Shown here piece by piece: positions 1-64,000 of a stretch of DNA of 64,000 nucleotides. Source of the DNA: Pholiota molesta (taxonomy: Eukaryota > Basidiomycota > Agaricomycetes > Agaricales > Strophariaceae); contig JACGCK010000083.1 in the NCBI GenBank assembly GCA_014925825.1, positions 1 through 64,000 of the forward strand, given 5' to 3'. Numbering within the stretch: the stretch's first letter is position 1; each line of letters starts with the position of its first letter. The notes under the pieces were generated by a model. It was not told the DNA's origin. It was given only the letters and a program-made list of their open reading frames with translations, and did not search any database. The position numbers and the translations under genes were made by a program.

Positions 1-409
1 GCCTCCGCTAGCTACAGATAATTAAACAGTATAGTAATAAGAGGAGCAAAGATTTGCTTGCCTTGGCTTCATATTCAGGTGATGTATTCATAAATCGCCA
101 ACGACCCGTCTCTGGAACCTGCTCCTGACTTAGGTAGATGGTGATCAAATACCCGATAACGGCATTGTGCAAGACTTACTGTGATAGGTAGTATGCCGAT
201 CCCAGAACACCAGTCCCGACAACGATCTTCACCCGTATATCCCAAGTTCTCCAGTCACGAGGATTCAGAGGCTGGTTAGGTCCGCCGCCTGGCGTCGAAA
301 AGCGTACATAGGTAACCTGTCTTCGTGATGTTGAAGAGAATTGGCGGATTTTCGGATTGATACGTGGCGCCCTTCTGCAACCTTGGAACATGGAAGTCGT
401 GCGGAACAT
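1..409 (-). CDS. OMA1-like mitochondrial metalloendopeptidase, 5' part only
   Basis: This is the N-terminal part of a gene cut by the window edge. Minus-strand exons are 180-409, 62-128 and 1-11, and they join in phase. The protein starts with an Arg/Ser-rich, acid-poor stretch of ~35 residues that looks like a mitochondrial presequence. A hydrophobic segment follows at about residues 60-75, and then the block EQVPETGRWRFMNTSPEYE, which I recognise from fungal OMA1 (peptidase M48) just before the protease domain. OMA1 is an inner-membrane, zinc-dependent protease of mitochondrial quality control. The HExxH motif lies outside the window, so catalysis cannot be checked. The second intron appears to be GC-AG (donor at 61-60). 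The next gene upstream is a tRNA on the same strand. Confidence 0.7.
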
Positions 410-695
410 CTTTCAATGGCCTTCCAAAGTAAACGCCCAAACACAAGCAAGATAAGATTCAGAGGGAGCCGTATGGCAGCAAGAAATTACAGCAGAAGAG
501 GTGGCCGGAGTGAACATGTCGTTCCTCGGCCGCGTCAACGTTTCACGCGCGCGTTTCAACTCGTCACACATCACAAGACGTTACCAATCTGTAAGTAAAA
601 GCCGGGCTGCCGCATCCTGGCGGCCAATCGGGTAGCGGAATGGTCAAGAGGCAACATCAACATGGATGTCGTCTGAAATTCATTGGAATTCATGT

Positions 696-702
696 AAAAA
701 AA
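696..702 (-). terminator. RNA polymerase III T-run terminator of the tRNA
   Basis: Seven consecutive T residues on the minus strand begin 3 nt after the tRNA discriminator base. This is a standard pol III stop signal and supports a transcribed tRNA gene rather than a dead copy. Confidence 0.6.
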
Positions 703-704
703 TA

Positions 705-804
705 TGCCGAGTACCCGGATTGAACGAATGACCTTCTCATGTGCTTCATTGCGTATTTCCGCAACTGTACAAGTGAGACGCGACTACCACTGCGCCAACA
801 CGGC
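705..804 (-). tRNA. Intron-containing tRNA, anticodon read as UGU (Thr)
   Basis: The reverse complement folds as a cloverleaf: acceptor GCCGTGT with ACTCGGC plus discriminator A, anticodon stem TCTCA/TGAGA, T-stem ATTCG/CGGGT and T-loop TTCAATC. The A-box (TGGCGCAGTGG) and B-box-like CGTTCAATCC are intact. A 27-nt intron follows position 37, the canonical place. The loop reads CT-TGT-A, giving anticodon UGU. One U-U mismatch in the acceptor stem and one C-U in the D-stem are irregular. The body resembles elongator tRNA-Met as well as tRNA-Thr, so the identity is uncertain. A seven-T run follows the 3' end directly. Confidence 0.6.
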
Positions 805-956
805 GACGGAGGTTGGGCCTTCGTTGGTCTAGAGCTCCTGGGAGGCGTGATTGCTATAGAATAGAAATCCCGCCCGAAGAACATGAAAGCAAAAGAGCAA
901 AAAACATATAGAGTACAAACAAAATGTAATCATTGGGAAACTAGACGACATGTAAA

Positions 957-999
957 CTAGACGACATGTATGGGTCGAAATTGATCTAGTTTCTCCTTA
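957..999 (-). other. Separated native 3' coding end of the dynamin gene
   Basis: Read on the minus strand, this flank continues the dynamin frame that is interrupted at 8946-8948. Joining the two sides through one copy of the TA duplication gives ...RLFRIKEKLDQFRPIHVV followed by TAG at 957-959. The added residues are charged and heptad-like, as expected for the end of a GTPase effector domain. The segment is now detached from its gene by the 7.9-kb insertion at 1000-8945. Confidence 0.75.
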
Positions 1000-1017
1000 C
1001 AGCCTTTTGCATAATAA
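1000..1017 (+). repeat. Left terminal inverted repeat of the mariner-type element, outer part
   Basis: The outer 18 bp of the left repeat are identical to the outer 18 bp of the right repeat (reverse complement of 8928-8945). The Harbinger element follows at once, and the left repeat resumes at 4426. The TA target duplication is at 998-999. Confidence 0.8.
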
Positions 1018-1170
1018 GAGTCTGTTCGGTTGCGGTTAGACGGCCGAATTATGATTATGGCTAGCTAGACCGGTGTTCGCCGGTATAGCTGATGGCTAGC
1101 CAGCTAGCCACGGGCCGGTGCGCGGCTTATTCTCACGTTCGCGATTGCACTGATCTCGCGCTGATAATCA
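1018..1170 (+). repeat. Left inverted repeat of the Harbinger element
   Basis: The 153 bp match the reverse complement of 4270-4422 with a handful of substitutions. The repeat contains an ATG at 1092 whose frame runs into the transposase gene. Confidence 0.9.
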
Positions 1171-1196
1171 TACCTCTCAGCCAATCCACCACTTCC

Positions 1197-2543
1197 ATGC
1201 CCCGCATTGACCTAGAATCGAGGCGGAAAAGCTTGATAATGCTGGCAGCATATGCTGTCCATGCTGCAGGTGTGGCTACAACTCTATATTCTGCTCCACT
1301 CTACTGGAAACAAGATTATCACACATCAAAGCTCTCTGGTGCTGATTGGGTTCAAGAGTTGATCGAGGGACATCCGGATAGAATTTGGACAGAGCTAGGT
1401 GTGCGGCTTCATGTATTTTTGGCATTAGTACATGATCTGCGCACTTTTTGTGGATTCAAAGATGAAAAGGTTGTTAGCGCAAATGAACAAGTTGCGATTT
1501 TTCTTTACATGTGCGTTACTGGTCTTTCAGTGCGACATGTTGGAGAAAGATTCCAGCATGCAAATGAAACTATTTCAAAGTGAGTCCCTTATATCTTTTT
1601 ATTTTATTCAGTACCTTATATTATATATAGATACTTTCTTCGTACTTTACATGCTCTATCATCTGGGACATTTTACAACAAATATGTGATGCTTCCCCGC
1701 ATTGACGATCCACCATCCAATCTCATTCGAAATAATCCAAAGTATTGGCCGTTTTTTGCAGGAGCACTTGGTGCAATTGATGGAACACACATAAATTGCT
1801 GTCCATCTTCAATTGACCGACATGCAATGCGCAACCGCAAAGGAGGAGTTTCCCAAAATTGCCTTGCCTGTGTTTCATTTGAAATGAAGTTCCTGTACTT
1901 TCTTAGTGGTTGGGAAGGATCTACGGCAGATGCAACCATGTACAGCCGTTCACGTTTTGTCGACTTTCGTGTTCCAGCTGGAAAATACTATCTTGCAGAT
2001 GCTGGATTTGGCATTTGTGATGCTCTACTTGTTCCGTACCGTGGTATTCGATACCATTTAGCTGAGTGGGGCCGTGCTGATACACAGTACGTTTCTATTT
2101 TCTCCTCTTTTCTCATATTAATCACAAGTTGGTATAGACCTGCTAATAAAGAAGAACTTTATAATCTTCGACATGCATGTGCACGAAATGTTGTGGAAAG
2201 GATTTTTGGTGTGGTCAAGAATCGATGGTCAATTCTTACCCGTCCTCCACACTTCAATATGTCGGTCCAAGCAGAAATTCCACCCGCACTTGCTGCGCTC
2301 CACAATTTTATTATGGATGTTGATCCAGATGATTACAAGGAGTACTTGGCTGACAATGACGAAGAAGATGGTCTTGGTGATTTTGATCCAAATCCTGGAC
2401 ATCCTCACGAAAGTATTTATGGGGATCTTGCAACAAGTGTTGTCCAACAAGCAGAAAAGGAAAGGGCAACAATATTCCGAGACGAGGTTGCTCAAGCAAT
2501 GTGGCGACAATATCAAAATGTATTAGCGCAACGTAATAACTAG
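1197..2543 (+). CDS. Harbinger-type DDE transposase (DDE_Tnp_4)
   Basis: This nuclease cuts and inserts the Harbinger element. Exons 1197-1579, 1631-2086 and 2138-2543 are separated by two 51-bp GT-AG introns and give 414 aa. The catalytic acids are visible: D178 in GAIDGTHI, D251 in LADAGF and E300 in VVERIFGVVKNRW. The N-terminal 120 residues carry the helical region seen in fungal Harbinger proteins (VSANEQVAIFLYMC, VRHVGERFQHA). The C-terminal ~75 residues are acidic. I chose the ATG at 1197 because the upstream in-frame ATG at 1092 lies in the terminal repeat. No stop or frameshift is seen, so this protein may still be made. Confidence 0.85.
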
Positions 2544-2640
2544 ATATCAAGGTATATAATGAATGTAGGATATAACGAGTGTGAGATTGTAAAGAATGGA
2601 TTAAACGTAGTGAATGGGAAAATATAAGGAGAAAGAATGA

Positions 2641-3646
2641 TTATGCATTTTGCAGTTGAACTTCTACCCAACGCCGACGTAGACCGTTATCCTTGAGGGC
2701 CATGTAAACATCAGCTGCAGATTTATCACGACGAAGCAGATCAATGAACGTAATCATATCGGAAGGATCAAGCCACGTCATCTCATTCTCCTGAGCAAAT
2801 ACAACCGCATTGGTGCATCGTATGGGAGTAGGGGGGAGAACATTGGATGGTGGGGCAAGAGCAGAGCTAAGCATCTCACCGAAACCTGCGAGGGATGTCG
2901 ACATATTGTACAAGGCCTCTGCACCATGGGACCTGCGATTTCGTTTTGCTGAAGGGTGAGAAGGAGTTGCAGGTTCCCGCACGTTTGCGAGAGCTCAAGC
3001 TACAGGAGTAACCTAAAAGATCAATCAGTTATAATTTATACAGAAATTAAATAAATTAAAACCTCGTCGTTTGTCAGAAGGCAAAGGCTCCTCAATATCC
3101 CATGCAGGAGAGCCAGGTCTATCAATTGGAGAAAAGGTGTCTGGCTGGGAGTCAACGGAGGGAGTTTGCGAGATGGAGGCAGGGTGGAAAACGTTAGCGC
3201 CTGTCGTAGTATTCGGCATGATATCAGCAATCTTGACACGGTGGGGCCATCCCTTGTTGCATAAGGCCTTGCCAAGGGATTTAGTTGATGTATGCATCCC
3301 AAACCGACGCGCTCTCAGGAGTAATACTAGCACCGGTTTCGTCATCCCAATGCCAGCCTGAATTGTTCATGAGTGCAGCGATAACTTTGAATGTTTTCCG
3401 AAGCTATCAACATGTTCAGCATATGTATTAGCTAGGAATGAAGGTAACGTACGGCAGCCCATTTGTTCTGGCAGCTTTTCCAATCCTTCACATGCTTGTT
3501 CGTGCGGAACGGAACCATATGCTTCTCAAGGCGGGTAAAGAGAGGTTTTTGAAATTACCTCCATCACCAGCCTCGGAGCGGTGCTCATGGAGAAAATCGA
3601 CAAGAGCGACCTCCTCGGCATGTGTCCAGGTCGATGAAGGAGCCAT
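2641..3646 (-). pseudogene. Harbinger companion Myb/SANT-like DNA-binding protein, frameshifted
   Basis: The second gene of Harbinger elements normally encodes a Myb/SANT-like protein that recruits the transposase to the element ends. Here the minus strand from ATG 3646 gives MAPSSTWTHAEEVALVDFL, a typical SANT-like start. It continues in other frames with KDWKSCQNKWAAVR, WHWDDETGASITPES and NKGWPHRVKIADIMPN, and ends with LRRRWVEVQLQ near 2641. The block ending in DAYIN runs into TAA near 3275, and the continuation lies in another frame, so there is at least one frameshift. Some frame changes may be introns (a GT donor exists near 3436), but this one has no intron signals. Confidence 0.65.
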
Positions 3647-4269
3647 ATGGACAGGACAATGGGACGAGATGAGAGAAGGGGGATAAAAGAGAGCGAGGCA
3701 TGGACTCACTCTTTTATATATGAAAACACCCAATCCAATGTGTTTTTCGGTTCATATTACCATCAAACGAGGTGTGAGGACTGGACACTTAGGTACTTGT
3801 ACAGAGGACTGTAGATCACATGATAGTCACATGTTACCATGTAGATACAGCCATCCAGCTGTATTAGATAATCAGATTTACCTTTAACCTTTACTTGAAG
3901 GACGAATCCACACACTGCCGGTATGACCAGATAGTCTACTCCCTACCATGGGTCATATGGGGGCACAGGCGAGCCTTACCACGCAGATCTCTCTGGCTGA
4001 GCATCCATCCCTGCTTGCCTGGTCAACGGCTCACATTGCCCTGGATAGGGTCACATTCCTCCTGAGTAGGATTACAACTCGCTCTCCCTGGATCTCCATC
4101 CAGCCCTCTTCCCAGGTCTCCTTCAGCCTTCCCTGAAGTCCCCTCGAATGCCAGATGCAGACCACAGGCATCACACGAGGCATAGACAAGTATAGAGAGA
4201 CCACAGGGTCTCTCCGCAGTGAAACATTGTGTTTTGAATGTGTTTTGGATGAGAATGAGGCAGAGCGAG

Positions 4270-4422
4270 TGATAATCAGCGCGAGATCAGTGCGGTCGCG
4301 AACATGAGAATAAGCCGTGCACCGGCCCGTGGCTAGCTGGCTAGCCATCAGCTATACCGGCGAACACCGGTCTAGCTAGCCATAATCATAATTCGGCCGT
4401 CTAACTGCAACCGAACAGACTC
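4270..4422 (-). repeat. Right inverted repeat of the Harbinger element
   Basis: This is the counterpart of 1018-1170. TAA (4423-4425) follows as the duplicated target. Confidence 0.9.
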
Positions 4423-4425
4423 TAA

Positions 4426-4482
4426 ACTGAACACGACGAAGATTTTTGCATGATCATGTGACCATATTCCCACAGCCAAACA
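4426..4482 (+). repeat. Left terminal inverted repeat of the mariner-type element, inner part
   Basis: These 57 bp are collinear with the reverse complement of 8871-8927 with 11 mismatches and no gap. They complete the left repeat after the nested Harbinger insertion. Confidence 0.8.
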
Positions 4483-4499
4483 AAGCGCCCGTCGGTTAG

Positions 4500-4645
4500 A
4501 TAACAACAAGCTTTATGCCCGCCGCTACGCGTCGGAGGTTCGCGCTTCGCGCTCCCCTCCTGCTTCGCTTTGGGCAACAGCTTGCTGGGGCTGCGCCCCT
4601 GGACCCCCTTTGAGTCGGCGCCTTGCGCCTCCGTACATAATCCTT
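4500..4645. repeat. GC-rich block with nested short hairpins inside the mariner-type element
   Basis: A sharply GC-rich block sits in an AT-rich surround just inside the left repeat of the large element. It is built from short inverted motifs, for example CGCGCTTCGCGC-like, GGGGCTGCGCCCC and GGCGCCTTGCGCC. No reading frame is supported. It may be a subterminal protein-binding or structural region, or a remnant of another repeat. Confidence 0.4.
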
Positions 4646-4839
4646 AGAGATAAGTAACATATCCTCTGAATTAGGCATGAAAAAGTCAGAATTGAGCGAA
4701 ATTTTAGTAGAGTTAAAATTTTTGAGAGCTCATAAGAGTTATACTTCCAGCTCTATACCTGTAGCTGGCCAAAAGTAAAAAGAAAAGAGAAGCAAATATT
4801 TAGAGGCTTATTGATAGTGCTTTTTGGCTGTTTTGCCTT

Positions 4840-5204
4840 AGCCTTATTTTATACCTTTAATAATATATGGGCCAGAGCTACAGCCTGGCCCATTCTTCTG
4901 AAGATAATACTGAAGTACTCAAAATATGCAACTCTCCTATTAAGGTGCCATTTTAACCAATTCAAAACTTCCCATTGTATTTTTCTTCTGAGAATTTTTG
5001 GGCCAGAGCTTTGCCCTGGCCCATTCTTCCAAAAAAAAATACTGAAGTGCTCGAGATATGCAATAATCCTTTGCAACTAATTTAAGTACTTTGAATCTGG
5101 AATCCGTAGTGGCGATAGCGCATCTCGTGCGTCTTTTAAACCACTTCGAAACTTCCCATGTATATACTTCTAAGAATTTTAGGGCCAGAGCTTCGCCCTG
5201 CCCA
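4840..5204. repeat. Three diverged ~130-180 bp tandem units, each with a GGGCCAGAGC...GGCCC hairpin
   Basis: Hairpin cores lie at 4869-4892, 5000-5023 and 5182-5204. The sequence around them is also repeated: an AAACTTCCCAT segment and a TTCTRAGAATTTT segment precede cores two and three, and a tract like CATTCTTC...ACTGAAGT follows cores one and two. These are subterminal repeats within the large mariner-type element. No coding capacity is apparent. Confidence 0.6.
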
Positions 5205-5993
5205 CTTTATATTGCTGCTCATATCTATAACAATAGGTTTACTCTGAAGTAGCTTAGTTACTTATCTTGTTAGTGGTCTGTATCACAACACACTGTCACA
5301 CTTGTACTTAACTGTACTTACCAATGTTATAGTTATTAGTTATCAGCTAAGACTGAGGGATTATAATATATAATAAAACATTGATATATAAGAGACTGGA
5401 ACTGGAGGATGCGACGTTGGAGAGACATGCAGATTTGGCACAGATTGAACACGAACATTGCGCGCGAACATGCACAGACATGCACCGTGCGCTGAGGCAC
5501 AGCCACTATTACGTAATTAAGACTCCCATCAAAACCCATCCTCTGTTCATATCTTTGATCAACAGGTGATGCTCAGGTTCCTCTGCTGCTAGTTTTTCTT
5601 GCAATGTACTTCAATCTATAGCTTTATTTCTCAACAATGCGTACATACACTCTACTCTGTACTATAATCACCATAAACCAGTGACTTAAAGGAGGAAAAT
5701 CAGGAGAATCCTGGTGCACTTTTCAGGTATGGTGAGCGCCGGCTGAGCCTCGTTTTCCATCCTGCAGCCTTGTGCTTGATGCAACGTTGATGTCTAACGA
5801 CTTTATTACATGTACCAAGCTGCATGTTCTAGGGATGCGAAGATGCTCTGCTGCAGAGAAAGGTTCGGGAAATGGGTATAAAAGGTGCACTTTTTGTTCG
5901 ATCTCTTCACCAGGTCAACTCCTCCCACCTGTGCTTTCCACTGTCTCCTCGTCTCACCATCTTCTCATATGTCTTTGACCCGTTATAAGTACT
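5205..5993. other. Non-coding interior of the large element
   Basis: This part is AT-rich with no supported gene and is probably the 5' region of the passenger gene that starts at 5994. Short open frames here have no family features. Confidence 0.4.
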
Positions 5994-7654
5994 ATGAACG
6001 AGCCTGATGGAACTCCGTTCCAGGAGCTTGTCGTCTTTCCTACGCTCACACCTCAACTTGCTCGCCCTCAGAACACACCAACCTTTGGAGGTATTGGTAC
6101 GGCTCCACAGCCTATGGTCGGGGAAAATAATGGCAAGTCTCACAAGTCACTCACCATATTTTGTCTTCATATAACTTACCTACCTTTTTGTTGGTCCAAT
6201 GGCAGACAAAAATCTACCTATTGGTGCGTAACACATTCCAAATTTCTTTGCTTGTATTAACACTATTTTACCAGTTCCAGAGTGCACATTTTATTTTACG
6301 GCAGTCCTACATTATCGCAAAGCATCCACTGGCCAAGGTGCGAAGTCAAAACCAAAGAAAGCCTCGGAGACCAAAGGGGGACCTGCAATTCCGTTGTTCA
6401 GCATGTCTCGCTGTGACTTTCTCCAGGATGTGTTGAAACTATACGACCTTCATCAGCTCTTCCAGCTGTCTGTGATTTCAGGATTCCCTGTTGAGATATC
6501 TTGGCCTGGCTCGCCATAAGTGTTATTATCGTCCATCTTAATCCAAAATTATCATATTCATACGTATTCACAGTGGCGGAAAGACAAATGCCCCAACTAT
6601 TCGTGACAACAACAAGTTCAAGACTATTCTGGATCAGCTATACCAGAAGAGGACCGTTAAAAATATTCTTATCAGCTTCGATGTTGATCATCTTGAGCCG
6701 TTCCATATCCGTTCTGCAACAGTCCTCAATCCTCGTTTGGCACCATGGTCCACCAACATTCCAGAGATACGTATGGGTACTCAGGTCTGTTTTCGTGTGG
6801 TCTTCCATTCATTAAATTTCACTGAATTTTCATCCTGAAAGGTTCCGCGCCCTGATGGCTTTGGCTCTGCTGATCAACTGCATTATTATGGATCTGAGAG
6901 AAGAGTGGAAATGTGCTGAACACGACACAGGAGCATGCTATTGAAAAGATAGTGCCCACTTTCCACTCAACCGCTGGAAGACCAGAACTTGGGCCGCTGC
7001 GATTGTACGTCTGTCTATTTTATCTGATAAATAAGATATTTAATCTGCCTATAGGCCGCTAATGAACCTGGGGTTACAATGCGGGATCCACCATCGACGC
7101 TGTTCCGAGTTGACAATGCTTTGACTTCACGGGTCATCAAGTCTCGTGGAAGATCAGGGCCCCGTTCTACTCACCAGCATACAGCTAGTGATTCTGCGAT
7201 CGAAGCTGGTACGATCATGTCAGCATTCTTTACCTCTCTCTTGCAGCAGAACCATCTTATGGCTCCGCTCACCCCAGCTCGCAAGCACCATATTAGCCCA
7301 ATGTCATCTCCTGCAGGTCCTCCTGATTTGTCTTCACCCATCTCTATTCCTGAGGATAATCTTCCGATTGTTCTCGAAGCTTTCGGACATGCAAAATCTA
7401 TTCCTGAAGAAGCTATAGATCTTGCAGTAGCTGGTCTCATGGAAAAGAGATACACTGCTGATACCCTCTCATTTGCAGGAGTTCAACGCCTCGCAGAGAT
7501 TACCCAGTTTGCTGAAGGTGATGCTGCACAACTGATAAAATTTTCCAAGGAATGGACGGGCAAAGTTGAACGCAAACGAGCTTGCCTCGCCGTACCCGTA
7601 CCTGGATCTAGCCGTCATCAGGTCTTTAACACATATTCTCGATACACTGTTTGA
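5994..7654 (+). pseudogene. Decayed passenger gene of unknown function inside the mariner-type element
   Basis: I do not recognise a named domain. Joined exons are 5994-6132, 6206-6223, 6275-6515, 6574-6784, 6842-7004 and 7055-7654. The frame runs through MSRCDFLQDVLKLYDLHQLF, EISWPGSP, NILISFDVDHLEPFH and VPRPDGFGSADQLH. Three lesions are visible. The donor after 6515 reads ATAAGT, where GTAAGT would join the frame perfectly. A -1 frameshift follows QLH near 6884. A TGA interrupts ...HDTGACY(stop)KDSAHFPLNRW near 6943. The last exon is open and Pro/Ser-rich, then helical (DNLPIVLEAFGH). The first intron has a GC donor. The gene is convergent with the transposase and lies between the same inverted repeats, so it is likely cargo of the element. 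Confidence 0.6.
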
Positions 7655-7721
7655 TACACACTCTCTCTATTACTCTACATTCTTTTTACTACGCGCTTTC
7701 AAATTACTTTACATTCATCTA

Positions 7722-8822
7722 CTACTCAATATAATCGTCATTATCTGGTATATATCCACAGTCCCGGAACCACCCTATCGCTTTTGAGTGGGTTACAGAT
7801 TCTACGGCTTGATGGATCAACCAGGGTAATTTTTCGGGACTATCATACTCTTCTTCGTGACGTCGAAGCCATGCTTTGACGCTTGAAAATGCCTCTTCAA
7901 TGGGATTAAAATCCAGCGAGTATGGAGGGAGGTAAACCAAACGGGCACCTATTTATCACATGAATAGCTTTGGAATAGCTTTACATTGAATCTAGAGTTC
8001 ATTACTCACCGCAGTTGTCCTCAATCATAGATCTAATCTCTTTGTCATGGTGGATTGCACAGTTATCCATAACCACAATGCTCCGCCTTCCCGGATATGG
8101 ATTTAAAACAGGAATCTAAAGCAAAGATGAGGATTTCAATGGAGATAATTGAAATAGGAACATACAACTTGCTGTTGGAGAAAAAATATGAATTGATCAC
8201 GGTTGATGGCACCTTCGAAGATATCCAGTGCAATGATACCATCGATTGTAAGGGCTGGAAGAATTGAATAGTGGGTGCCTCGAAGGAACGTTCCACATCG
8301 CACACATGGTGTTCCACGTCGAGCCCATCCTGCAAGCCACTGTGTGCTGAGATTATTGACAGCACTTTCATCAAGGAAAACAAAGAGATCGGGGCCGTCG
8401 TACTGTGCCATATTTCCCTCCCATATTGCCCTGAGTAGATCATTTCGCTCTTTGGCCTCCTTGGATACCGTCTTTCTGCTGAAGTCGAGACGGTCGATGG
8501 CACGTTGGATCAATGCTATTGAAACATTGATACTGCGATCTTCCACCAGCTTTGCATGAATCTCGTCCAAATAAATGGTTGGTTGCGACTCTAGCAAGGT
8601 GTCGATATATGTACAATCTTCAGCATCAAGCAGCCGTGGTCGCCCCAAATGGTGTCCGAAGGGATTTATTGATGTACCATATGTATTGCTGTACTTTAAA
8701 ATAGTGGCAATTGTTCCAATTGAACAGCCTGCTACGTCAGCAAGCTTTCTATATGGCCAATGGTATTTCGTACGCCACATTACTACCTGATCGCGCAAGT
8801 CTTTGGAGAGAGGCAGAGCCAT
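7722..8822 (-). CDS. Tc1/mariner-type DDE transposase
   Basis: This is the transposase of the large element. Minus-strand exons 8166-8822, 8010-8115 and 7722-7948 join in phase to 329 aa. Residues 1-60 form a paired-like helix-turn-helix (YRKLADVAGCSIGTIATIL), followed by the linker GRPRLLD. The catalytic acids are D151 in FVFLDESAVN, D236 in VVMDNCAIHHD and E272 in FNPIEEAFSSVKAW, which leaves 35 residues between the second and third. This matches the DDE_3 superfamily. No stop or frameshift is seen. The gene is near the right inverted repeat, transcribed inward, and tail-to-tail with the passenger gene. Confidence 0.85.
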
Positions 8823-8870
8823 GGTGAGTGCGGAGAGCGACTGATGTGTTATCTAGGCGATAATCACTCA

Positions 8871-8945
8871 TGTTTGGCTGTGGGAAAGCAGTCACATGAT
8901 CACTCAGAAATCTCGGTCGTGTTCAGTTTATTATGCAAAAGGCTG
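8871..8945 (-). repeat. Right terminal inverted repeat of the mariner-type element
   Basis: This 75-bp repeat ends at 8945 and is followed by TA (8946-8947). It is an uninterrupted counterpart of the left repeat, so it also shows the empty-site sequence of the Harbinger insertion (one TAA instead of two). Confidence 0.8.
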
Positions 8946-11752
8946 TAATCCGGAAGAGACGAATCCTCCTATCATTCAAATACTGACGCTTCCTTTCAAT
9001 GACAGGGTCCTCTTTGAGAAGACCTTGAATGTCCAATTTTCCCTCTTCGGAATCTTTGAAAAGGCCGCTGAGCAAGGTTTTCGCGATTGCAGAAGCAAAA
9101 TTCTGGTTAAGCTCGTGTTCGATGGTAAGAGGCACGTAGTCAATAATTCGCTGAAGCAAAGTATTGTTATTTGACGTTGGCAATGATAAGAACTCGACAC
9201 TTACCTTGTAGGCGACCTGGAAATATGCTTGGACTTTTGCAATGATCTTCAATTCCTCTTCGATAGTCCACGTTGTAGGAGTATCCTCTGATTCAAAGCT
9301 CAGATGGGGTTTTGGGAAAAAATGAATGACGGTCGGTCGCGGAGGTTTTGGGCTTGGTAACCTTGGTTCAATGGATGCAGAGGTCACGTAAGGCCTGCGA
9401 GGGGCTTCGTATCGTTCTTCGTGGGGTTGTAACCAAGCATTTCGTGTGGCTTTATACTTGTCAACCCATTTCTTTTCCTCTGATGCCAGCAGATCGAAAT
9501 TCTGAGTAAAAAGAGGGTAACTTTCTAATGCCAGAATTTTTTGGACACTAGAAAGGGCTTCCTCGATACATCTGTCCCGTTCTTGAAGGGACAGATCACT
9601 GGATAGCTATATTAGAAACATCAAGACATCGACCACGTTCGAATTAAACACACCTGGCATATTTTTCGAGATCCTTGTATTGTCCGAAATGTTTATGGAG
9701 CAAGTTTTTCAAGAGAATATCGAGGTTACCGGTAACATCCTCGAAACAGGATATAGATGGTGTGGGCCAAAGACCCGTGTATTGCTTGATGAGGACTGTC
9801 GTCGCTTCAAAAGGTATCTCCCCAGGGAGCTCCCACCCAATCAATCTATATCATAGGGGTAGACGGTGAGCAAGGACCAATAAATCATGATAGTCCCTCG
9901 TACTGTTTGATGATATGTCGGACGTCGGACAAGCTGCGCGACGCTGTGCGGGTGTCGACCAGGCTGCTGCCATAGGTTTTATCATCCTCGAACGGCCGGA
10001 AATCCGGTGTCGTCATCATAATGTCGTTTTTATATCGAAGGTACCGAGCCTTGTTCATCTGGATGAATCTCCTGTCCATTCGGTCTCCTCTCACCGCCTC
10101 CGACACATCTCTGCAAAATGCGTTGACACGGAGGATAATTTCCGTCGATGGTTCGGCGTTGGACAGGGGCGGCAGACGCGAAATTTCCTGGTGACATAGA
10201 GCAAGCTCAACCTCCACCGCCTTCCTGAGATCTGGAAGGCTATCGACGATGATGATATGAGTAACATAGCATTGGCATAGATAACCATACCAAAACCTAC
10301 TTTCTTTCAATGCGATCTACCAAGAGCGCGCTGATGCTGCTCACGAAGTTGGGAATACCAAAACGGGTCCGATCCACCATCTTGTCCCATGGCGCGGTCG
10401 TGTCAAAAAAATGGGCGGCATTGCGTTGGGCTTCGAGAGGAGTGATTTTACTCTCGCGTTCGTCGTCGTCTGGGAGTCGGACACAATAGTAGCCATGCGT
10501 GGTGACGATTTCGCGACCCTCGAGAACTGCTTTCCATTTTTCTCGTCCTCCGGTTGAGCCTTTCGTCAGAGTATCGGGCTTAGTGAGAACGCCTATAAAC
10601 AACCAGGATTACTGATTGGGTAATGACGATAGTAGAATTATGATATCGTACCGATGGTGCGGTCCTTTTCTGGGTCAGCCTTTCCAGCGAGAGTCACGGC
10701 TTGCATATTCTCGATGTCGTCTGAAAGGTCATAATGAACACTGGATTAATGTGAAATAGAATGTATATGTACCGCTCATTGGCATTGCAATGACTATCAG
10801 GGTATTTTGTCCAATCACGTAGCTCTCGACTAACGTACGGACGATGGTGATCAAATCTTCATCGGCATTCTGAATTAAACCTAAAATACGGTGTTCAAAA
10901 CCAAACATTGTCACAATATATGAACCTAAAAGACAAGCTCACCAGGTAAGTCCACGAACGAGAGATCCGTTGCTTCTGGATCCTGCACCTTCACATGTAC
11001 AACATTCTTTGAAAACGGAAGGATATCCACGTCGCTCTTCGCATTGTTTCGCAACTCGGCAGCCGTCAAATTGACAAAGAAGCTCGGAGGACGATGCGGA
11101 CTGAGAATCGCAGCCTGTGCACGCCGTATCCACAGCTCAACCGCGTCCTTGTCCCCGATTAAGGCCGGGCCGAAAGGCTCGGTTCTGTTAGAGCCAAGGG
11201 GAGTCCCATCCGCGTTGTACTCGTACGAGATCTCAATTCTGCAGGACCACGAGCTAACATCGCTTGACATGGTGCATACCATAGGGCATCTATAGATAGT
11301 ATGAGTCAATATCCACCATAGTTGCGCTGTAGACGGGATTACCGTGTACAAGTTCCACTGTCCCGTGGTACATTGATCTAACAACAGATTGATAAGGGGT
11401 GAAAATATATATCTGATTACAACCTACACCGCTAACTGCTTCCACTAAAGAGCTCTTGCCGCCTGTAGAAGTTCAAATGAAGTATTTGACATGGATAGAG
11501 CGGTATAGCTTACTGGACTGCCCGCCAATGACAACAACTCGAGGCAGGTCAAATATCGCCTCCGCCCTATTCAGAATCGTTTAGACTATGTGCACAGTCT
11601 GAGAGGGTCAATGAAACGGCTTACCCCAGGTCGAGAAGGTCGTTATACAGACCCATCAAGTCTGTGCACTTGCGGGCATAGTCGCTAGAGGAGATCGTCT
11701 TGAGGTCGCCAGAGGACTGCGAAGAAGCAGAATGTGAAGTGAATATTGACAT
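8923..11752 (-). CDS. Dynamin-family GTPase, C-terminus altered by transposon insertion
   Basis: This is a large membrane-remodelling GTPase. Twelve minus-strand exons (11625-11752, 11514-11566, 11428-11462, 11343-11377, 10943-11289, 10773-10880, 10652-10720, 10301-10592, 9904-10239, 9654-9845, 9205-9598, 8923-9150) join in phase to 738 aa. GTPase motifs are present: G1 GGQSSGKSS (~56-64), the G2 region PRDSGTCTR, G3 DLPG (~196-199) and G4 LTKPD (~261-265). A stalk follows, then a Pro-rich linker (SPKPPRP) and a C-terminal GTPase effector domain (DYVPLTIEHELNQNF to EDPVIERKRQYLNDRR). No PH domain is evident, so it is closer to Mx/Vps1-like proteins than to classical dynamin. The mariner-type element enters in the last exon, so the protein now ends TAFCIIN instead of the native tail at 957-997. 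Confidence 0.85.
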
Positions 11753-12730
11753 TGCTGGCTCTTTTCCATCCATCGATTGCTTTAAGCACGGTGGTTCGAG
11801 TGGAAGAAATAGGGCGGCCTCTTTGGGAGGTGCAAGTATTTAAGGGCTCCTAGCGTACATCGCTGGTGCCACGATGTAACGTAAGAAGTTTATCCTGCAT
11901 CTGCGATGAGAGCTGATAAGTACAAGAATAACCCGCAACACATAACATGACCCACAATACGCAGCATGCGCCGAGAATGGGCCAAGGGCCAGCCTGAAAA
12001 TGGATGGAATGGCGTCTGAACGGGGGATGTCATCGTATGATTTGAGCCGTCAACGACTTCGAGACCAGATACTGATACAGCAAATCCAAAGCTGGGTGAT
12101 TTGAGTTATCGATAAGCACCATTCGCATGAGAAATATCTTGAAAGAATTTTGATTGGCGCCCAACAGAACTTCTGGAACATTTGCAGTCCTCAGAAGAAA
12201 TATGGCATCACTGACGGTGGGTCAACGTGAGTACTTCATGCACATGGGTAATCTTGAGCACATGGTTTCTGGCGACACGAGTTGGGGGATGAGGCGCATT
12301 GAATGTCATAGAGAAGACTAAAAAGTAAATGGTTGACCTCGAAGACTAAGAATCAAACAGAAGTGGATGTCGTGGAAGTCGCGTGGAAGTGGTGGGATAT
12401 GCCTGCGAGATGCCGCGGAAATGGAATTGATATTTTTGGGCTCCGCTTTCGCCTACGGGCCGCAGGCTGTTGACCGAACATTGGCCAGCGCTGGCCTCGC
12501 GAATTCTTGAATTAGCCTCTCATTGATCTATACGAATTTAAAATAATGCTTCCTTCATCATCTTACGCCGACCAAATCCTTCAATGCCTTCTTTATTATT
12601 GATTAGGCAACTACTTACAGCATGGTGCGCTTGTGCGTTGTATTTCAAGTGCTCATTCATGCTTGGAGGAGGAACGAAATCATTCTCTTCCACCGAGTGA
12701 GTATCTGAGGCAGAGATGTAAAATCTACTA
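11753..12730. other. Intergenic region upstream of the dynamin gene
   Basis: No supported gene. It should contain the dynamin promoter near 11.75-11.9 kb. A perfect 14-bp palindrome GGCCAGCGCTGGCC lies at 12483-12496. A close relative (GGCCAGCGTTGGCC) occurs near 53204. Confidence 0.5.
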
Positions 12731-13075
12731 AGCCTACACTCTTCCTGCATTTTGATGAACACGGTCGATCTCCTTTAGTCCCAAGACTGAAGTCGAAATT
12801 GCTTGCATCTCTTGCCACGGTGGACCATCCGACGAAAAGTCTGCCCCGTTGAAAACGTTCACGCTAACATCTATCGACTGCATACCATCCTGTATTCTGT
12901 TGGAGATGGCTATGGGGTCTATACTTGATGCATTGTGAGACTGCGAAGTCCATGTAAGCACAACGGATCACCGCTGCCGAAAGGCCCAGTCCCCACCGAT
13001 GGATCTATGACAATATCTGGAATAACTAATGTCCTTTCGAACTCTGCTCGAAGAGACGATCGGGAATTTAACGTC
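12731..13075 (-). other. Coding-like stretch, possible 3' extension of the DUF6534 gene
   Basis: Two open minus-strand stretches (FERTLVIPDIVIDPSVGTGP and SQSHNASSIDPIAISNRIQ) look like the hydrophilic C-terminal tail found on DUF6534 proteins. A donor GGTGAGC near 13135 could splice to them. I could not fix the exon joints, so the gene model upstream is given with its first in-frame stop. Confidence 0.35.
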
Positions 13076-14379
13076 TTAATTTATATCAGATCTGAATGTT
13101 GCATATCTATTGAATTCAAATCTTGGGCTCACCCTTAGCAAGATGTTCCTGGCAATACCTTCATCAAGACGGGAGCACGTATCCATAATAGTTCGGCTTA
13201 TGAGACTCACGTATATATCCTCCCCATAGGCTATATTCTGTGCGTTAGAATTTTTTATCAAGTTTAGAAAGATAAATTACCCACAAATGCGAATATGACA
13301 TGGAAATTGGTGTCAGGAAATGCGGTCTGAATCAAATCAGTGGTGTTCAGTCCATACACCCAGAATATCGCTCACAAAGGTAATAAGATCCATAATCTGA
13401 GTATTTTGAGCTCACAAGATCTTATACGCCCAAGAAGAAGGTAAACTTACACAAAAAACTGCACCAACCGCTGCAGTTTCGATTGAGGAATAAATTATGC
13501 GAGAGATAACATTATCGCTCCCTGGACAAAATGAGAATAAATGAACGAGAAACAAGGAAGAGAAGAATCACACTTCGCTGTCCGGTGCGACTTTTGCTCA
13601 GATAACCCCAAAGAAAAAATCTGGTAATCAAACATCTCCATGAGTAAGACGATAAACAGTACATTTTTTCTCAGCTCAACACTCACGTTATACTTAGGTC
13701 CGTGACAACGGCCAGGATTTGCCAGGCGTCTACGAACGGTATTAGTCTAGAATACGTAGCAAGACTTCCCAAATAAGTTAGCGACCCAGAAATTTGGCGT
13801 GAACTTGAAATGAGTTACTCACTTTGAATTTGTAAATGCGCTAGCAGAGCAGGCAATTCCAGCAGCTGCTTGGCCTGCAGAAAGAACGCAGAGCACGAGG
13901 AATACGCGCTTCGACTGCGAAAGCTGCCTGATACGCCACGAGAGATAGATTTGTATCGGAAATGACGTTCTTCAAAGGTGATCAACGTGGATTTATAATG
14001 TATTGCAGGACAAGACTCACAGGCTGGTTACGATGGGGGTGGCAGAAAATGGCCACAGGGCTGTCAGGAGGTATTGCGGATTGTTGAAATTTTCGACGAC
14101 GTAAACCCAGAGCATGTATAGCAGAGCGCATGTATGAAACGTATCTAACCAGAAAGTCCAGTTCACGAGCAATCTATAGACAAGGATCAATAGTGGACCG
14201 TCGGATAAAAAGGAACAGCCTCACTTAATAACGATGGTATCAGTCATTTTACTATGTTCCCAATAGTGAACGAATTGGAGCAGACAAATTCCATACAGAA
14301 ATGCGTTGAGGACTGTTCCAATCAATAGAGGCCCAACGACAAGTCTAAAATCGTCCGGGAAGGCAGCAGGATTACTCAT
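13076..14379 (-). CDS. DUF6534-type seven-helix membrane protein
   Basis: This is an integral membrane protein of a basidiomycete-expanded family with no known function. Nine minus-strand exons (14225-14379, 14021-14173, 13823-13927, 13687-13746, 13574-13620, 13451-13521, 13376-13396, 13285-13326, 13076-13237) join in phase to 271 aa. The start DDFRLVVGPLLIGTVLNAFL is diagnostic. Further helices include WLDTFHTCALLYMLWVYVVE, YLLTALWPFSATPIV, RVFLVLCVLSAGQAAAGIA and IIYSSIETAAVGAVFC, with the family loop DNVISRIIYSSIETA. The last exon is least certain, and splicing to 12.7-13.1 kb would give the longer soluble tail usual for the family. Confidence 0.7.
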
Positions 14380-16760
14380 GTTTGGGATCGACGAAGCTCT
14401 ACACGGGGAGAGAAGGAAGAGCGAGTAGGGGTGCTGAGAGCGACGCCATCCCTGTTTATATCTGTAGAAATATCCCGTATATTACTGCATGGCTTTGCAC
14501 TGTTGCGTGTTTCTATTTCGTTCATCTTCTTGACACCGCGCGAACTCGGATGCGGCATTCCCAATTCTATTAGGGAATACATAGGGGGCATGGTTTCGCC
14601 TGTCAGACAGGTCAGAGTACGGCAAACCTGGCAGTGCAGCACAACATACTAAAGCTTGCGAATGGGCGTCCCGAAGGAGAAAATAAGTGCTGCGTCTTAT
14701 GAAGCTCGCCGATATAGCCAGCTCCGAGATACCGTGGATCGAAAGTGTTACGCGTTGCTCACCATGCAAGGGGCTGTAATGGAGGAAAAAGAAACGAGGC
14801 CGATAGAATTCACAGTTTTAGTCAAAAGGAAAGGTTTGTGCTCAATTCGAGGTTCATTTTGGTCACGCGGTACAAGATTCGACCCAATTTGAACATCTCG
14901 AGGACCGATTGAAGCCTGTTGAGGCGCATCGAGGATAACAAACGTGTTGAGAGCGTGTTTTCGATTTGACACTTGTATTACATATATGTCATAGTAATTA
15001 GATGATTCGTATCAGTTGCAGTCTGATTCTTGCAGACCCAGTCATCGATATCGATGATCTCTCTCGAAAAATGGTTTGAGTTCTCTGCGAATAATTCTGA
15101 CTTTGACTTCTTAGAGAGAAGCAAAGCCACAAATTTTTTCAATGGGACTGACTATGATACCGAAAGCGCGATGATGTAACGGACAGGAAATTACTGTTAC
15201 TTATTGCCCTATAATCCGTATTATCGGACATATGAGCCGTAGAGTTTTTACCCCAGTTTGATATTGCTACCGATAGACTCGTACCCTGTATCTTTGAATG
15301 CCTAAATCCAGAAATTCTGTAGTGTAATATTAAACTTTGTACCATCTAGCTAGCAGAAATTTTGACATGATTGCCGAAGATGGAAAACCTTACAGCAAGT
15401 GGCGGGTCCGCTGATGTACCATTTGATAAAAAACAATTGAGATGTCGTGGTCCACGGACAGGGCAATGGGGACAGGGCAATGGGGCTCAGCTCGTGCGCC
15501 AGCATGTCCTGTACGTTCCGATGGATCCGTCCTGCCAGCCCCCCAGTGCGTGATCTACGCTCTCCTTCTCGCAGGGCTGCCGTCCAGGACGAACGACGCA
15601 TGTAGGAAGGGGCTACAAGACAGGGCGGGTGCTTGTCGGCGGTCGATGAGGTGTCGCAGGCGTCGAAAGAGCCGATTGGGTGGGAGGTCGTCGCCCATCG
15701 CGCTTCTGCAGGGCCTTGGACTATGCAGATGGCGATGATCGTCGAACTAGCACTGTCGTGGTAGCCGCGGCCCTGGATCTGGGCAGAAAATGGACTTGCG
15801 GGCGAGCGAGCGGTGTTGGCGCGGTGAGAGACAAGATCGTCGTCGTCGCGGGTTTTCTGTCATGTACGGTGGTCGGGTGTCTGTGTTGTCATTCGCACCT
15901 GCCGCTGTCGTTGCGGGGTGGGTCGTGGTCCTGTAGTGGAGGGCGAAAGTTTGGCGTTAGACCGCGATGGAGCATCCTTGGTCATGGATGACTGGTGTAT
16001 AGATTTGTGCGGAATGGGTCAAAGATGAGGTGGAATTCCCTGGAGCACAAATCGCAGCTGCTCAGAGATCGGGAACTGAATTAACGGAGGTGAGCAAAAT
16101 AGATACTTACTGAAAGGCGCAAAACCATCGTACTACAACGTGGAGTAGCGAAAGGGAGTAGCGAAAGGTAAGCAAGCGACCTGGATTCAAACTGGCCCAA
16201 AGGAAACGATGAAGACCAATACATTTCGGCTGATCCAACAAACTAGTGGTGCTGCACTGCTGCTGAGCGCTGAGCGCCGATCAATGATCAAAATGTTTGT
16301 CGGATGAGCGACGACAGGTCAAGGAGAAAGCACGAGTGCCAATCAGTAAAGGTTTTCATTTGCGAGGAAAATTGTAGTCTATAAACGAACTTACGTTGCC
16401 AGCATTCAACCTTTTATGTTCACCGTAAATCCAACACCCACTGTACTGATATCAGAGGCGCGAACCAGAAGGAGCGTAGATAAACGTCTAAAGCGTCGGT
16501 ATCCGAAGTCCAGGCACCCATCCTTGGATAATAGGCCACCATGGATGCATAGAGGGTCGTAAATGGTACGCTTGCGTAAGCCGGCCAAGTATTCTGTGAT
16601 ATTCAGTGGCCAACTAGAGAGACGTAATATGCCACAGATAGAGTGAAAATTGAGCGGGATCCGTTGTGAGAGCAGCTGAGCATCTGAAATGGGTGCAAGA
16701 CTCGTCGAAGGCAGGGGCCGTTGTGGAGGGAGGAACCGGGACTCGGGACCGAGAACGCCA
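14380..16760. other. Long intergenic region with a GC-rich core
   Basis: No supported gene in 2.4 kb. 15440-15990 is GC-rich and open in several frames, but no frame shows conserved motifs or a coherent intron pattern. A 14-bp unit (ACAGGGCAATGGGG) is repeated twice at about 15458-15485. A 13-bp unit (GGAGTAGCGAAAG) is repeated near 16142. Confidence 0.45.
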
Positions 16761-19700
16761 ATGATTTATTACTGTGTGGGAAAATTGGAATTAATCCTTG
16801 CTACCAACCACCGCCCTCACAGTATTCATGACGCTCGATATCTACACCTAAACTTGAAATCCAAGCTCCAGGAAGAGGGAGAGGTGTGTGATATGGAAAG
16901 AAGCTTCGCCGACCACGACATTCACCGGCTCGGTTCAAAATTCGACATCGAAATCGTCGAAGAAGCGTCCTATCTTGTATGGTATATCTGGAGGGATACC
17001 AAGCCTTCCTACTCGAGGCTGCAAGATTGTATCACTGCATTGACTACAGACGAGGAGCTATATCGAGCCTTGAAAGTTGCGCATGCTGAGGGGGACTACA
17101 GGGCCATTCGAGAGTGGAAGAGTACGTGTCGCGTCATGATTGTTCCAAACTAGCCTCACCGAAATTCCTACAGCTGAGACACCCGAGGACAATCCTCGTC
17201 CTCAAGATGTTAGGGTAGAGATTGTAATAGACAAGATTTTACGCGAAATCAACCCCATGATGAACAAATTGGTTGCCGGAGATATCGTCCTTCCAGCATG
17301 GGCCCCTGCAGAGGGTTCCCTGGACATAGAAATTGCCGAGCATTTAATTTCTTTGAAGATTCCTTGCTTGAAAGGAAAACCGAATCTCCTTCTTCACGAT
17401 CTGGGAAGCTTTTCTCGCGACGAACAATTGGAAAGGCGGCTAAAGAACATTTTCATGGCAAACAATCATACGTGGGTGGACCCTCCTGTTCATGGGCGCA
17501 GATCATGATAAGCATCCTCAGATTTCTCGTTAACACATCAGGCTCAGGGAAGACAAGGCTTCTCCTTGAGGGTTTGTGCCAGAACTGGGGCTTCTATTTT
17601 ACATCTCTCGTCGACTCCAGTCTCCTGGGATCAAGTGACGTCCAGAATAGTATTCAAACCCACATACCCGACTCCCCAAAATTTCGACGCGTCATTCCTC
17701 CAATGGGTTCTGCCGGGTATGAGGCTGCTCTCAAAGTGAACCGTGAGATCGCCAATCGCGCTTTCCGACAGATCTTTCTTGCCCGGTTGATCATATTTAA
17801 CTTGTTCACTGAATCCATGACGGAACACATCAAAACCCATGACAGAGGCTCCTCGGACGTTTGCGTTTACAAGACTCGTTGGCTGCTCCTGCAGCTTCAA
17901 CCCTCTTTTGCTCATCCTCAACTATGGGACGTTTTCGACGCATTGTCCTCGAAACTCTCAGACGCGTCGGACGGCTACATCAATGCGCAAACGAAAATGT
18001 TACTGACCAAGGTCCGCAGTCAGTGTTCCGGATTCCTGATGGACGCGGCGTTGACAGCCACTCAAGTATCAACATCGGATGCCGCGCAAACCCCTCTATT
18101 CTGCGAGCTCGACGAAGCACAACACGCCGCAACCCAACACAGTTCCTCCTTTCGATCGGACCATAACGGTGCTCATCGTCCCATCCTCCGGGAGATAGTC
18201 AAAGCTTGGGAAGGACAATCGTTTGGCCAAGGTGTCTTCATGGTCGTAGCCGGCACCGGGATATCAAAAGACGTTGTCGACCAAGCAATGGCCTCTGCGA
18301 TCATGAAGGATTCCAAGTATCGATGGTGTTCAGATACCGGGGCGTTTGACCAGATGGAAGTACAGCGACAGTACATTCAGAAATATCTTCCGCGCAATTT
18401 CCTCGAGTCCACAGCAGGCGTTAGATTGCTCGAACGGGCGTGGTACTGGTTACATGGACGGTATGTCATATCCAGTGGTCACTTCAATAAGTAGTCTGAC
18501 ATTGAAACTTCACCAGATATCGATTCACTGCCGGATATGTGGCGGAGCTGCTCCTCAACGGTTTCAGACGACCTCATGGTCTCCTGAATGCATACGTTCA
18601 TCATTTCACCAACTTCAACATAACCGACGCCCCTCATTTCGTTAAAAACGAAGATTCTCATCCCTTACCCGTGCTGTCCCAGTATCGTCTCGACTTCTCC
18701 AAACTAAAGAAGAGTGAGCATTTCACTTGCGAATTTTGCCTGTACGCAATTCAAATGTTTTGCGTTATAGACAGCGATATGTTATCGACTATTCACCATT
18801 TGACTACGCATTATTTGATGCGCTCCGTTCTACCAATCACCCTTGGGAAAGATGAAGCAATCTACGTCGAATATGGCTTTGCCCGTTTCGTCGATTCGGA
18901 AACGAAGACTGTCGCTGTAGATGAACCATTGGTGCTTCTCGCAGCAACGCACTGGATCAACTCGAACCATCGATCAAACTACAAATTCTTCGCCAAGCAG
19001 ATCCACCTTCACGATCCCGATTCCAATGGCTTCGAGAACTACATCGCTTACTGCATCGACATGCTTTTCTCATCTCGACGACGCGTCAACGAGGTTTTTC
19101 TTTTCAATGGGACACCACCACCGTGGAGCGACCTTGAAGCGGAGCTCGTTGCTCTTCACCGAAATGACCTCAACGTTGTCGAAGAAAATCCAGTGCGGCA
19201 TTGTCAGTTCAGGGGCCCATCCGTGACGCTGGGGACCAACGCAAAATCTCCGGAGAATATCTCGAAGTGGCTCGCTCACCGCTCACATACCCCGATCTGC
19301 TTTCCTCATATCTCTATGGGTCCAGATCTAATATTCGTCTTAAAACTCTCTGACAATTCTCTAATCTGGGTAGCATTGCAGGCCAAATACACCCTTGGCA
19401 GGAACTATCTGCTTTCCAGAATGGATCTACGACGCGCAATACGCAGTGTGACGCCTTCCGCGTTCTTCATAGATAAGGTAATCTGCCCTTTTCCGCATTG
19501 GCACGACGCAATGAACCATACTATCCCATGACAGGACGGCAAACAGTTCTCGCCCACCAGCTATCCCAGCCTCGTGGACGACACCAGTCGCCACCTGCTG
19601 GCCTTGCCCCATCGGCGCGTCGACGTTGGAAAATACAGCCTCCTTCGCGTTGTCGCGTCGTTCCCTGCCGAGACCAATCTCAAGAGATGCCTTAAGGAAG

Positions 19701-19879
19701 ATCCAGACGCTGACGGACATCCTATAGCCAGCCTCAATATGTCCTTGGTCAAGCAAGTTACTCGGCGGCTTTCGCCTATTGATTTTCTCCAAGGGCTCGA
19801 AGATCCGCTACAACATTCAGGCAAGAGAAAACGTGGAGTAGAGCTAACGAAACGACGTCTCAAGATAAAACTCAACTAG
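16761..19879 (+). CDS. Crinkler-like P-loop NTPase with PD-(D/E)xK-like nuclease region
   Basis: Six exons (16761-17121, 17174-17471, 17522-18460, 18517-18713, 18771-19477, 19535-19879) join in phase to 948 aa. Residues 1-120 form a divergent header. The NTPase has Walker A NTSGSGKTRLLLE (~223-235), Walker B FCELDEAQ (~412) and a sensor-like VVAGTGIS. The C-terminal half has GPDLIFVL...WVALQAKY (~782-806), the spacing of a PD-(D/E)xK nuclease core. The tail KRKRGVELTKRRLKIK looks like a nuclear-localisation signal. This layout resembles the CRN (Crinkler)-type NTPase plus REase proteins described in eukaryotes. The cellular role in basidiomycetes is unknown. The start could be 16689 instead. 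No lesions were found. Confidence 0.65.
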
Positions 19880-19997
19880 ATTATATATCACTAAAGTATA
19901 TCATTGAAAGGTTATTCGAACTTGTACACATTTTATTTCATTGTATTTATGCCTTCCACAATTTCAGTTACATATACCACTATAATTGCGTCGAATT

Positions 19998-21231
19998 TCA
20001 AGACTTAAAGTATGTCAAAATGTGGTTCTGGATGATAAGTTTCTCCATCTCAGTCAGTCCTTCTCCATGCACATTCGGTGGAAGCCTGTCCAAAACCTCG
20101 TGGATCATTCCAGGCTGCCACATTGACATGCTAAAAAGATGTTCCGGGGTGGAACACCCAAACTCGAGAAAGCTTTGGAGGTGATGCGTCATAGATGGTA
20201 CGCACGCGTCGAGGAATTCGTAGATAGACCGAACGGTTGCTCCATGCTGATGTGAGGGTACCCCTGGACCCGAATCGCCGGGACTGTGAGTGGAAGGCAC
20301 TGGTGCGCTTGAGCTTTGAGAAAATGCGAGGGGTTGGGTTTGGCTAAGAAGAGACGAGCTTTCTTCAGAAAAGACTGGTTCCTTCGGAGGCGAAGCTTGG
20401 CTGGAAGTGGTAGGAATGCGGCTCGACTTAGATGCTTGCGGCGTTTGATCTGCGACATAGCGCGAAGGAGCTATATTTTCTTGATTTATTTTTGTGCTTT
20501 TGGATAAATTTGAGGTATCTTTGTTTCCAGACGGAGTTGGTTCAATCCGACTTGACCTTTCTACTGCAGATGACTATGAATATAAGCGGATATGAGCATG
20601 GACATATAAGATATAATGGCGACCGACTTACCCGAAGATTGAGAGATGTAGAAGGTCCCTTCGCCTTGGTGCTCTCCTTCATATTATTCTTTCTTTTTTC
20701 CCACTGTTTCTCTTTGTTCCTCTCTGCCCTATTTGACGCATGAACATAGAGGATATACTTGTGCAAATGATGCAAGTATTTTTCGCTCTCTTTGGCTGCT
20801 GAGCCGAAGATACCAGGATATTTCTGTATAATCTGGGATCAAATTTAGATGCTGCATAAGGTGGATATGGCATCAACTTACCTTTCTCTTGACTGAACCA
20901 GTTTGGTGTTCTTGGATACTTGCCACTCTCTCCAAATCCAGCTCCTGGCTAGTTATGCGCCTGATAGTTAACTGTGAGGGATTTCATGGTATCAGTAGTG
21001 CGTCTCGCAATGACGCCAGTTTGATCATGACTGACAAGTATCTCTTTTACTTTGTCTTCATTTTCCGTCTGTAAAACCTTCCTCAACTGAGATGGTGAAC
21101 TCTGCGCAGGTATAACAGAAATGAGTATCAAGACCAAAATGACACAAGCACGAAAATCCGTTGCGCACCTTCCTACGGTCATATCCGAAGTTGTTTGAAA
21201 CGGGTCGCCGGTTGGAAGCTATCTCGAGCAT
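19998..21231 (-). CDS. Unrecognised multi-exon protein, Ser/Pro-rich C-terminal half
   Basis: I do not recognise this family. Supported minus-strand exons are 21169-21231 (MLEIASNRRPVSNNFGYDRR), one from 21101 (SSPSQLRKVLQTENEDKVKE), one ending near 20881 (ELDLERVASIQEHQTGSVKR), 20632-20832 (KYPGIFGSAAKESEKYLHHL then a Lys/Glu-rich stretch) and a final exon ending at 19998. The final exon has a Ser/Pro/Gln-rich segment and a conserved-looking end (IYEFLDACVPSMTHHLQSFL, CSTPEHLFSMSMWQPGMIHE, LTEMEKLIIQNHILTYFKS). Two exon joints are uncertain. It is convergent with the Crinkler-like gene 118 bp away. Confidence 0.5.
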
Positions 21232-21527
21232 CTTGTTAGCTTCAAGTCATACGATAGATGACTCAGTCAATCTTGACGTACCCATTAGCAAGCCCCAGAA
21301 GTAATTCCCAATTTGTTGGCCTAGGCTTGGGATGGCGATGAGGAATGAAGTTGGGAGAAAGGAAGTTGGGGTTGGTGATCAAAGCGAGTCCGAGTCAGCA
21401 ACTGGTTCTAGAGTTTTCTATTTCATGGAAGCGGCCTTTAAGCTTTAAGCTTTAGAACAAGGAACAAGAAGTTGGATTTCCGCCTCAATCCGAAGCACCA
21501 TACATATTCGAAACATTGGAAGTAAAT

Positions 21528-22122
21528 TCATACGCTGACCCTGATGGATAGGATAGGTGCCTGTAGTAGTTCGAACTGCGTTGATATTAATTGAAGAATC
21601 GGATCCAGCCAAGTGCGAATTACATCACGGAAAATGAACATAAGTATCCCATGGGCCATCAGTAGCCATGAACGGGAGAGAAATGGATCGATTGTGAGAT
21701 TGGTACAGAGATACACAAACCAAGACACGACCATAGAAATTGGAAATTGGACTAAACAAAAAAATAAGAAGATTGTAGGATGATAAACCAAGAAGCAGCA
21801 CACTAGATGTAGCGGACCACAGAAGGTTCACCTTATCTTTGTCATGCGCTGGATGATCGTACAACTGATACAGAAAGAGAGACGTGATAAGAAGGGAGGG
21901 AAGGATAGGATAGGACTGGATGTGTGAAGAGAAATGAAACAGTTCTTTCGAAGTAACGAAAGACGTAACCGTAACTGAATCAGTCCCGCTGGGAGAAAGT
22001 CGGCCGAGATAGATCATACCTACGTCTCGTCGCGCCACCGCGTCTTCCACATTGTCCATTATATTGCCCGGGTGCGATGCAAACCATTCGACGAGACTCG
22101 AAATCGGGCTCCATGTCTCCAA
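21528..22122 (-). CDS. Small multi-pass membrane protein
   Basis: Minus-strand exons 22020-22122, 21804-21974 and 21528-21751, with two ~52-bp GT-AG introns, give 165 aa. Hydrophobic segments are visible in ILPSLLITSLFLYQLY, in NLLWSATSIQFPISMVVSWF and around WLLMAHGILMFIF. The arrangement faintly recalls DUF1772-type proteins, but I cannot assign it. It lies between the unrecognised gene and the PIN-domain gene, all three on the minus strand. Confidence 0.5.
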
Positions 22123-22308
22123 CCTTCATCAGCGATGCTCTGTGCTAATAGTAGCCGGCCGAGAACGGCACATCAAATGCCCTGTCTCTCTTCTAGTATA
22201 ATCACTTTGCTTGATGGGCTGATTGTCCTCTATTAATGGCTTCATTGTGAGTCACTGCACAAAAGAGCAAAGGTGAGGCGTACCTTTGATTGACTGACTG
22301 CATGATTA

Positions 22309-23525
22309 TCACGGGTCCGGATCCAACTTCTCGCCGCGGGCGAGGACTCGGACGACCTTAGTGGGCTGGGAGACCATTTCCATCATCGCCATAACGGCCG
22401 CCGGGCGTTCGACAAGACCAGATTTCGGACCGTGCTCACTCGCAGAAGGCCTCCGCCCACGAGGGTTCGCATTGCGCTTTGGGCGCTCGTCCTCTGCATG
22501 CTCGCCACCGCGACCGGGAAGCGCGGGGTCGATTTCGAGGAGCTCGATCCCGGCTTTCGCCGCCCAGGACGAAACTAACGCGCCGGTGGATCGCTGCTCG
22601 TATCGGTTCCCATGAGCAGCAGAGGGCGCGGGCAACGGAACCGGCGTCAACGGCGTTTCGGCGGCAATGAATGTGTCTGGAACGGCCTGGGGCGAGGTGT
22701 TTGGGGCGACGGAGAGGATGGCGAGGACCGCTTTCAGAGGATGATCTTTCGTGATGGGCTTGAGCTCTTCCTCCGCGTTCTCGGTCTCCCATCGAGCGCA
22801 GCAGATGATGCGGCGGACCCATTCAGGGCACGTGGCTGCTTGCTTTGCGGTATCGTCGAAGGAGATCTTGTCCCAGAGGACGAAGGCGTCGTCCCGCTGA
22901 ACACGGATGCGCGGGTTGGTGCCAACTTGAGCTTCGAGGATGCGAGATGCCGCTCGCGCTTTCTGGGCGAGAGCTGACGTTCCTTTCTTCAGGAGATCGA
23001 GTGTATTAAGTGCTGTAAAGACCGTATAAGCAAGAAAACATGATGCCACAGACGTTGCGTACCTTCAAGCGGAACTATGACAATTTCGTCCCGACCTTCC
23101 CTGCACCACTTCTTCACCTGATACAAGGCATGGATGAGGATGCTCGCATCGACGACAACGACGTCGGCGTCTCTGTCCTTCCGCTCTTCCGGAGCTCTGT
23201 GGTGGATGGTGGTGATGCCTCTGTCGAAATCCTTGTCTTTGCGATCTTTGGCCGGGGCCTTCTTCTGGGGCAGCTTGATACCAGAAGCGTTGGGGCCCCT
23301 CTTCTGGGCACCTTGAGGTGCATTAGGCGCCCTCCTGTCCCGCCAGTTACCTGAGGCCGGTCCGTTTACTGTCTTCTCCAACTGCTCGACTTGGTGGCTC
23401 AAGAAAGCGGCTCCGAGTGCGCGGGACATGGCCAGTTTGTTGTTATTGCCATTTGGGATCTAAAAAGAATGAATTAAACTTATATATCGAGTGCGCTGCC
23501 TCGCACTTACCTTTTTATCTGCCAT
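22309..23525 (-). CDS. PIN-domain protein
   Basis: Minus-strand exons 23511-23525, 23063-23459 and 22309-23012 give 371 aa. A short basic N-terminal region (residues ~35-100, Lys/Arg/Pro-rich) is followed by a PIN-like fold. It starts DVVVVDASILIHALY with the first acidic residue, then IVIVPLEALNTLDLLKKG with the conserved Glu, and later DDAFVLWDKI. PIN domains are Mg-dependent RNA nucleases or inactive RNA-decay adaptors. The combination and length resemble fungal Nmd4-like PIN proteins, though this is a guess at subfamily level. The C-terminal third is Ala/Pro/Arg-rich and probably disordered. The first exon codes for only five residues. Confidence 0.65.
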
Positions 23526-24728
23526 TCTGTGTTGATTCGAAGCAAGTTCAGCAATTCGCGGGGCAAGAACCCGTTCATTATGATTAGTCATCCACGTGAC
23601 TACTTAGTGCCACCAAATCTTAACTCGGAGTCATCAGTCAGAGAGTCAGAGTGACTACATCTCCTCGAATATTTTTGGATTTTTAGGAAGAATCTGGCAT
23701 TGCACCGCCAAAATACATCTATCTACTACACCAAAGAAGTTTATTTTTCCCATAGTTTAAAACATGGGTAAATGCTGGATTTATTCTTGCTGCCCGTTTC
23801 GCACAGAATCATCTAAATTTCTAATTATCTCCCATCAATCTCCCATAGTTCCCATACGAAAAATACCCAGCCCTTGCCCAGCCCAGACGAGGAAGCAATA
23901 TACAGATTTCTTGGATCACGCCCAGAGACCTTGGTAGCAATTCTACAAAATATGTAGGATAATATGCTTCTGTCCCATCCCCCATGCTTCTGTCCCATCC
24001 CCCATGCTTCTGTCCCATCTCCCATGCCCAGGTCCCACCCCGGCCAGTGCAACTCGATCATTGATCAATTGAGATCAATTGAGATCACTCAAGGAGTTGT
24101 CCATTTACACGCTCGATGTAATGTCTTCATGAGCAAAGATGATCATGTCGGCCTGGGCTCTCCGTCGCCGCCTCGTAGTTTTAGATTTCGCCACAGGCCC
24201 TCCGGATCCACCCATATAAGTACCTAACCTCTCACTATTACTGTGCCAAAAATTTAAGGCGCACCGACATTTTCCTTGATAACGAAATGCGAGGCTGCAT
24301 TCTCTCTTGGGCGGAAGAATAGGATTTCATCCATCTTGTCAGACTGCCGTTAATTTTTGTCTGATCGATAACTCGACCATGTTTTCAGGACCTGTACTAT
24401 CCGTTGCTTGGTCCTTTACGTTATTCTGCTTTGTGTCGTGGTTTCAACAAGTGTGCACTTCTCTCCTTCTGCAGTAAGTACTAATAACTAATGTTACACT
24501 CGAATAGAAACAAAACAAGTCTAAAGGTTCTTGTCACTACGACATTATAGCTATGCAAGTGGTCGAACTATCAATTACATACTGATCATCGTTTTAATAA
24601 ATGTCTATGAAATTAAGACGCTACAAAGTTTCCATAAAGGAGTGTGTGGATATAAAAAGGAGCGAACGCTCGAATATTTTCGTGCGCAAGAAAAGAAGAA
24701 CCCGCAGAGTCTAGGTTAAGAGAAAGCT
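23526..24728. other. Intergenic region between PIN and glycosidase genes
   Basis: No supported gene in 1.2 kb. It holds the PIN-gene promoter at its left end and a 20-bp triple tandem repeat at 23964-24041. Short frames at 24531-24719 and 23964-24227 lack any support. Confidence 0.5.
23964..24041. repeat. 20-bp tandem repeat, three full copies and one partial
   Basis: The unit ATGCTTCTGTCCCATCCCCC occurs at 23964-23983, 23984-24003 and 24004-24023 (one C to T change), with a degenerate fourth copy. It is a minisatellite. Confidence 0.9.
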
Positions 24729-26281
24729 TTACCAAATGTGTATCAATATCGTTGTGGCTGCTGCGACCCACATCACTCCGAAGGTCAGCATTTTGTCGGG
24801 TAGTGCAGCGCTTGTAGTTTTCGAGCCTGCAAGAACCCAATCTCTATGTGCCGCATGGAGCTGTATCACAAATGCCTGCCCCTCCGCGCTCTGATTTCCC
24901 TCCACGCCGTAGGAATGCGGGTTCACCACCGGCGTCAGCCATCCGTCAGTCGTTAGATGCTGATAGCCGGTGAAGGCTGTGGTATCGTTCGCGGAAGGGA
25001 GCGCCGCGGTCGTGCTGAACAGTGTCGTCCGAGAGCGTTCGGCGAAAGGTAGGTAGGTATGCTGGTTCAGAAGAACCGAGGCGCGGTATACTGTGCTGGC
25101 GAGGAGTGCCGTGGAAGCTGCATCGTAGAAGTTGCCTGTTGCCGAAGCAGGTTGGTCGGCATAATTTGTAAATACATTGCTGCTATCCTGGGATCGAATG
25201 AGATATAACTTAGATACATATGATCTGACATGACGAATGGCTCACGAGGTGGGGATATATTCCAGCGTGGATTTCTTGTACCCAATTCGTAAGATTGGTT
25301 TGTTCGTTTTTGAATGTATTTGCGTATTCTGAATTCCGTATAGTCATCAATACACGAAGCATGCCTGCGGCTGCCCATCCGTTCCCTTCAAAGGATATGA
25401 ATGCAAGGAAAATTGAAGTGAGAGTAGTGACGCACCAGTAGACCAATATCCTGGGTCATTTTCAGAAGCCCCTAGCAGAACATGCTTCCACATTCCGACG
25501 GTATCGTCACGCAAATAATTTCTATACAACATGATTTGATTGTACGATTCTCCGAGTAACGTTCGATTCCGCGTCGTGACTGCATAGTATGCTAGGAACG
25601 GGGGAACCATATACACAAAATCGCTCCTGTAAGTCGGTTGAGTAAGCTCCATGATATAAAGGAGAGATTGAAATGTCGCACCAAAGCTGCACTTGTGACA
25701 CTCGGTGGGAGATCGCACCATCCGACGTCTTAGGCACAACGTTCAACAAATAGTTCAACTGATCTGTCGCCGCACCCGCATAGTCTATCTGGCCTCCATC
25801 CTGTCTCGTCCAGTTGGCAATGAGCACGCTGACTCCTATCGACGCTGGATCCGCAGCACTCCCGTCTAGAATCAGTGGCTGTGCACCGACAGTATTGTTG
25901 TTGGAAACCGTCCGGTTAGACACAACCGCCTTGGCAATGGCGAAAAAAGGATCGAGGCTCCCACTCGAAGCCAAACTGGAGGGAATACTAGCTGGTGGAG
26001 GTACGGAACTGGATTTGTTCAGCACAGAATACGTCGTAGCATTGAGTTCTAGGATCGTCTGGGTGCGAGTACCAAGCTCCCAACTGTTGGTTTGTGAGAT
26101 AAGAAGAAATTACGAAAGCTGTTGGGGGTTCCTTTACATACCTCTGTAGAGCTGCTTCTGCCAATCGAACGCTGACGACGTCTATTTGACCATCCGTGAG
26201 AGTTTGAGCTCCCGTGGGTGACGATAGAAGTACCAGGGAGGTGAACAAACTCCAGATCAGCCAATTCGAAGACGAGCTCAT
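24729..26281 (-). CDS. Secreted six-hairpin glycosidase (GH88/GH105-like)
   Basis: Minus-strand exons 26142-26281, 25682-26083, 25436-25626, 25246-25385 and 24729-25187 join in phase to 443 aa. Residues 1-25 are a signal peptide (WLIWSLFTSLVLLSSPTGAQ). The core shows family blocks GAISHRVSQVQLWSDFVYMV, PPFLAYYAVTTRN, DPGYWSTGNGWAAAGMLRVL and SYGVEGNQSAEGQAFVIQLH, as in unsaturated glucuronyl/rhamnogalacturonyl hydrolase-like (alpha/alpha)6-barrel enzymes. Several N-glycosylation sequons are present (NRTVSNNNT). The C-terminus is a hydrophobic segment after a small-residue stretch (KTTSAAL then MLTFGVMWVAAATTILI), consistent with a GPI anchor or membrane tail. It probably acts on wall or plant polysaccharide fragments. 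The exact substrate cannot be read from sequence. Confidence 0.7.
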
Positions 26282-26575
26282 GGACGTCGGATGTGGGTTC
26301 GACCCGTTCAGGCTGGGCGCTTGGAGGAATTTAAAAAGCGCAGTTCTAGGATGGCAGCTGGCGTGCGGTGACCGTGGTGAGAAACTCTATCTAAAGTTAG
26401 CGCAGTCCTTCAGAAATTGGACGATGACTGGATGGAGCTGGATGGCCAAGAGTCGACATGGAAATAGGTGTTCAAGCCGCGTCCGACTGATGATACGCCG
26501 TGGTACGGCTCCACTCAAAGTATAGCCGAATTCCGTCTCCAGGCCGAGTCAACGGGGACTAAAAATAGAAGTAAT

Positions 26576-26600
26576 CAGGCATGCCAGCATGGCATGCCTG
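26576..26600. repeat. Perfect 25-bp palindrome
   Basis: CAGGCATGCCA, spacer GCA, TGGCATGCCTG. The arms are fully complementary. It lies ~295 bp upstream of the glycosidase start and ~230 bp past the stop of the SET-domain gene, so it could be an operator-like site or a chance hairpin. Confidence 0.6.
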
Positions 26601-26806
26601 GACATTCAGATGTTGTCCGGGATGTTTACAGGACAATGTAAAAAACGATATTCAGTCAAGATAAGGCGCCGTAATTGAATGTGTAAAAATGCTAGCTATA
26701 ACTGTTGCGAAGTGTCTGCAAAATCTCACAAAAAAATCGAAAATTGAACTGACTGTACAGGAAGATTCATACGACATCGATCATCAATGAATAGAAGTAT
26801 CTGTTA

Positions 26807-28726
26807 TCATACAAGCATGACCTTTGCTGAGTCCATCACAGTTCCCGAATACTGGTGGCCAGATGAATTCTGCCTCCAGCCCCAGACTGGAAAGGAGATG
26901 GGATTCGACAGCCATTTCTTGAACGCCAGCTTCTGCTCCGGTGTCAAATTCTCTCTTGCTTCTAGCGCTTTCTGTATCCATTTGCGAAAGTTGTCCACGT
27001 CTTCCATCGCACCATAGCACATCGCTATGTGGTCGAGATGGCGGCCAATATCACGCTGAGGGCGTGCGGCGTCAGAACTCGATAGGGACCTGGTGTCGAG
27101 TACGTGGAGCCCTTCTCGAGTGATGAAGTGTATCGCGTCGTGATGAGCATTAATCAACATATCAGTTGGAATAGAATGATCCGTGCACCATTCCTCAAAC
27201 TTGGGAATGGCGGACGTGGGCCTCCAGAAGTTGGTGAGCCACTCGCGAGCAGCGTCGCTCTTCTCGAGTTGTTCTGGAGCCTGGGAGCAGAAGCTACAGA
27301 GGCACGCGAACCCGTACATCTCGCGGAGGGTGGATTCTCTAACTTTGTGGGGAAGATGTGGAGGCACGTACGCAATGGTGATCTCTTCTCCGGGGTTGAT
27401 CTGGCGCACTGCGGTAAGAACTAATGAAAAGGTTGACTGATCCCATTCCCATTTAGCGTTCGGGCCACAACTGCGACCAATGAAACATGAGTACGAATAC
27501 TTAAATGATAAAATAAACACAAACCTATGATTACATCGACTTGTTTGCAGGAAGACGCCCCGATGCGTAGGAAGTTCCGCAAATTTCTCGTCCGGGACAT
27601 TCAAAGCGATAGCCAATGCGTTCAGGCGTATGATCGCTTCGTAATTCAGTGGTTCATCGTCCTCCCTGGCGAAGGGCAAGAGGTCTACAAGGTTATCCAA
27701 GACATCCTTAGAGAGCCTGCGGAAGATATCAGTGTATAGCTGTGGCAATGGAACGGCTAGTCCAATGACATAAGGTGTGATGACCACAGGTCGTTCCGAG
27801 AGGATAACTTCTAGGTCCCGAATAGTACGCTGGGCAAAAAGGCCTTTCGCTTTCTTCTGGGCAGGAGAGATAACGAAGGGGTCAATGGAACATGATGGAA
27901 GGGGCGGATAAATCTGTGGGAGGAGAGACTCTACAGCTGCATCGAGCATTACGACACATTCTTCCGAAAGTGAGAATTGGAGGTTTCGAACAACATACGT
28001 CCGATGAAGAATGTGCTGAGAAAAGTCGAACGCGGGGCAGCTCAATGCATTTCTAATGCGGCGATTTGCTTCAGCGCAAAATTCTGGAGGAGGTGTGGAA
28101 GTAGGAACTTGGAGGATCGCACGAGTCTCGCCTTGAGGCAACGTCGAATATACTGTATCACCCCGCCATCCGTGAATTGAGGAGGAACTGATCTTCTCTG
28201 GCGCCACGTCGGAGAACGCGCGTTTGCGCGGGGGACTCAAAGGTGAATCGAACGAGCTCTGGGCATGAGGTGTGTTGTTGTTCGGAAGGGAAGGGGGGGT
28301 CATAACCGAAAACCGTCGCTTTTTAGCTAAAGTGGACACCGTATCATACGACGGAGGGAGATCAGGTCGGGATACGAACGGAGTTGAAGGCGCCACGGCA
28401 TAAGCGGTGGGCGGGCCAGAATTTGTTAGCTGGTGCGGTGATGAAAGGAAGGCTTGTCCCTTGTCGTGGTACGGTATATTCGTGATTTTCGAGAGAGGCA
28501 CTTTTTGGGAATGGTCTTGAATATTTACGTCGAGAAATTTGGTGTTTCCTTTCGAGTCTATGAGCACAGTCTGAGCTGTCAAGCTGAATGACACCGACTT
28601 TCGATGTGTACGTTTGAAGCTAGTCCGGCATGAAGCGGAGGGAATATCGGGATCGTCATTGGGAACCATGGCAGGACATGAATTCTTGGACATGTTGGAA
28701 TGAGAAAAGGAGTTGCTAGAATCCAT
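26807..28726 (-). CDS. SET-domain protein (SMYD-like type)
   Basis: Minus-strand exons 27525-28726 and 26807-27470 give 621 aa, joined across a 54-bp intron that restores the SET motif NHSCGPN. Residues 1-220 are Ser/Pro-rich and likely disordered. The SET domain starts at KGLFAQRTIRDLEVILSERP (~295-314), continues through CNHSCGPNAKWEWD (~398-411) and GEEITIAYVP, and closes with a post-SET-like Cys cluster (YGFACLCSFC). About 100 helical residues follow. SET proteins methylate lysines. Fungal members of this class act on unknown substrates. The N-terminus contains KSVSF, which fits the PP1-docking RVxF consensus; this is only a short-motif match. Confidence 0.75.
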   Translation of the reverse strand: MDSSNSFSHSNMSKNSCPAMVPNDDPDIPSASCRTSFKRTHRKSVSFSLTAQTVLIDSKGNTKFLDVNIQDHSQKVPLSKITNIPYHDKGQAFLSSPHQLTNSGPPTAYAVAPSTPFVSRPDLPPSYDTVSTLAKKRRFSVMTPPSLPNNNTPHAQSSFDSPLSPPRKRAFSDVAPEKISSSSIHGWRGDTVYSTLPQGETRAILQVPTSTPPPEFCAEANRRIRNALSCPAFDFSQHILHRTYVVRNLQFSLSEECVVMLDAAVESLLPQIYPPLPSCSIDPFVISPAQKKAKGLFAQRTIRDLEVILSERPVVITPYVIGLAVPLPQLYTDIFRRLSKDVLDNLVDLLPFAREDDEPLNYEAIIRLNALAIALNVPDEKFAELPTHRGVFLQTSRCNHRFVFILSFKYSYSCFIGRSCGPNAKWEWDQSTFSLVLTAVRQINPGEEITIAYVPPHLPHKVRESTLREMYGFACLCSFCSQAPEQLEKSDAAREWLTNFWRPTSAIPKFEEWCTDHSIPTDMLINAHHDAIHFITREGLHVLDTRSLSSSDAARPQRDIGRHLDHIAMCYGAMEDVDNFRKWIQKALEARENLTPEQKLAFKKWLSNPISFPVWGWRQNSSGHQYSGTVMDSAKVMLV

Positions 28727-29469
28727 GATAAATGGAAGTGGAACGTGAACACAGAAAGCCAGAGTTCAGACTGTTTTTAAATGGCGTAGCTCGAGGCGTG
28801 ATCAGAATGCCACCAGAACAAGCCACCAGAACGCTGCAACCAAAACAATCGATAGCAAGCCACACCATTGGTGCGAAAGCTCGTGTCACACCACGAGCCG
28901 ATGAATGAGAAACGTTGCTTTGATGAGATGGCGGAAAACAGGGAGGGAGGTAGATAATGAAACTTCGTCGCGGCATGGCATGAATGAAGTATGGGTGGCC
29001 CGTTGCGTAGGCGGGCCACATCAACAACAAAGCAACATCGCCAGTGATTAACATTGTCTATCTTGGTAATCGTTCGACCAATTGTCCGACAAAGGGTTGG
29101 CCAATAGCCCTCGTTGATGCCTTCTTTAGTGGATCCACTTTCCTATAGTGCCATCATGAGTCGTCTATAGTCATTATCCGCTGCAATGGTCATGTATGAG
29201 TCGTCTTAACTGAATCCTTGATAACAGACTCGAGAGTCCAAATGCCTAACCTGCAGTACGTCTGATGCAAAAATTTGAATTCAAATAATGCGCACGGGGA
29301 TCCACGCGATCTCGGAGAATAATTATGATTTGAATACAAAAACAATGGAAACCTGAAAAACGCCGTCGCCAAACCTGAGGCGTTTTGTGGCAGTGCACCG
29401 TAATTCTTCGGCCTGACGTTGGTACATACCTAGAGTCCGTACGGCGTATACTATACCGTATACTACCAC
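28727..29469. other. Intergenic region upstream of the SET gene
   Basis: It contains the SET-gene promoter. No other gene is supported. Downstream it grades into the PRP6-like remnant. Confidence 0.45.
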
Positions 29470-29800
29470 TGCCAGTAGCCAAGGACGAGCACGTGGCGGA
29501 GACGCCGCCTTGCGATCCATATATCTGGCCATGGATCATGTAGAATTTGGAGAACTTTGGGAATTTGGAGAGCGCGGTGCTGAGAGTAGCAAGAGCTGTA
29601 TCGAGCTGGCCTTCTTGTCGGTCGATTTCTTCCAAATCTGAAGCTGTTGTAAGGATCGAACGTCGCATAAAAATAGAACATCTCATTCAATGAAAAGAAC
29701 GCACCCCCGGATCAACAGCTCCCTCGCAATGCCAAACTCGCCGTTCTCCGCCTCGAGCTTCACAGCCGCCAGCCAGATCTGCTCGCTCTCGGTTCGTCAT
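29470..29800 (-). pseudogene. Fragment of a PRP6/PRP1 pre-mRNA splicing factor gene
   Basis: The minus strand encodes blocks that I recognise from HAT repeats of the U5-snRNP splicing factor Prp6 (Prp1): ESEQIWLAAVKLEAENGEFG then IARELLIR. After an intron with a GT donor comes RQEGQLDTALATLSTALSKF then PKFSKFYMIHGQI. The join is out of frame (IWKKS in one frame, DRQEGQL in the next). Homology fades on both sides, so only ~100 codons of a normally ~900-residue protein are present. It is a decayed partial copy. An intact parent gene should exist elsewhere. Confidence 0.65.
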
Positions 29801-30543
29801 AGTCGATCGATTCACTTATTCTTTAGTCTTCTGTGCTGCCATCGACTTATCATTTATTCGTTTCGTAACGCACCTCTAACTTGTCGTAAATTAGCGGAAG
29901 GGTCAAGTTTAAGGTGGCCGAAAATAGCAGAAAACCTACCCATCTGTGGTTGCGCTCGCAACGCAAACGGCATGAGGCTCTCGATGATAGCCCAGACGCT
30001 TTCTGCATATTTTTTCTGAAGTATGGCGAAATAGTCAAAAATGATAGGGGCCGTCGAGGTAGGCGTGATGATGAATATAGCGAACAGAGATTTTAGACCA
30101 AGGCGTTTGCAGCCTGCGTTCAACGTTCAACGTTCAACGTTCAGCAGTGGATGGATATCGAGAGGCAGGTTGTGGTCAATTCAGGAGGAAGAGTTGGCCA
30201 AGAAGAATTATCCGAATTGATGAGAATCTCAAGTCCGACGATTAAGTAAGATGTGACCAAATGTGACAAGCGCGTCGAGCCGTTCGAGCCGTCGCGTCTG
30301 GACCTTGTTCAAAGTTTCGCGCTAAAGTTCCAGTGCATAGTATTATGATTTTTATATACTTATAAAAAACTCGTTCTGAACCCAAGCAATTAAATACAAG
30401 ATAAATATATCACGAAGTATATAATAAGTATTCAGCGAAACCTACATAAAGTTACAAATTGGCCAACATTAAACGTTAAACAATTCTCAGCTCAAATCAT
30501 CACAATTCAAAATGTTATATCCTATGACAAAAGTGCTGTAATG
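29801..30543. other. Intergenic region
   Basis: No supported gene. A heptamer repeat lies at 30117-30141 and an AT-rich stretch at 30340-30530 downstream of the F-box-like gene. Confidence 0.45.
30117..30141. repeat. Tandem heptamer CAACGTT, three copies
   Basis: Three contiguous copies preceded by a partial copy. The same heptamer is doubled at 52586-52599. Confidence 0.8.
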
Positions 30544-31849
30544 TTAGAACGGGTTATGAAATAATAGCAAAGCCGAACACCCACCTGCCATAAATCGCTG
30601 TGAGTTGGTGACACCCTCAGCTGCACGCCACATCTTCTTTTCATATGATGAATGAGCGTGGCTGTACCGGAAAGGCTCCTTCTCCCAGGCGAAAACCAAA
30701 CGTGAATCAAACCTAGGGTCTGGCTCAGGACTGTCAAGCACATTAAAATTTGCGAAGCCGGACTTATGGCTGTCGTTGATCCTCGCGGATAACAGGCGAG
30801 ATATTTGCTTCGCGGTCCGCGTTGGGTTGCTTTCGAAGCGAAGGACCAGGACGAGGACATGGAGGAATGGTGTGTGCTCGAGTATATCGGAGAGACTGTG
30901 GGCGACCCGGCTAATCTTACGCGCCCACGCTGAGAGCGCTTCCTTCTCTTCGTCGCTTGGGCAACTTTCCTCCGTGCTCGACCATCCGTCTGTGACGGTG
31001 TTCAGCCATCGAGCGCGGCTCCGGGAAACGTCCTCGGGAGGCGCTTGCCCTACTGCCAAATCTAGTTTGACATGCGTGAGATGAGGCATCGAAAAGGATG
31101 AGATTGCTCCGCCTGCCCACGACGTCCATTCCTCCCATCTATTAGAGATGGTTAGATGAGTGACAGATGCAAAGAAGGGGGTTTGGAAAGAGGGGTGAAA
31201 AATGTGGATAGGGTGGGTGTCGCTCAGAAGCAGGGAGACTCTCCGCGGAGAAAGGTGCTCCATGTTGTGAAGAGCAACGGATGAAATGAACTTGTTGATC
31301 CTGAGTCGCGATTCTCGACGCTGTCCTAAGGTCTGATACAAAGGTGGGCTAGGAGTTCGCCGTTGCCAAGGATTGGGGCGGATTAGATTTATGGGTTGCC
31401 CAACAGCGCTGGTGGAGCTACCAGTATGGACCAAAGGCCAGTATGATAGACTCTCGATCCCGCGACAGGCTGAGAGAAGAGTGACTACGTCCATTGGGTC
31501 GAGGTCGGGGCAGATGAACAGCGATTTTACATGAACAGCGAAGAAGTCGTGAGGTTTTGATTTAGATGTTTGAATGGTGCGCAGGAAGGCGTGGGCAGTG
31601 CTTTCGCGGCTGAGGACAACCTCCTCGTAAAGAATTTCTTCAATCCTGGGAATATATGAACGTTGGGTACTTAGGATCACGGCGGCAACTACGATTAGCT
31701 TACCAGGGTTGTATACTTTTTGAGAGAAGCGCCAGACATAGGGCAGTACCTTTGTCGGCGAGAGCCGCAGCTTGCAGCAATTGTCGGAGGACGTCTTCGG
31801 GCAACACAGAGATATCCTTCAAGGCGTTTTGGAAAGGCATCTCTGACAT
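30544..31849 (-). CDS. F-box-like protein
   Basis: Minus-strand exons 31704-31849 and 30544-31645 give 415 aa. The N-terminus has the F-box-like pattern LPEDVLRQLLQAAA, LCLALLSKSIQPW and IEEILYEEVVL, which is common in large basidiomycete F-box expansions. There such proteins are presumed substrate adaptors of SCF ubiquitin ligases. The remainder reads like irregular leucine-rich, beta-strand-forming sequence (FVTHLTI- and FLHVLVLVLRF-like strands) but has no regular LRR consensus. A second ATG three codons after the first could also be used. The neighbour at 31850-35718 is non-coding. Confidence 0.5.
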
Positions 31850-34800
31850 AGGCAAACTTCTCTGCGAGTAGATTATTGGGGAGGCGGAGACGAGTAAATC
31901 GAGTCGCTGAGTCGAAGTGGCGGTGAAGAAAGGATATCGCCTGACCGCCAGGGAATCACACTTTTATACCCTTAAGAATGGCTGGACGGTGTGACAAATC
32001 TGACAAATGAAATCCCTCTAGTTTTCTATACAAGCCAGTTTGTTAGGGTGTTAGGGTGATGTCCGGAAAACACCACCCTAGTGTATCATGAGCCCGAATA
32101 CATGGCTGATGGCATGGCCGACATAGCGCACGGTAGTCGATACTGTGTCCAATTTTAGACGTCCGGACGCCTTCAACGCCCGAGGAAAACGTGGGCGCCA
32201 AGGCAAGTGATTAGATTTGGGCGTACGACGTCAAATTCTGGAAAGTCAGAGGACATCTACCATGTCAGCTATTTGAAATTAATAGCGGAGGATTTACTTC
32301 GCGCTTCACTCAAAGACAAATGGTTCGCAGAAGACGAAACCGCGATTTTGAAGGACATATAGACATTACTATACCGCGGTTCTCCAGTGGCTTGATCTGT
32401 CAGATAAAGAACAGTCATACAGGATAGGGACAGTAGTTTCTGATTTCTGTGGCGCTGTGTGTCTCCAGAAAAATTCATTGGCAGGATCACTCCGCGGGTT
32501 GATACATATGGACAGCATGTTTCCCGCGGACTTAAAAGTTGGAATACCGGTGACACAGCGCCTACATATGTTTCTTCTCCGAGGGCTTACTGTACTCTCG
32601 TATAACATAACCTAGATCGATGGATAATATGGCCCGGGCATCCGAGTTTGCGCATTTGTCTCCTTTACTATCTAAAAGTGAAAGATGAGCACTTTTAAAA
32701 TCATTTTGAATTCTAAGTTCTCTGCTTTGCCCCAGTTACAAACGGTGATGGGACAAAGAAGATTGATCCTTAGAATTAAGTCGAGTCTTCCCTCTTTCAG
32801 GCTTCTTCCTATCAATATACCGATTGTATTGCGGCATCCTTCACAATTTCGGTATATCTATTGCCCATGACCAGGTCCAAAAATAGAGCGTGGATGCTGG
32901 CGTCTCCCCGCTACTTCCTCCCTATCTTCCAGGGTCGAGTGCTTGCCGTGGGCCCGAGGTAAATCTCCAAATGTAATGCGACATTGACATCTTATAATTG
33001 GTCCCGGATGGTGTCCACTTCATTCGCAATCACACTCCCAAGAAGTTACACTGCGAGTAATATTGAGCTATGTAGAGCCGTAAACTACCTCGGAAATTGC
33101 AATTTTGTGATCCTGAACATGTATATGTTTAGTCCTCTATATCCTCGTATTCCAGTCTCGGTAAATCGTATTTCTATGTGCCTATCCTCGGAAAAAACCG
33201 AGGGATCGCCGTGTAAAAGTGCCATGTAGCTACATCGGCATTCAGAAGTAAAGATCTTGAAGTAAGCCCCGTAGTGATCGATAGAGAAGAGATTAGGCGG
33301 GCGGACAGTATCAAACTGGAGGAACATTGCTCAACTGGAGCGACCCTGCCTAGCATACACTTGCGACCCTGCACACACGGAACTGTCATAGTTAGAATGT
33401 GATGGACATGGCCGACACCGAAATGGCTGGCCTCACCACGGACACCACGGCGGGTTTTGATCTGCGTATATAAATTTTAGCAGTGGCGCTCTAGTCGGGA
33501 ATGTATTCTGCGCCGTGTGCTACGTACGCTGCTGGTCTCTGAGTGAGATAGACGATTCAAATATGCCACACCAGTATGAGGCGGTCATCTCACCAACACA
33601 TGGTCACACACCGGGCCAGTGACTGGGAAATTTGTGTCGAGTCCGACGTTGTAATTACATGCTCTTTGGCGATGTCGAGCGAGGAGATAGAATATCTCAA
33701 CGCTATGTCGATCACTTCTGATCGCAGTTGCGACATTATGAGAGCATATACGACTGGAAGAATCCATAGAACCTCGAAATAGGACGCTTCGACTGTAAAC
33801 TATTATTAGAGTCCGCGGCATTGACAGGTGGTAAATTTGGACATAGCTTTCTACCGCTCTCAGTGTGAGGAGCGCGCCTTGGAACTCATCAGATATTTTT
33901 CGCATAGCCGAGGGATAACGCTAAAGTGTGGATGTTAGTGAATACAACATAGGATAGAAGCAGAGAAGGGTTGTACCGTATGTCTTCCAAGTGTTGAGCA
34001 TCTGATAACATGCCTTGCTCCAATATTCAAGGAAATTGGGGTCATTCTCCTGCTATCTAGCACGCGCGTCTTGGGCCTTGACGCGCGTTTGATGCTCCAA
34101 CCTTATCCAGCCTCTCATAAATTTAGTGTTATGCATTAAATTTGTCTTTCTCCTGAATCTATCAGGTCTCTTGTGATCCCAAATCAAAATAAAAGGCACT
34201 TAGAATGAGAGATGGGAAGCTCGACGCTCAGTGCACAGCGCTCATCGATCATTGCTCGAAGTATCACGCGCACGATTCACCTGAAGCACTTCCTGAAAAG
34301 GAAATGGTCCTTCCATTCATAGCGGCCCCACTGATCATGACATCACCAATGTGTTAAATGGATGGTCATGCTAAGGTTGATTCGAACTTCGTCCAGAGCC
34401 TAGGCATTAATCAAGTACTTATAAGGGCACTATTATGAATGAATAAGTTTCTAGTTCCTTTCTTCCTTCCCTCATAATCTCATCGCGTATATCCCGTTCC
34501 GCAGGAGGCATACTTCCAATATAAACTAGGGTATGAGGCTCGTTTGCAATCATTTCCACTCCATATTCTTGGAAGCATATAACGGGGGTGAAGTACCAGT
34601 GACGTGGTCTCGCTGGTGCAGATATTTATACTTATCGACGATCATCGATGCTCACAGCCTCGTAACAAACCGAGGAACTTGAAGAATTCAAAGGCGCTCG
34701 ATACCACATTGGCGAATAGGGAGCGAATATGTTTGTGTTGGTGGCACGTACAGCTGGTAATTAATTCGAACCGTATGTGGTTTTTAGTAGGAAAGGACAA

Positions 34801-35718
34801 AAATTATGCTGATAAAATTGATTTTTTAGAGCCTCAATGAATATGAAGCGCTTTACAGAAGGCTGGATTTGTTCGAAAGATGCATCATGCATGGCTGTGC
34901 GTCAGTCGCTCCAACTTCCAAGGACAATGCGACATACTTTACTCCAAATTACGTTCTGCATTGTGACGTGCGTATGGTAAAACGCTCAGTCATCTGAAGA
35001 TCCTGCTCTCAAGCACGCCAGAATACATGCATCGTTGCTTGTTAAATTCCCGACTGCATTGGACCAAGCGTGGGCCAAGATATCGCGCTCTCCGTCCTTG
35101 TGTTTTTTTAGGTACGCCTATGGTATTATCTGCTTTAATTTTGAAGTTAAAACCCTAGCCATGCTATCGGTATCGGTGACGAAACCTTGAAGGTTTGCCG
35201 TTTCTTTCACCCGTCATCGCCAATGAATATTGATTGAATCGTCATTCGTCTTTACTTATAGGCACTTCTTTTTTTCGTTTTCATATTCTGCATGGCAGTG
35301 CATGTTGATGACCTTTTCAACATGGACATGTTGGTGGGGCACGTCAATGACGTATTATGTGACGTCAATACCATTTCTGAACCTCCCGAGGTCAAGTGAA
35401 CATGCTTACATTTTTCTTCAGCATTGCGTGTATGCAATACGGCTAAAGGACGTCCAAATCATGGTTTAGGCGACTTTCGAACGCGGTTTACCAGCAGATA
35501 AATATGACCAACAAAAATAAAAGAGCAGAGACAGGTCAGTGTCGACCCACACTTTTTGAAGTATGTAACAGCTAAGGCGGAGTGAGAACCTGCAAAGAAG
35601 CGATAAATGACACTATAGAAGGTTCGATCCAAATTCTCCTGCCAAATGAAGTGATCGTCCCTAATGCACTTCACCTTAAGAAGCTTTCGCTGTCTATGTT
35701 TTCCTACATACATCAAAA
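31850..35718. other. 3.9-kb stretch without a supported gene
   Basis: I read both strands. Open frames of 60-105 codons exist (for example on the minus strand at 32269-32608, 33085-33389 and 33585-33905), but none shows a family motif or a convincing exon chain. Two TTAGGG units occur at 32043-32056, too few for a telomeric array. The area may hold decayed genes I cannot recognise. Confidence 0.4.
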
Positions 35719-36918
35719 ATGGATCCCGCACAGTACCGTTCTCAATATCCTTACGACGCTTCTAGTCGACCCCAGTATCTAACTCCACCACCATCGTTTG
35801 CTAGCTTTCATGAATCAAACCTTCCAGATCCTAGCTATTGTACTTCATACGGACAGTCGCTATTCATGCCCAGTCCGGTTAATCCCAACTTCAGAACGTA
35901 TACTCAAACACCTACGCCTAATGTCAGTGCTCTCTATGATACTTCAGAGTTTCGCTAAGTTAAGATATTCAGCAATCCGTTTCTCCACCTCTCCAAGGTC
36001 TCACGGCGGCAAGTGCGGCACTTTCTATCAACACTATTGACCCATCTTCTATCGAAGAGACCAACGACGTCGTATCGATCTCCACAGCATTCCACCCCGG
36101 AAGTCAACCAGAACCTGATACCATCCTTTGCTCTTCCGACGGTGTACTTTTCTATGTGCATTCCCCCACTCTCGTCAAAAAATTTCCCGACGTCTTTCAA
36201 CCGCCTGGCTTTGGGTCCCTTTCTAACCCTGGGACCTTGGTCCAACTGGACGCACCATCCGATCAATTGAACATAATATTACACGCCTTGTATGGAACCT
36301 CACCTGTCGCACATTCTCCCGATTTCGAGACAATAGTTGCGGCCGTAGATCGCATGCCAGCTTACAATATCACGCCCCAACGCATAATACGTCCTTCTAA
36401 GCCTATATACGAACTCCTCCTCTCGTATGCCCCAATCAGGCCGCTCGAGTTGTACGCCCTCGCTGCTTATCACGGCTTGCATTCGCTGGCGGTCAGCTCA
36501 TCGTCTCACCTCTTGGCTTACAACCTCGCTACCATCACGGATCAAATGGCCGAACGCATCGGCGCTGTTTACTTGAAGAAGCTGTTGCTCCTTCACAGCG
36601 AACGGTTCAACTCTCTCAAGAGCATTCTGTTGCGTCCTCCGCATCCACATCCGCCTACGAAAGAATGCACGTTCCAGGATCAACGCACGCTAACTAGAGC
36701 TTGGGCGCTCGTCAGCGCCAATTTGGCTTGGGACGCGCGGCCTGGTGAGTAAGAGCGGATGCCTCCGTATTTCGCATACTCAGCACCTTCCAGATCTATC
36801 AACGCGCACGATGAAGTCGGAACTGAGCCCACTCATGGAAAATCTAACCTGCGATATGTGTCACCAAGCGTTGCAGGATAGGATTAAGGATGTGATGGTG
36901 CAATGGTCGTCTGTCAAG
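35719..36918 (+). CDS. BTB/POZ-like protein
   Basis: Exons 35719-35922, 35973-36744 and 36794-36918 give about 366 aa, ending at a stop just past the third exon's donor if the next acceptor is used. The first 70 residues are Pro/Ser/Tyr-rich and disordered. The core EPDTILCSSDGVLFYVHSPT then LVKKFPDVFQPP matches the basidiomycete BTB-like fold (the SSDGVxFxVH motif). A helical part follows (RPLELYALAAYHGLHSLA, AERIGAVYLKKLLLLH) and a C-terminal region with CDMCHQAL. BTB domains mediate dimerisation and often adaptor roles. No partner is evident here. The 3' end of the model is the weak point. Confidence 0.6.
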
Positions 36919-38456
36919 GTGAGTGGCTATATTTCTCGCTTTGCGTTCGTTTCCTTACGGGTTAGTGAATGCCGCGACTTGGGTCGCGGGTTTGGGCCTC
37001 TCTGAAGCATGTAGACTAGTCCTAGACGCTGTCTTCGAGGCGGTATCGCTGCAGCCCAAGCCCTCTGAATCACCTCGTTCCTCTCTCGCTTGGGATTCAC
37101 CGTCGGATCGGTTTGTGTTGTGGCTGACGGAGTTCGTTCTGGTTGTTTCAGCGCACCATTTGATTCTCGAAGAAAGAGCGTATACGTCGGATTGGTATGA
37201 GATCAGTATCGAATCATGTATTTGACGTTGAAGAGTGGCATCACCTATAGTTTCCCTACGCGCTAATCGAGGCTCTTTGGGGAGCATTCGCGTGCGCGGG
37301 CATTGACGCTTGCTTCTTTTATTTCTTCGCGTCTGTTTCTGCAATTCGCTATTCACGCGGTCGTGCTGCATTTCACGACAAGCTTTAAAATGCCCATACT
37401 CCATTACAATGCCTTCCGCTCACGAACATCCCCGAATCGAAATTCTTGTTATCGATATCTGCTATGTTACTGCTACGACCGCATCCTCCATTCCCTTGGT
37501 AGTTCCAGTTCCCTCCCCGGTTCGGTTCCTTTCCCCATTGCGGCTGCATTTGAACTGGACACGATTCCGTGCCTTCTTTCCCCTGATTCCTAAGAAAATT
37601 CTTGATTACTGACGTTGTAAAAAGTACATATATTGAACCATATTCGTACATTTCCCAACCTCTGTATCTATTGCATTCCCGATTTATTTTGCTTTATGTT
37701 ATACTCCCATTCAATCCAGTAGACTTCGGCTGCTGCACTCCCGCCTTACATCAATAATGCTATGTCTCACACTTCCTGCGACATCATCCTGTCCATCGCG
37801 ATCAGGTGCCGTCCCTCACGCCCGCCTTCGCTGCGCCAAAAGTGACGCATTCAGCCAGTAACATATATCGCGCTCCCGCGTCGTCCTATCTGGCGTGCTC
37901 CGGTATCATATATCACTGGGTCTTCACTACATGTCCGGCCGCCCGCGTCGTATGGAGGTATTCGACGTCGGCCATCCTCATGAGCTGCGGAAGTTTATGG
38001 CACGACACTGTTGCAACCGGACCGCGAATATATGGATTCTCATTACCAAATGCCAAGCGCCGAAAGCTGATATAGCTGTCGACTTTTTCTGAGCCTTTGA
38101 ATGATTTGTATGGCTGCGCAGTACGAGCCATGTGCACGAGTATCAATTCAGAGCACAATGGTATTATTAGTCGATCATATCGGCAATCAATGTGAAGTTG
38201 TCCTTGAGAGATATTTATAAACATGTTCATGCCGCTCAAATTCTGTTCATTGAGCTGTATTTCATCGGCCCATATTCGGAAATGTTTAATCATGACAGAT
38301 CATGAACGCCAAAGTTTGAACAATGTAGGCTATTGCGATGAAGTAAATCAAGTTATAGATAGACGCTATCTGTGCCAGTGGGAAGTTCAATTTACAAGAT
38401 AGGAATTGGATTAGTGCGATGTCAAGAATTCTACATACACAGAATGATATATCATT
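36919..38456. other. Intergenic region
   Basis: No supported gene. A 126-codon minus-strand frame at 37913-38293 and its plus-strand mirror lack recognisable motifs. The start of this region may contain the true last exon of the BTB-like gene. Confidence 0.4.
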
Positions 38457-40116
38457 TTACGAGTCAAATATAGCTCCATATGCCGCAATTCCTCGAGTCT
38501 GCATCCCATAGACTACTTTACGTGTTAATTTTGGGTTTGAAATAATGAAAACTGCTTCAGCATTGCTCTCCAAAACCATCTGATACGTGAGAGCAACCAT
38601 GTCAGGACGTCCAAGTGTCTTCGTGTTCCAAACGATAGCATCAGGATCAGCCTTGAGGACGGCGTTCATGATCTTGGGACCATAAGTTAATTCGGGATTT
38701 GGGGTAGACCACAGAACGCGACGTGGTGTACAGTCGGCGTAAAGGAGGGAAAGACATGGCCCAATGCCGGATCCTGTCGCTACGACGACTATTCGTTTGA
38801 ACAGACGAGAGGTATAAAGCAGGCCGTGAAGTGGATAGCCACGAACCCATAATTTGGTCGGTGGATTAGCGATCGCCCCCCTGGTCCAATCTCCGGCGTT
38901 CGACACCACGACGGAGAATCCGTTGATCTTGCCATTCTCGTCTACATCCGGAATCGTCGCAAATGCATGCCATTCGAGGAGAGGTTTGGAGGAAACTTTC
39001 AGCCCATAGAACGGTTGCATCGCTTTGTATTTGAAGTGAAGCCGGATGGCGTGGTCGGATAGGAATTCGGGATGGACGTCACGGCGACGAAGACGCGACC
39101 AGGATAAAAGCGTGCAACTGGTGGAGACACAGAAGAACCAGAAATTGGGCGCTTTGGCAAGATATAATCCTGTGTTAATGTTCGCCTCCCGCGCAGAGAC
39201 TCTGGCGACGAGGCCATTGTGGATCCAAAATGTGATGAGAGCAACCCAACCTGAATAGCGATGGCTGGCTTCGAAATAGTCGTGATATAAAACGCGGAAT
39301 CGAGGGTGAGCTGAAGCGATAATGAATATAAACATGGCAATAATAATATATGATAGGATAAGGTTGTTTCGAGTATCGGTAGTGGGGCTGTCGATATATT
39401 CCTTGGTCGCAAGGGCTACGTAGAGGATGAACCAGACAACAGCGGCGGTTCCGCTTCCGCTATGCGCGCCACCGTAATGGAAGACTTTGGCCAGCTTTCG
39501 ACGAATTGACAAGGGCAGAGAATGTGGTACGGAAACGGCGATTTCATAGCAAAGGTTGACGAAGTTTTCCTGTCTGAAGAGGATAGCGATCATGAGATTG
39601 GCCGAAGAGGCAGTGGCGACGTCGATGATTAATGGTGCTCCCTTATTCTTCACCACAAATGCTACGAATGTCGCTAGATTGGCCGTAAATATAACCGTAA
39701 AGATCTTTCGATATGTCGAAAAGAAATTGACTGGTGGAAATGTTATTCAACAGATCTCGAGATGCAATTAAATGATGGGTCTTACACCAAAGATAACGAG
39801 AAAATCTGTTTCCAGTCTTCTTGGGAAGAACGTCACGGTTTGGCTTGACGTCAAATGGTTTAGGTTTGAGCACTATCGTCGCTGAAGATGACGTCAGCTG
39901 AGATGAAGTCACTGCTCAAGGTCGTGCGTTAGTTCGTGGTATGCGAAGGCCCAACGTTTTTAAATGCTCACTTGATTGCTCGTCGTCGATGGCTTTCTCG
40001 AGGTCCATGTCTGCGCTGGTAATAAGCAGAGGAGATGATCTGTACATCCGTGTCATTTTATGAGCTTTTATAAGACGAGGACGATGTAGATCTCTAGAAT
40101 ACCATATGATGCGCAT
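38457..40116 (-). CDS. Membrane-bound FNR-like oxidoreductase (NPS12 C-terminal type)
   Basis: Minus-strand exons 39972-40116, 39786-39911 and 38457-39730 give 514 aa. After a hydrophilic N-terminus come four to six membrane segments (VIFTANLATFVAF, AAVVWFILYVALA, LILSYIIIAMFIFIIA, YSGWVALITFWIHN). A soluble ferredoxin-reductase-like module follows, with GFSVVVSNAGDWT and the nucleotide-binding RIVVVATGSGIGPCLSLLY. Fungal relatives are often annotated as the C-terminal part of NPS12 although they contain no peptide-synthetase domain. The likely role is NAD(P)H-dependent electron transfer at a membrane. The substrate is unknown. The start at 40116 is the first in-frame ATG, and a Met ~20 codons later is an alternative. 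Confidence 0.65.
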
Positions 40117-41939
40117 GTCGCCAAATATACTTGAAACGATGATGTCTTGTTTAAAGAATACATCAACTCTCCCAAGCTTGGACCAACACGTTAAGCACTA
40201 TCGGAAAGGTCGGTGGTCAAGAAGTTCCTGAGGCAATGATGAAGTTTGACATTAGAATGAGGGTATGAGCTTCGATGAAGTATTTTCACATTGTGGCATG
40301 ATGTACTGGGATGCACCTCCGTGTCTGGCCGGTAAACATGTATCGAATTGGCGGTTCGAGGCTCTGTATTGAGAGAATCATAGCTATAACTGATATCGAT
40401 CTCACTCAAGAAGCATTGACTTAGGATCACTCTGTTTACAAGCAATTTTTCCATCAGTGCTATTGTATCTCATGTTTTTCTATTCACCCAAGAAGCATTG
40501 ACTTAGGATCACTCTGTTTACAAGCAATCCTTCCATCAGTGCTACTATATCTCATGTATTCCTCATTCCGTGTATACCCTATAGCGCAGGCAACCGCGAG
40601 TTCGATCATGAGAATGTCGGCTTAACCAAGAGCCAAGAAAGTCTCACCATATAAGTCCAGGAAGCCAAGACTGTTATTTTATTTGGGTGTGGTACAGGGT
40701 ATTGTTCAGTATCCTGCGGAGCTACACGAAAATACATGGTGTGTCAAATACATAGCTCCATGCCCTGCGCGCCCGATAATTTTCCTATCGTTGATAACGA
40801 GCGTCAATAATTTTTACTACCAAATATGTAAAATCAAACACGACAAATGCGATACAAGCGGCAACATACTCTGATTGAAGTTCGAACAAATCGGAACACC
40901 AGGAGTTCGGAATTTGTACAAGATCAATAAAAGGTTTTTGCACACACACCTTTTCGAGCGAAAAGTGACTCGTGAATATATGAAGTGTTGAAAAGTCATA
41001 TAACAACGCGTTTGAGAACTTAGGAATTTCTCAAAGCCCTATGTGAAAATATATCGTTGTTTTGTCAGAATCTGAAGCTTCTGAAGTCCTACCCATGTAT
41101 TGCGTTTCCAATTACTCGTTCATCTCTGGCCAATGTTAAACCAGATGTGCGTAAGTTTTCAACTTGTGGATAAGCTATAGATTAGCTTGAGATTAGCTAT
41201 GCTTGAGCTGTGCAGAGATATGCTTCATCAATCGAAATTAGAACCGGTTGATCGGCAATTGCCGGGATAGGAATACCCGGCTCCGTGCTGTCTCTTCCCA
41301 ACTGCATGGCTGAAGTTACGACGTGAACGCACCACTGTCGTGGATATGATCTGTTTCGTGCAAGCACCCTACAAAATTTGGCATCTTCTTTGACAGCTGC
41401 GGCCTAGGCCTGTCACAGATGCACTCGAGTATGTCATGATCTTAAATTCTTCTTTCACCCACCCTAACTGAAAATCAGACAAATGGAACTACGGAAGCCA
41501 TTGTCCACCGATGAGGATGCTTGTCATCTCAAAAGCAGTCATCCAGAGAACAAGTCTTGTTATCTAGTACGATATGTCTCACGTTTCGGGGTCCAGTGGA
41601 AAGCTAGGCATTTCGTATTTGTGTCTATGTTGGAGACGAAGGTCACAATTCCAGGTAAGCCTCACTATTCTCAACTTGAGTGAAGATCATGAAATTTTAG
41701 AGTATTGATCTAGATATGCCTTCTCCCATCTCGGTCCTCAAAGATCGCACGAATGATCTGCTATCTTAGTACTTACCACTGCGTTGTCATCGGCGCTATT
41801 TGGACAGTGACTCAATGTTTCAACGTCCGACCTTTTTTTGTTTAGGTGTCGACTTCTATTCCATGCCACAGATTGCTCCCAACGGAACGGTGAACAGCTA
41901 GCGTGGCTTCTGTGGTCCCATCCAAACATGCCCTGGGAA
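40117..41939. other. Intergenic region with a 69-bp tandem duplication
   Basis: No supported gene in 1.8 kb. The left end is the promoter region of the FNR-like gene. The duplication at 40407-40557 is the only structured element seen. Confidence 0.45.
40407..40557. repeat. Direct duplication of a 69-bp segment
   Basis: 40407-40475 and 40489-40557 (offset 82 bp) are nearly identical, differing at a few bases. Each begins CAAGAAGCATTGACTTAGG and ends ATCTCATGT. Confidence 0.9.
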
Positions 41940-42893
41940 ATTTCAGAGGATCGCGTGTCCAACATGATTCTTGGCACGGAAGAGAAGGGTTCTGTCTGTT
42001 GTAAACGATACGCTTGGCACCAGCGAGAACGTTGGCGCTTGGTCGCCATCGTGTGCGAAACAGTCGCCTTCGCGTCGGTTGAATACGGGTACTCCAACTC
42101 ATCGAAGTATGCTTGGGAATGGTCCACGCTGTTCTCCCGACCTATCCCTCAAACCTTGTGCATCATCCTGAAGATCGCGTTCTTTCCGTACCTGCCCTTG
42201 ATCTCGAAAAGAAAATCATTTCTGAAGGGCGCACGAGATGTTCCGAGCTTTGTACGTTAGAGCCAGGTCTGAGCTCGGGTTTATCACCCCTCCTTCATTC
42301 TCACCGATACCCCCTCTCTCCCGACGCATTCGCTCCGCATAGACCTCGACGAGCTTGGCTTTGTCAACCAATGGGGACTTAGTCCTAAGGTTTGACAAAT
42401 TCCTTCGCCAAAAAGTTGCTGATCTCCTAAATCAATGTAGCATATCTTCGACAGCGTTAAAAAGAGCTTGGAGCGGCTCCAGCTCGATTACATCGATTTA
42501 CTACAATGTAAGCTCAGATTTTTGGATGAGTTCCAGTATCCGGGAATGCTTATCCTTCTATGCCATACAGGCCACCGATTTGACTCGAACACAGGAGTCA
42601 GTATGGCGCAGGTGGCTTTGGCATGGGTCATGGCAAAACCAGGTCAGTTCATCCTTGGGATGCCATATCTAGAAATTGTGTTTCTAAATTATCTCCCACA
42701 CAGGTGTCTCTGCCCCAATTGTTGGCACCACTTCGTTGAGCAATTTGAACGACATGCTAGGAAACCGTTGCGGCCCCCCCTCACTAACGGATATTTATCC
42801 GATATAGGCGCTGTGGATGTCAAACTCACAGACGAAGAGATAAAAGAGTTGGAAGCCCCGTATATTCCTCAAGCTCCATACGGGCACAATTGA
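41940..42893 (+). pseudogene. Aldo/keto-reductase pseudogene with the core deleted
   Basis: Blocks of an aldo/keto reductase appear in order: a degenerate N-terminus (VSNMILGTEEKG near 41961, YSNSSKYAWEW near 42093, a diverged IPRxKVVILTKxFFP-like block near 42150), then RIDLDELGFVNQWGLSPK, HIFDSVKKSLERLQLDYIDL and LLQCHRFD. Directly after HRFD the frame continues SNTGVSMAQVALAWVMAKPG, VSAPIVGTTSLSNLNDMLG and AVDVKLTDEEIKELEAPYIP. All intron borders in the 3' half remain usable (for example donors at 42402, 42509 and 42642). About 150 residues of the barrel, including the usual active-site region, are missing, so the product cannot be a working reductase. It is a different subfamily from the intact gene at 53.5-55 kb. 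Confidence 0.75.
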
Positions 42894-43047
42894 GTTTGAG
42901 CGCAACCTGGTATGCATGGTATGTATCACACACAAAATCTACAGCATGTTGAATGTTCCGATTCTTCATCCAAACGCGAGCCCGTATTATTTCATGCTTA
43001 AATAACTCCATGATTTTATTGGGAGTCTAAGTGTTCCATGTTCAATG

Positions 43048-44913
43048 TCAACACAAATTAAGCATCAACAAAGCCCGCTCGCGGTCCTCTTCGGCAGTTG
43101 TCTCCCATGCATAGCGCCAATCACGCACAACCGCGTCCCCCAGACGCTCAACCCTTGACTGCGTCCAAGTCTCTCCGTTCCTGGTATCTTCATCTGCATC
43201 CGAGCCATTCTTGTCCTGCTCCGGTACGTTGAATTCATACAGAAGCCCGTGCATCCGCGAAAAGTGGTGTACAAGATTTGCAGCGGGGCGCCGGACTGCG
43301 TCGTACACGCGTGTTAGAGTAGGGATAGACGCTGAGGATCGGAGACCTTCTGCGATGAGGTGGGCTAGGATGTAGGCGTCCTATAGAGATGTAAGTGATA
43401 AGTAAGAAAGAAACGCAAGGAGACGTTCTACAGACCTCGATTGCTTGACCGGCACCGTTTCCCTGGTGAGGTGTCATGGCGTGCGCCTATATAGTAGTTT
43501 GGCAGGTCAATATCGAATCGCATTGGGTAAAAATAAGAGAGGAACGTACAGCATCACCAAGTAGGAGAACACGGCCAGAGGCAGAAATGTAGCTACTAAG
43601 CGGACGAATTGCATGAATGGCCCAACGAGAAGGTTTCTGCGTATTCTATGCAGGAAAATTGAGCGAAATCAGCACGCATGTTTAAGTCACAGGAATGTCT
43701 GTACACGTACATGGACGAGCTGCCGGACCTCCTCCCAGGCATCAAAAAAAGGAATCACTTCCTCCTTCGTAACGTCTTCGAAAGAGGGTCCAGTGTGCTT
43801 CGTTCCTTCCTTAGAGAGATCCGAGATATAGGCCGCTACGTTGACGACACGGCCCTGGAGGATTGGGTACGCGACGACATGCTAAAGTGTGGAGTAGCAG
43901 GGTGTTTAGATGAGAAAATGTTCGAGAATACTTCATGGGGGGATAACTCACCTGGTTCTTACCACAATACTGGTATAACATGCGTGAGCGGAGAGACGAT
44001 TCGAAATAAAAAAAATTGCTCACCACAACATGGGTCGTCAACGCCCTATGCTCCGGCATTTTCGCTCTGAGGACACTGCTATCGACCGCACACCGATACG
44101 CAAACGTCCCGCTCCACACAGGATCAGCGCCAGCGTGTTCCGCATCCGCCGCCTCGGGATTTTCGGACACGAGCTGCTTGCGAATAACAGATTTGATGCC
44201 GTCTGCGCCTATGAGGAGATCACAGGTTGCCGTTTTTCCATCGGCGAAAGTGAGCTGGATTGGAGACGCCGCGTCAGCCGTAACCTCGGTGTAAGAGACG
44301 AGACGGCTGGATAGGTGACATGTGATGAACGGCGAGAGATGCTTCAGCAGGACCTCTTGTATGATGGCACGATGAAAAGAGAGTGGTGCGCCTGTATTGA
44401 TATATGTAAGTAAGAGTTTTAGGACACTTTCTTCTTCTGCTTCACGATTTGAGAGAAGGAAGACATACCGGCGAACACTAGATCACGAATAGGCATGCCT
44501 TCTCTCTGATCCGATTTCCTAAACTGAAATCCAAGGCCTGCAAGCACATCTTCATCAACAAACACGACATATCCACCTCACTCGTATTGATAGACTGCAC
44601 TCACGAGGCGGGCCAGTACCGTCTGGGACATGCTGCCCAGGAGCCAAGGAAGCTGCAAGCGCCGCCGTCACCCCTAATTTCTCTAGGATCTTCCAAGCGC
44701 GCGGCCAGAACGTGATGCCTGCCCCAATCTGCGTCAATTCTGGCGCGGCTTCATATATATCTAGGTCGATGGCGCTAGGGTCGAGGTTCAGGCTGCTGAG
44801 TGCCACAGCTAATGACAAGCCCCCGATGCCGCCACCTCTGTGCGTAGTGTTGAAAGATGGCACAATATATTTGGCTAATGAAAGACATACATAATTCCGA
44901 TTCGCAAAGGCAT
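43048..44913 (-). CDS. FAD-dependent monooxygenase (salicylate-hydroxylase-like)
   Basis: Nine minus-strand exons (44891-44913, 44620-44837, 44469-44537, 44024-44391, 43952-43969, 43711-43881, 43550-43645, 43436-43486, 43048-43380) join in phase to 448 aa. The start at 44913 is chosen because MPLRIGIIGGGIGGLSL then forms the FAD-binding GxGxxG (residues 9-14) across the first intron. Further PHBH-fold marks are LLIGADGIKSVIRK (DG motif) and GDAAHAMTPHQGNGAGQAIE (~319-338, FAD ribityl binding). These enzymes hydroxylate aromatic compounds with NAD(P)H and O2. The substrate is unknown. It sits among other oxidoreductase genes, with the SDR divergent 1.15 kb away. Confidence 0.8.
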
Positions 44914-46064
44914 AAGATAAGAGTCGCAGGTTAAAGAGGGAAAGGTGTATGTTGAACATCATGGGAACTGAAGATTCTCTCATGCGCATTTCGACGTTGG
45001 GCCAATTATAGAATCAACATACCAGCGCGACACAATCCAAATTTGTTGAAATGATTCGCCTCTTCAAGATTCCATCGTTCAAGACATCGAGGATGTGCGG
45101 GGCATAGCGTTCGAAGAAGGTCGCCCCAACTTGCAAGACTTGGATTACGGAGTCCTCCTCGACGCGTCTACCAACGGCCAAGTGGCGCCGACGACTGTCT
45201 TTCCAATTGTCACCGTACCGTCCCTCCGTCGTAGTTGCGGCCCTTTCAGTGTAAAATAATCGTCAGATGTGCAAATTCCAAAAAACTGGCTTGCCACAGG
45301 ATGCTAAAATTTAAATTGGAACTGCAGTGAGGTGCCTCAAGGCTGCGCTGCCAATGTGATTCCCGAGCGACACATAGTATCAAGTTATGAGAAGAGTCGA
45401 CGCAGGAAGCATAATCCACAAGGTATCTGTCAGATGGAAACGAGTCAAACGACAGGCATTCCTTCAAGTCGCTTGCATTATTCTTCACTTGTCGGACTTG
45501 GTCGGATATTGAATTTTTACCGCAAGCGGCCGCCGGCAACACAACCCTGCATGCTCGAGTCTTCGACCTTGCTTCGACCAAGTTTCAAAATTTCCAGCGC
45601 TCAGCGCGCGCACAGCTTCCAACTTTCAAAATGGTTAATTTCGCGCTATGAACTCGATTTTCTTCTTCTTCGAAGCCTCTCCATCATTCCCCAATGCTGC
45701 TAGAAAGCTTCATCCGCATCACCAATGGCAATATTTCAGCGCACTTTCCCCTCAAGATCGGGCTCGGCCTTCGGGGCCCAGCATGATTTGAGTCAGGCTA
45801 CGCTCGCACTTCCCGAAATAACCCATGGCCGACCTGCAATTGGGCTCGTTTAGTCAATCCCCGTCGCCGGTCGCCCGAACTTGTCCACCTCATCCAACTA
45901 GCACGTACTGGTCTTTGCGCTTCCATCCAGATTCCAATTCCATTGTTGGCCTATAAAACCAGGGAGTCTGTTGGAGATGGATCACCAACAACAGCTACTC
46001 CAGCTTCAGCATTCGCTACTCATCGCACTCTCAACCAACTCACCTTCAATCAACTCGAGATAAC
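44914..46064. other. Divergent intergenic region between monooxygenase and SDR
   Basis: The two genes are transcribed away from each other. A minus-strand open stretch near 45010-45180 (LQVGATFFERYAPHILDVLN) is coding-like but isolated and unassigned. A clear TATA box for the SDR lies at 45952-45958. Confidence 0.45.
45952..45958 (+). promoter_or_regulatory. TATA box of the SDR gene
   Basis: TATAAAA lies 113 bp upstream of the SDR start codon in an otherwise C/T-rich leader (CAACT/CTCAAC motifs), a usual fungal core-promoter layout. Confidence 0.6.
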
Positions 46065-46926
46065 ATGCCTGCCTGGTTGATCACTGGCGCCAACAGAGGC
46101 ATCGGCTATAGTACTGTCGAGCACCTGGTGAGTTCTCTTAGACGCGCGGTGTAAACATATTGTCCTGACAGAATGCCACGCCACAGCTCAAGGACGAAGC
46201 CAACTTCGTCATCGCCACGGCACGCGACGTATCCGGCTCCGAATTGCAAGCTTTGGCAAAGACACACCCGAACACCCTCAAGGTGGTCGAACTTGACATA
46301 ACCAGTCAAGAGAGCGTAGATAGGGCCGTTGAAGCCGTTACGCCGCTCCTTCCCAACGGGCTTGATTACCTTGTGAATAATGCTGGCAAGAACCCGCAAC
46401 CGACGACGGCTTTCGAAGACTTGTAAGTTGCTGTTCAATACTTATCATCTGAAGCCTCGAGTTTCTTATGCTCTTCGTCAGGAACCTCGACGAATTCGCA
46501 GATGAGATAACCTTCAGCACCGTCGCACCCCTGCGCGTCTCCCGCGCGTTCCTCCCGCTCATCAAAAAATCCGAACTCAAACGCATCATCTTCATCTCCT
46601 CCGTCCTCGCCTCCTCCCACATCACCTCCCTCATGGCCGGCCAGTTCAACGCCTACTCCGTGGCCAAGGCCGCGCTGAACATGCTCGCGCACAAATGGGC
46701 CGCGACGCTCAAATCCGACGGCGTCACCACCGCCGCGATTCACCCCGGCTGGTCGCAGACGTCGCTCGGCGAGGGCATCAACGAGTGGATGGCCAGGTAC
46801 GCGCCTCAGGTGCCCCATTTCCCGCCTGCGGCCGCGGCCGAGAACGCGGTCAAGATCTCGGAGGCGCTGACGCTGGAGAAGACGGGGGCGTTCTGGCATT
46901 TCGATGGTACGAATTTGCCCTGGTAG
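46065..46926 (+). CDS. Short-chain dehydrogenase/reductase (classical SDR)
   Basis: Exons 46065-46127, 46172-46422 and 46482-46926 give 252 aa. The Rossmann fold has TGANRGIG (residues 7-14), DYLVNNAGKN (~86-95) and the catalytic YSVAK (~163-167), with SSV upstream as the catalytic Ser. The C-terminus is HPGWSQTSLGEG to WHFDGTNLPW. It most resembles C-factor/sniffer-like NAD(P)H-dependent carbonyl reductases. The substrate is unknown. Third-position GC is much higher in exon 3 than in neighbouring genes. The 3' coding end occurs again as decayed copies at 56512-56574 and 61317-61503, flanking the second NLR-like gene. Confidence 0.85.
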
Positions 46927-47780
46927 AACGCGCCATTCTTGTATTTTAGATACTCCCCACGAGGGAAATTTATATATTTCTTCGCATATTATTGACTCCT
47001 TCTATTGTTGGCACAAATCTCGCTTGTACTGTATGGAGGGACCAGGAGCACTGGAGACTAAGAACATCACATAGGAAATACGTGAATGGACGACATCTTG
47101 TCTATGTTCGCTTGGGTCTGGAAGCCTCTTCGACGCTATGGCTCTGTTGCGAGGTCCGAATTTTCTTGGACTGGGCGGTTTCGACTCACTTGGGCCTCAG
47201 CATGGTCATGGTTGGCATTATCAATGCTCTGTGGTCACAACGAACACAGACGAGATCGTTGACCGCTTCCCTTGCAGTCTGTCGGTCTTGGATTCATGAC
47301 TGTCAGTACGTTTTATTTGGCAGCCATGATCTGGGGACTTGCTTGACATCGCGTCGCAATACAGCCGTCTAGCGAAAACAGATTATGTGTGGCGGTGTGA
47401 TGATTCCCTATTGTACTCCCATTGACAATCTGCGCATTCTACTTATAAGCTTTGGCTGTATACATTTGCATGTGGTCCTCAAAGCCGGTGTCGTAGGAAA
47501 GAATACATGCAAGGCCAATGTGGCCTATTAATATACGTTGAGGCTATAATCAAGGAAGACAAAAGGAAGGTGTGCATGACACTGCATGTCGAACGTTAAC
47601 ACAACAATACATATTATTGCTGGTAGTGGTTATTGTTCCATGTGAAAACAGCCGAAAAAAGTTCATTTTTAACCCGTTCACAATAGATTGTTTCCCAAAG
47701 AAACAGCCATTGCCTCCAGCAGTGTATAACATCGTGCTTTATTTTTCGTGTACAAGGTCACCCCCTTCTTTGCCGCCACC
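46927..47780. other. Intergenic region between SDR and NLR-like gene A
   Basis: No supported gene. It contains the SDR terminator region and the promoter of gene A. The sequence ends in GCCGCCACC directly before the ATG at 47781. Confidence 0.45.
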
Positions 47781-50700
47781 ATGGACGCCAACAAAAACCC
47801 TAATGTTCCTGCTACAGTCAATCGAAACTCATCTAGCGCTGTCGATACCAGCATAGAGTTCGTCAATACTGTAATCGCCATCGTAAAAGAGGTCAGTGAG
47901 ATGCTGAAAAGCGTCCCATATGTGAAATCTTTGTCGGGTGTGATACTTCAGATCATCAGAGTTAGAGACGTAAGTTGCCACCGTTTGCGATCATGTATGC
48001 CTTTTGACATCGCGATGTGCTGTATCTAGGAAATCAAAGCAAATAAGCAACGATGCCGCGAAATTATCGATAAGATACTCCGCATGTCGAAATCGATCTA
48101 TCAGAAGCTGGCCGAGGTTGCGCAGTCGAGCCAAAGGGAGAAATTGAGCAGGTTAGAGAGCCAACTGAACGAGCACACTCGGTAAGGCTCATTGGTAACA
48201 ATATGTATTGTTATCAAGCGCTGAACCGGTCTTCAAGTGCCCTTATCGCCGTTTACAAGGCATTAGAGAGACATAGATCATCTCGATCTGGATTTTCCCG
48301 CCTAATAAATCGTGGGTTGGATGAGTTAAATGAGCACGATCGCCGTCTCGACGAGCTAAATACTCAACTTATTTTGGTGCGCATGGTGTTATTTTTAAAT
48401 AACTTTCGTGTATTGATAACTACGGTTCAAACTATAGGATATTATTTTTCGCATTACGATGGAACAAGCGGGATCTGGTCCCATATTAAATCAACAGACA
48501 TTTCCTGAGTATGTGGAACTCTCATTAATTATTATGCATTAACACGACTCAAACAATGTTCTTGGTCCTCTTAGTATTCCAGAACATATCCTCCCGCCGA
48601 AGCCCAACCTGATGGTCGAGCGCGAAACCCAATATGATACGGCACTGGAAGTTCTCCGTCGCACAGAACCATCTCGTGTCGCCATTCTGGGGGGCGGCGG
48701 ATTCGGGAAGACGACATTGGCGCGATCAATTCTTCATGATCCAAAGATCTTCGAGCGCTACGAATATCGATACTTCTTATCCTGCGAGGCGATGGCTGAC
48801 ATCAATGCTTTGCTTTTGGGTATCTGCAATATGCTGGACATCACGGCTACACCCTCCGCCATGCTAGCATCTATAAGACGCAGGCTAGAGACGTCTACTA
48901 CCCTCCTCTGCCTCGATAACTTCGAAACTCCCTGGGAGCTGTCTTCCACTCGGACGAGGACGGAGGATGCACTAGCGTCCATCGCCGACATTCCCAGTCT
49001 TTCTCTCATTATCACGATACGTGGTACTCAACGGCCCTCCAAAGTCGCATGGTCGCACCCTCAGATACCACCCTTACCCACCCTATCCTCCGAAAGCGCC
49101 CACGAGATCCTGCAGAATATCTGCCCAAACCACATAGTTGATGATTTTACTCAGCAACTTCTCGATGGCGTCGATGGAATACCCTTGGCGATCACGTTGA
49201 TATCAACACTTCTTCGTGACGGGGAGTCTTCGCGAGAGTTGTGGACTCGATGGACGAAAGAGCAGACTGCCGTCGTTGAGAATGGTGGTGAGGGTCGCGA
49301 GTCCAATCTGAATGCGTCGATAGCCCTGTCGATGAATAGTCCTCGAATGACAAAGGATCCTGATTCTCTGACTCTCCTGGCTGCTCTATCATTGCTACCT
49401 GACGGCTTTCCGTCGGCTTCGATTGAAGAACTCGAAGAATATCTCGGCATCACAGAAATACGAAAACTCTTACGGACTTTGCGAGCTGTTGCATTGATCA
49501 AGCCAGAGGATAGCTCCCCATCTCCTCGCATACAAATGCTGTCCCCAATCCTTCTTTTCTGTCATCAATCCCTCTCTTCCGAAATTTCTTTGGTGCTTGG
49601 GCCGCTTACAGAATATTACATTGGCATGCTGAAACTTTCAGATGGCGAAACATCTAATCCCCACATCTACCAGCAATTCACTCCGGAAATTCAGAATATC
49701 CATTCGATCTTCCAGAAAGTATACATAGCTGGGTACCAGCAAGATATGGGGGTGCTTATACAGTGTACTGCCATTCTCCTTAACTGGTCCCGGGAGATTG
49801 GCTACATCAATCAGGATACCATTCAGATGGCGCTCACTCGATCTGCGAGTCATCCGATCCCGCGTGCCCACTGCCTCACGTCATTGGGCGGGTTGCTATG
49901 TAATTCGGAGGCCCACTTCACAGAGGCCGAAAAGTGCTATCGTGAGGCCGCAGAGCTCTTCAAAGAGGGGAATTCTACCGTGTCCGAAGCAAAGGCATTG
50001 CACTATCTTGGCAATACACTTGCCAACATGAGCCAGCTGCACGAAGCCGAACTTGTATACAACACGAGTCTCACGCTCTACACCCAAGCAAATGATCAAA
50101 AGGGACAAGCACATATTCGCCATAGCCTTGGGCATTTGCACCTTGATAAGGGACAATATGCGGAGGCGGAGGCGAACTTGAAAAATGCACTAGATGCCTT
50201 CAAACAAATGGGGGATCTTGTAGGCATTACCATGACTGCTCTGAACCTAGCCAACCTGCATGAGATCCTTGGTGATCTAGCCATATCCGAAAAACTTGCC
50301 GCCAAAGCCTTAGCTGCCGCAAAAGAAGCCAATTATAAATACGGGGAAGGACGAGCACTTGTGGTTCTGGGTTGTATTCACGCTCGAACAAATAGGATTG
50401 CAGATGCCAGACAGGCTCTTGAGCAGGCCTTTTCTATCTTCAAGCAGCGGAACAATGCCACCGATCATCTCATAGTTATCGGTCACCTAGGGAAGGTATA
50501 CATCCAATCAGATCAGCTGTCTGCGGCCCAGGCGCTGTTCACAGCGTCCGTCGATGTGGACCTGGACATTATTCCGATAGCCGACATTCTTACCACCCTC
50601 GGGTGGGTTTATATCTGTGCAGATCACCTTGAAAAGGCCGAACATGTGTTAGACCAAGCCCTTCTGCTCTACCAAAAAATCGGAGTCGAAAACGGTCAGG

Positions 50701-51185
50701 CTGATGCTCTCGCGCATCTAGGAACTGTGTACTTCAGGTCCAACCGACTCGATAAAGCAGAGCGGACGCTCAATCTCATCCCGAAGTTGGGGCAATGGTG
50801 CGATATCGAGATGCGCCATTTATGGGTCCTTGGGGACATCTACATCATCAAAGGACAGCTCGAAGACGCGGAAGGTTTTTTGGATGAAGCTATGGTACAA
50901 GCAGAAGATTATGAATCCTCGTATCAGCAAGGCAATATCCTTCGAAGCATCGGAACCCTCAATATCAAGCGAGGCCATGTCGACCTGGCCATTGACAAAT
51001 TCGAAGAAGCGCTTGAGCTCCATCGCCAGGCGCAGTGGATCTTCGAGCAGGTCACGGACCTCAAGCGACTCGGTGAGGCGTACGGAATGTCAGGGCGGTC
51101 CCAGGATGCAGCAGCGGCATTCAAGACGGCGGATGAACTTATGGAGAGCGTTCGCGAAGCTCGAACGCTGGCGTTCAAGTTATAA
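47781..51185 (+). CDS. NLR-like STAND protein A: helical N-terminus, NB-ARC, TPR repeats
   Basis: Five exons (47781-47969, 48030-48181, 48238-48376, 48438-48508, 48575-51185) give 1053 aa. Residues ~20-170 form amphipathic helices (TSIEFVNTVIAIVKEVSEML, VKSLSGVILQIIRVRDEIKA, IINRGLDELNEHDRRLDEL-like), a bundle resembling MLKL/HeLo-like cell-death domains. The NB-ARC follows: Walker A GGGGFGKTTLA (~223-233), Walker B TLLCLDNFETPWE, IITIRGTQRPSKVAW and the GIPLAITLIS (GLPL) motif, then a helical arm. From ~residue 590 to the end are ~40-residue TPR units (EAEKCYREAAELF, EAELVYNTSLTLY, EAEANLKNALDAF, KAEHVLDQALLLY). Such proteins are nucleotide-switch sensors. In fungi several control non-self recognition and cell death, which is inferred here. 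Confidence 0.8.
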
Positions 51186-51490
51186 TGGTTTTTCTTTTTT
51201 TCGTGACATGGACATTTTTCGAACGTACATACACCAGCGCATACTTTTCTCTTTTCTCGTGTTGGATATTGTCATGATGAGCCGGCTGATGTAGCCATAG
51301 TAAATATTCAGGTGTCGTACATGAAACTACTTTTCAAACTTGGATCTTTGTTTGCCACTTGAGAGCGCGAAGTGAAATTATCAGAGTACCCCCCTCCGCC
51401 CTGGTAATAAAGTGTGTCTCATGGCAAACTCGCAAATACGCCGCCGACGTACATGAAAGATTGAGGACAATGTAATAGATTAGCAATTTG
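51186..51490 (+). repeat. 3' flank shared with NLR-like gene B
   Basis: This sequence downstream of gene A is recognisably homologous to 60319-60620 downstream of gene B. Shared blocks include a GTGTCTCATGGCA / GCGTCTCATGGCA segment, TACGCCG and AATAGATT. The duplicated unit therefore extends past the stop codon. Confidence 0.6.
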
Positions 51491-53524
51491 TGATACCTGA
51501 CACCAATGCAAACATATCAAGGCCCTCCTAGTCTAAGAGACAGAGTGTTTTCCAAGATCGAGTCGATTACCGTTCGTTACAGTTCGCAGAGGTATGGTTC
51601 GAATGACGAGATGAAGTGCTGGTCGGATTGGCAGCGGAAGACCGGGAGGAGGGGGTAGAGGACGCCACCAGTCCATAGCGGGGGTGCCAGTGGACGAGGA
51701 GTTGAGATTGAGAAAGATGCTGGCGGTAATGCACATCCGACAGTTGCATGTAGTTATGATCTCGTTCCTTGCAGCTAACGATGGGGCTACTCACGGCCAA
51801 CGCGCCTTCATGGGCAGAGGCCGGACGAACAATAGCCTGCTGTCGACGCCTGTTTTGAGTGGCGGAAAAAAAGGGGATGAAGAGCGTGGAGGCGGCGAGC
51901 GATGGGGAGGAAGCTACTTATGTTCGACGACAATTTTCCATGGTTCCTGCCGACATCTGAAATGAGGGAAATTTCGCATGGGAGGGCGCTGGTCTCCAAT
52001 ATCGGTGCTTGTGGGGCGCGTACATCATTCAGACCGAGCCATTGGATGTGCAAGCCTAATTACAAGGAAGCGTGCCCGCTCGGAAAATGCCCAGATTCAG
52101 GCCCAGGGAGCACCCCTGATATTCGGGGAAGGCTGGCTCGGATTCGGGTGCGCAAGCGACGCCATGGGCGGCCACCGCGATGCTCTGCGATAGAAGCGCG
52201 TCCAGTGCCAGAGAGATGCACCCAGCGCTCCTAAAAAAAGCTTGAGTATCTGCCATCCATCCGTGCATCCATCCATCCCGACGCCCATGTCCCACCACCA
52301 ATGCCCAACCATGCCCGTGACCCATCGCGACTCAAGAGCCCTGCCCAACTGATCAAACACCAGTTTACCTCGCAACGAAAGCCCCCGCTCGACACGCCAA
52401 GCCCAGCGCGTCGCTGGAGCGTTTGCGCGCAGAGACGGAGCTTGGCTTGGATTGACGGGTGGACTCGGAAGATGACGGCGAGAGGACTGCGAAGGTTTTA
52501 ACGTGGAACGGCAACGTTTCGACGTCAACTCCGGATGCCAAGTGGCAAGTTCAAATCCACGTTCCATGAAATTGTAAACGAGGATCAACGTTCAACGTTC
52601 AACATCCAACCCGTATGCCCTTGTTTGAGAACCAACTGCGGCGCGCGTGGTGATGTATGACTTGAGCATGGGAGTGGATTTGCGATACGAGACGAGGCTG
52701 ACAGAGTCTCATCGATCTCATCGCGGAAGAGGAGGGAGAAAGTAGGAGAAAGGTAAAGAACTGAGTGAAACTTCTTGAAGTACAGACCGCGTCGTGCACG
52801 TGTGGAGGCGCGGGAACGGTCCGCCAGAATTTCCGCTTCCATCCTGCCCGAATTTTGCCACTGTTCTTCTACCCACATCCTCCCTCGCCTACAATCTCGG
52901 CGTCGCTCCTCACCCGGCGCGCTCAACTGACGTGATTATCGCTGAACGAACTGCTAGGGAGAGCACTAGAGCGTGCAGAAGAGGAAGTGATATGGGATGC
53001 GCTTGCGCGTTTTCATGACACGACGTGTCTGCGTGGCCACCGCCCATTCATCCTTCCCTCCGTGCAGTCTCCTCGTTCATGAAGCCGCTCTTTTGCGAGT
53101 CGCGGTAGACATAGGGGGCCGGTATATAGTTCGAGTACTCTCTGTTCCTACCCATCATTCTGCGTAATAAATGAAATTTCTTTTTGACACGGAAGACGTT
53201 GGCCAGCGTTGGCCTGCAAGTATTTCAAGGAGTCTTTTGGAAGTACCGAGAACAAATGCCGACAAAAAGCCTGTGTACTTATTTATGACTACGAGATAAC
53301 ATAACACAAGTAAAGCGCCAGTGTGTGAACGTTACTGGGAAAGACAGTCTTTCAATTTTCAAATCATCAGATGCGAGTAAGTACTACAGAGTTCATTGTT
53401 TTCCAGTTGAAGGCAACAAGGGTTGCAAACGTGGCCTATAAGTGTTGGCAGCCGCCGCCAAAAGGAATGGAGGAGAGGACCCGTCGCCCTAATCAAACGA
53501 TTGTAATTAATACAGACATCAACC
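51491..53524. other. Intergenic region between NLR-like gene A and the AKR gene
   Basis: Open frames are present, the longest at 52097-52588 on the minus strand, but they have low-complexity or no recognisable content. A doubled CAACGTT lies at 52586-52599 and a GGCCAGCGTTGGCC palindrome-like motif near 53204. No gene is supported in 2 kb. Confidence 0.45.
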
Positions 53525-54975
53525 TCATCGAGCGAAGATGCAACGTACGATCATCGAAGCTGGGAAACCAGGATCAAACTCGACGACGCCCTCCAGCTCT
53601 TTCATTTGTGCATCCGTCAGCTCGATTTCGAGCGCTTCGAGGTTAGCGAGCAGGTGCTCGACCTTCCTGCCCCCGATTATAGGGAACACGTAGGGCGTCT
53701 TCTGCATGAGGTATGCAATAGCCACTATCACCACCCACCCCGTCCCTCGTTAGCAGACCGACAGGTCAAGTAAGGGGGAGTAAAATGCGCACCGGAGGTG
53801 ATATGCTTCGCGCCGATCTCAGCTGCGACTTTCTCGAGCGCCTTGCACACTTTCTTCTCCTTCTCATTCCGCTCCCACGGACCGTGTATCTGGCGCCCGT
53901 TCTCGCCTGTCTCCCGGCGCCTTTCCTCCTCTGCGTCGGTCCTGATCTTACCCGCGGCGAGGACGCGCCACGGGGCGAGTGCCATGCCTAATGACCCAGA
54001 GAACGAGCGTTAAAAGGCGATTTTTCTCCTGGTGGGCTGGTGACGGGGCAGAGGAATAGGGAGTATACCTTCAGATTTGGCCATGGGAATGATATCGCGC
54101 TCGAAGGAGCGTTCCATGACGTTCCACATGCCTTGGTATACGACGAAGGGCGTCAATGCGTGATCGCGAGCGTACTGATTGGCTTTGGACACGATCCACG
54201 CAGGGGTATCCGAGACTCCCTAAGTACCAAACACATTAACAGCCTTCAATATGCGAGAATTTTGAACATAACGGGAAGAGTTGACGACGACTTACGAGAT
54301 ATATGACCTTGCCTTGCGAGACGAGCGTGTGGAGCGATTTCATGACCTCCTCGACGCTCGTGTCCCAGTCCCACCAGTGGAGGTACAAGAGATCGATGTA
54401 GGTTGTGCGAAGCTTTTTGAGGGAAGCCTCGACGGACATGTGGAGCGATTTGGCGTTGTTGCCGGTAAAGAGAACTTGTTGCGCGACGTTGTTGTTTCGG
54501 GTTTTGTAATTCGTCGAGTACTAGTGAGTGTAATAGATGATGCATGATGATTCAGTTTCTGCGATCCAGAGGAATGGACAGTGAACACATGTACCTTGGT
54601 TGCAATGAATAGCTGGTCCCTAATGCCCCTCTGCTCCGCCCACTCGCCAACGAACATCTCGGAAGTCTCATCTTGGCTTGAAGAATACAGCACAGTTGAG
54701 TATCCTCATTGCAATCCCGATTGCGAGCAAAAGAAAAATAGTACTCACTAGTTATTAGCGGTATCGATGAAGTTGCCTCCGTTATCGAAATACGCATCCA
54801 AGAGCTTGAAAGAATTTTCCTTGTTCATCTTTCCCATCCCGATGTCGTCCCATTTCTCTCCAATACTCATCGCGCCGAGCTGGATCGGAGAGACGTGGAC
54901 GCCAGCATTTGGGGAGAGGACGCGGTAGCGACCAAGACCAGTTTTGGGGGGAGGTGCAGGGGTCCATAAAGACAT
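53525..54975 (-). CDS. Aldo/keto reductase, aryl-alcohol-dehydrogenase type
   Basis: Six minus-strand exons (54749-54975, 54595-54676, 54296-54520, 54069-54219, 53793-53987, 53525-53724) give 359 aa. AKR marks are GAMSIGEKWDD, GGNFIDTANNYQDETSE (catalytic Asp and Tyr), QLFIATKYSTNYK (catalytic Lys), TYIDLLYLHWWDWDTSVEEV and GVSDTPAWIVSKAN. The C-terminal cofactor region reads YVFPIIGGRKVEHLLANLEA. The pattern fits NADP-dependent aryl-alcohol dehydrogenases (AAD family) of wood- and litter-decay fungi, which reduce aromatic aldehydes. The last 20 residues are shorter than in the family's usual ending. A TATA box lies upstream. Confidence 0.85.
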
Positions 54976-56275
54976 TTTGTAGTTGCGTAGACCAGGTAGT
55001 AGAGATAGGAGGAGGGGTGCTCAAAGGTGGGTTGAGCGGATACCTTTCAAGTGGGTTATAGCAGCCTTTATATACATTTTGAGGACGGAAAATGAGTAAT
55101 CAAAAAAAATCAATGATGCTGCTGAATATGCGATAAGCAATGTAATTGGAATAATTACCACAAGAGAAGAAGACCGTAGCTGTTATCGATACCATGATCT
55201 CACAGTGATGGAGAGCGGGTGCCAGAAATCATGGTTCTTCTTCAATGCCTAGGTCATAATGCGATTGGATGCAAATGCAAGTAGATAACTCGTTCGTTCC
55301 AGCTGCTAGCTACGCTGAATATTGTACATAGTTTTAGCCTTTGAGCATTAAACTCTCGGATGAAAATGATCATACCCATTGACCGACAAGTCACAACTCC
55401 GTCGCTGGACCTTCTGACCAGAAATACCTCTCCACCGCTAATCCCAAATCAACGAGCCTTTGCAAAGAATTAATCAGCATATTGCGGCAGCACGGCAAGA
55501 GCGACGCGTCATTGCACGGCAAGTACGCGTACGCTGCGATGTGCACGAAAACCCTTCCACTGAGTCATGACTGGTCATGGGTAAGGAAGAATTGTCCAAT
55601 CCGGATTCCTGATCGGTACCGTACACTCGATTGAATGATTCAGAGGTTTATTCTTCCTATTATTAGCTCAGCGTATTCTGTTACGAATGGGTATAAAGTA
55701 TACCCTGCTTGAAATATTGTACATCTCAGTGCTGCCGGCGAGGCGCTAAGGAGGCATATCTGTGTGGAGCGCATGGTGAGCGTGGTGATATTTGGAAAAG
55801 GGGGATTGTATATCACCTCAGTATATTCAGATTAAGCCTGCCATGTGCCGTCGTAAACCCCGGTTCAATATTCGATATTGGTAACTCACCAGATATTACT
55901 GACTTGGCCCAGATTCGCCACCCATTACCCCACTTCTATTGCCTTCCATGCCAATTGAGTGCAAACAGATCTACTCCTACCCTCAACTACGGGTTATCTT
56001 CCTGGTTTAAGAGACGGGGTGTTGATTTTGTTCGAGTCGATCGCTGTTGGCCAAAGTTTGCAAAGTTATGATGAGATTAACGAAACGAGACGAAACGAGA
56101 CCAGTGTTGACGTTGAATTACCACTTCAGGAATAGGAATAACAGGTGCGAGGATGCCGTGGGCTGGCAGCAGGGGCTTCAGGACGATATCCAACGCATCT
56201 GCGTCCAATATCAAGGGCACTCCTTGCTTGGAAGGTAGACTACCACATGCAAGCAATGAGACCACTGAATGCCGC
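54976..56275. other. Intergenic region between AKR and duplicated block
   Basis: No supported gene. It holds the AKR promoter at its left end. Plus-strand frames at 55709-56071 lack motifs. Confidence 0.45.
55067..55074 (-). promoter_or_regulatory. TATA box of the AKR gene
   Basis: TATATAAA on the minus strand, about 92 bp upstream of the AKR start codon. Confidence 0.5.
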
Positions 56276-56460
56276 GCTTGTCGTAGCATTTGCGGGACAA
56301 GTTAAGTGTGATATGATAGCCAGAGAGTCGAAGACGGCACATACAGAGTGAGGATGATGGAATTGTGATGGAACGAGGACGCGTTGCGTCGACGCGAACA
56401 GACGCGAACCATGGGGCTGTTTGGCAAAGTTATCTGATCCAAATAATTCAACGCAGGGTC
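56276..56460 (+). repeat. Duplicated segment, first copy
   Basis: It aligns with 61054-61205. Shared blocks include GCTTGTCGTA, TTTGCGGGACAAGTTA, CAGAGAGTCGAAGAC and TTTGGCAAAG...GATCCAAATAA. It lies between the AKR gene and gene B and recurs after gene B. Confidence 0.7.
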
Positions 56461-56478
56461 TTGGACTTGTAACAGTTG

Positions 56479-56511
56479 TGAAGATTTCTTGAAGATTTCT
56501 TGAAGATTTCT
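56479..56511. repeat. 11-bp tandem repeat, three copies
   Basis: TGAAGATTTCT is repeated exactly three times, directly before the SDR remnant at 56512. Confidence 0.9.
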
Positions 56512-56574
56512 CAAGCGCTTACTCTGGAGAAGACGGGCGCTTTTTGGCATTTCGATGGCACGAACTTGCCACGG
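56512..56574 (+). pseudogene. Remnant of the SDR gene 3' end, copy 1
   Basis: The plus strand encodes ALTLEKTGAFWHFDGTNLP, matching the last 20 or so residues of the SDR at 46065-46926 almost exactly. Nothing upstream matches further, because an 11-bp tandem repeat intervenes. It lies 369 bp upstream of NLR-like gene B, as the intact SDR lies upstream of gene A. Confidence 0.85.
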
Positions 56575-56942
56575 TATACAAGCTATGATGGAATAATGTA
56601 ACGTGCTAACTAATTAGATTTCTGTATATTTCACCCTTGATGCGCGATGCTGCAATACCTAATGAATAAATCCAAAATAAATTCCGTTGACTATTACACT
56701 TCGCGCTTTCCATTAACGGAAACCATATATACCTTTACATGCATCCTTCGGCTTTGAGGTTACAGGCAATGTAGGTAGAATGAATTTAGGCGCAGCCATT
56801 TAGGTATATAAATATATGACATGATCTTGGACATGATTATGATTGATGTCGATGTCGATGAAGCTGTGCATGTCATTGATCCAAGGGAATACTACATGAG
56901 ACAAGACTTTCTTCCCCGATTATACCCATCTTTTCCACCGTT
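56575..56942. other. Upstream region of NLR-like gene B
   Basis: No gene. It is AT-rich and presumably holds the promoter. It is shorter than the 854 bp between the SDR and gene A. Confidence 0.4.
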
Positions 56943-59900
56943 ATGGACGCTGCTCCTCCTATAGTCAACAAAAATGGATCTAGTGCCATCGATACGAGCT
57001 TAGATCTCGCCAATACCGTAGTCGCCATTGTGAAAGATGTCGGTGAGATGCTGAACGGTGTCCCATATGTCAAATCGTTATCTGGGGTGATACTTCAGAT
57101 AATCAAAATTAGAGATGTACGTCGCCAGCGTTTGCGATCATGGATGCCCGTTCAAATTATTGGGATGCGTTGTATCCAGGAAATCAAAGCAAACAAGCAA
57201 CGATGCAGCGAGATTATCGACAAGGTACTCCGCATGTCGAAATCAATCTATGAGAAGCTAGCCGAGGTCGCGCAGTCGAACCAAAGGGATAAATTGAGCA
57301 GACTGGAGAGCCAACTAAACGAGCACATTCGGTAAGTTTCATGGGTAACATTACATATTAGAAAGTACTGACTCGGTTTTCAAGCGCCCTTACCGCCGTT
57401 TACGATGCATTAGAGAGACATAGGTCATCTCGATCTGGATTTTCCCGCCTGATAAATCGTGGGTTGGAGGAGTTAAATGAGCACGATCGCCGTCTCGACG
57501 AGCTAAACACTCAACTTATTTTGGTGCGTATGGCATTATTTCGAAATAATATGGTGTATTGATAAATACGGGGCGCACCACAGGATATCATTTTTCGCAT
57601 TACGATGGAGCAAGCCGGTTCTGTTCCTGAATTAAATCAACAGACATTTCCTGAGTATGTGGAACTCTCATTAATTATTATACATTATACTAAACCAATT
57701 TTTGCGGTCCTTCTAGTATCCCAGGCCATATCCTTCCGCCGAAGCCCAACCTGATGGTCGAGCGCGAAACCCAATATCATACTGCACTCGAGGTTCTCCT
57801 TTGCACAGAACCATCTCGTGTCGCCATTCTGGGGGGCGGCGGATTCGGGAAGACCACATTGGCGCGATCAATTCTCCATGATCCAAAGATCTTCGAACAC
57901 TACGAAAATCGATACTTCTTATCCTGCGAGGCGATGGCTGACGTCGATGCTTTGCTTTTGGGTATCTGCAATATGCTGGACATTAAGGCTACACCCTCCG
58001 CCATGCTAGCATCTATAAGACGCAGGCTAGAGACGTCTACTACCCTCCTCTGCCTCGATAACTTCGAAACACTCTGGGAGCCGTCTTCCACTCGGACGAG
58101 GACGGAGGATGTATTAGCGTCCATCGCCGATATTCCCTGCTTGTCTCTCATTATCACAATACGCGGTACCCAACGGCCCTCTAAAATCGCATGGTCGCAA
58201 CCTCAAATACCACCCTTACCAACCCTATCCTCTGAGAGCGCGCACGAGATCCTGCAGAATATCTGCCCGGACCACGACGTCAATGATTTCACTCAGCAAC
58301 TTCTCGATGGCGTCGATGGAATACCCTTGGCGATCACGCTGATATCGACACTTCTTCGCGACGGGGAGTCTTCACGAGAGTTGTGGACTCGATGGACGAA
58401 AGAGCAGACTGCCGTCGTTGAGAATGGTGGTGAAGGTCGCGAGTCCAACCTGAATACGTCGATAGCCCTGTCGATAAATAGTCCTCGAATGACGAAGGAT
58501 CATGATTCTCTGACTCTCCTGGCTGCTCTATCGTTGCTACCTGACGGCTTTCCATCGGCTTCGATTGAAGAACTCGAAGAATATCTCGGCCTTACTGAAA
58601 TACGAAAAGTCTTACGGACTTTGCGAGCTGTTGCGTTGATCAAGCCTAAGGATAGCACCCCATCTCCTCGCATACAAATGCTGTCACCAATCCGACTGTT
58701 CTGTCATCAATTCCTCTCTTCCCAAATATCTCGGGTGCTTGGTCCGCTTACCGAATATTACATTGGCATGATGCACTTTGCATATGGCGAAGAATCTAAT
58801 CCCCACATCTACCAGCAAGTTGTTCCGGAAATTCGGAATATTCATTTGATCTTCCAGAAAGTATACATAGCTGGCTACCAGCACGACATGGGGGTACTCA
58901 TACATTGTACTGCCGTTCTCGGTGACTGGTCCCGGTACATTGGATACCAAAATCAAGATACCATTCAGATGGCGCTCACTCGATCTGCGAGTCATCCGAT
59001 CCCGCGTGCCCACTGCCTCACGTCATTGGGCGGCTTCTATATCTCGGAGGCCCACTACACAGAGGCCGAAGAATGCTATCGAGAGGCCTCAGAACTCTAC
59101 AAAAAGGAGAATTCTACCGTGTTCGAAGCAATGGCATTGCATCATCTCGGCACTGCACTTGCCAACATGAGACAGCTGGACAAAGCCGAAGTCGTATACA
59201 ACACAAGTCTTACGCTCTACACCCAAAAAAACGATCAGAAGGGACAAGCACATGTCCGCGAAAGTCTTGGCCATTTGCACATCGATAAGCGACAACATTC
59301 GGAGGCAGAGGCGAACTTGAGAAATGCGCTAGATACCTTCAAAAAAATGGGGGACCTTGTAGGTATTGCATCAACTGCTCTGAGCCTAGCCAACCTGCAT
59401 CAGATCCTTGGTGATCTGATTATATCCGAAAAATTTGCCGCCGAAGCGTTAGCTGCGGCAAAAGAAACCAATGATAAACACGGGGAAGGACAAGCACTTC
59501 AGTATCTGGGTCGTATCTATCTTCGGACAAATAGGCTTACAGATGCCAGACAGGTTCTCGAGCAGGCCGTTTCTATCTTCAAGCAGCTGAACGATGTCGC
59601 CAATCATCTCGGAGTTATCGCTGACCTAGCGAAGGTATACATCCAATCAGATCAGCTGTCTGCGGCACAGGCGCTGCTCACGGCGTCCGCCAAAGTGGAC
59701 CTGGACATTATTCAGATACCCTACATTCTTACCAATCTCGGGTGGGTTTATATCTGTGCAGATCGCCTTGACAAGGCCGAACCTCTGTTAGACAAAGCCC
59801 TTCTGCTCTTCCGAAAATTGGGAGCCAAAGGAGGACAGGCTGATGCTCTCGCGTATCTAGGAATTGTGTACTTCAGGTCCAACCGACTCGATGAAGCAGA

Positions 59901-60318
59901 GCGGGCACTCAATCTTATCTCAAATTTGGGGCGATGGTGGAATATCGAGATGCACCGTTTGTGGGTCCTTGGGGACCTCTCCATCGTCAAGGGACATCTC
60001 GAAGATGCGGAGGGGTTTTTGGACGAAGCTATGGTGCAAGCAAAAGGTGATAAATCCTTGTATCAGACATGCAATATCCTTCGAAGCATCGGAACCCTTC
60101 ATATCAAGCGAGGCCATGTCGATCTGGCAATCGCCAAGTTCCAGGAAGCGCTCGATTTCCATCGCAAGACGCAGTGGGTCTCCGAACAGGCCACGGACCT
60201 CAAGCGACTCGGCGAGGCATACGAAATGTTAGGGAGGTCCGAGGATGCAGCAGCGGCATTCAAGAAAGCGGATGAACTGATTGAGAGCGTTCACGAAGCT
60301 CGAACGCTGGCGTTATAA
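56943..60318 (+). CDS. NLR-like STAND protein B, duplicate of A
   Basis: Five exons (56943-57116, 57180-57331, 57385-57523, 57584-57654, 57717-60318) give 1045 aa. Exons 2-4 have exactly the same lengths as in gene A (152, 139 and 71 nt). The domain order is identical: N-terminal helical bundle (TSLDLANTVVAIVKDVGEML), NB-ARC with GGGGFGKTTLA (~218-228), TLLCLDNFETLWE, IITIRGTQRPSKIAW and GIPLAITLIS, then TPR units. The NB part differs from A at about two dozen positions by eye, while the arm and TPR region differ more densely. It is one residue shorter near GGFYISEAH. No lesion was found, so both copies may be functional and may sense different ligands. Confidence 0.8.
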
Positions 60319-60620
60319 TTGTGGATGGATGGGGCGAGGAATTGTATAATGAGTTGTACTCAGGTTGTACTCATAGTGATTTGAGACGGGACTAGTTTTT
60401 GAAATTTTCAAATTGGCCTCTTCATTTGCCGCTTGACTGCGCAAAGTGCAACCAGTAGAGTGCCTATGTGGAGGCACATTAGCATCCCTGGTAATAGACT
60501 GCGTCTCATGGCAGATATCGCAACTACGCCGTCCAGTACAAGAAGGACTGAAGTCAACAGAATAGATTGGCGATATTGAAAGACTTGAAACCTATGCAGA
60601 CGTATCCTACTCCTTTTGTA
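60319..60620 (+). repeat. 3' flank shared with NLR-like gene A
   Basis: Homologous to 51186-51490. It marks the downstream extent of the duplication that produced the two NLR-like genes. Confidence 0.6.
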
Positions 60621-61053
60621 GATACCTTGCCAGTCTAAGCTCTTCAATATCGACACTTCGAATGATGCGAAGGGACAGCGCGCAAGGAGTAAACAGTCAG
60701 GAGAGCCCGAAGACTTCAAAGAAGGTAGCCCGCACTGCAGTCGTCAGATCATAGTTGTGTCGCATAGGCAGCATCGGCGCCGGATTACATGGGAAGAGTT
60801 GCCTGATAGACTCCGGGGGTGCCGGGTTTGGTTGACGCTCATACATAACAAGGATATCCGTGCGAGGTCAAGCGTGGCAAGCGTGGCGAGTAGGTGGGAA
60901 AGAAGGACTGTGCACTGAACACGTAGAAGCGTTTACATAGAACTAGTAGCAAGTACTGCCTACCATTCGGGATTTTCATCGGCTCGAAAGCCATTTTTGT
61001 CGTAAGCCAGGTGGAACGAACTGAGTATTCGGGGGCTGGAGAGTCGAAGACGA
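60621..61053. other. Intergenic region downstream of NLR-like gene B
   Basis: No supported gene. Minus-strand frames at 60408-60719 and 60839-61162 have no motif. Confidence 0.4.
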
Positions 61054-61205
61054 GATTACTGCGCTTGTCGTAAGATTTGCGGGACAAGTTAGTTGTGAAA
61101 CGTGAAATATTGACCAGAGAGTCGAAGACAGAGGGCGTTTGGGGCAACGTCGACGCGAACATTGGGGGTGTTTGGCAAAGGTATTAGATCCAAATAAACG
61201 AACAC
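61054..61205 (+). repeat. Duplicated segment, second copy
   Basis: Counterpart of 56276-56460 in the same orientation, again directly upstream of an SDR remnant. Confidence 0.7.
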
Positions 61206-61316
61206 GCCACTCGTGGCACGTGGCAGCTGAGCGCTCAGCAGCGCCGCTGAGCGGCGAGCGCGTCGCCGTCAACTCGAACAACTTGGCGTCAACAGTGTTG
61301 GCCTAAATCCTCATAG

Positions 61317-61503
61317 GTGGCAATTCGACGCCTACTCTGTCGCCATTCAACATGCCCGCGCATAAATAAACCGCGGCGCTGAAATATGACGGCATTTCTA
61401 CCGCCGTTCTCATTACTCAAGCCAAGCTCAAGCCGTTCTCTCCCGACTGGTCGCAGAGGCACTTACTCCAGCGAAAATGGTCGAATTTGGTATTTCGATG
61501 GCA
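61317..61503 (+). pseudogene. Remnant of the SDR gene 3' half, copy 2
   Basis: The plus strand aligns with the SDR exon 3. It starts at the GQFNAYSVAK region (here GQFDAYSVA, then a deletion), passes the SDGVTTAA block (here DGISTAVL) to DWSQ, then has an internal deletion of roughly 100 bp and resumes at EALTP...FGISMA. Stops and frameshifts make it non-coding. No NLR-like gene follows; the DUF7702 gene comes next on the other strand. Confidence 0.75.
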
Positions 61504-61639
61504 GAAGTTTGTCATTGTAGAGAAGCTACCATCGACACAATGTAAGATGTTAAATAGGATATCAAATAAATAATTCTCATGAGCGAGGTGAAGGATGGAT
61601 GCGTAAACGAGAGAAAAGGTCAGACACTCCAATGACACT

Positions 61640-62632
61640 CTAGACATTATAAGAGGGTGCCGATTGCAATTTTGGGAGTCTTTGCTGAATCTCTTCACGT
61701 CGTGGAACGAGGCCTGGGGTGGCCGATAAGATAACAACCAAAATCTCTGGGACGGCAACCAAGGGATACCAAAAATGCTCCTCGTTCTGCTTTGCGGTGT
61801 TTGTGATGGTCGCAGTATAGAATACTTCACGAACGAGGAGCAGAAGAGCACCGAGGGAAAGAATGGCCATGGAGTGTCTGGATCCGAAAGATTCATTATC
61901 CCGCCTCGCTCCCCTTGCTGTGTAGTCGTGTGCGTTAGTAACATGTATAACAAGATCAACAAAAGGGATGTACATACTTGAGAGCTCCATCCGTGCCAAT
62001 AAGAATGTCTGGAAGGCTTGAAGGATGGTGAGCACCAGGAAAATGACGGTGCTAATTATCCGTTCGAGCTTTCCAGTGTGCGATATAGTTCCGCTGCTGG
62101 AAATCTCGGTCGAGGCTACAATTCCTAGGATAACGGCAATCAGGAGTACTAGTCGAAAGAGTCGACGATTCTTAGTCAATCGGATCAGCGGGTTGGAGGA
62201 TTCGGGTCGGTCTTGCATGAGTTCACTGAGGAAGATATGAGAACACGGGGGTATAGATGATAGCAATTACTCACAGATCGAGGACCAGGGTATACGATGA
62301 ATACAGCAGACCGAAGAATCCAACGCCGAACAGAATTTCGTCTGTGATCAAATTCGAAAGCTTCTTGCCCACAGAGTCCATGGAAATAAGGATGGCTCGC
62401 AAAATAAATGCTGCTATACGAACTGAGATGCAGCGCTGTCAGATAAATGGATCGTAGTTCTGTCGAGCTACTCACTTGCGCAAAAGACAACAAGCACGAA
62501 GTGCACGTAAGTGGGTCGAGCAAAGGACTGCCGAATGTACCATCCAAGAAGAGGGATGTAAAGGATGGCAAACACAACTGCTGCGCCTACAGATTCGAAT
62601 CCAAATGCCTTTGCTAGATTGATGTTATCCAT
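61640..62632 (-). CDS. DUF7702-type seven-helix membrane protein
   Basis: Minus-strand exons 62476-62632, 62275-62422, 61978-62225 and 61640-61917 join in phase to 276 aa. Membrane segments are visible: SVGAAVVFAILYIPLLGWYI, YVHFVLVVFCAIRIAAFIL, ILFGVGFFGLLYSSYTLVLD, LVLLIAVILGIVAS, IISTVIFLVLTILQAFQ, MAILSLGALLLLVREVFYT and HFWYPLVAVPEILVVILSA. The block ITDEILFGVGFFGLLYSSYT is the hallmark of the fungal DUF7702 family. Its function is unknown. It is convergent with the SDR remnant. Confidence 0.75.
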
Positions 62633-63239
62633 GCGGGGAGAAAAATATGCACGAGGAAGGAAGATGATGAAGTGGCGGAAGCCTGTGAGAGTCGACCTTG
62701 AAGGAAGCATTGGCGTAGTACTTATATGTGGCGGTCATTCAAGAACAGGGCCTTGCTCAAACAGAAGAATGGATTCCCACAAAGATCGGGCGCGAATAAA
62801 CATTACGAAATACTGCGTAAAGCTAAGTAGAGCTCGGTGCTTGCCTCTAAAAATAGTCAAACGTTGTACGTTTTTAGCTGCGCATTTATATGCCGTGGTG
62901 TAAGGAAACATTGACGGAAAAGTCAACTCCCGACGCCCGTCGCGGAGGTCGAGGCAGAGGGGAAGATAGTCGACAAAAATTGCCTACTCGGTTATCCTCT
63001 GTCGGCTATCATCTATGTACGACCAATTTTCAGGAGCTTTCAGGGGCCTCAGCGCTCAGCAGGTCTTGAGGCAATTCTTCTATTGATAGAATTCAGTCCA
63101 GTGTTCAGCAATAGGCTTGTACCGAGGGGCAAGAGAATGTAATAAGGATTAGCTTAGATATAAATATCAAGGCTAGAACAACTAGGAGATGAATGCATGG
63201 TTGAGCTGGCTATGTACATTACGTGAACGCAGACAAGAG
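62633..63239. other. Intergenic region
   Basis: No supported gene. It contains the DUF7702 promoter. Confidence 0.45.
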
Positions 63240-63566
63240 TCACTGTGCCGCAGCACAACAGGCGCGAAACTGAGGGTTCGAACAAAGCAGCCACGAGGAA
63301 ATATCATTCCCGCAGTACGCGGGTCCCCAGTTCGCAGCTGGGCGATGTAACATAGGCGACGTTCCAGCGAGGACGGATAAAAGAGATGGTAAAGATGCAA
63401 CAGTGGGGCTTAAAACATTCCAGTAGTAACCAAACCGGGAACTGTCCCGGTCAGATAGTACAAGGTATGAGTCTGGATGCCACACGTCTGCGATGGCGTT
63501 CTCAGATGCATTCCTGAGGTACTGGCAGGCTTGCATAATGGCGGGCACCGACTCGCTCCAGGGCAT
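63240..63566 (-). CDS. Hypothetical Cys-containing protein, weak model
   Basis: A 108-codon minus-strand frame ends YCGNDISSWLLCSNPQFRAC-CAAAQ, with four Cys near the C-terminus. An upstream hydrophobic stretch in another frame (around 63640-63697) could supply a signal peptide through an intron, but I could not place the joint. It may be part of a small secreted protein or a chance frame. Confidence 0.25.
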   Translation of the reverse strand: MPWSESVPAIMQACQYLRNASENAIADVWHPDSYLVLSDRDSSRFGYYWNVLSPTVASLPSLLSVLAGTSPMLHRPAANWGPAYCGNDISSWLLCSNPQFRACCAAAQ

Positions 63567-64000
63567 CGTGATCGCAGAACACTAACAGCCCATATCGATG
63601 GCGTCGATGGCGGTAGAAATAGATAAGAGGAGGGCTCGACACTTGACGAATTAGGTAGCGCGCCGAGAACAGCGCAACAAAATAGGAAAGGAAGCAAATG
63701 AAGACTCCATAATGATAGCTATCATCCGTGGCTTGACAGCTGCGATCCCACTCGTCCCTCTAGATCTCCTGTGCGTTTTGCATGGCAGTGGCGATACCCG
63801 CGCGTCCGAGCCGGGCGCTGGGGTTACTTTAATAATAGGTGGAGGATTCGGGGTTGTAGTTATTTTTGGGATATTAGTGGAGAACTTGTCGAGGATGACT
63901 CGGGGATGAACTCATCCTTGTCTGCCGGCGCGCGCACGTTGCAGAACTCAACGAGGATCCTTTAGATCGTATCTCAGTCCGCCGAGTTTCTCTTCCGAAC
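63567..64000. other. Right edge of window, no supported gene
   Basis: A plus-strand frame (63712-63909) contains a hydrophobic Gly-rich segment (TLIIGGGFGVVVIFGILV), and the frame beside it continues to 63965. The window ends before a gene can be judged. Confidence 0.35.

What the first reader, a model, noticed from the sequence alone, without database searches (positions are those of the whole stretch)
1000..8945. 4.5-kb Tc1/mariner-type element with a passenger gene
Inverted repeats of 75 bp (64 of 75 identical, no gaps), TA on both sides and an intact DDE_3 transposase define one element. It also encloses an unrelated multi-exon gene (5994-7654), a GC-rich hairpin block and subterminal hairpin repeats. 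Mariner-type elements usually carry only the transposase. A cargo-carrying subfamily in basidiomycetes would be worth describing.
Basis: partly seen in the sequence, partly recalled or inferred. Interest (0 to 1): 0.75.

Follow-up and report, generated by a model that had tools for sequence, protein, structure and literature searches.

The report
Two-gene Tc1/mariner-type transposons in a mushroom
A jumping gene in the mushroom Pholiota molesta carries a second gene beside its transposase, and most of its relatives that were examined in the same genome carry a version of that second gene in the same place, which suggests a long-standing partner and not a stray passenger.

Summary
The element is real: TA-flanked inverted repeats (66 of 75 identical) enclose an intact DDE_3 transposase and a second gene. 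Host: Pholiota molesta. The second gene is broken in the window but intact in the other haplotype (no Pfam match).

It is not a one-off. Of 13 distinct DDE_3 loci that I held, 11 carry a relative of it, always tail-to-tail with the transposase (four of them only by an iterated profile, E 6.6e-5 to 0.085). C135 (1,510 bp, 76-bp perfect repeats) and a decayed fragment lack it. Genome-wide searches with four partner genes found copies only beside transposases. Two relatives (C30, C168) have empty sites with a single TA, so the two-gene unit is what moved. Nearest-relative pairs agree for both genes (Mantel r 0.92, p 0.0014; rank version not significant).

Best reading: a two-gene Tc1/mariner-type lineage with an old partner gene, probably an accessory DNA-binding or assembly protein (function inferred). 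Synteny in other species could not be tested. Eight paper searches showed no description.

The parts
998..999 (.). TA, left target-site copy
   Evidence: sequence; TA duplication itself shown only for the relatives C30 and C168
1000..1017 (+). left terminal inverted repeat, outer part
4426..4482 (+). left terminal inverted repeat, inner part (cut off from the outer part by the Harbinger insertion)
1018..4422 (+). nested PIF/Harbinger element, 3,405 bp, 154-bp inverted repeats, TAA duplicated at 1015-1017 and 4423-4425; not part of the Tc1-type element
   Evidence: (DDE_Tnp_4)
5969..7654 (+). second (partner) gene, broken copy; intact allele is P0001 on C113
7722..8822 (-). DDE_3 transposase gene, three exons, open
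8871..8945 (-). right terminal inverted repeat
8946..8947 (.). TA, right target-site copy
   Evidence: sequence
8948..10310 (-). host dynamin-like gene whose 3' end the element adjoins or interrupts (not part of the element)
   Evidence: PF02212 GED E 3.4e-7; PF01031 E 2e-5, below its cut-off

Best explanation
The window holds an old copy of a two-gene Tc1/mariner-type DNA transposon: inverted repeat, partner gene, transposase gene facing it tail-to-tail, inverted repeat, about 3.5 kb between TA dinucleotides. The same architecture recurs in related elements of this genome, and in two of them the whole two-gene unit is present in one contig and precisely absent, with a single TA, in another. 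Shown: the architecture, the TA insertion of the unit in C30 and C168, and the paired recurrence of the two genes. Inferred: the DDE_3 protein cuts and pastes at TA, and the partner protein (N-terminal domain, Cys/His motif, PP motif, proline-rich linker, helical C-terminal region) is an accessory transposition protein that binds the ends or helps assemble or regulate the transposase, as second proteins do in Harbinger, MuDR or CACTA elements. I put about 0.5 on accessory transposition, 0.2 on anti-silencing or regulation of the element, the rest on other roles. The window copy looks inactive: the left repeat is split by another transposon in each haplotype and its partner gene is broken.
For: Ends and genes. 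Intact allele and family of 13 proteins. A profile of these 13 proteins, built without any other Pholiota locus, hits C23 (1.6e-7), C389 (1.7e-5), C30 (2.4e-5), C181 (8.7e-5), C192b (1e-4) and C168 (7.5e-4), each beside a DDE_3 gene and tail-to-tail with it. An iterated profile adds C192a (6.6e-5), C322 (0.0022), C59 (0.0027) and C144 (0.085), same arrangement, with no hit at E up to 0.5 in 99,427 bases of other held sequence. Profile-profile match of the family to the C181+C30 partners: probability 97.2, E 3.6e-11, 387 columns; reversed and 8 shuffled targets at most 0.2. Genome-wide searches with four partner genes found only copies beside transposases. Ends of relatives located: C30, C389, C23, C168, sharing CAG-NNN-TTT with the window in 8 of the 9 ends aligned as CAGC and in all as CAG (which left C168 out). 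Empty sites: C4 for C168, C1 for C30. Co-variation: Mantel r 0.92, 7 of 5,040 permutations. Gaps between the two genes 22-172 bp.
Against: C135, with perfect 76-bp repeats, has no partner gene, so the gene is not needed for every relative to move. The decayed C2 fragment has none either. Spearman version of the co-variation test 0.14, p 0.26. The C144 partner is below significance by profile (0.085). Ends were weak at C181 (28 of 75) and not found at C192b. The 45-row tree needs three changes of the label, so one origin is not shown.
Confidence: 0.78

Rival explanations
1. True passenger or cargo: a host gene captured by one element and carried along without a role in transposition.
For: C135 moves, or recently moved, without it; no recognised transposition domain; the window copy has decayed while the transposase is open.
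Against: Recurs at 11 of 13 loci in one position and orientation; nearest-relative pairs agree for both genes; no copy found elsewhere in the genome as a host gene.
Confidence: 0.1
2. The partner protein protects the element from host silencing, or regulates it, and does not take part in the cutting reaction.
For: Fits an old, fast-evolving gene that some copies (C135) can do without; anti-silencing second genes are recalled from plant VANDAL elements (recall, no call).
Against: Nothing here tests it; the partner has no match to any named family.
Confidence: 0.2
3. Chance or nesting: two unrelated elements or genes happen to lie between the repeats.
For: This locus does contain two later insertions.
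Against: Same arrangement at ten further loci; precise empty sites for two of the two-gene units.
Confidence: 0.02

Closest known systems
Tc1/mariner (IS630-Tc1-mariner) DNA transposons
   Same: DDE_3 transposase, 34-35 residues between second D and E in most rows, TA target, terminal inverted repeats
   Different: A second, unrelated gene facing the transposase; typical members carry the transposase alone, as C135 does here
Tec/TBE elements of ciliates
   Same: Tc1/mariner relatives with further ORFs, one of them a recombinase (PMC7325037, passages seen)
   Different: The partner here matches no known family; relation to Tec/TBE ORFs not tested
Kolobok with KolX and other accessory proteins
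   Same: A DDE transposon superfamily in which lineages carry distinct accessory proteins (PMC9587614, passages seen)
   Different: Another superfamily; no sequence comparison made
MarorTcMar-18 of Marasmius oreades
   Same: A mariner-type family in an agaric, 3,972 bp long, near the two-gene size; an active 1,120-bp derivative without domains (PMC9674265, passages seen)
Ant1 of Aspergillus niger
   Same: Tc1/mariner-type fungal element holding a second sequence (an amylase-like piece); recalled, no call
   Different: A captured host gene piece, not a recurrent partner family; recalled, no call

Membership tests
Tc1/mariner superfamily | DDE/D transposase of the DDE_3 type with DD34-39D/E spacing | tested here: met
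   PF13358 E 8.9e-28; spacing 34 or 35 in 11 of 13 stitched rows, C2 fragment 32, C144 not matched by the pattern
Tc1/mariner superfamily | TA target with TA duplication | tested here: met
   Window: TA on both sides only. Relatives: single TA in the empty sites of C30 and C168, the two tested
Tc1/mariner superfamily | Terminal inverted repeats | tested here: met
   66 of 75
Tc1/mariner superfamily | Placement in a named subfamily by phylogeny | not tested
   The tree held only database relatives and own loci, no named reference elements
Two-gene lineage described here | Partner gene tail-to-tail with the transposase | tested here: met
   11 of 13 loci held; absent at C135 and C2; C346, C105 and C242 not inspected
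Two-gene lineage described here | Same arrangement in other species | not testable with these tools
   13 partner proteins in Agaricomycetes and metagenomes, no genomic context; no shared contig length with the 120 of 451 transposase hits listed; scans found no locus
PIF/Harbinger (nested element) | DDE_Tnp_4 nuclease, TWA duplication, inverted repeats | tested here: met
   PF13359 E 1.4e-21, TAA on both sides, 154-bp repeats 96%
PIF/Harbinger (nested element) | Second Myb/SANT-like protein | tested here: inconclusive
   One of the candidate ORFs (113 aa) had no Pfam match; the other was not searched

The most novel reading that the evidence does not exclude
A widespread lineage of mushroom Tc1/mariner-type transposons is built on two proteins, a DDE_3 transposase and an unnamed, co-inherited partner with a Cys/His motif and a helical C-terminal region that is needed for, or steers, transposition; passenger-less elements such as C135 are secondary losses or use the partner in trans.
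Probability: 0.4. Interest if true: 0.8.

Novelty: new variant of a known kind. Interest (0 to 1): 0.64.

Why it matters
Tc1/mariner elements are the textbook one-protein transposons and the source of Sleeping Beauty and mariner tools. A lineage in which a second protein has stayed paired with the transposase would show that this superfamily, too, can depend on or be steered by a partner. It would also explain a family of unannotated agaric 'hypothetical proteins', and offers natural pairs (C30, C168 with empty sites; C135 without the gene) for a direct test of what the partner does.

Tried and rejected
One search compared the repeats with the TAA wrongly joined and gave 34 of 75; one search corrects this to 66 of 75. 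C440 looked like a second copy but is 99.5% identical to the window over 8.6 kb including flanks, so it is treated as a redundant contig of the same haplotype (the script ended with an error after its first, usable table). C113 is treated as the other haplotype, not as an independent copy (95%, same flanks). C7 and C95 carry only a lone right end, 77% over 80 bp, with no partner or transposase. A lone end-like sequence at C168:345112 has no mate within the stretch held.

Contig-length matching between partner and transposase proteins of other species gave nothing among the rows listed. Scans of viral contigs with three partner alignments and of genome contigs with one found no relative. Pfam and PDB sequence searches gave no usable match: the best were SAM_2 and HHH_5 on the C168 partner at 0.07-0.09, below cut-off, and 1go5 at 0.61. 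Paper searches; none listed a description of this second gene. Repbase and most subscription papers are not in that library, so absence from print is not shown.

Partner proteins from C30, C181, C23, C389, C168 and C192b were spliced by hand from six-frame pieces, so their exon borders are approximate, and at C181 a short stretch with stops between two pieces was left out.
Full report
What is in the window. The 75-bp terminal repeats match at 66 positions once a nested element and one TAA are skipped; shuffles reached at most 32. The nested element at 1018-4422 is a PIF/Harbinger transposon with 154-bp repeats, a DDE_Tnp_4 nuclease and TAA on both sides; its repeat also occurs on contigs C610 and C33. 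Taking both out leaves 3,487 bp.

Host and alleles. The assembly has 65.6 Mb in 625 contigs. The intact allele of the second gene is P0001, BJ912DRAFT_1057368 of Pholiota molesta, on a record of 517,191 bases, the length of contig C113. C113 carries the same element in the same place at about 95% identity, without the 1.05-kb repeat, and with its left repeat split by a different insertion, a palindromic element of about 734 bp with CACTG ends (L006:2498-3231). So in both haplotypes the left end is split, each by its own insertion. The element adjoins the 3' end of a dynamin-like gene (GED domain, E 3.4e-7).

The second gene. On C113 it is a multi-exon gene of about 441-446 codons; in the window it is broken in at least four ways. 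Database searches found 13 proteins of this family in all: Pholiota, Russula, Athelia, Peniophora, Laccaria, Rickenella, Suillus, Trametes, Paxillus, Gyrodon, Mycena and two metagenome proteins, with no Pfam domain precomputed. The second search scored only the 7,994 candidates that shared most words. Conserved features are a Cys-x2-His ... Cys ... His motif, a following W-A, a PP pair and a C-terminal region.

Recurrence. The relative at C181 has a full-length transposase (41% identical) and, facing it, a gene of the same build. Searching the genome with that gene found itself and C30 only, and the C30 copy again lies tail-to-tail with a transposase. A profile of the 13 database proteins alone, run over every locus held at that point, hit C23, C389, C30, C181, C192b and C168 besides the window locus, every time next to a transposase and facing it. 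An iterated profile added C192a, C322, C59 and C144; C144 rests on E 0.085 and on reading the translation. Control sequence of 99,427 bases gave no hit at E up to 0.5 with any of five profiles; the same lists do hold a few spurious weak hits at transposase loci, for example C181 at 0.088 on the wrong stretch. In sum, 11 of 13 distinct loci with sequence in hand carry the partner (C608, C113 and C440 counted once; C144 and C85 taken as alleles, which was not tested). C135 and the C2 fragment do not. Three further DDE_3 matches (C346, C105, C242; the last two below the cut-off) were not inspected.

Ends of the relatives. TA-flanked repeats were found for C30 (46582-49951, 43 of 75), C389 (138019-141074, 47 of 75), C23 (57164-60146, 42 of 75) and C168 (345348-349315; arms of about 365 bp with 2 mismatches), and weakly for C181 (37154-41058, 28 of 75); coordinates include both TAs. 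None were found for C192b; for C192a, C322, C59, C144 and C2 only about 1.5 kb on each side was held, and no pair was seen there. C135 is the passenger-less contrast: 76-bp perfect repeats, 1,510 bp with both TAs, transposase only.

Mobility. The joined flanks of C168 match contig C4 along their whole length at 92%, with one TA where the element sits. The joined flanks of C30 match contig C1 over 493 of 502 bases at 90%, again with one TA. Both sites tested gave an empty counterpart. The mobile unit therefore includes the partner gene. For the window element itself no empty site was sought, because both haplotypes are filled.

Co-inheritance. Among the seven loci with strong partners, the closest pairs are the same for both genes: C30 with C181, C23 with C389, C168 with C192b. 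The Mantel correlation is 0.92 (7 of 5,040 permutations as high); the Spearman version is 0.14 (p 0.26), since partner scores outside these pairs are at noise level. In the 45-row transposase tree C135 is nearer to the window element than C30 and C181 are, which suits loss in C135, but the label needs three changes and the partner status of the database rows is unknown. In that tree C168 pairs with C192a and C192b with P0099, so the C168-C192b pair holds among the seven loci only.

How it may work. The DDE_3 protein should do the cutting and pasting at TA, as in other members of the superfamily. The fixed tail-to-tail placement, the shared descent and the Cys/His motif suggest an accessory protein that binds the ends, assembles or regulates the transposase; this is inference. 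Anti-silencing is the main rival. C135 shows that at least one relative did without it, or used it in trans.

What is known. Further ORFs in Tc1/mariner relatives are on record for ciliate Tec and TBE (PMC7325037, passages), and accessory proteins define lineages of Kolobok (PMC9587614, passages). pogo elements with one or two ORFs encoding the transposase are noted in PMC7386202 (passages). PMC10799480 (passages), a screen of fungal TE co-option, did not mention it in the passages seen. A 3,972-bp mariner-type family in Marasmius oreades is near the two-gene size (PMC9674265, passages), but its gene content was not seen. Eight searches listed no description of this partner gene; the library is partial.

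Noticed in passing
window 1018-4422: PIF/Harbinger element with 154-bp repeats (96%) and TAA duplication; further copies of its repeat on C610 and C33.
   Followed up: partly
window 4507-5557: Dispersed GC-rich, hairpin-bearing repeat with clean edges and many copies in the genome; kind of element not determined.
   Followed up: partly
L006:2498-3231 (C113): Palindromic insertion of about 734 bp with CACTG ends and TGA on both sides, splitting the left repeat of the C113 allele close to where Harbinger hit the window allele.
   Followed up: partly
G000:C7:74210-74233 and C95:46510-46533: Lone right end of a relative (77% over 80 bp), with no mate, transposase or partner in the stretch read for C7.
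   Followed up: partly
G000:C168:345348-349315: Very long, nearly perfect repeats (about 365 bp, 2 mismatches) on a two-gene element with an empty counterpart on C4, which suggests recent movement.
   Followed up: yes
G000:C181, about 40280-40960: Three tandem copies of a unit of about 232 bp between the partner gene and the weak right end.
   Followed up: no
window 8948-10310: Dynamin-like gene whose 3' end meets the element; whether its last codons were changed by the insertion was not settled.
   Followed up: partly
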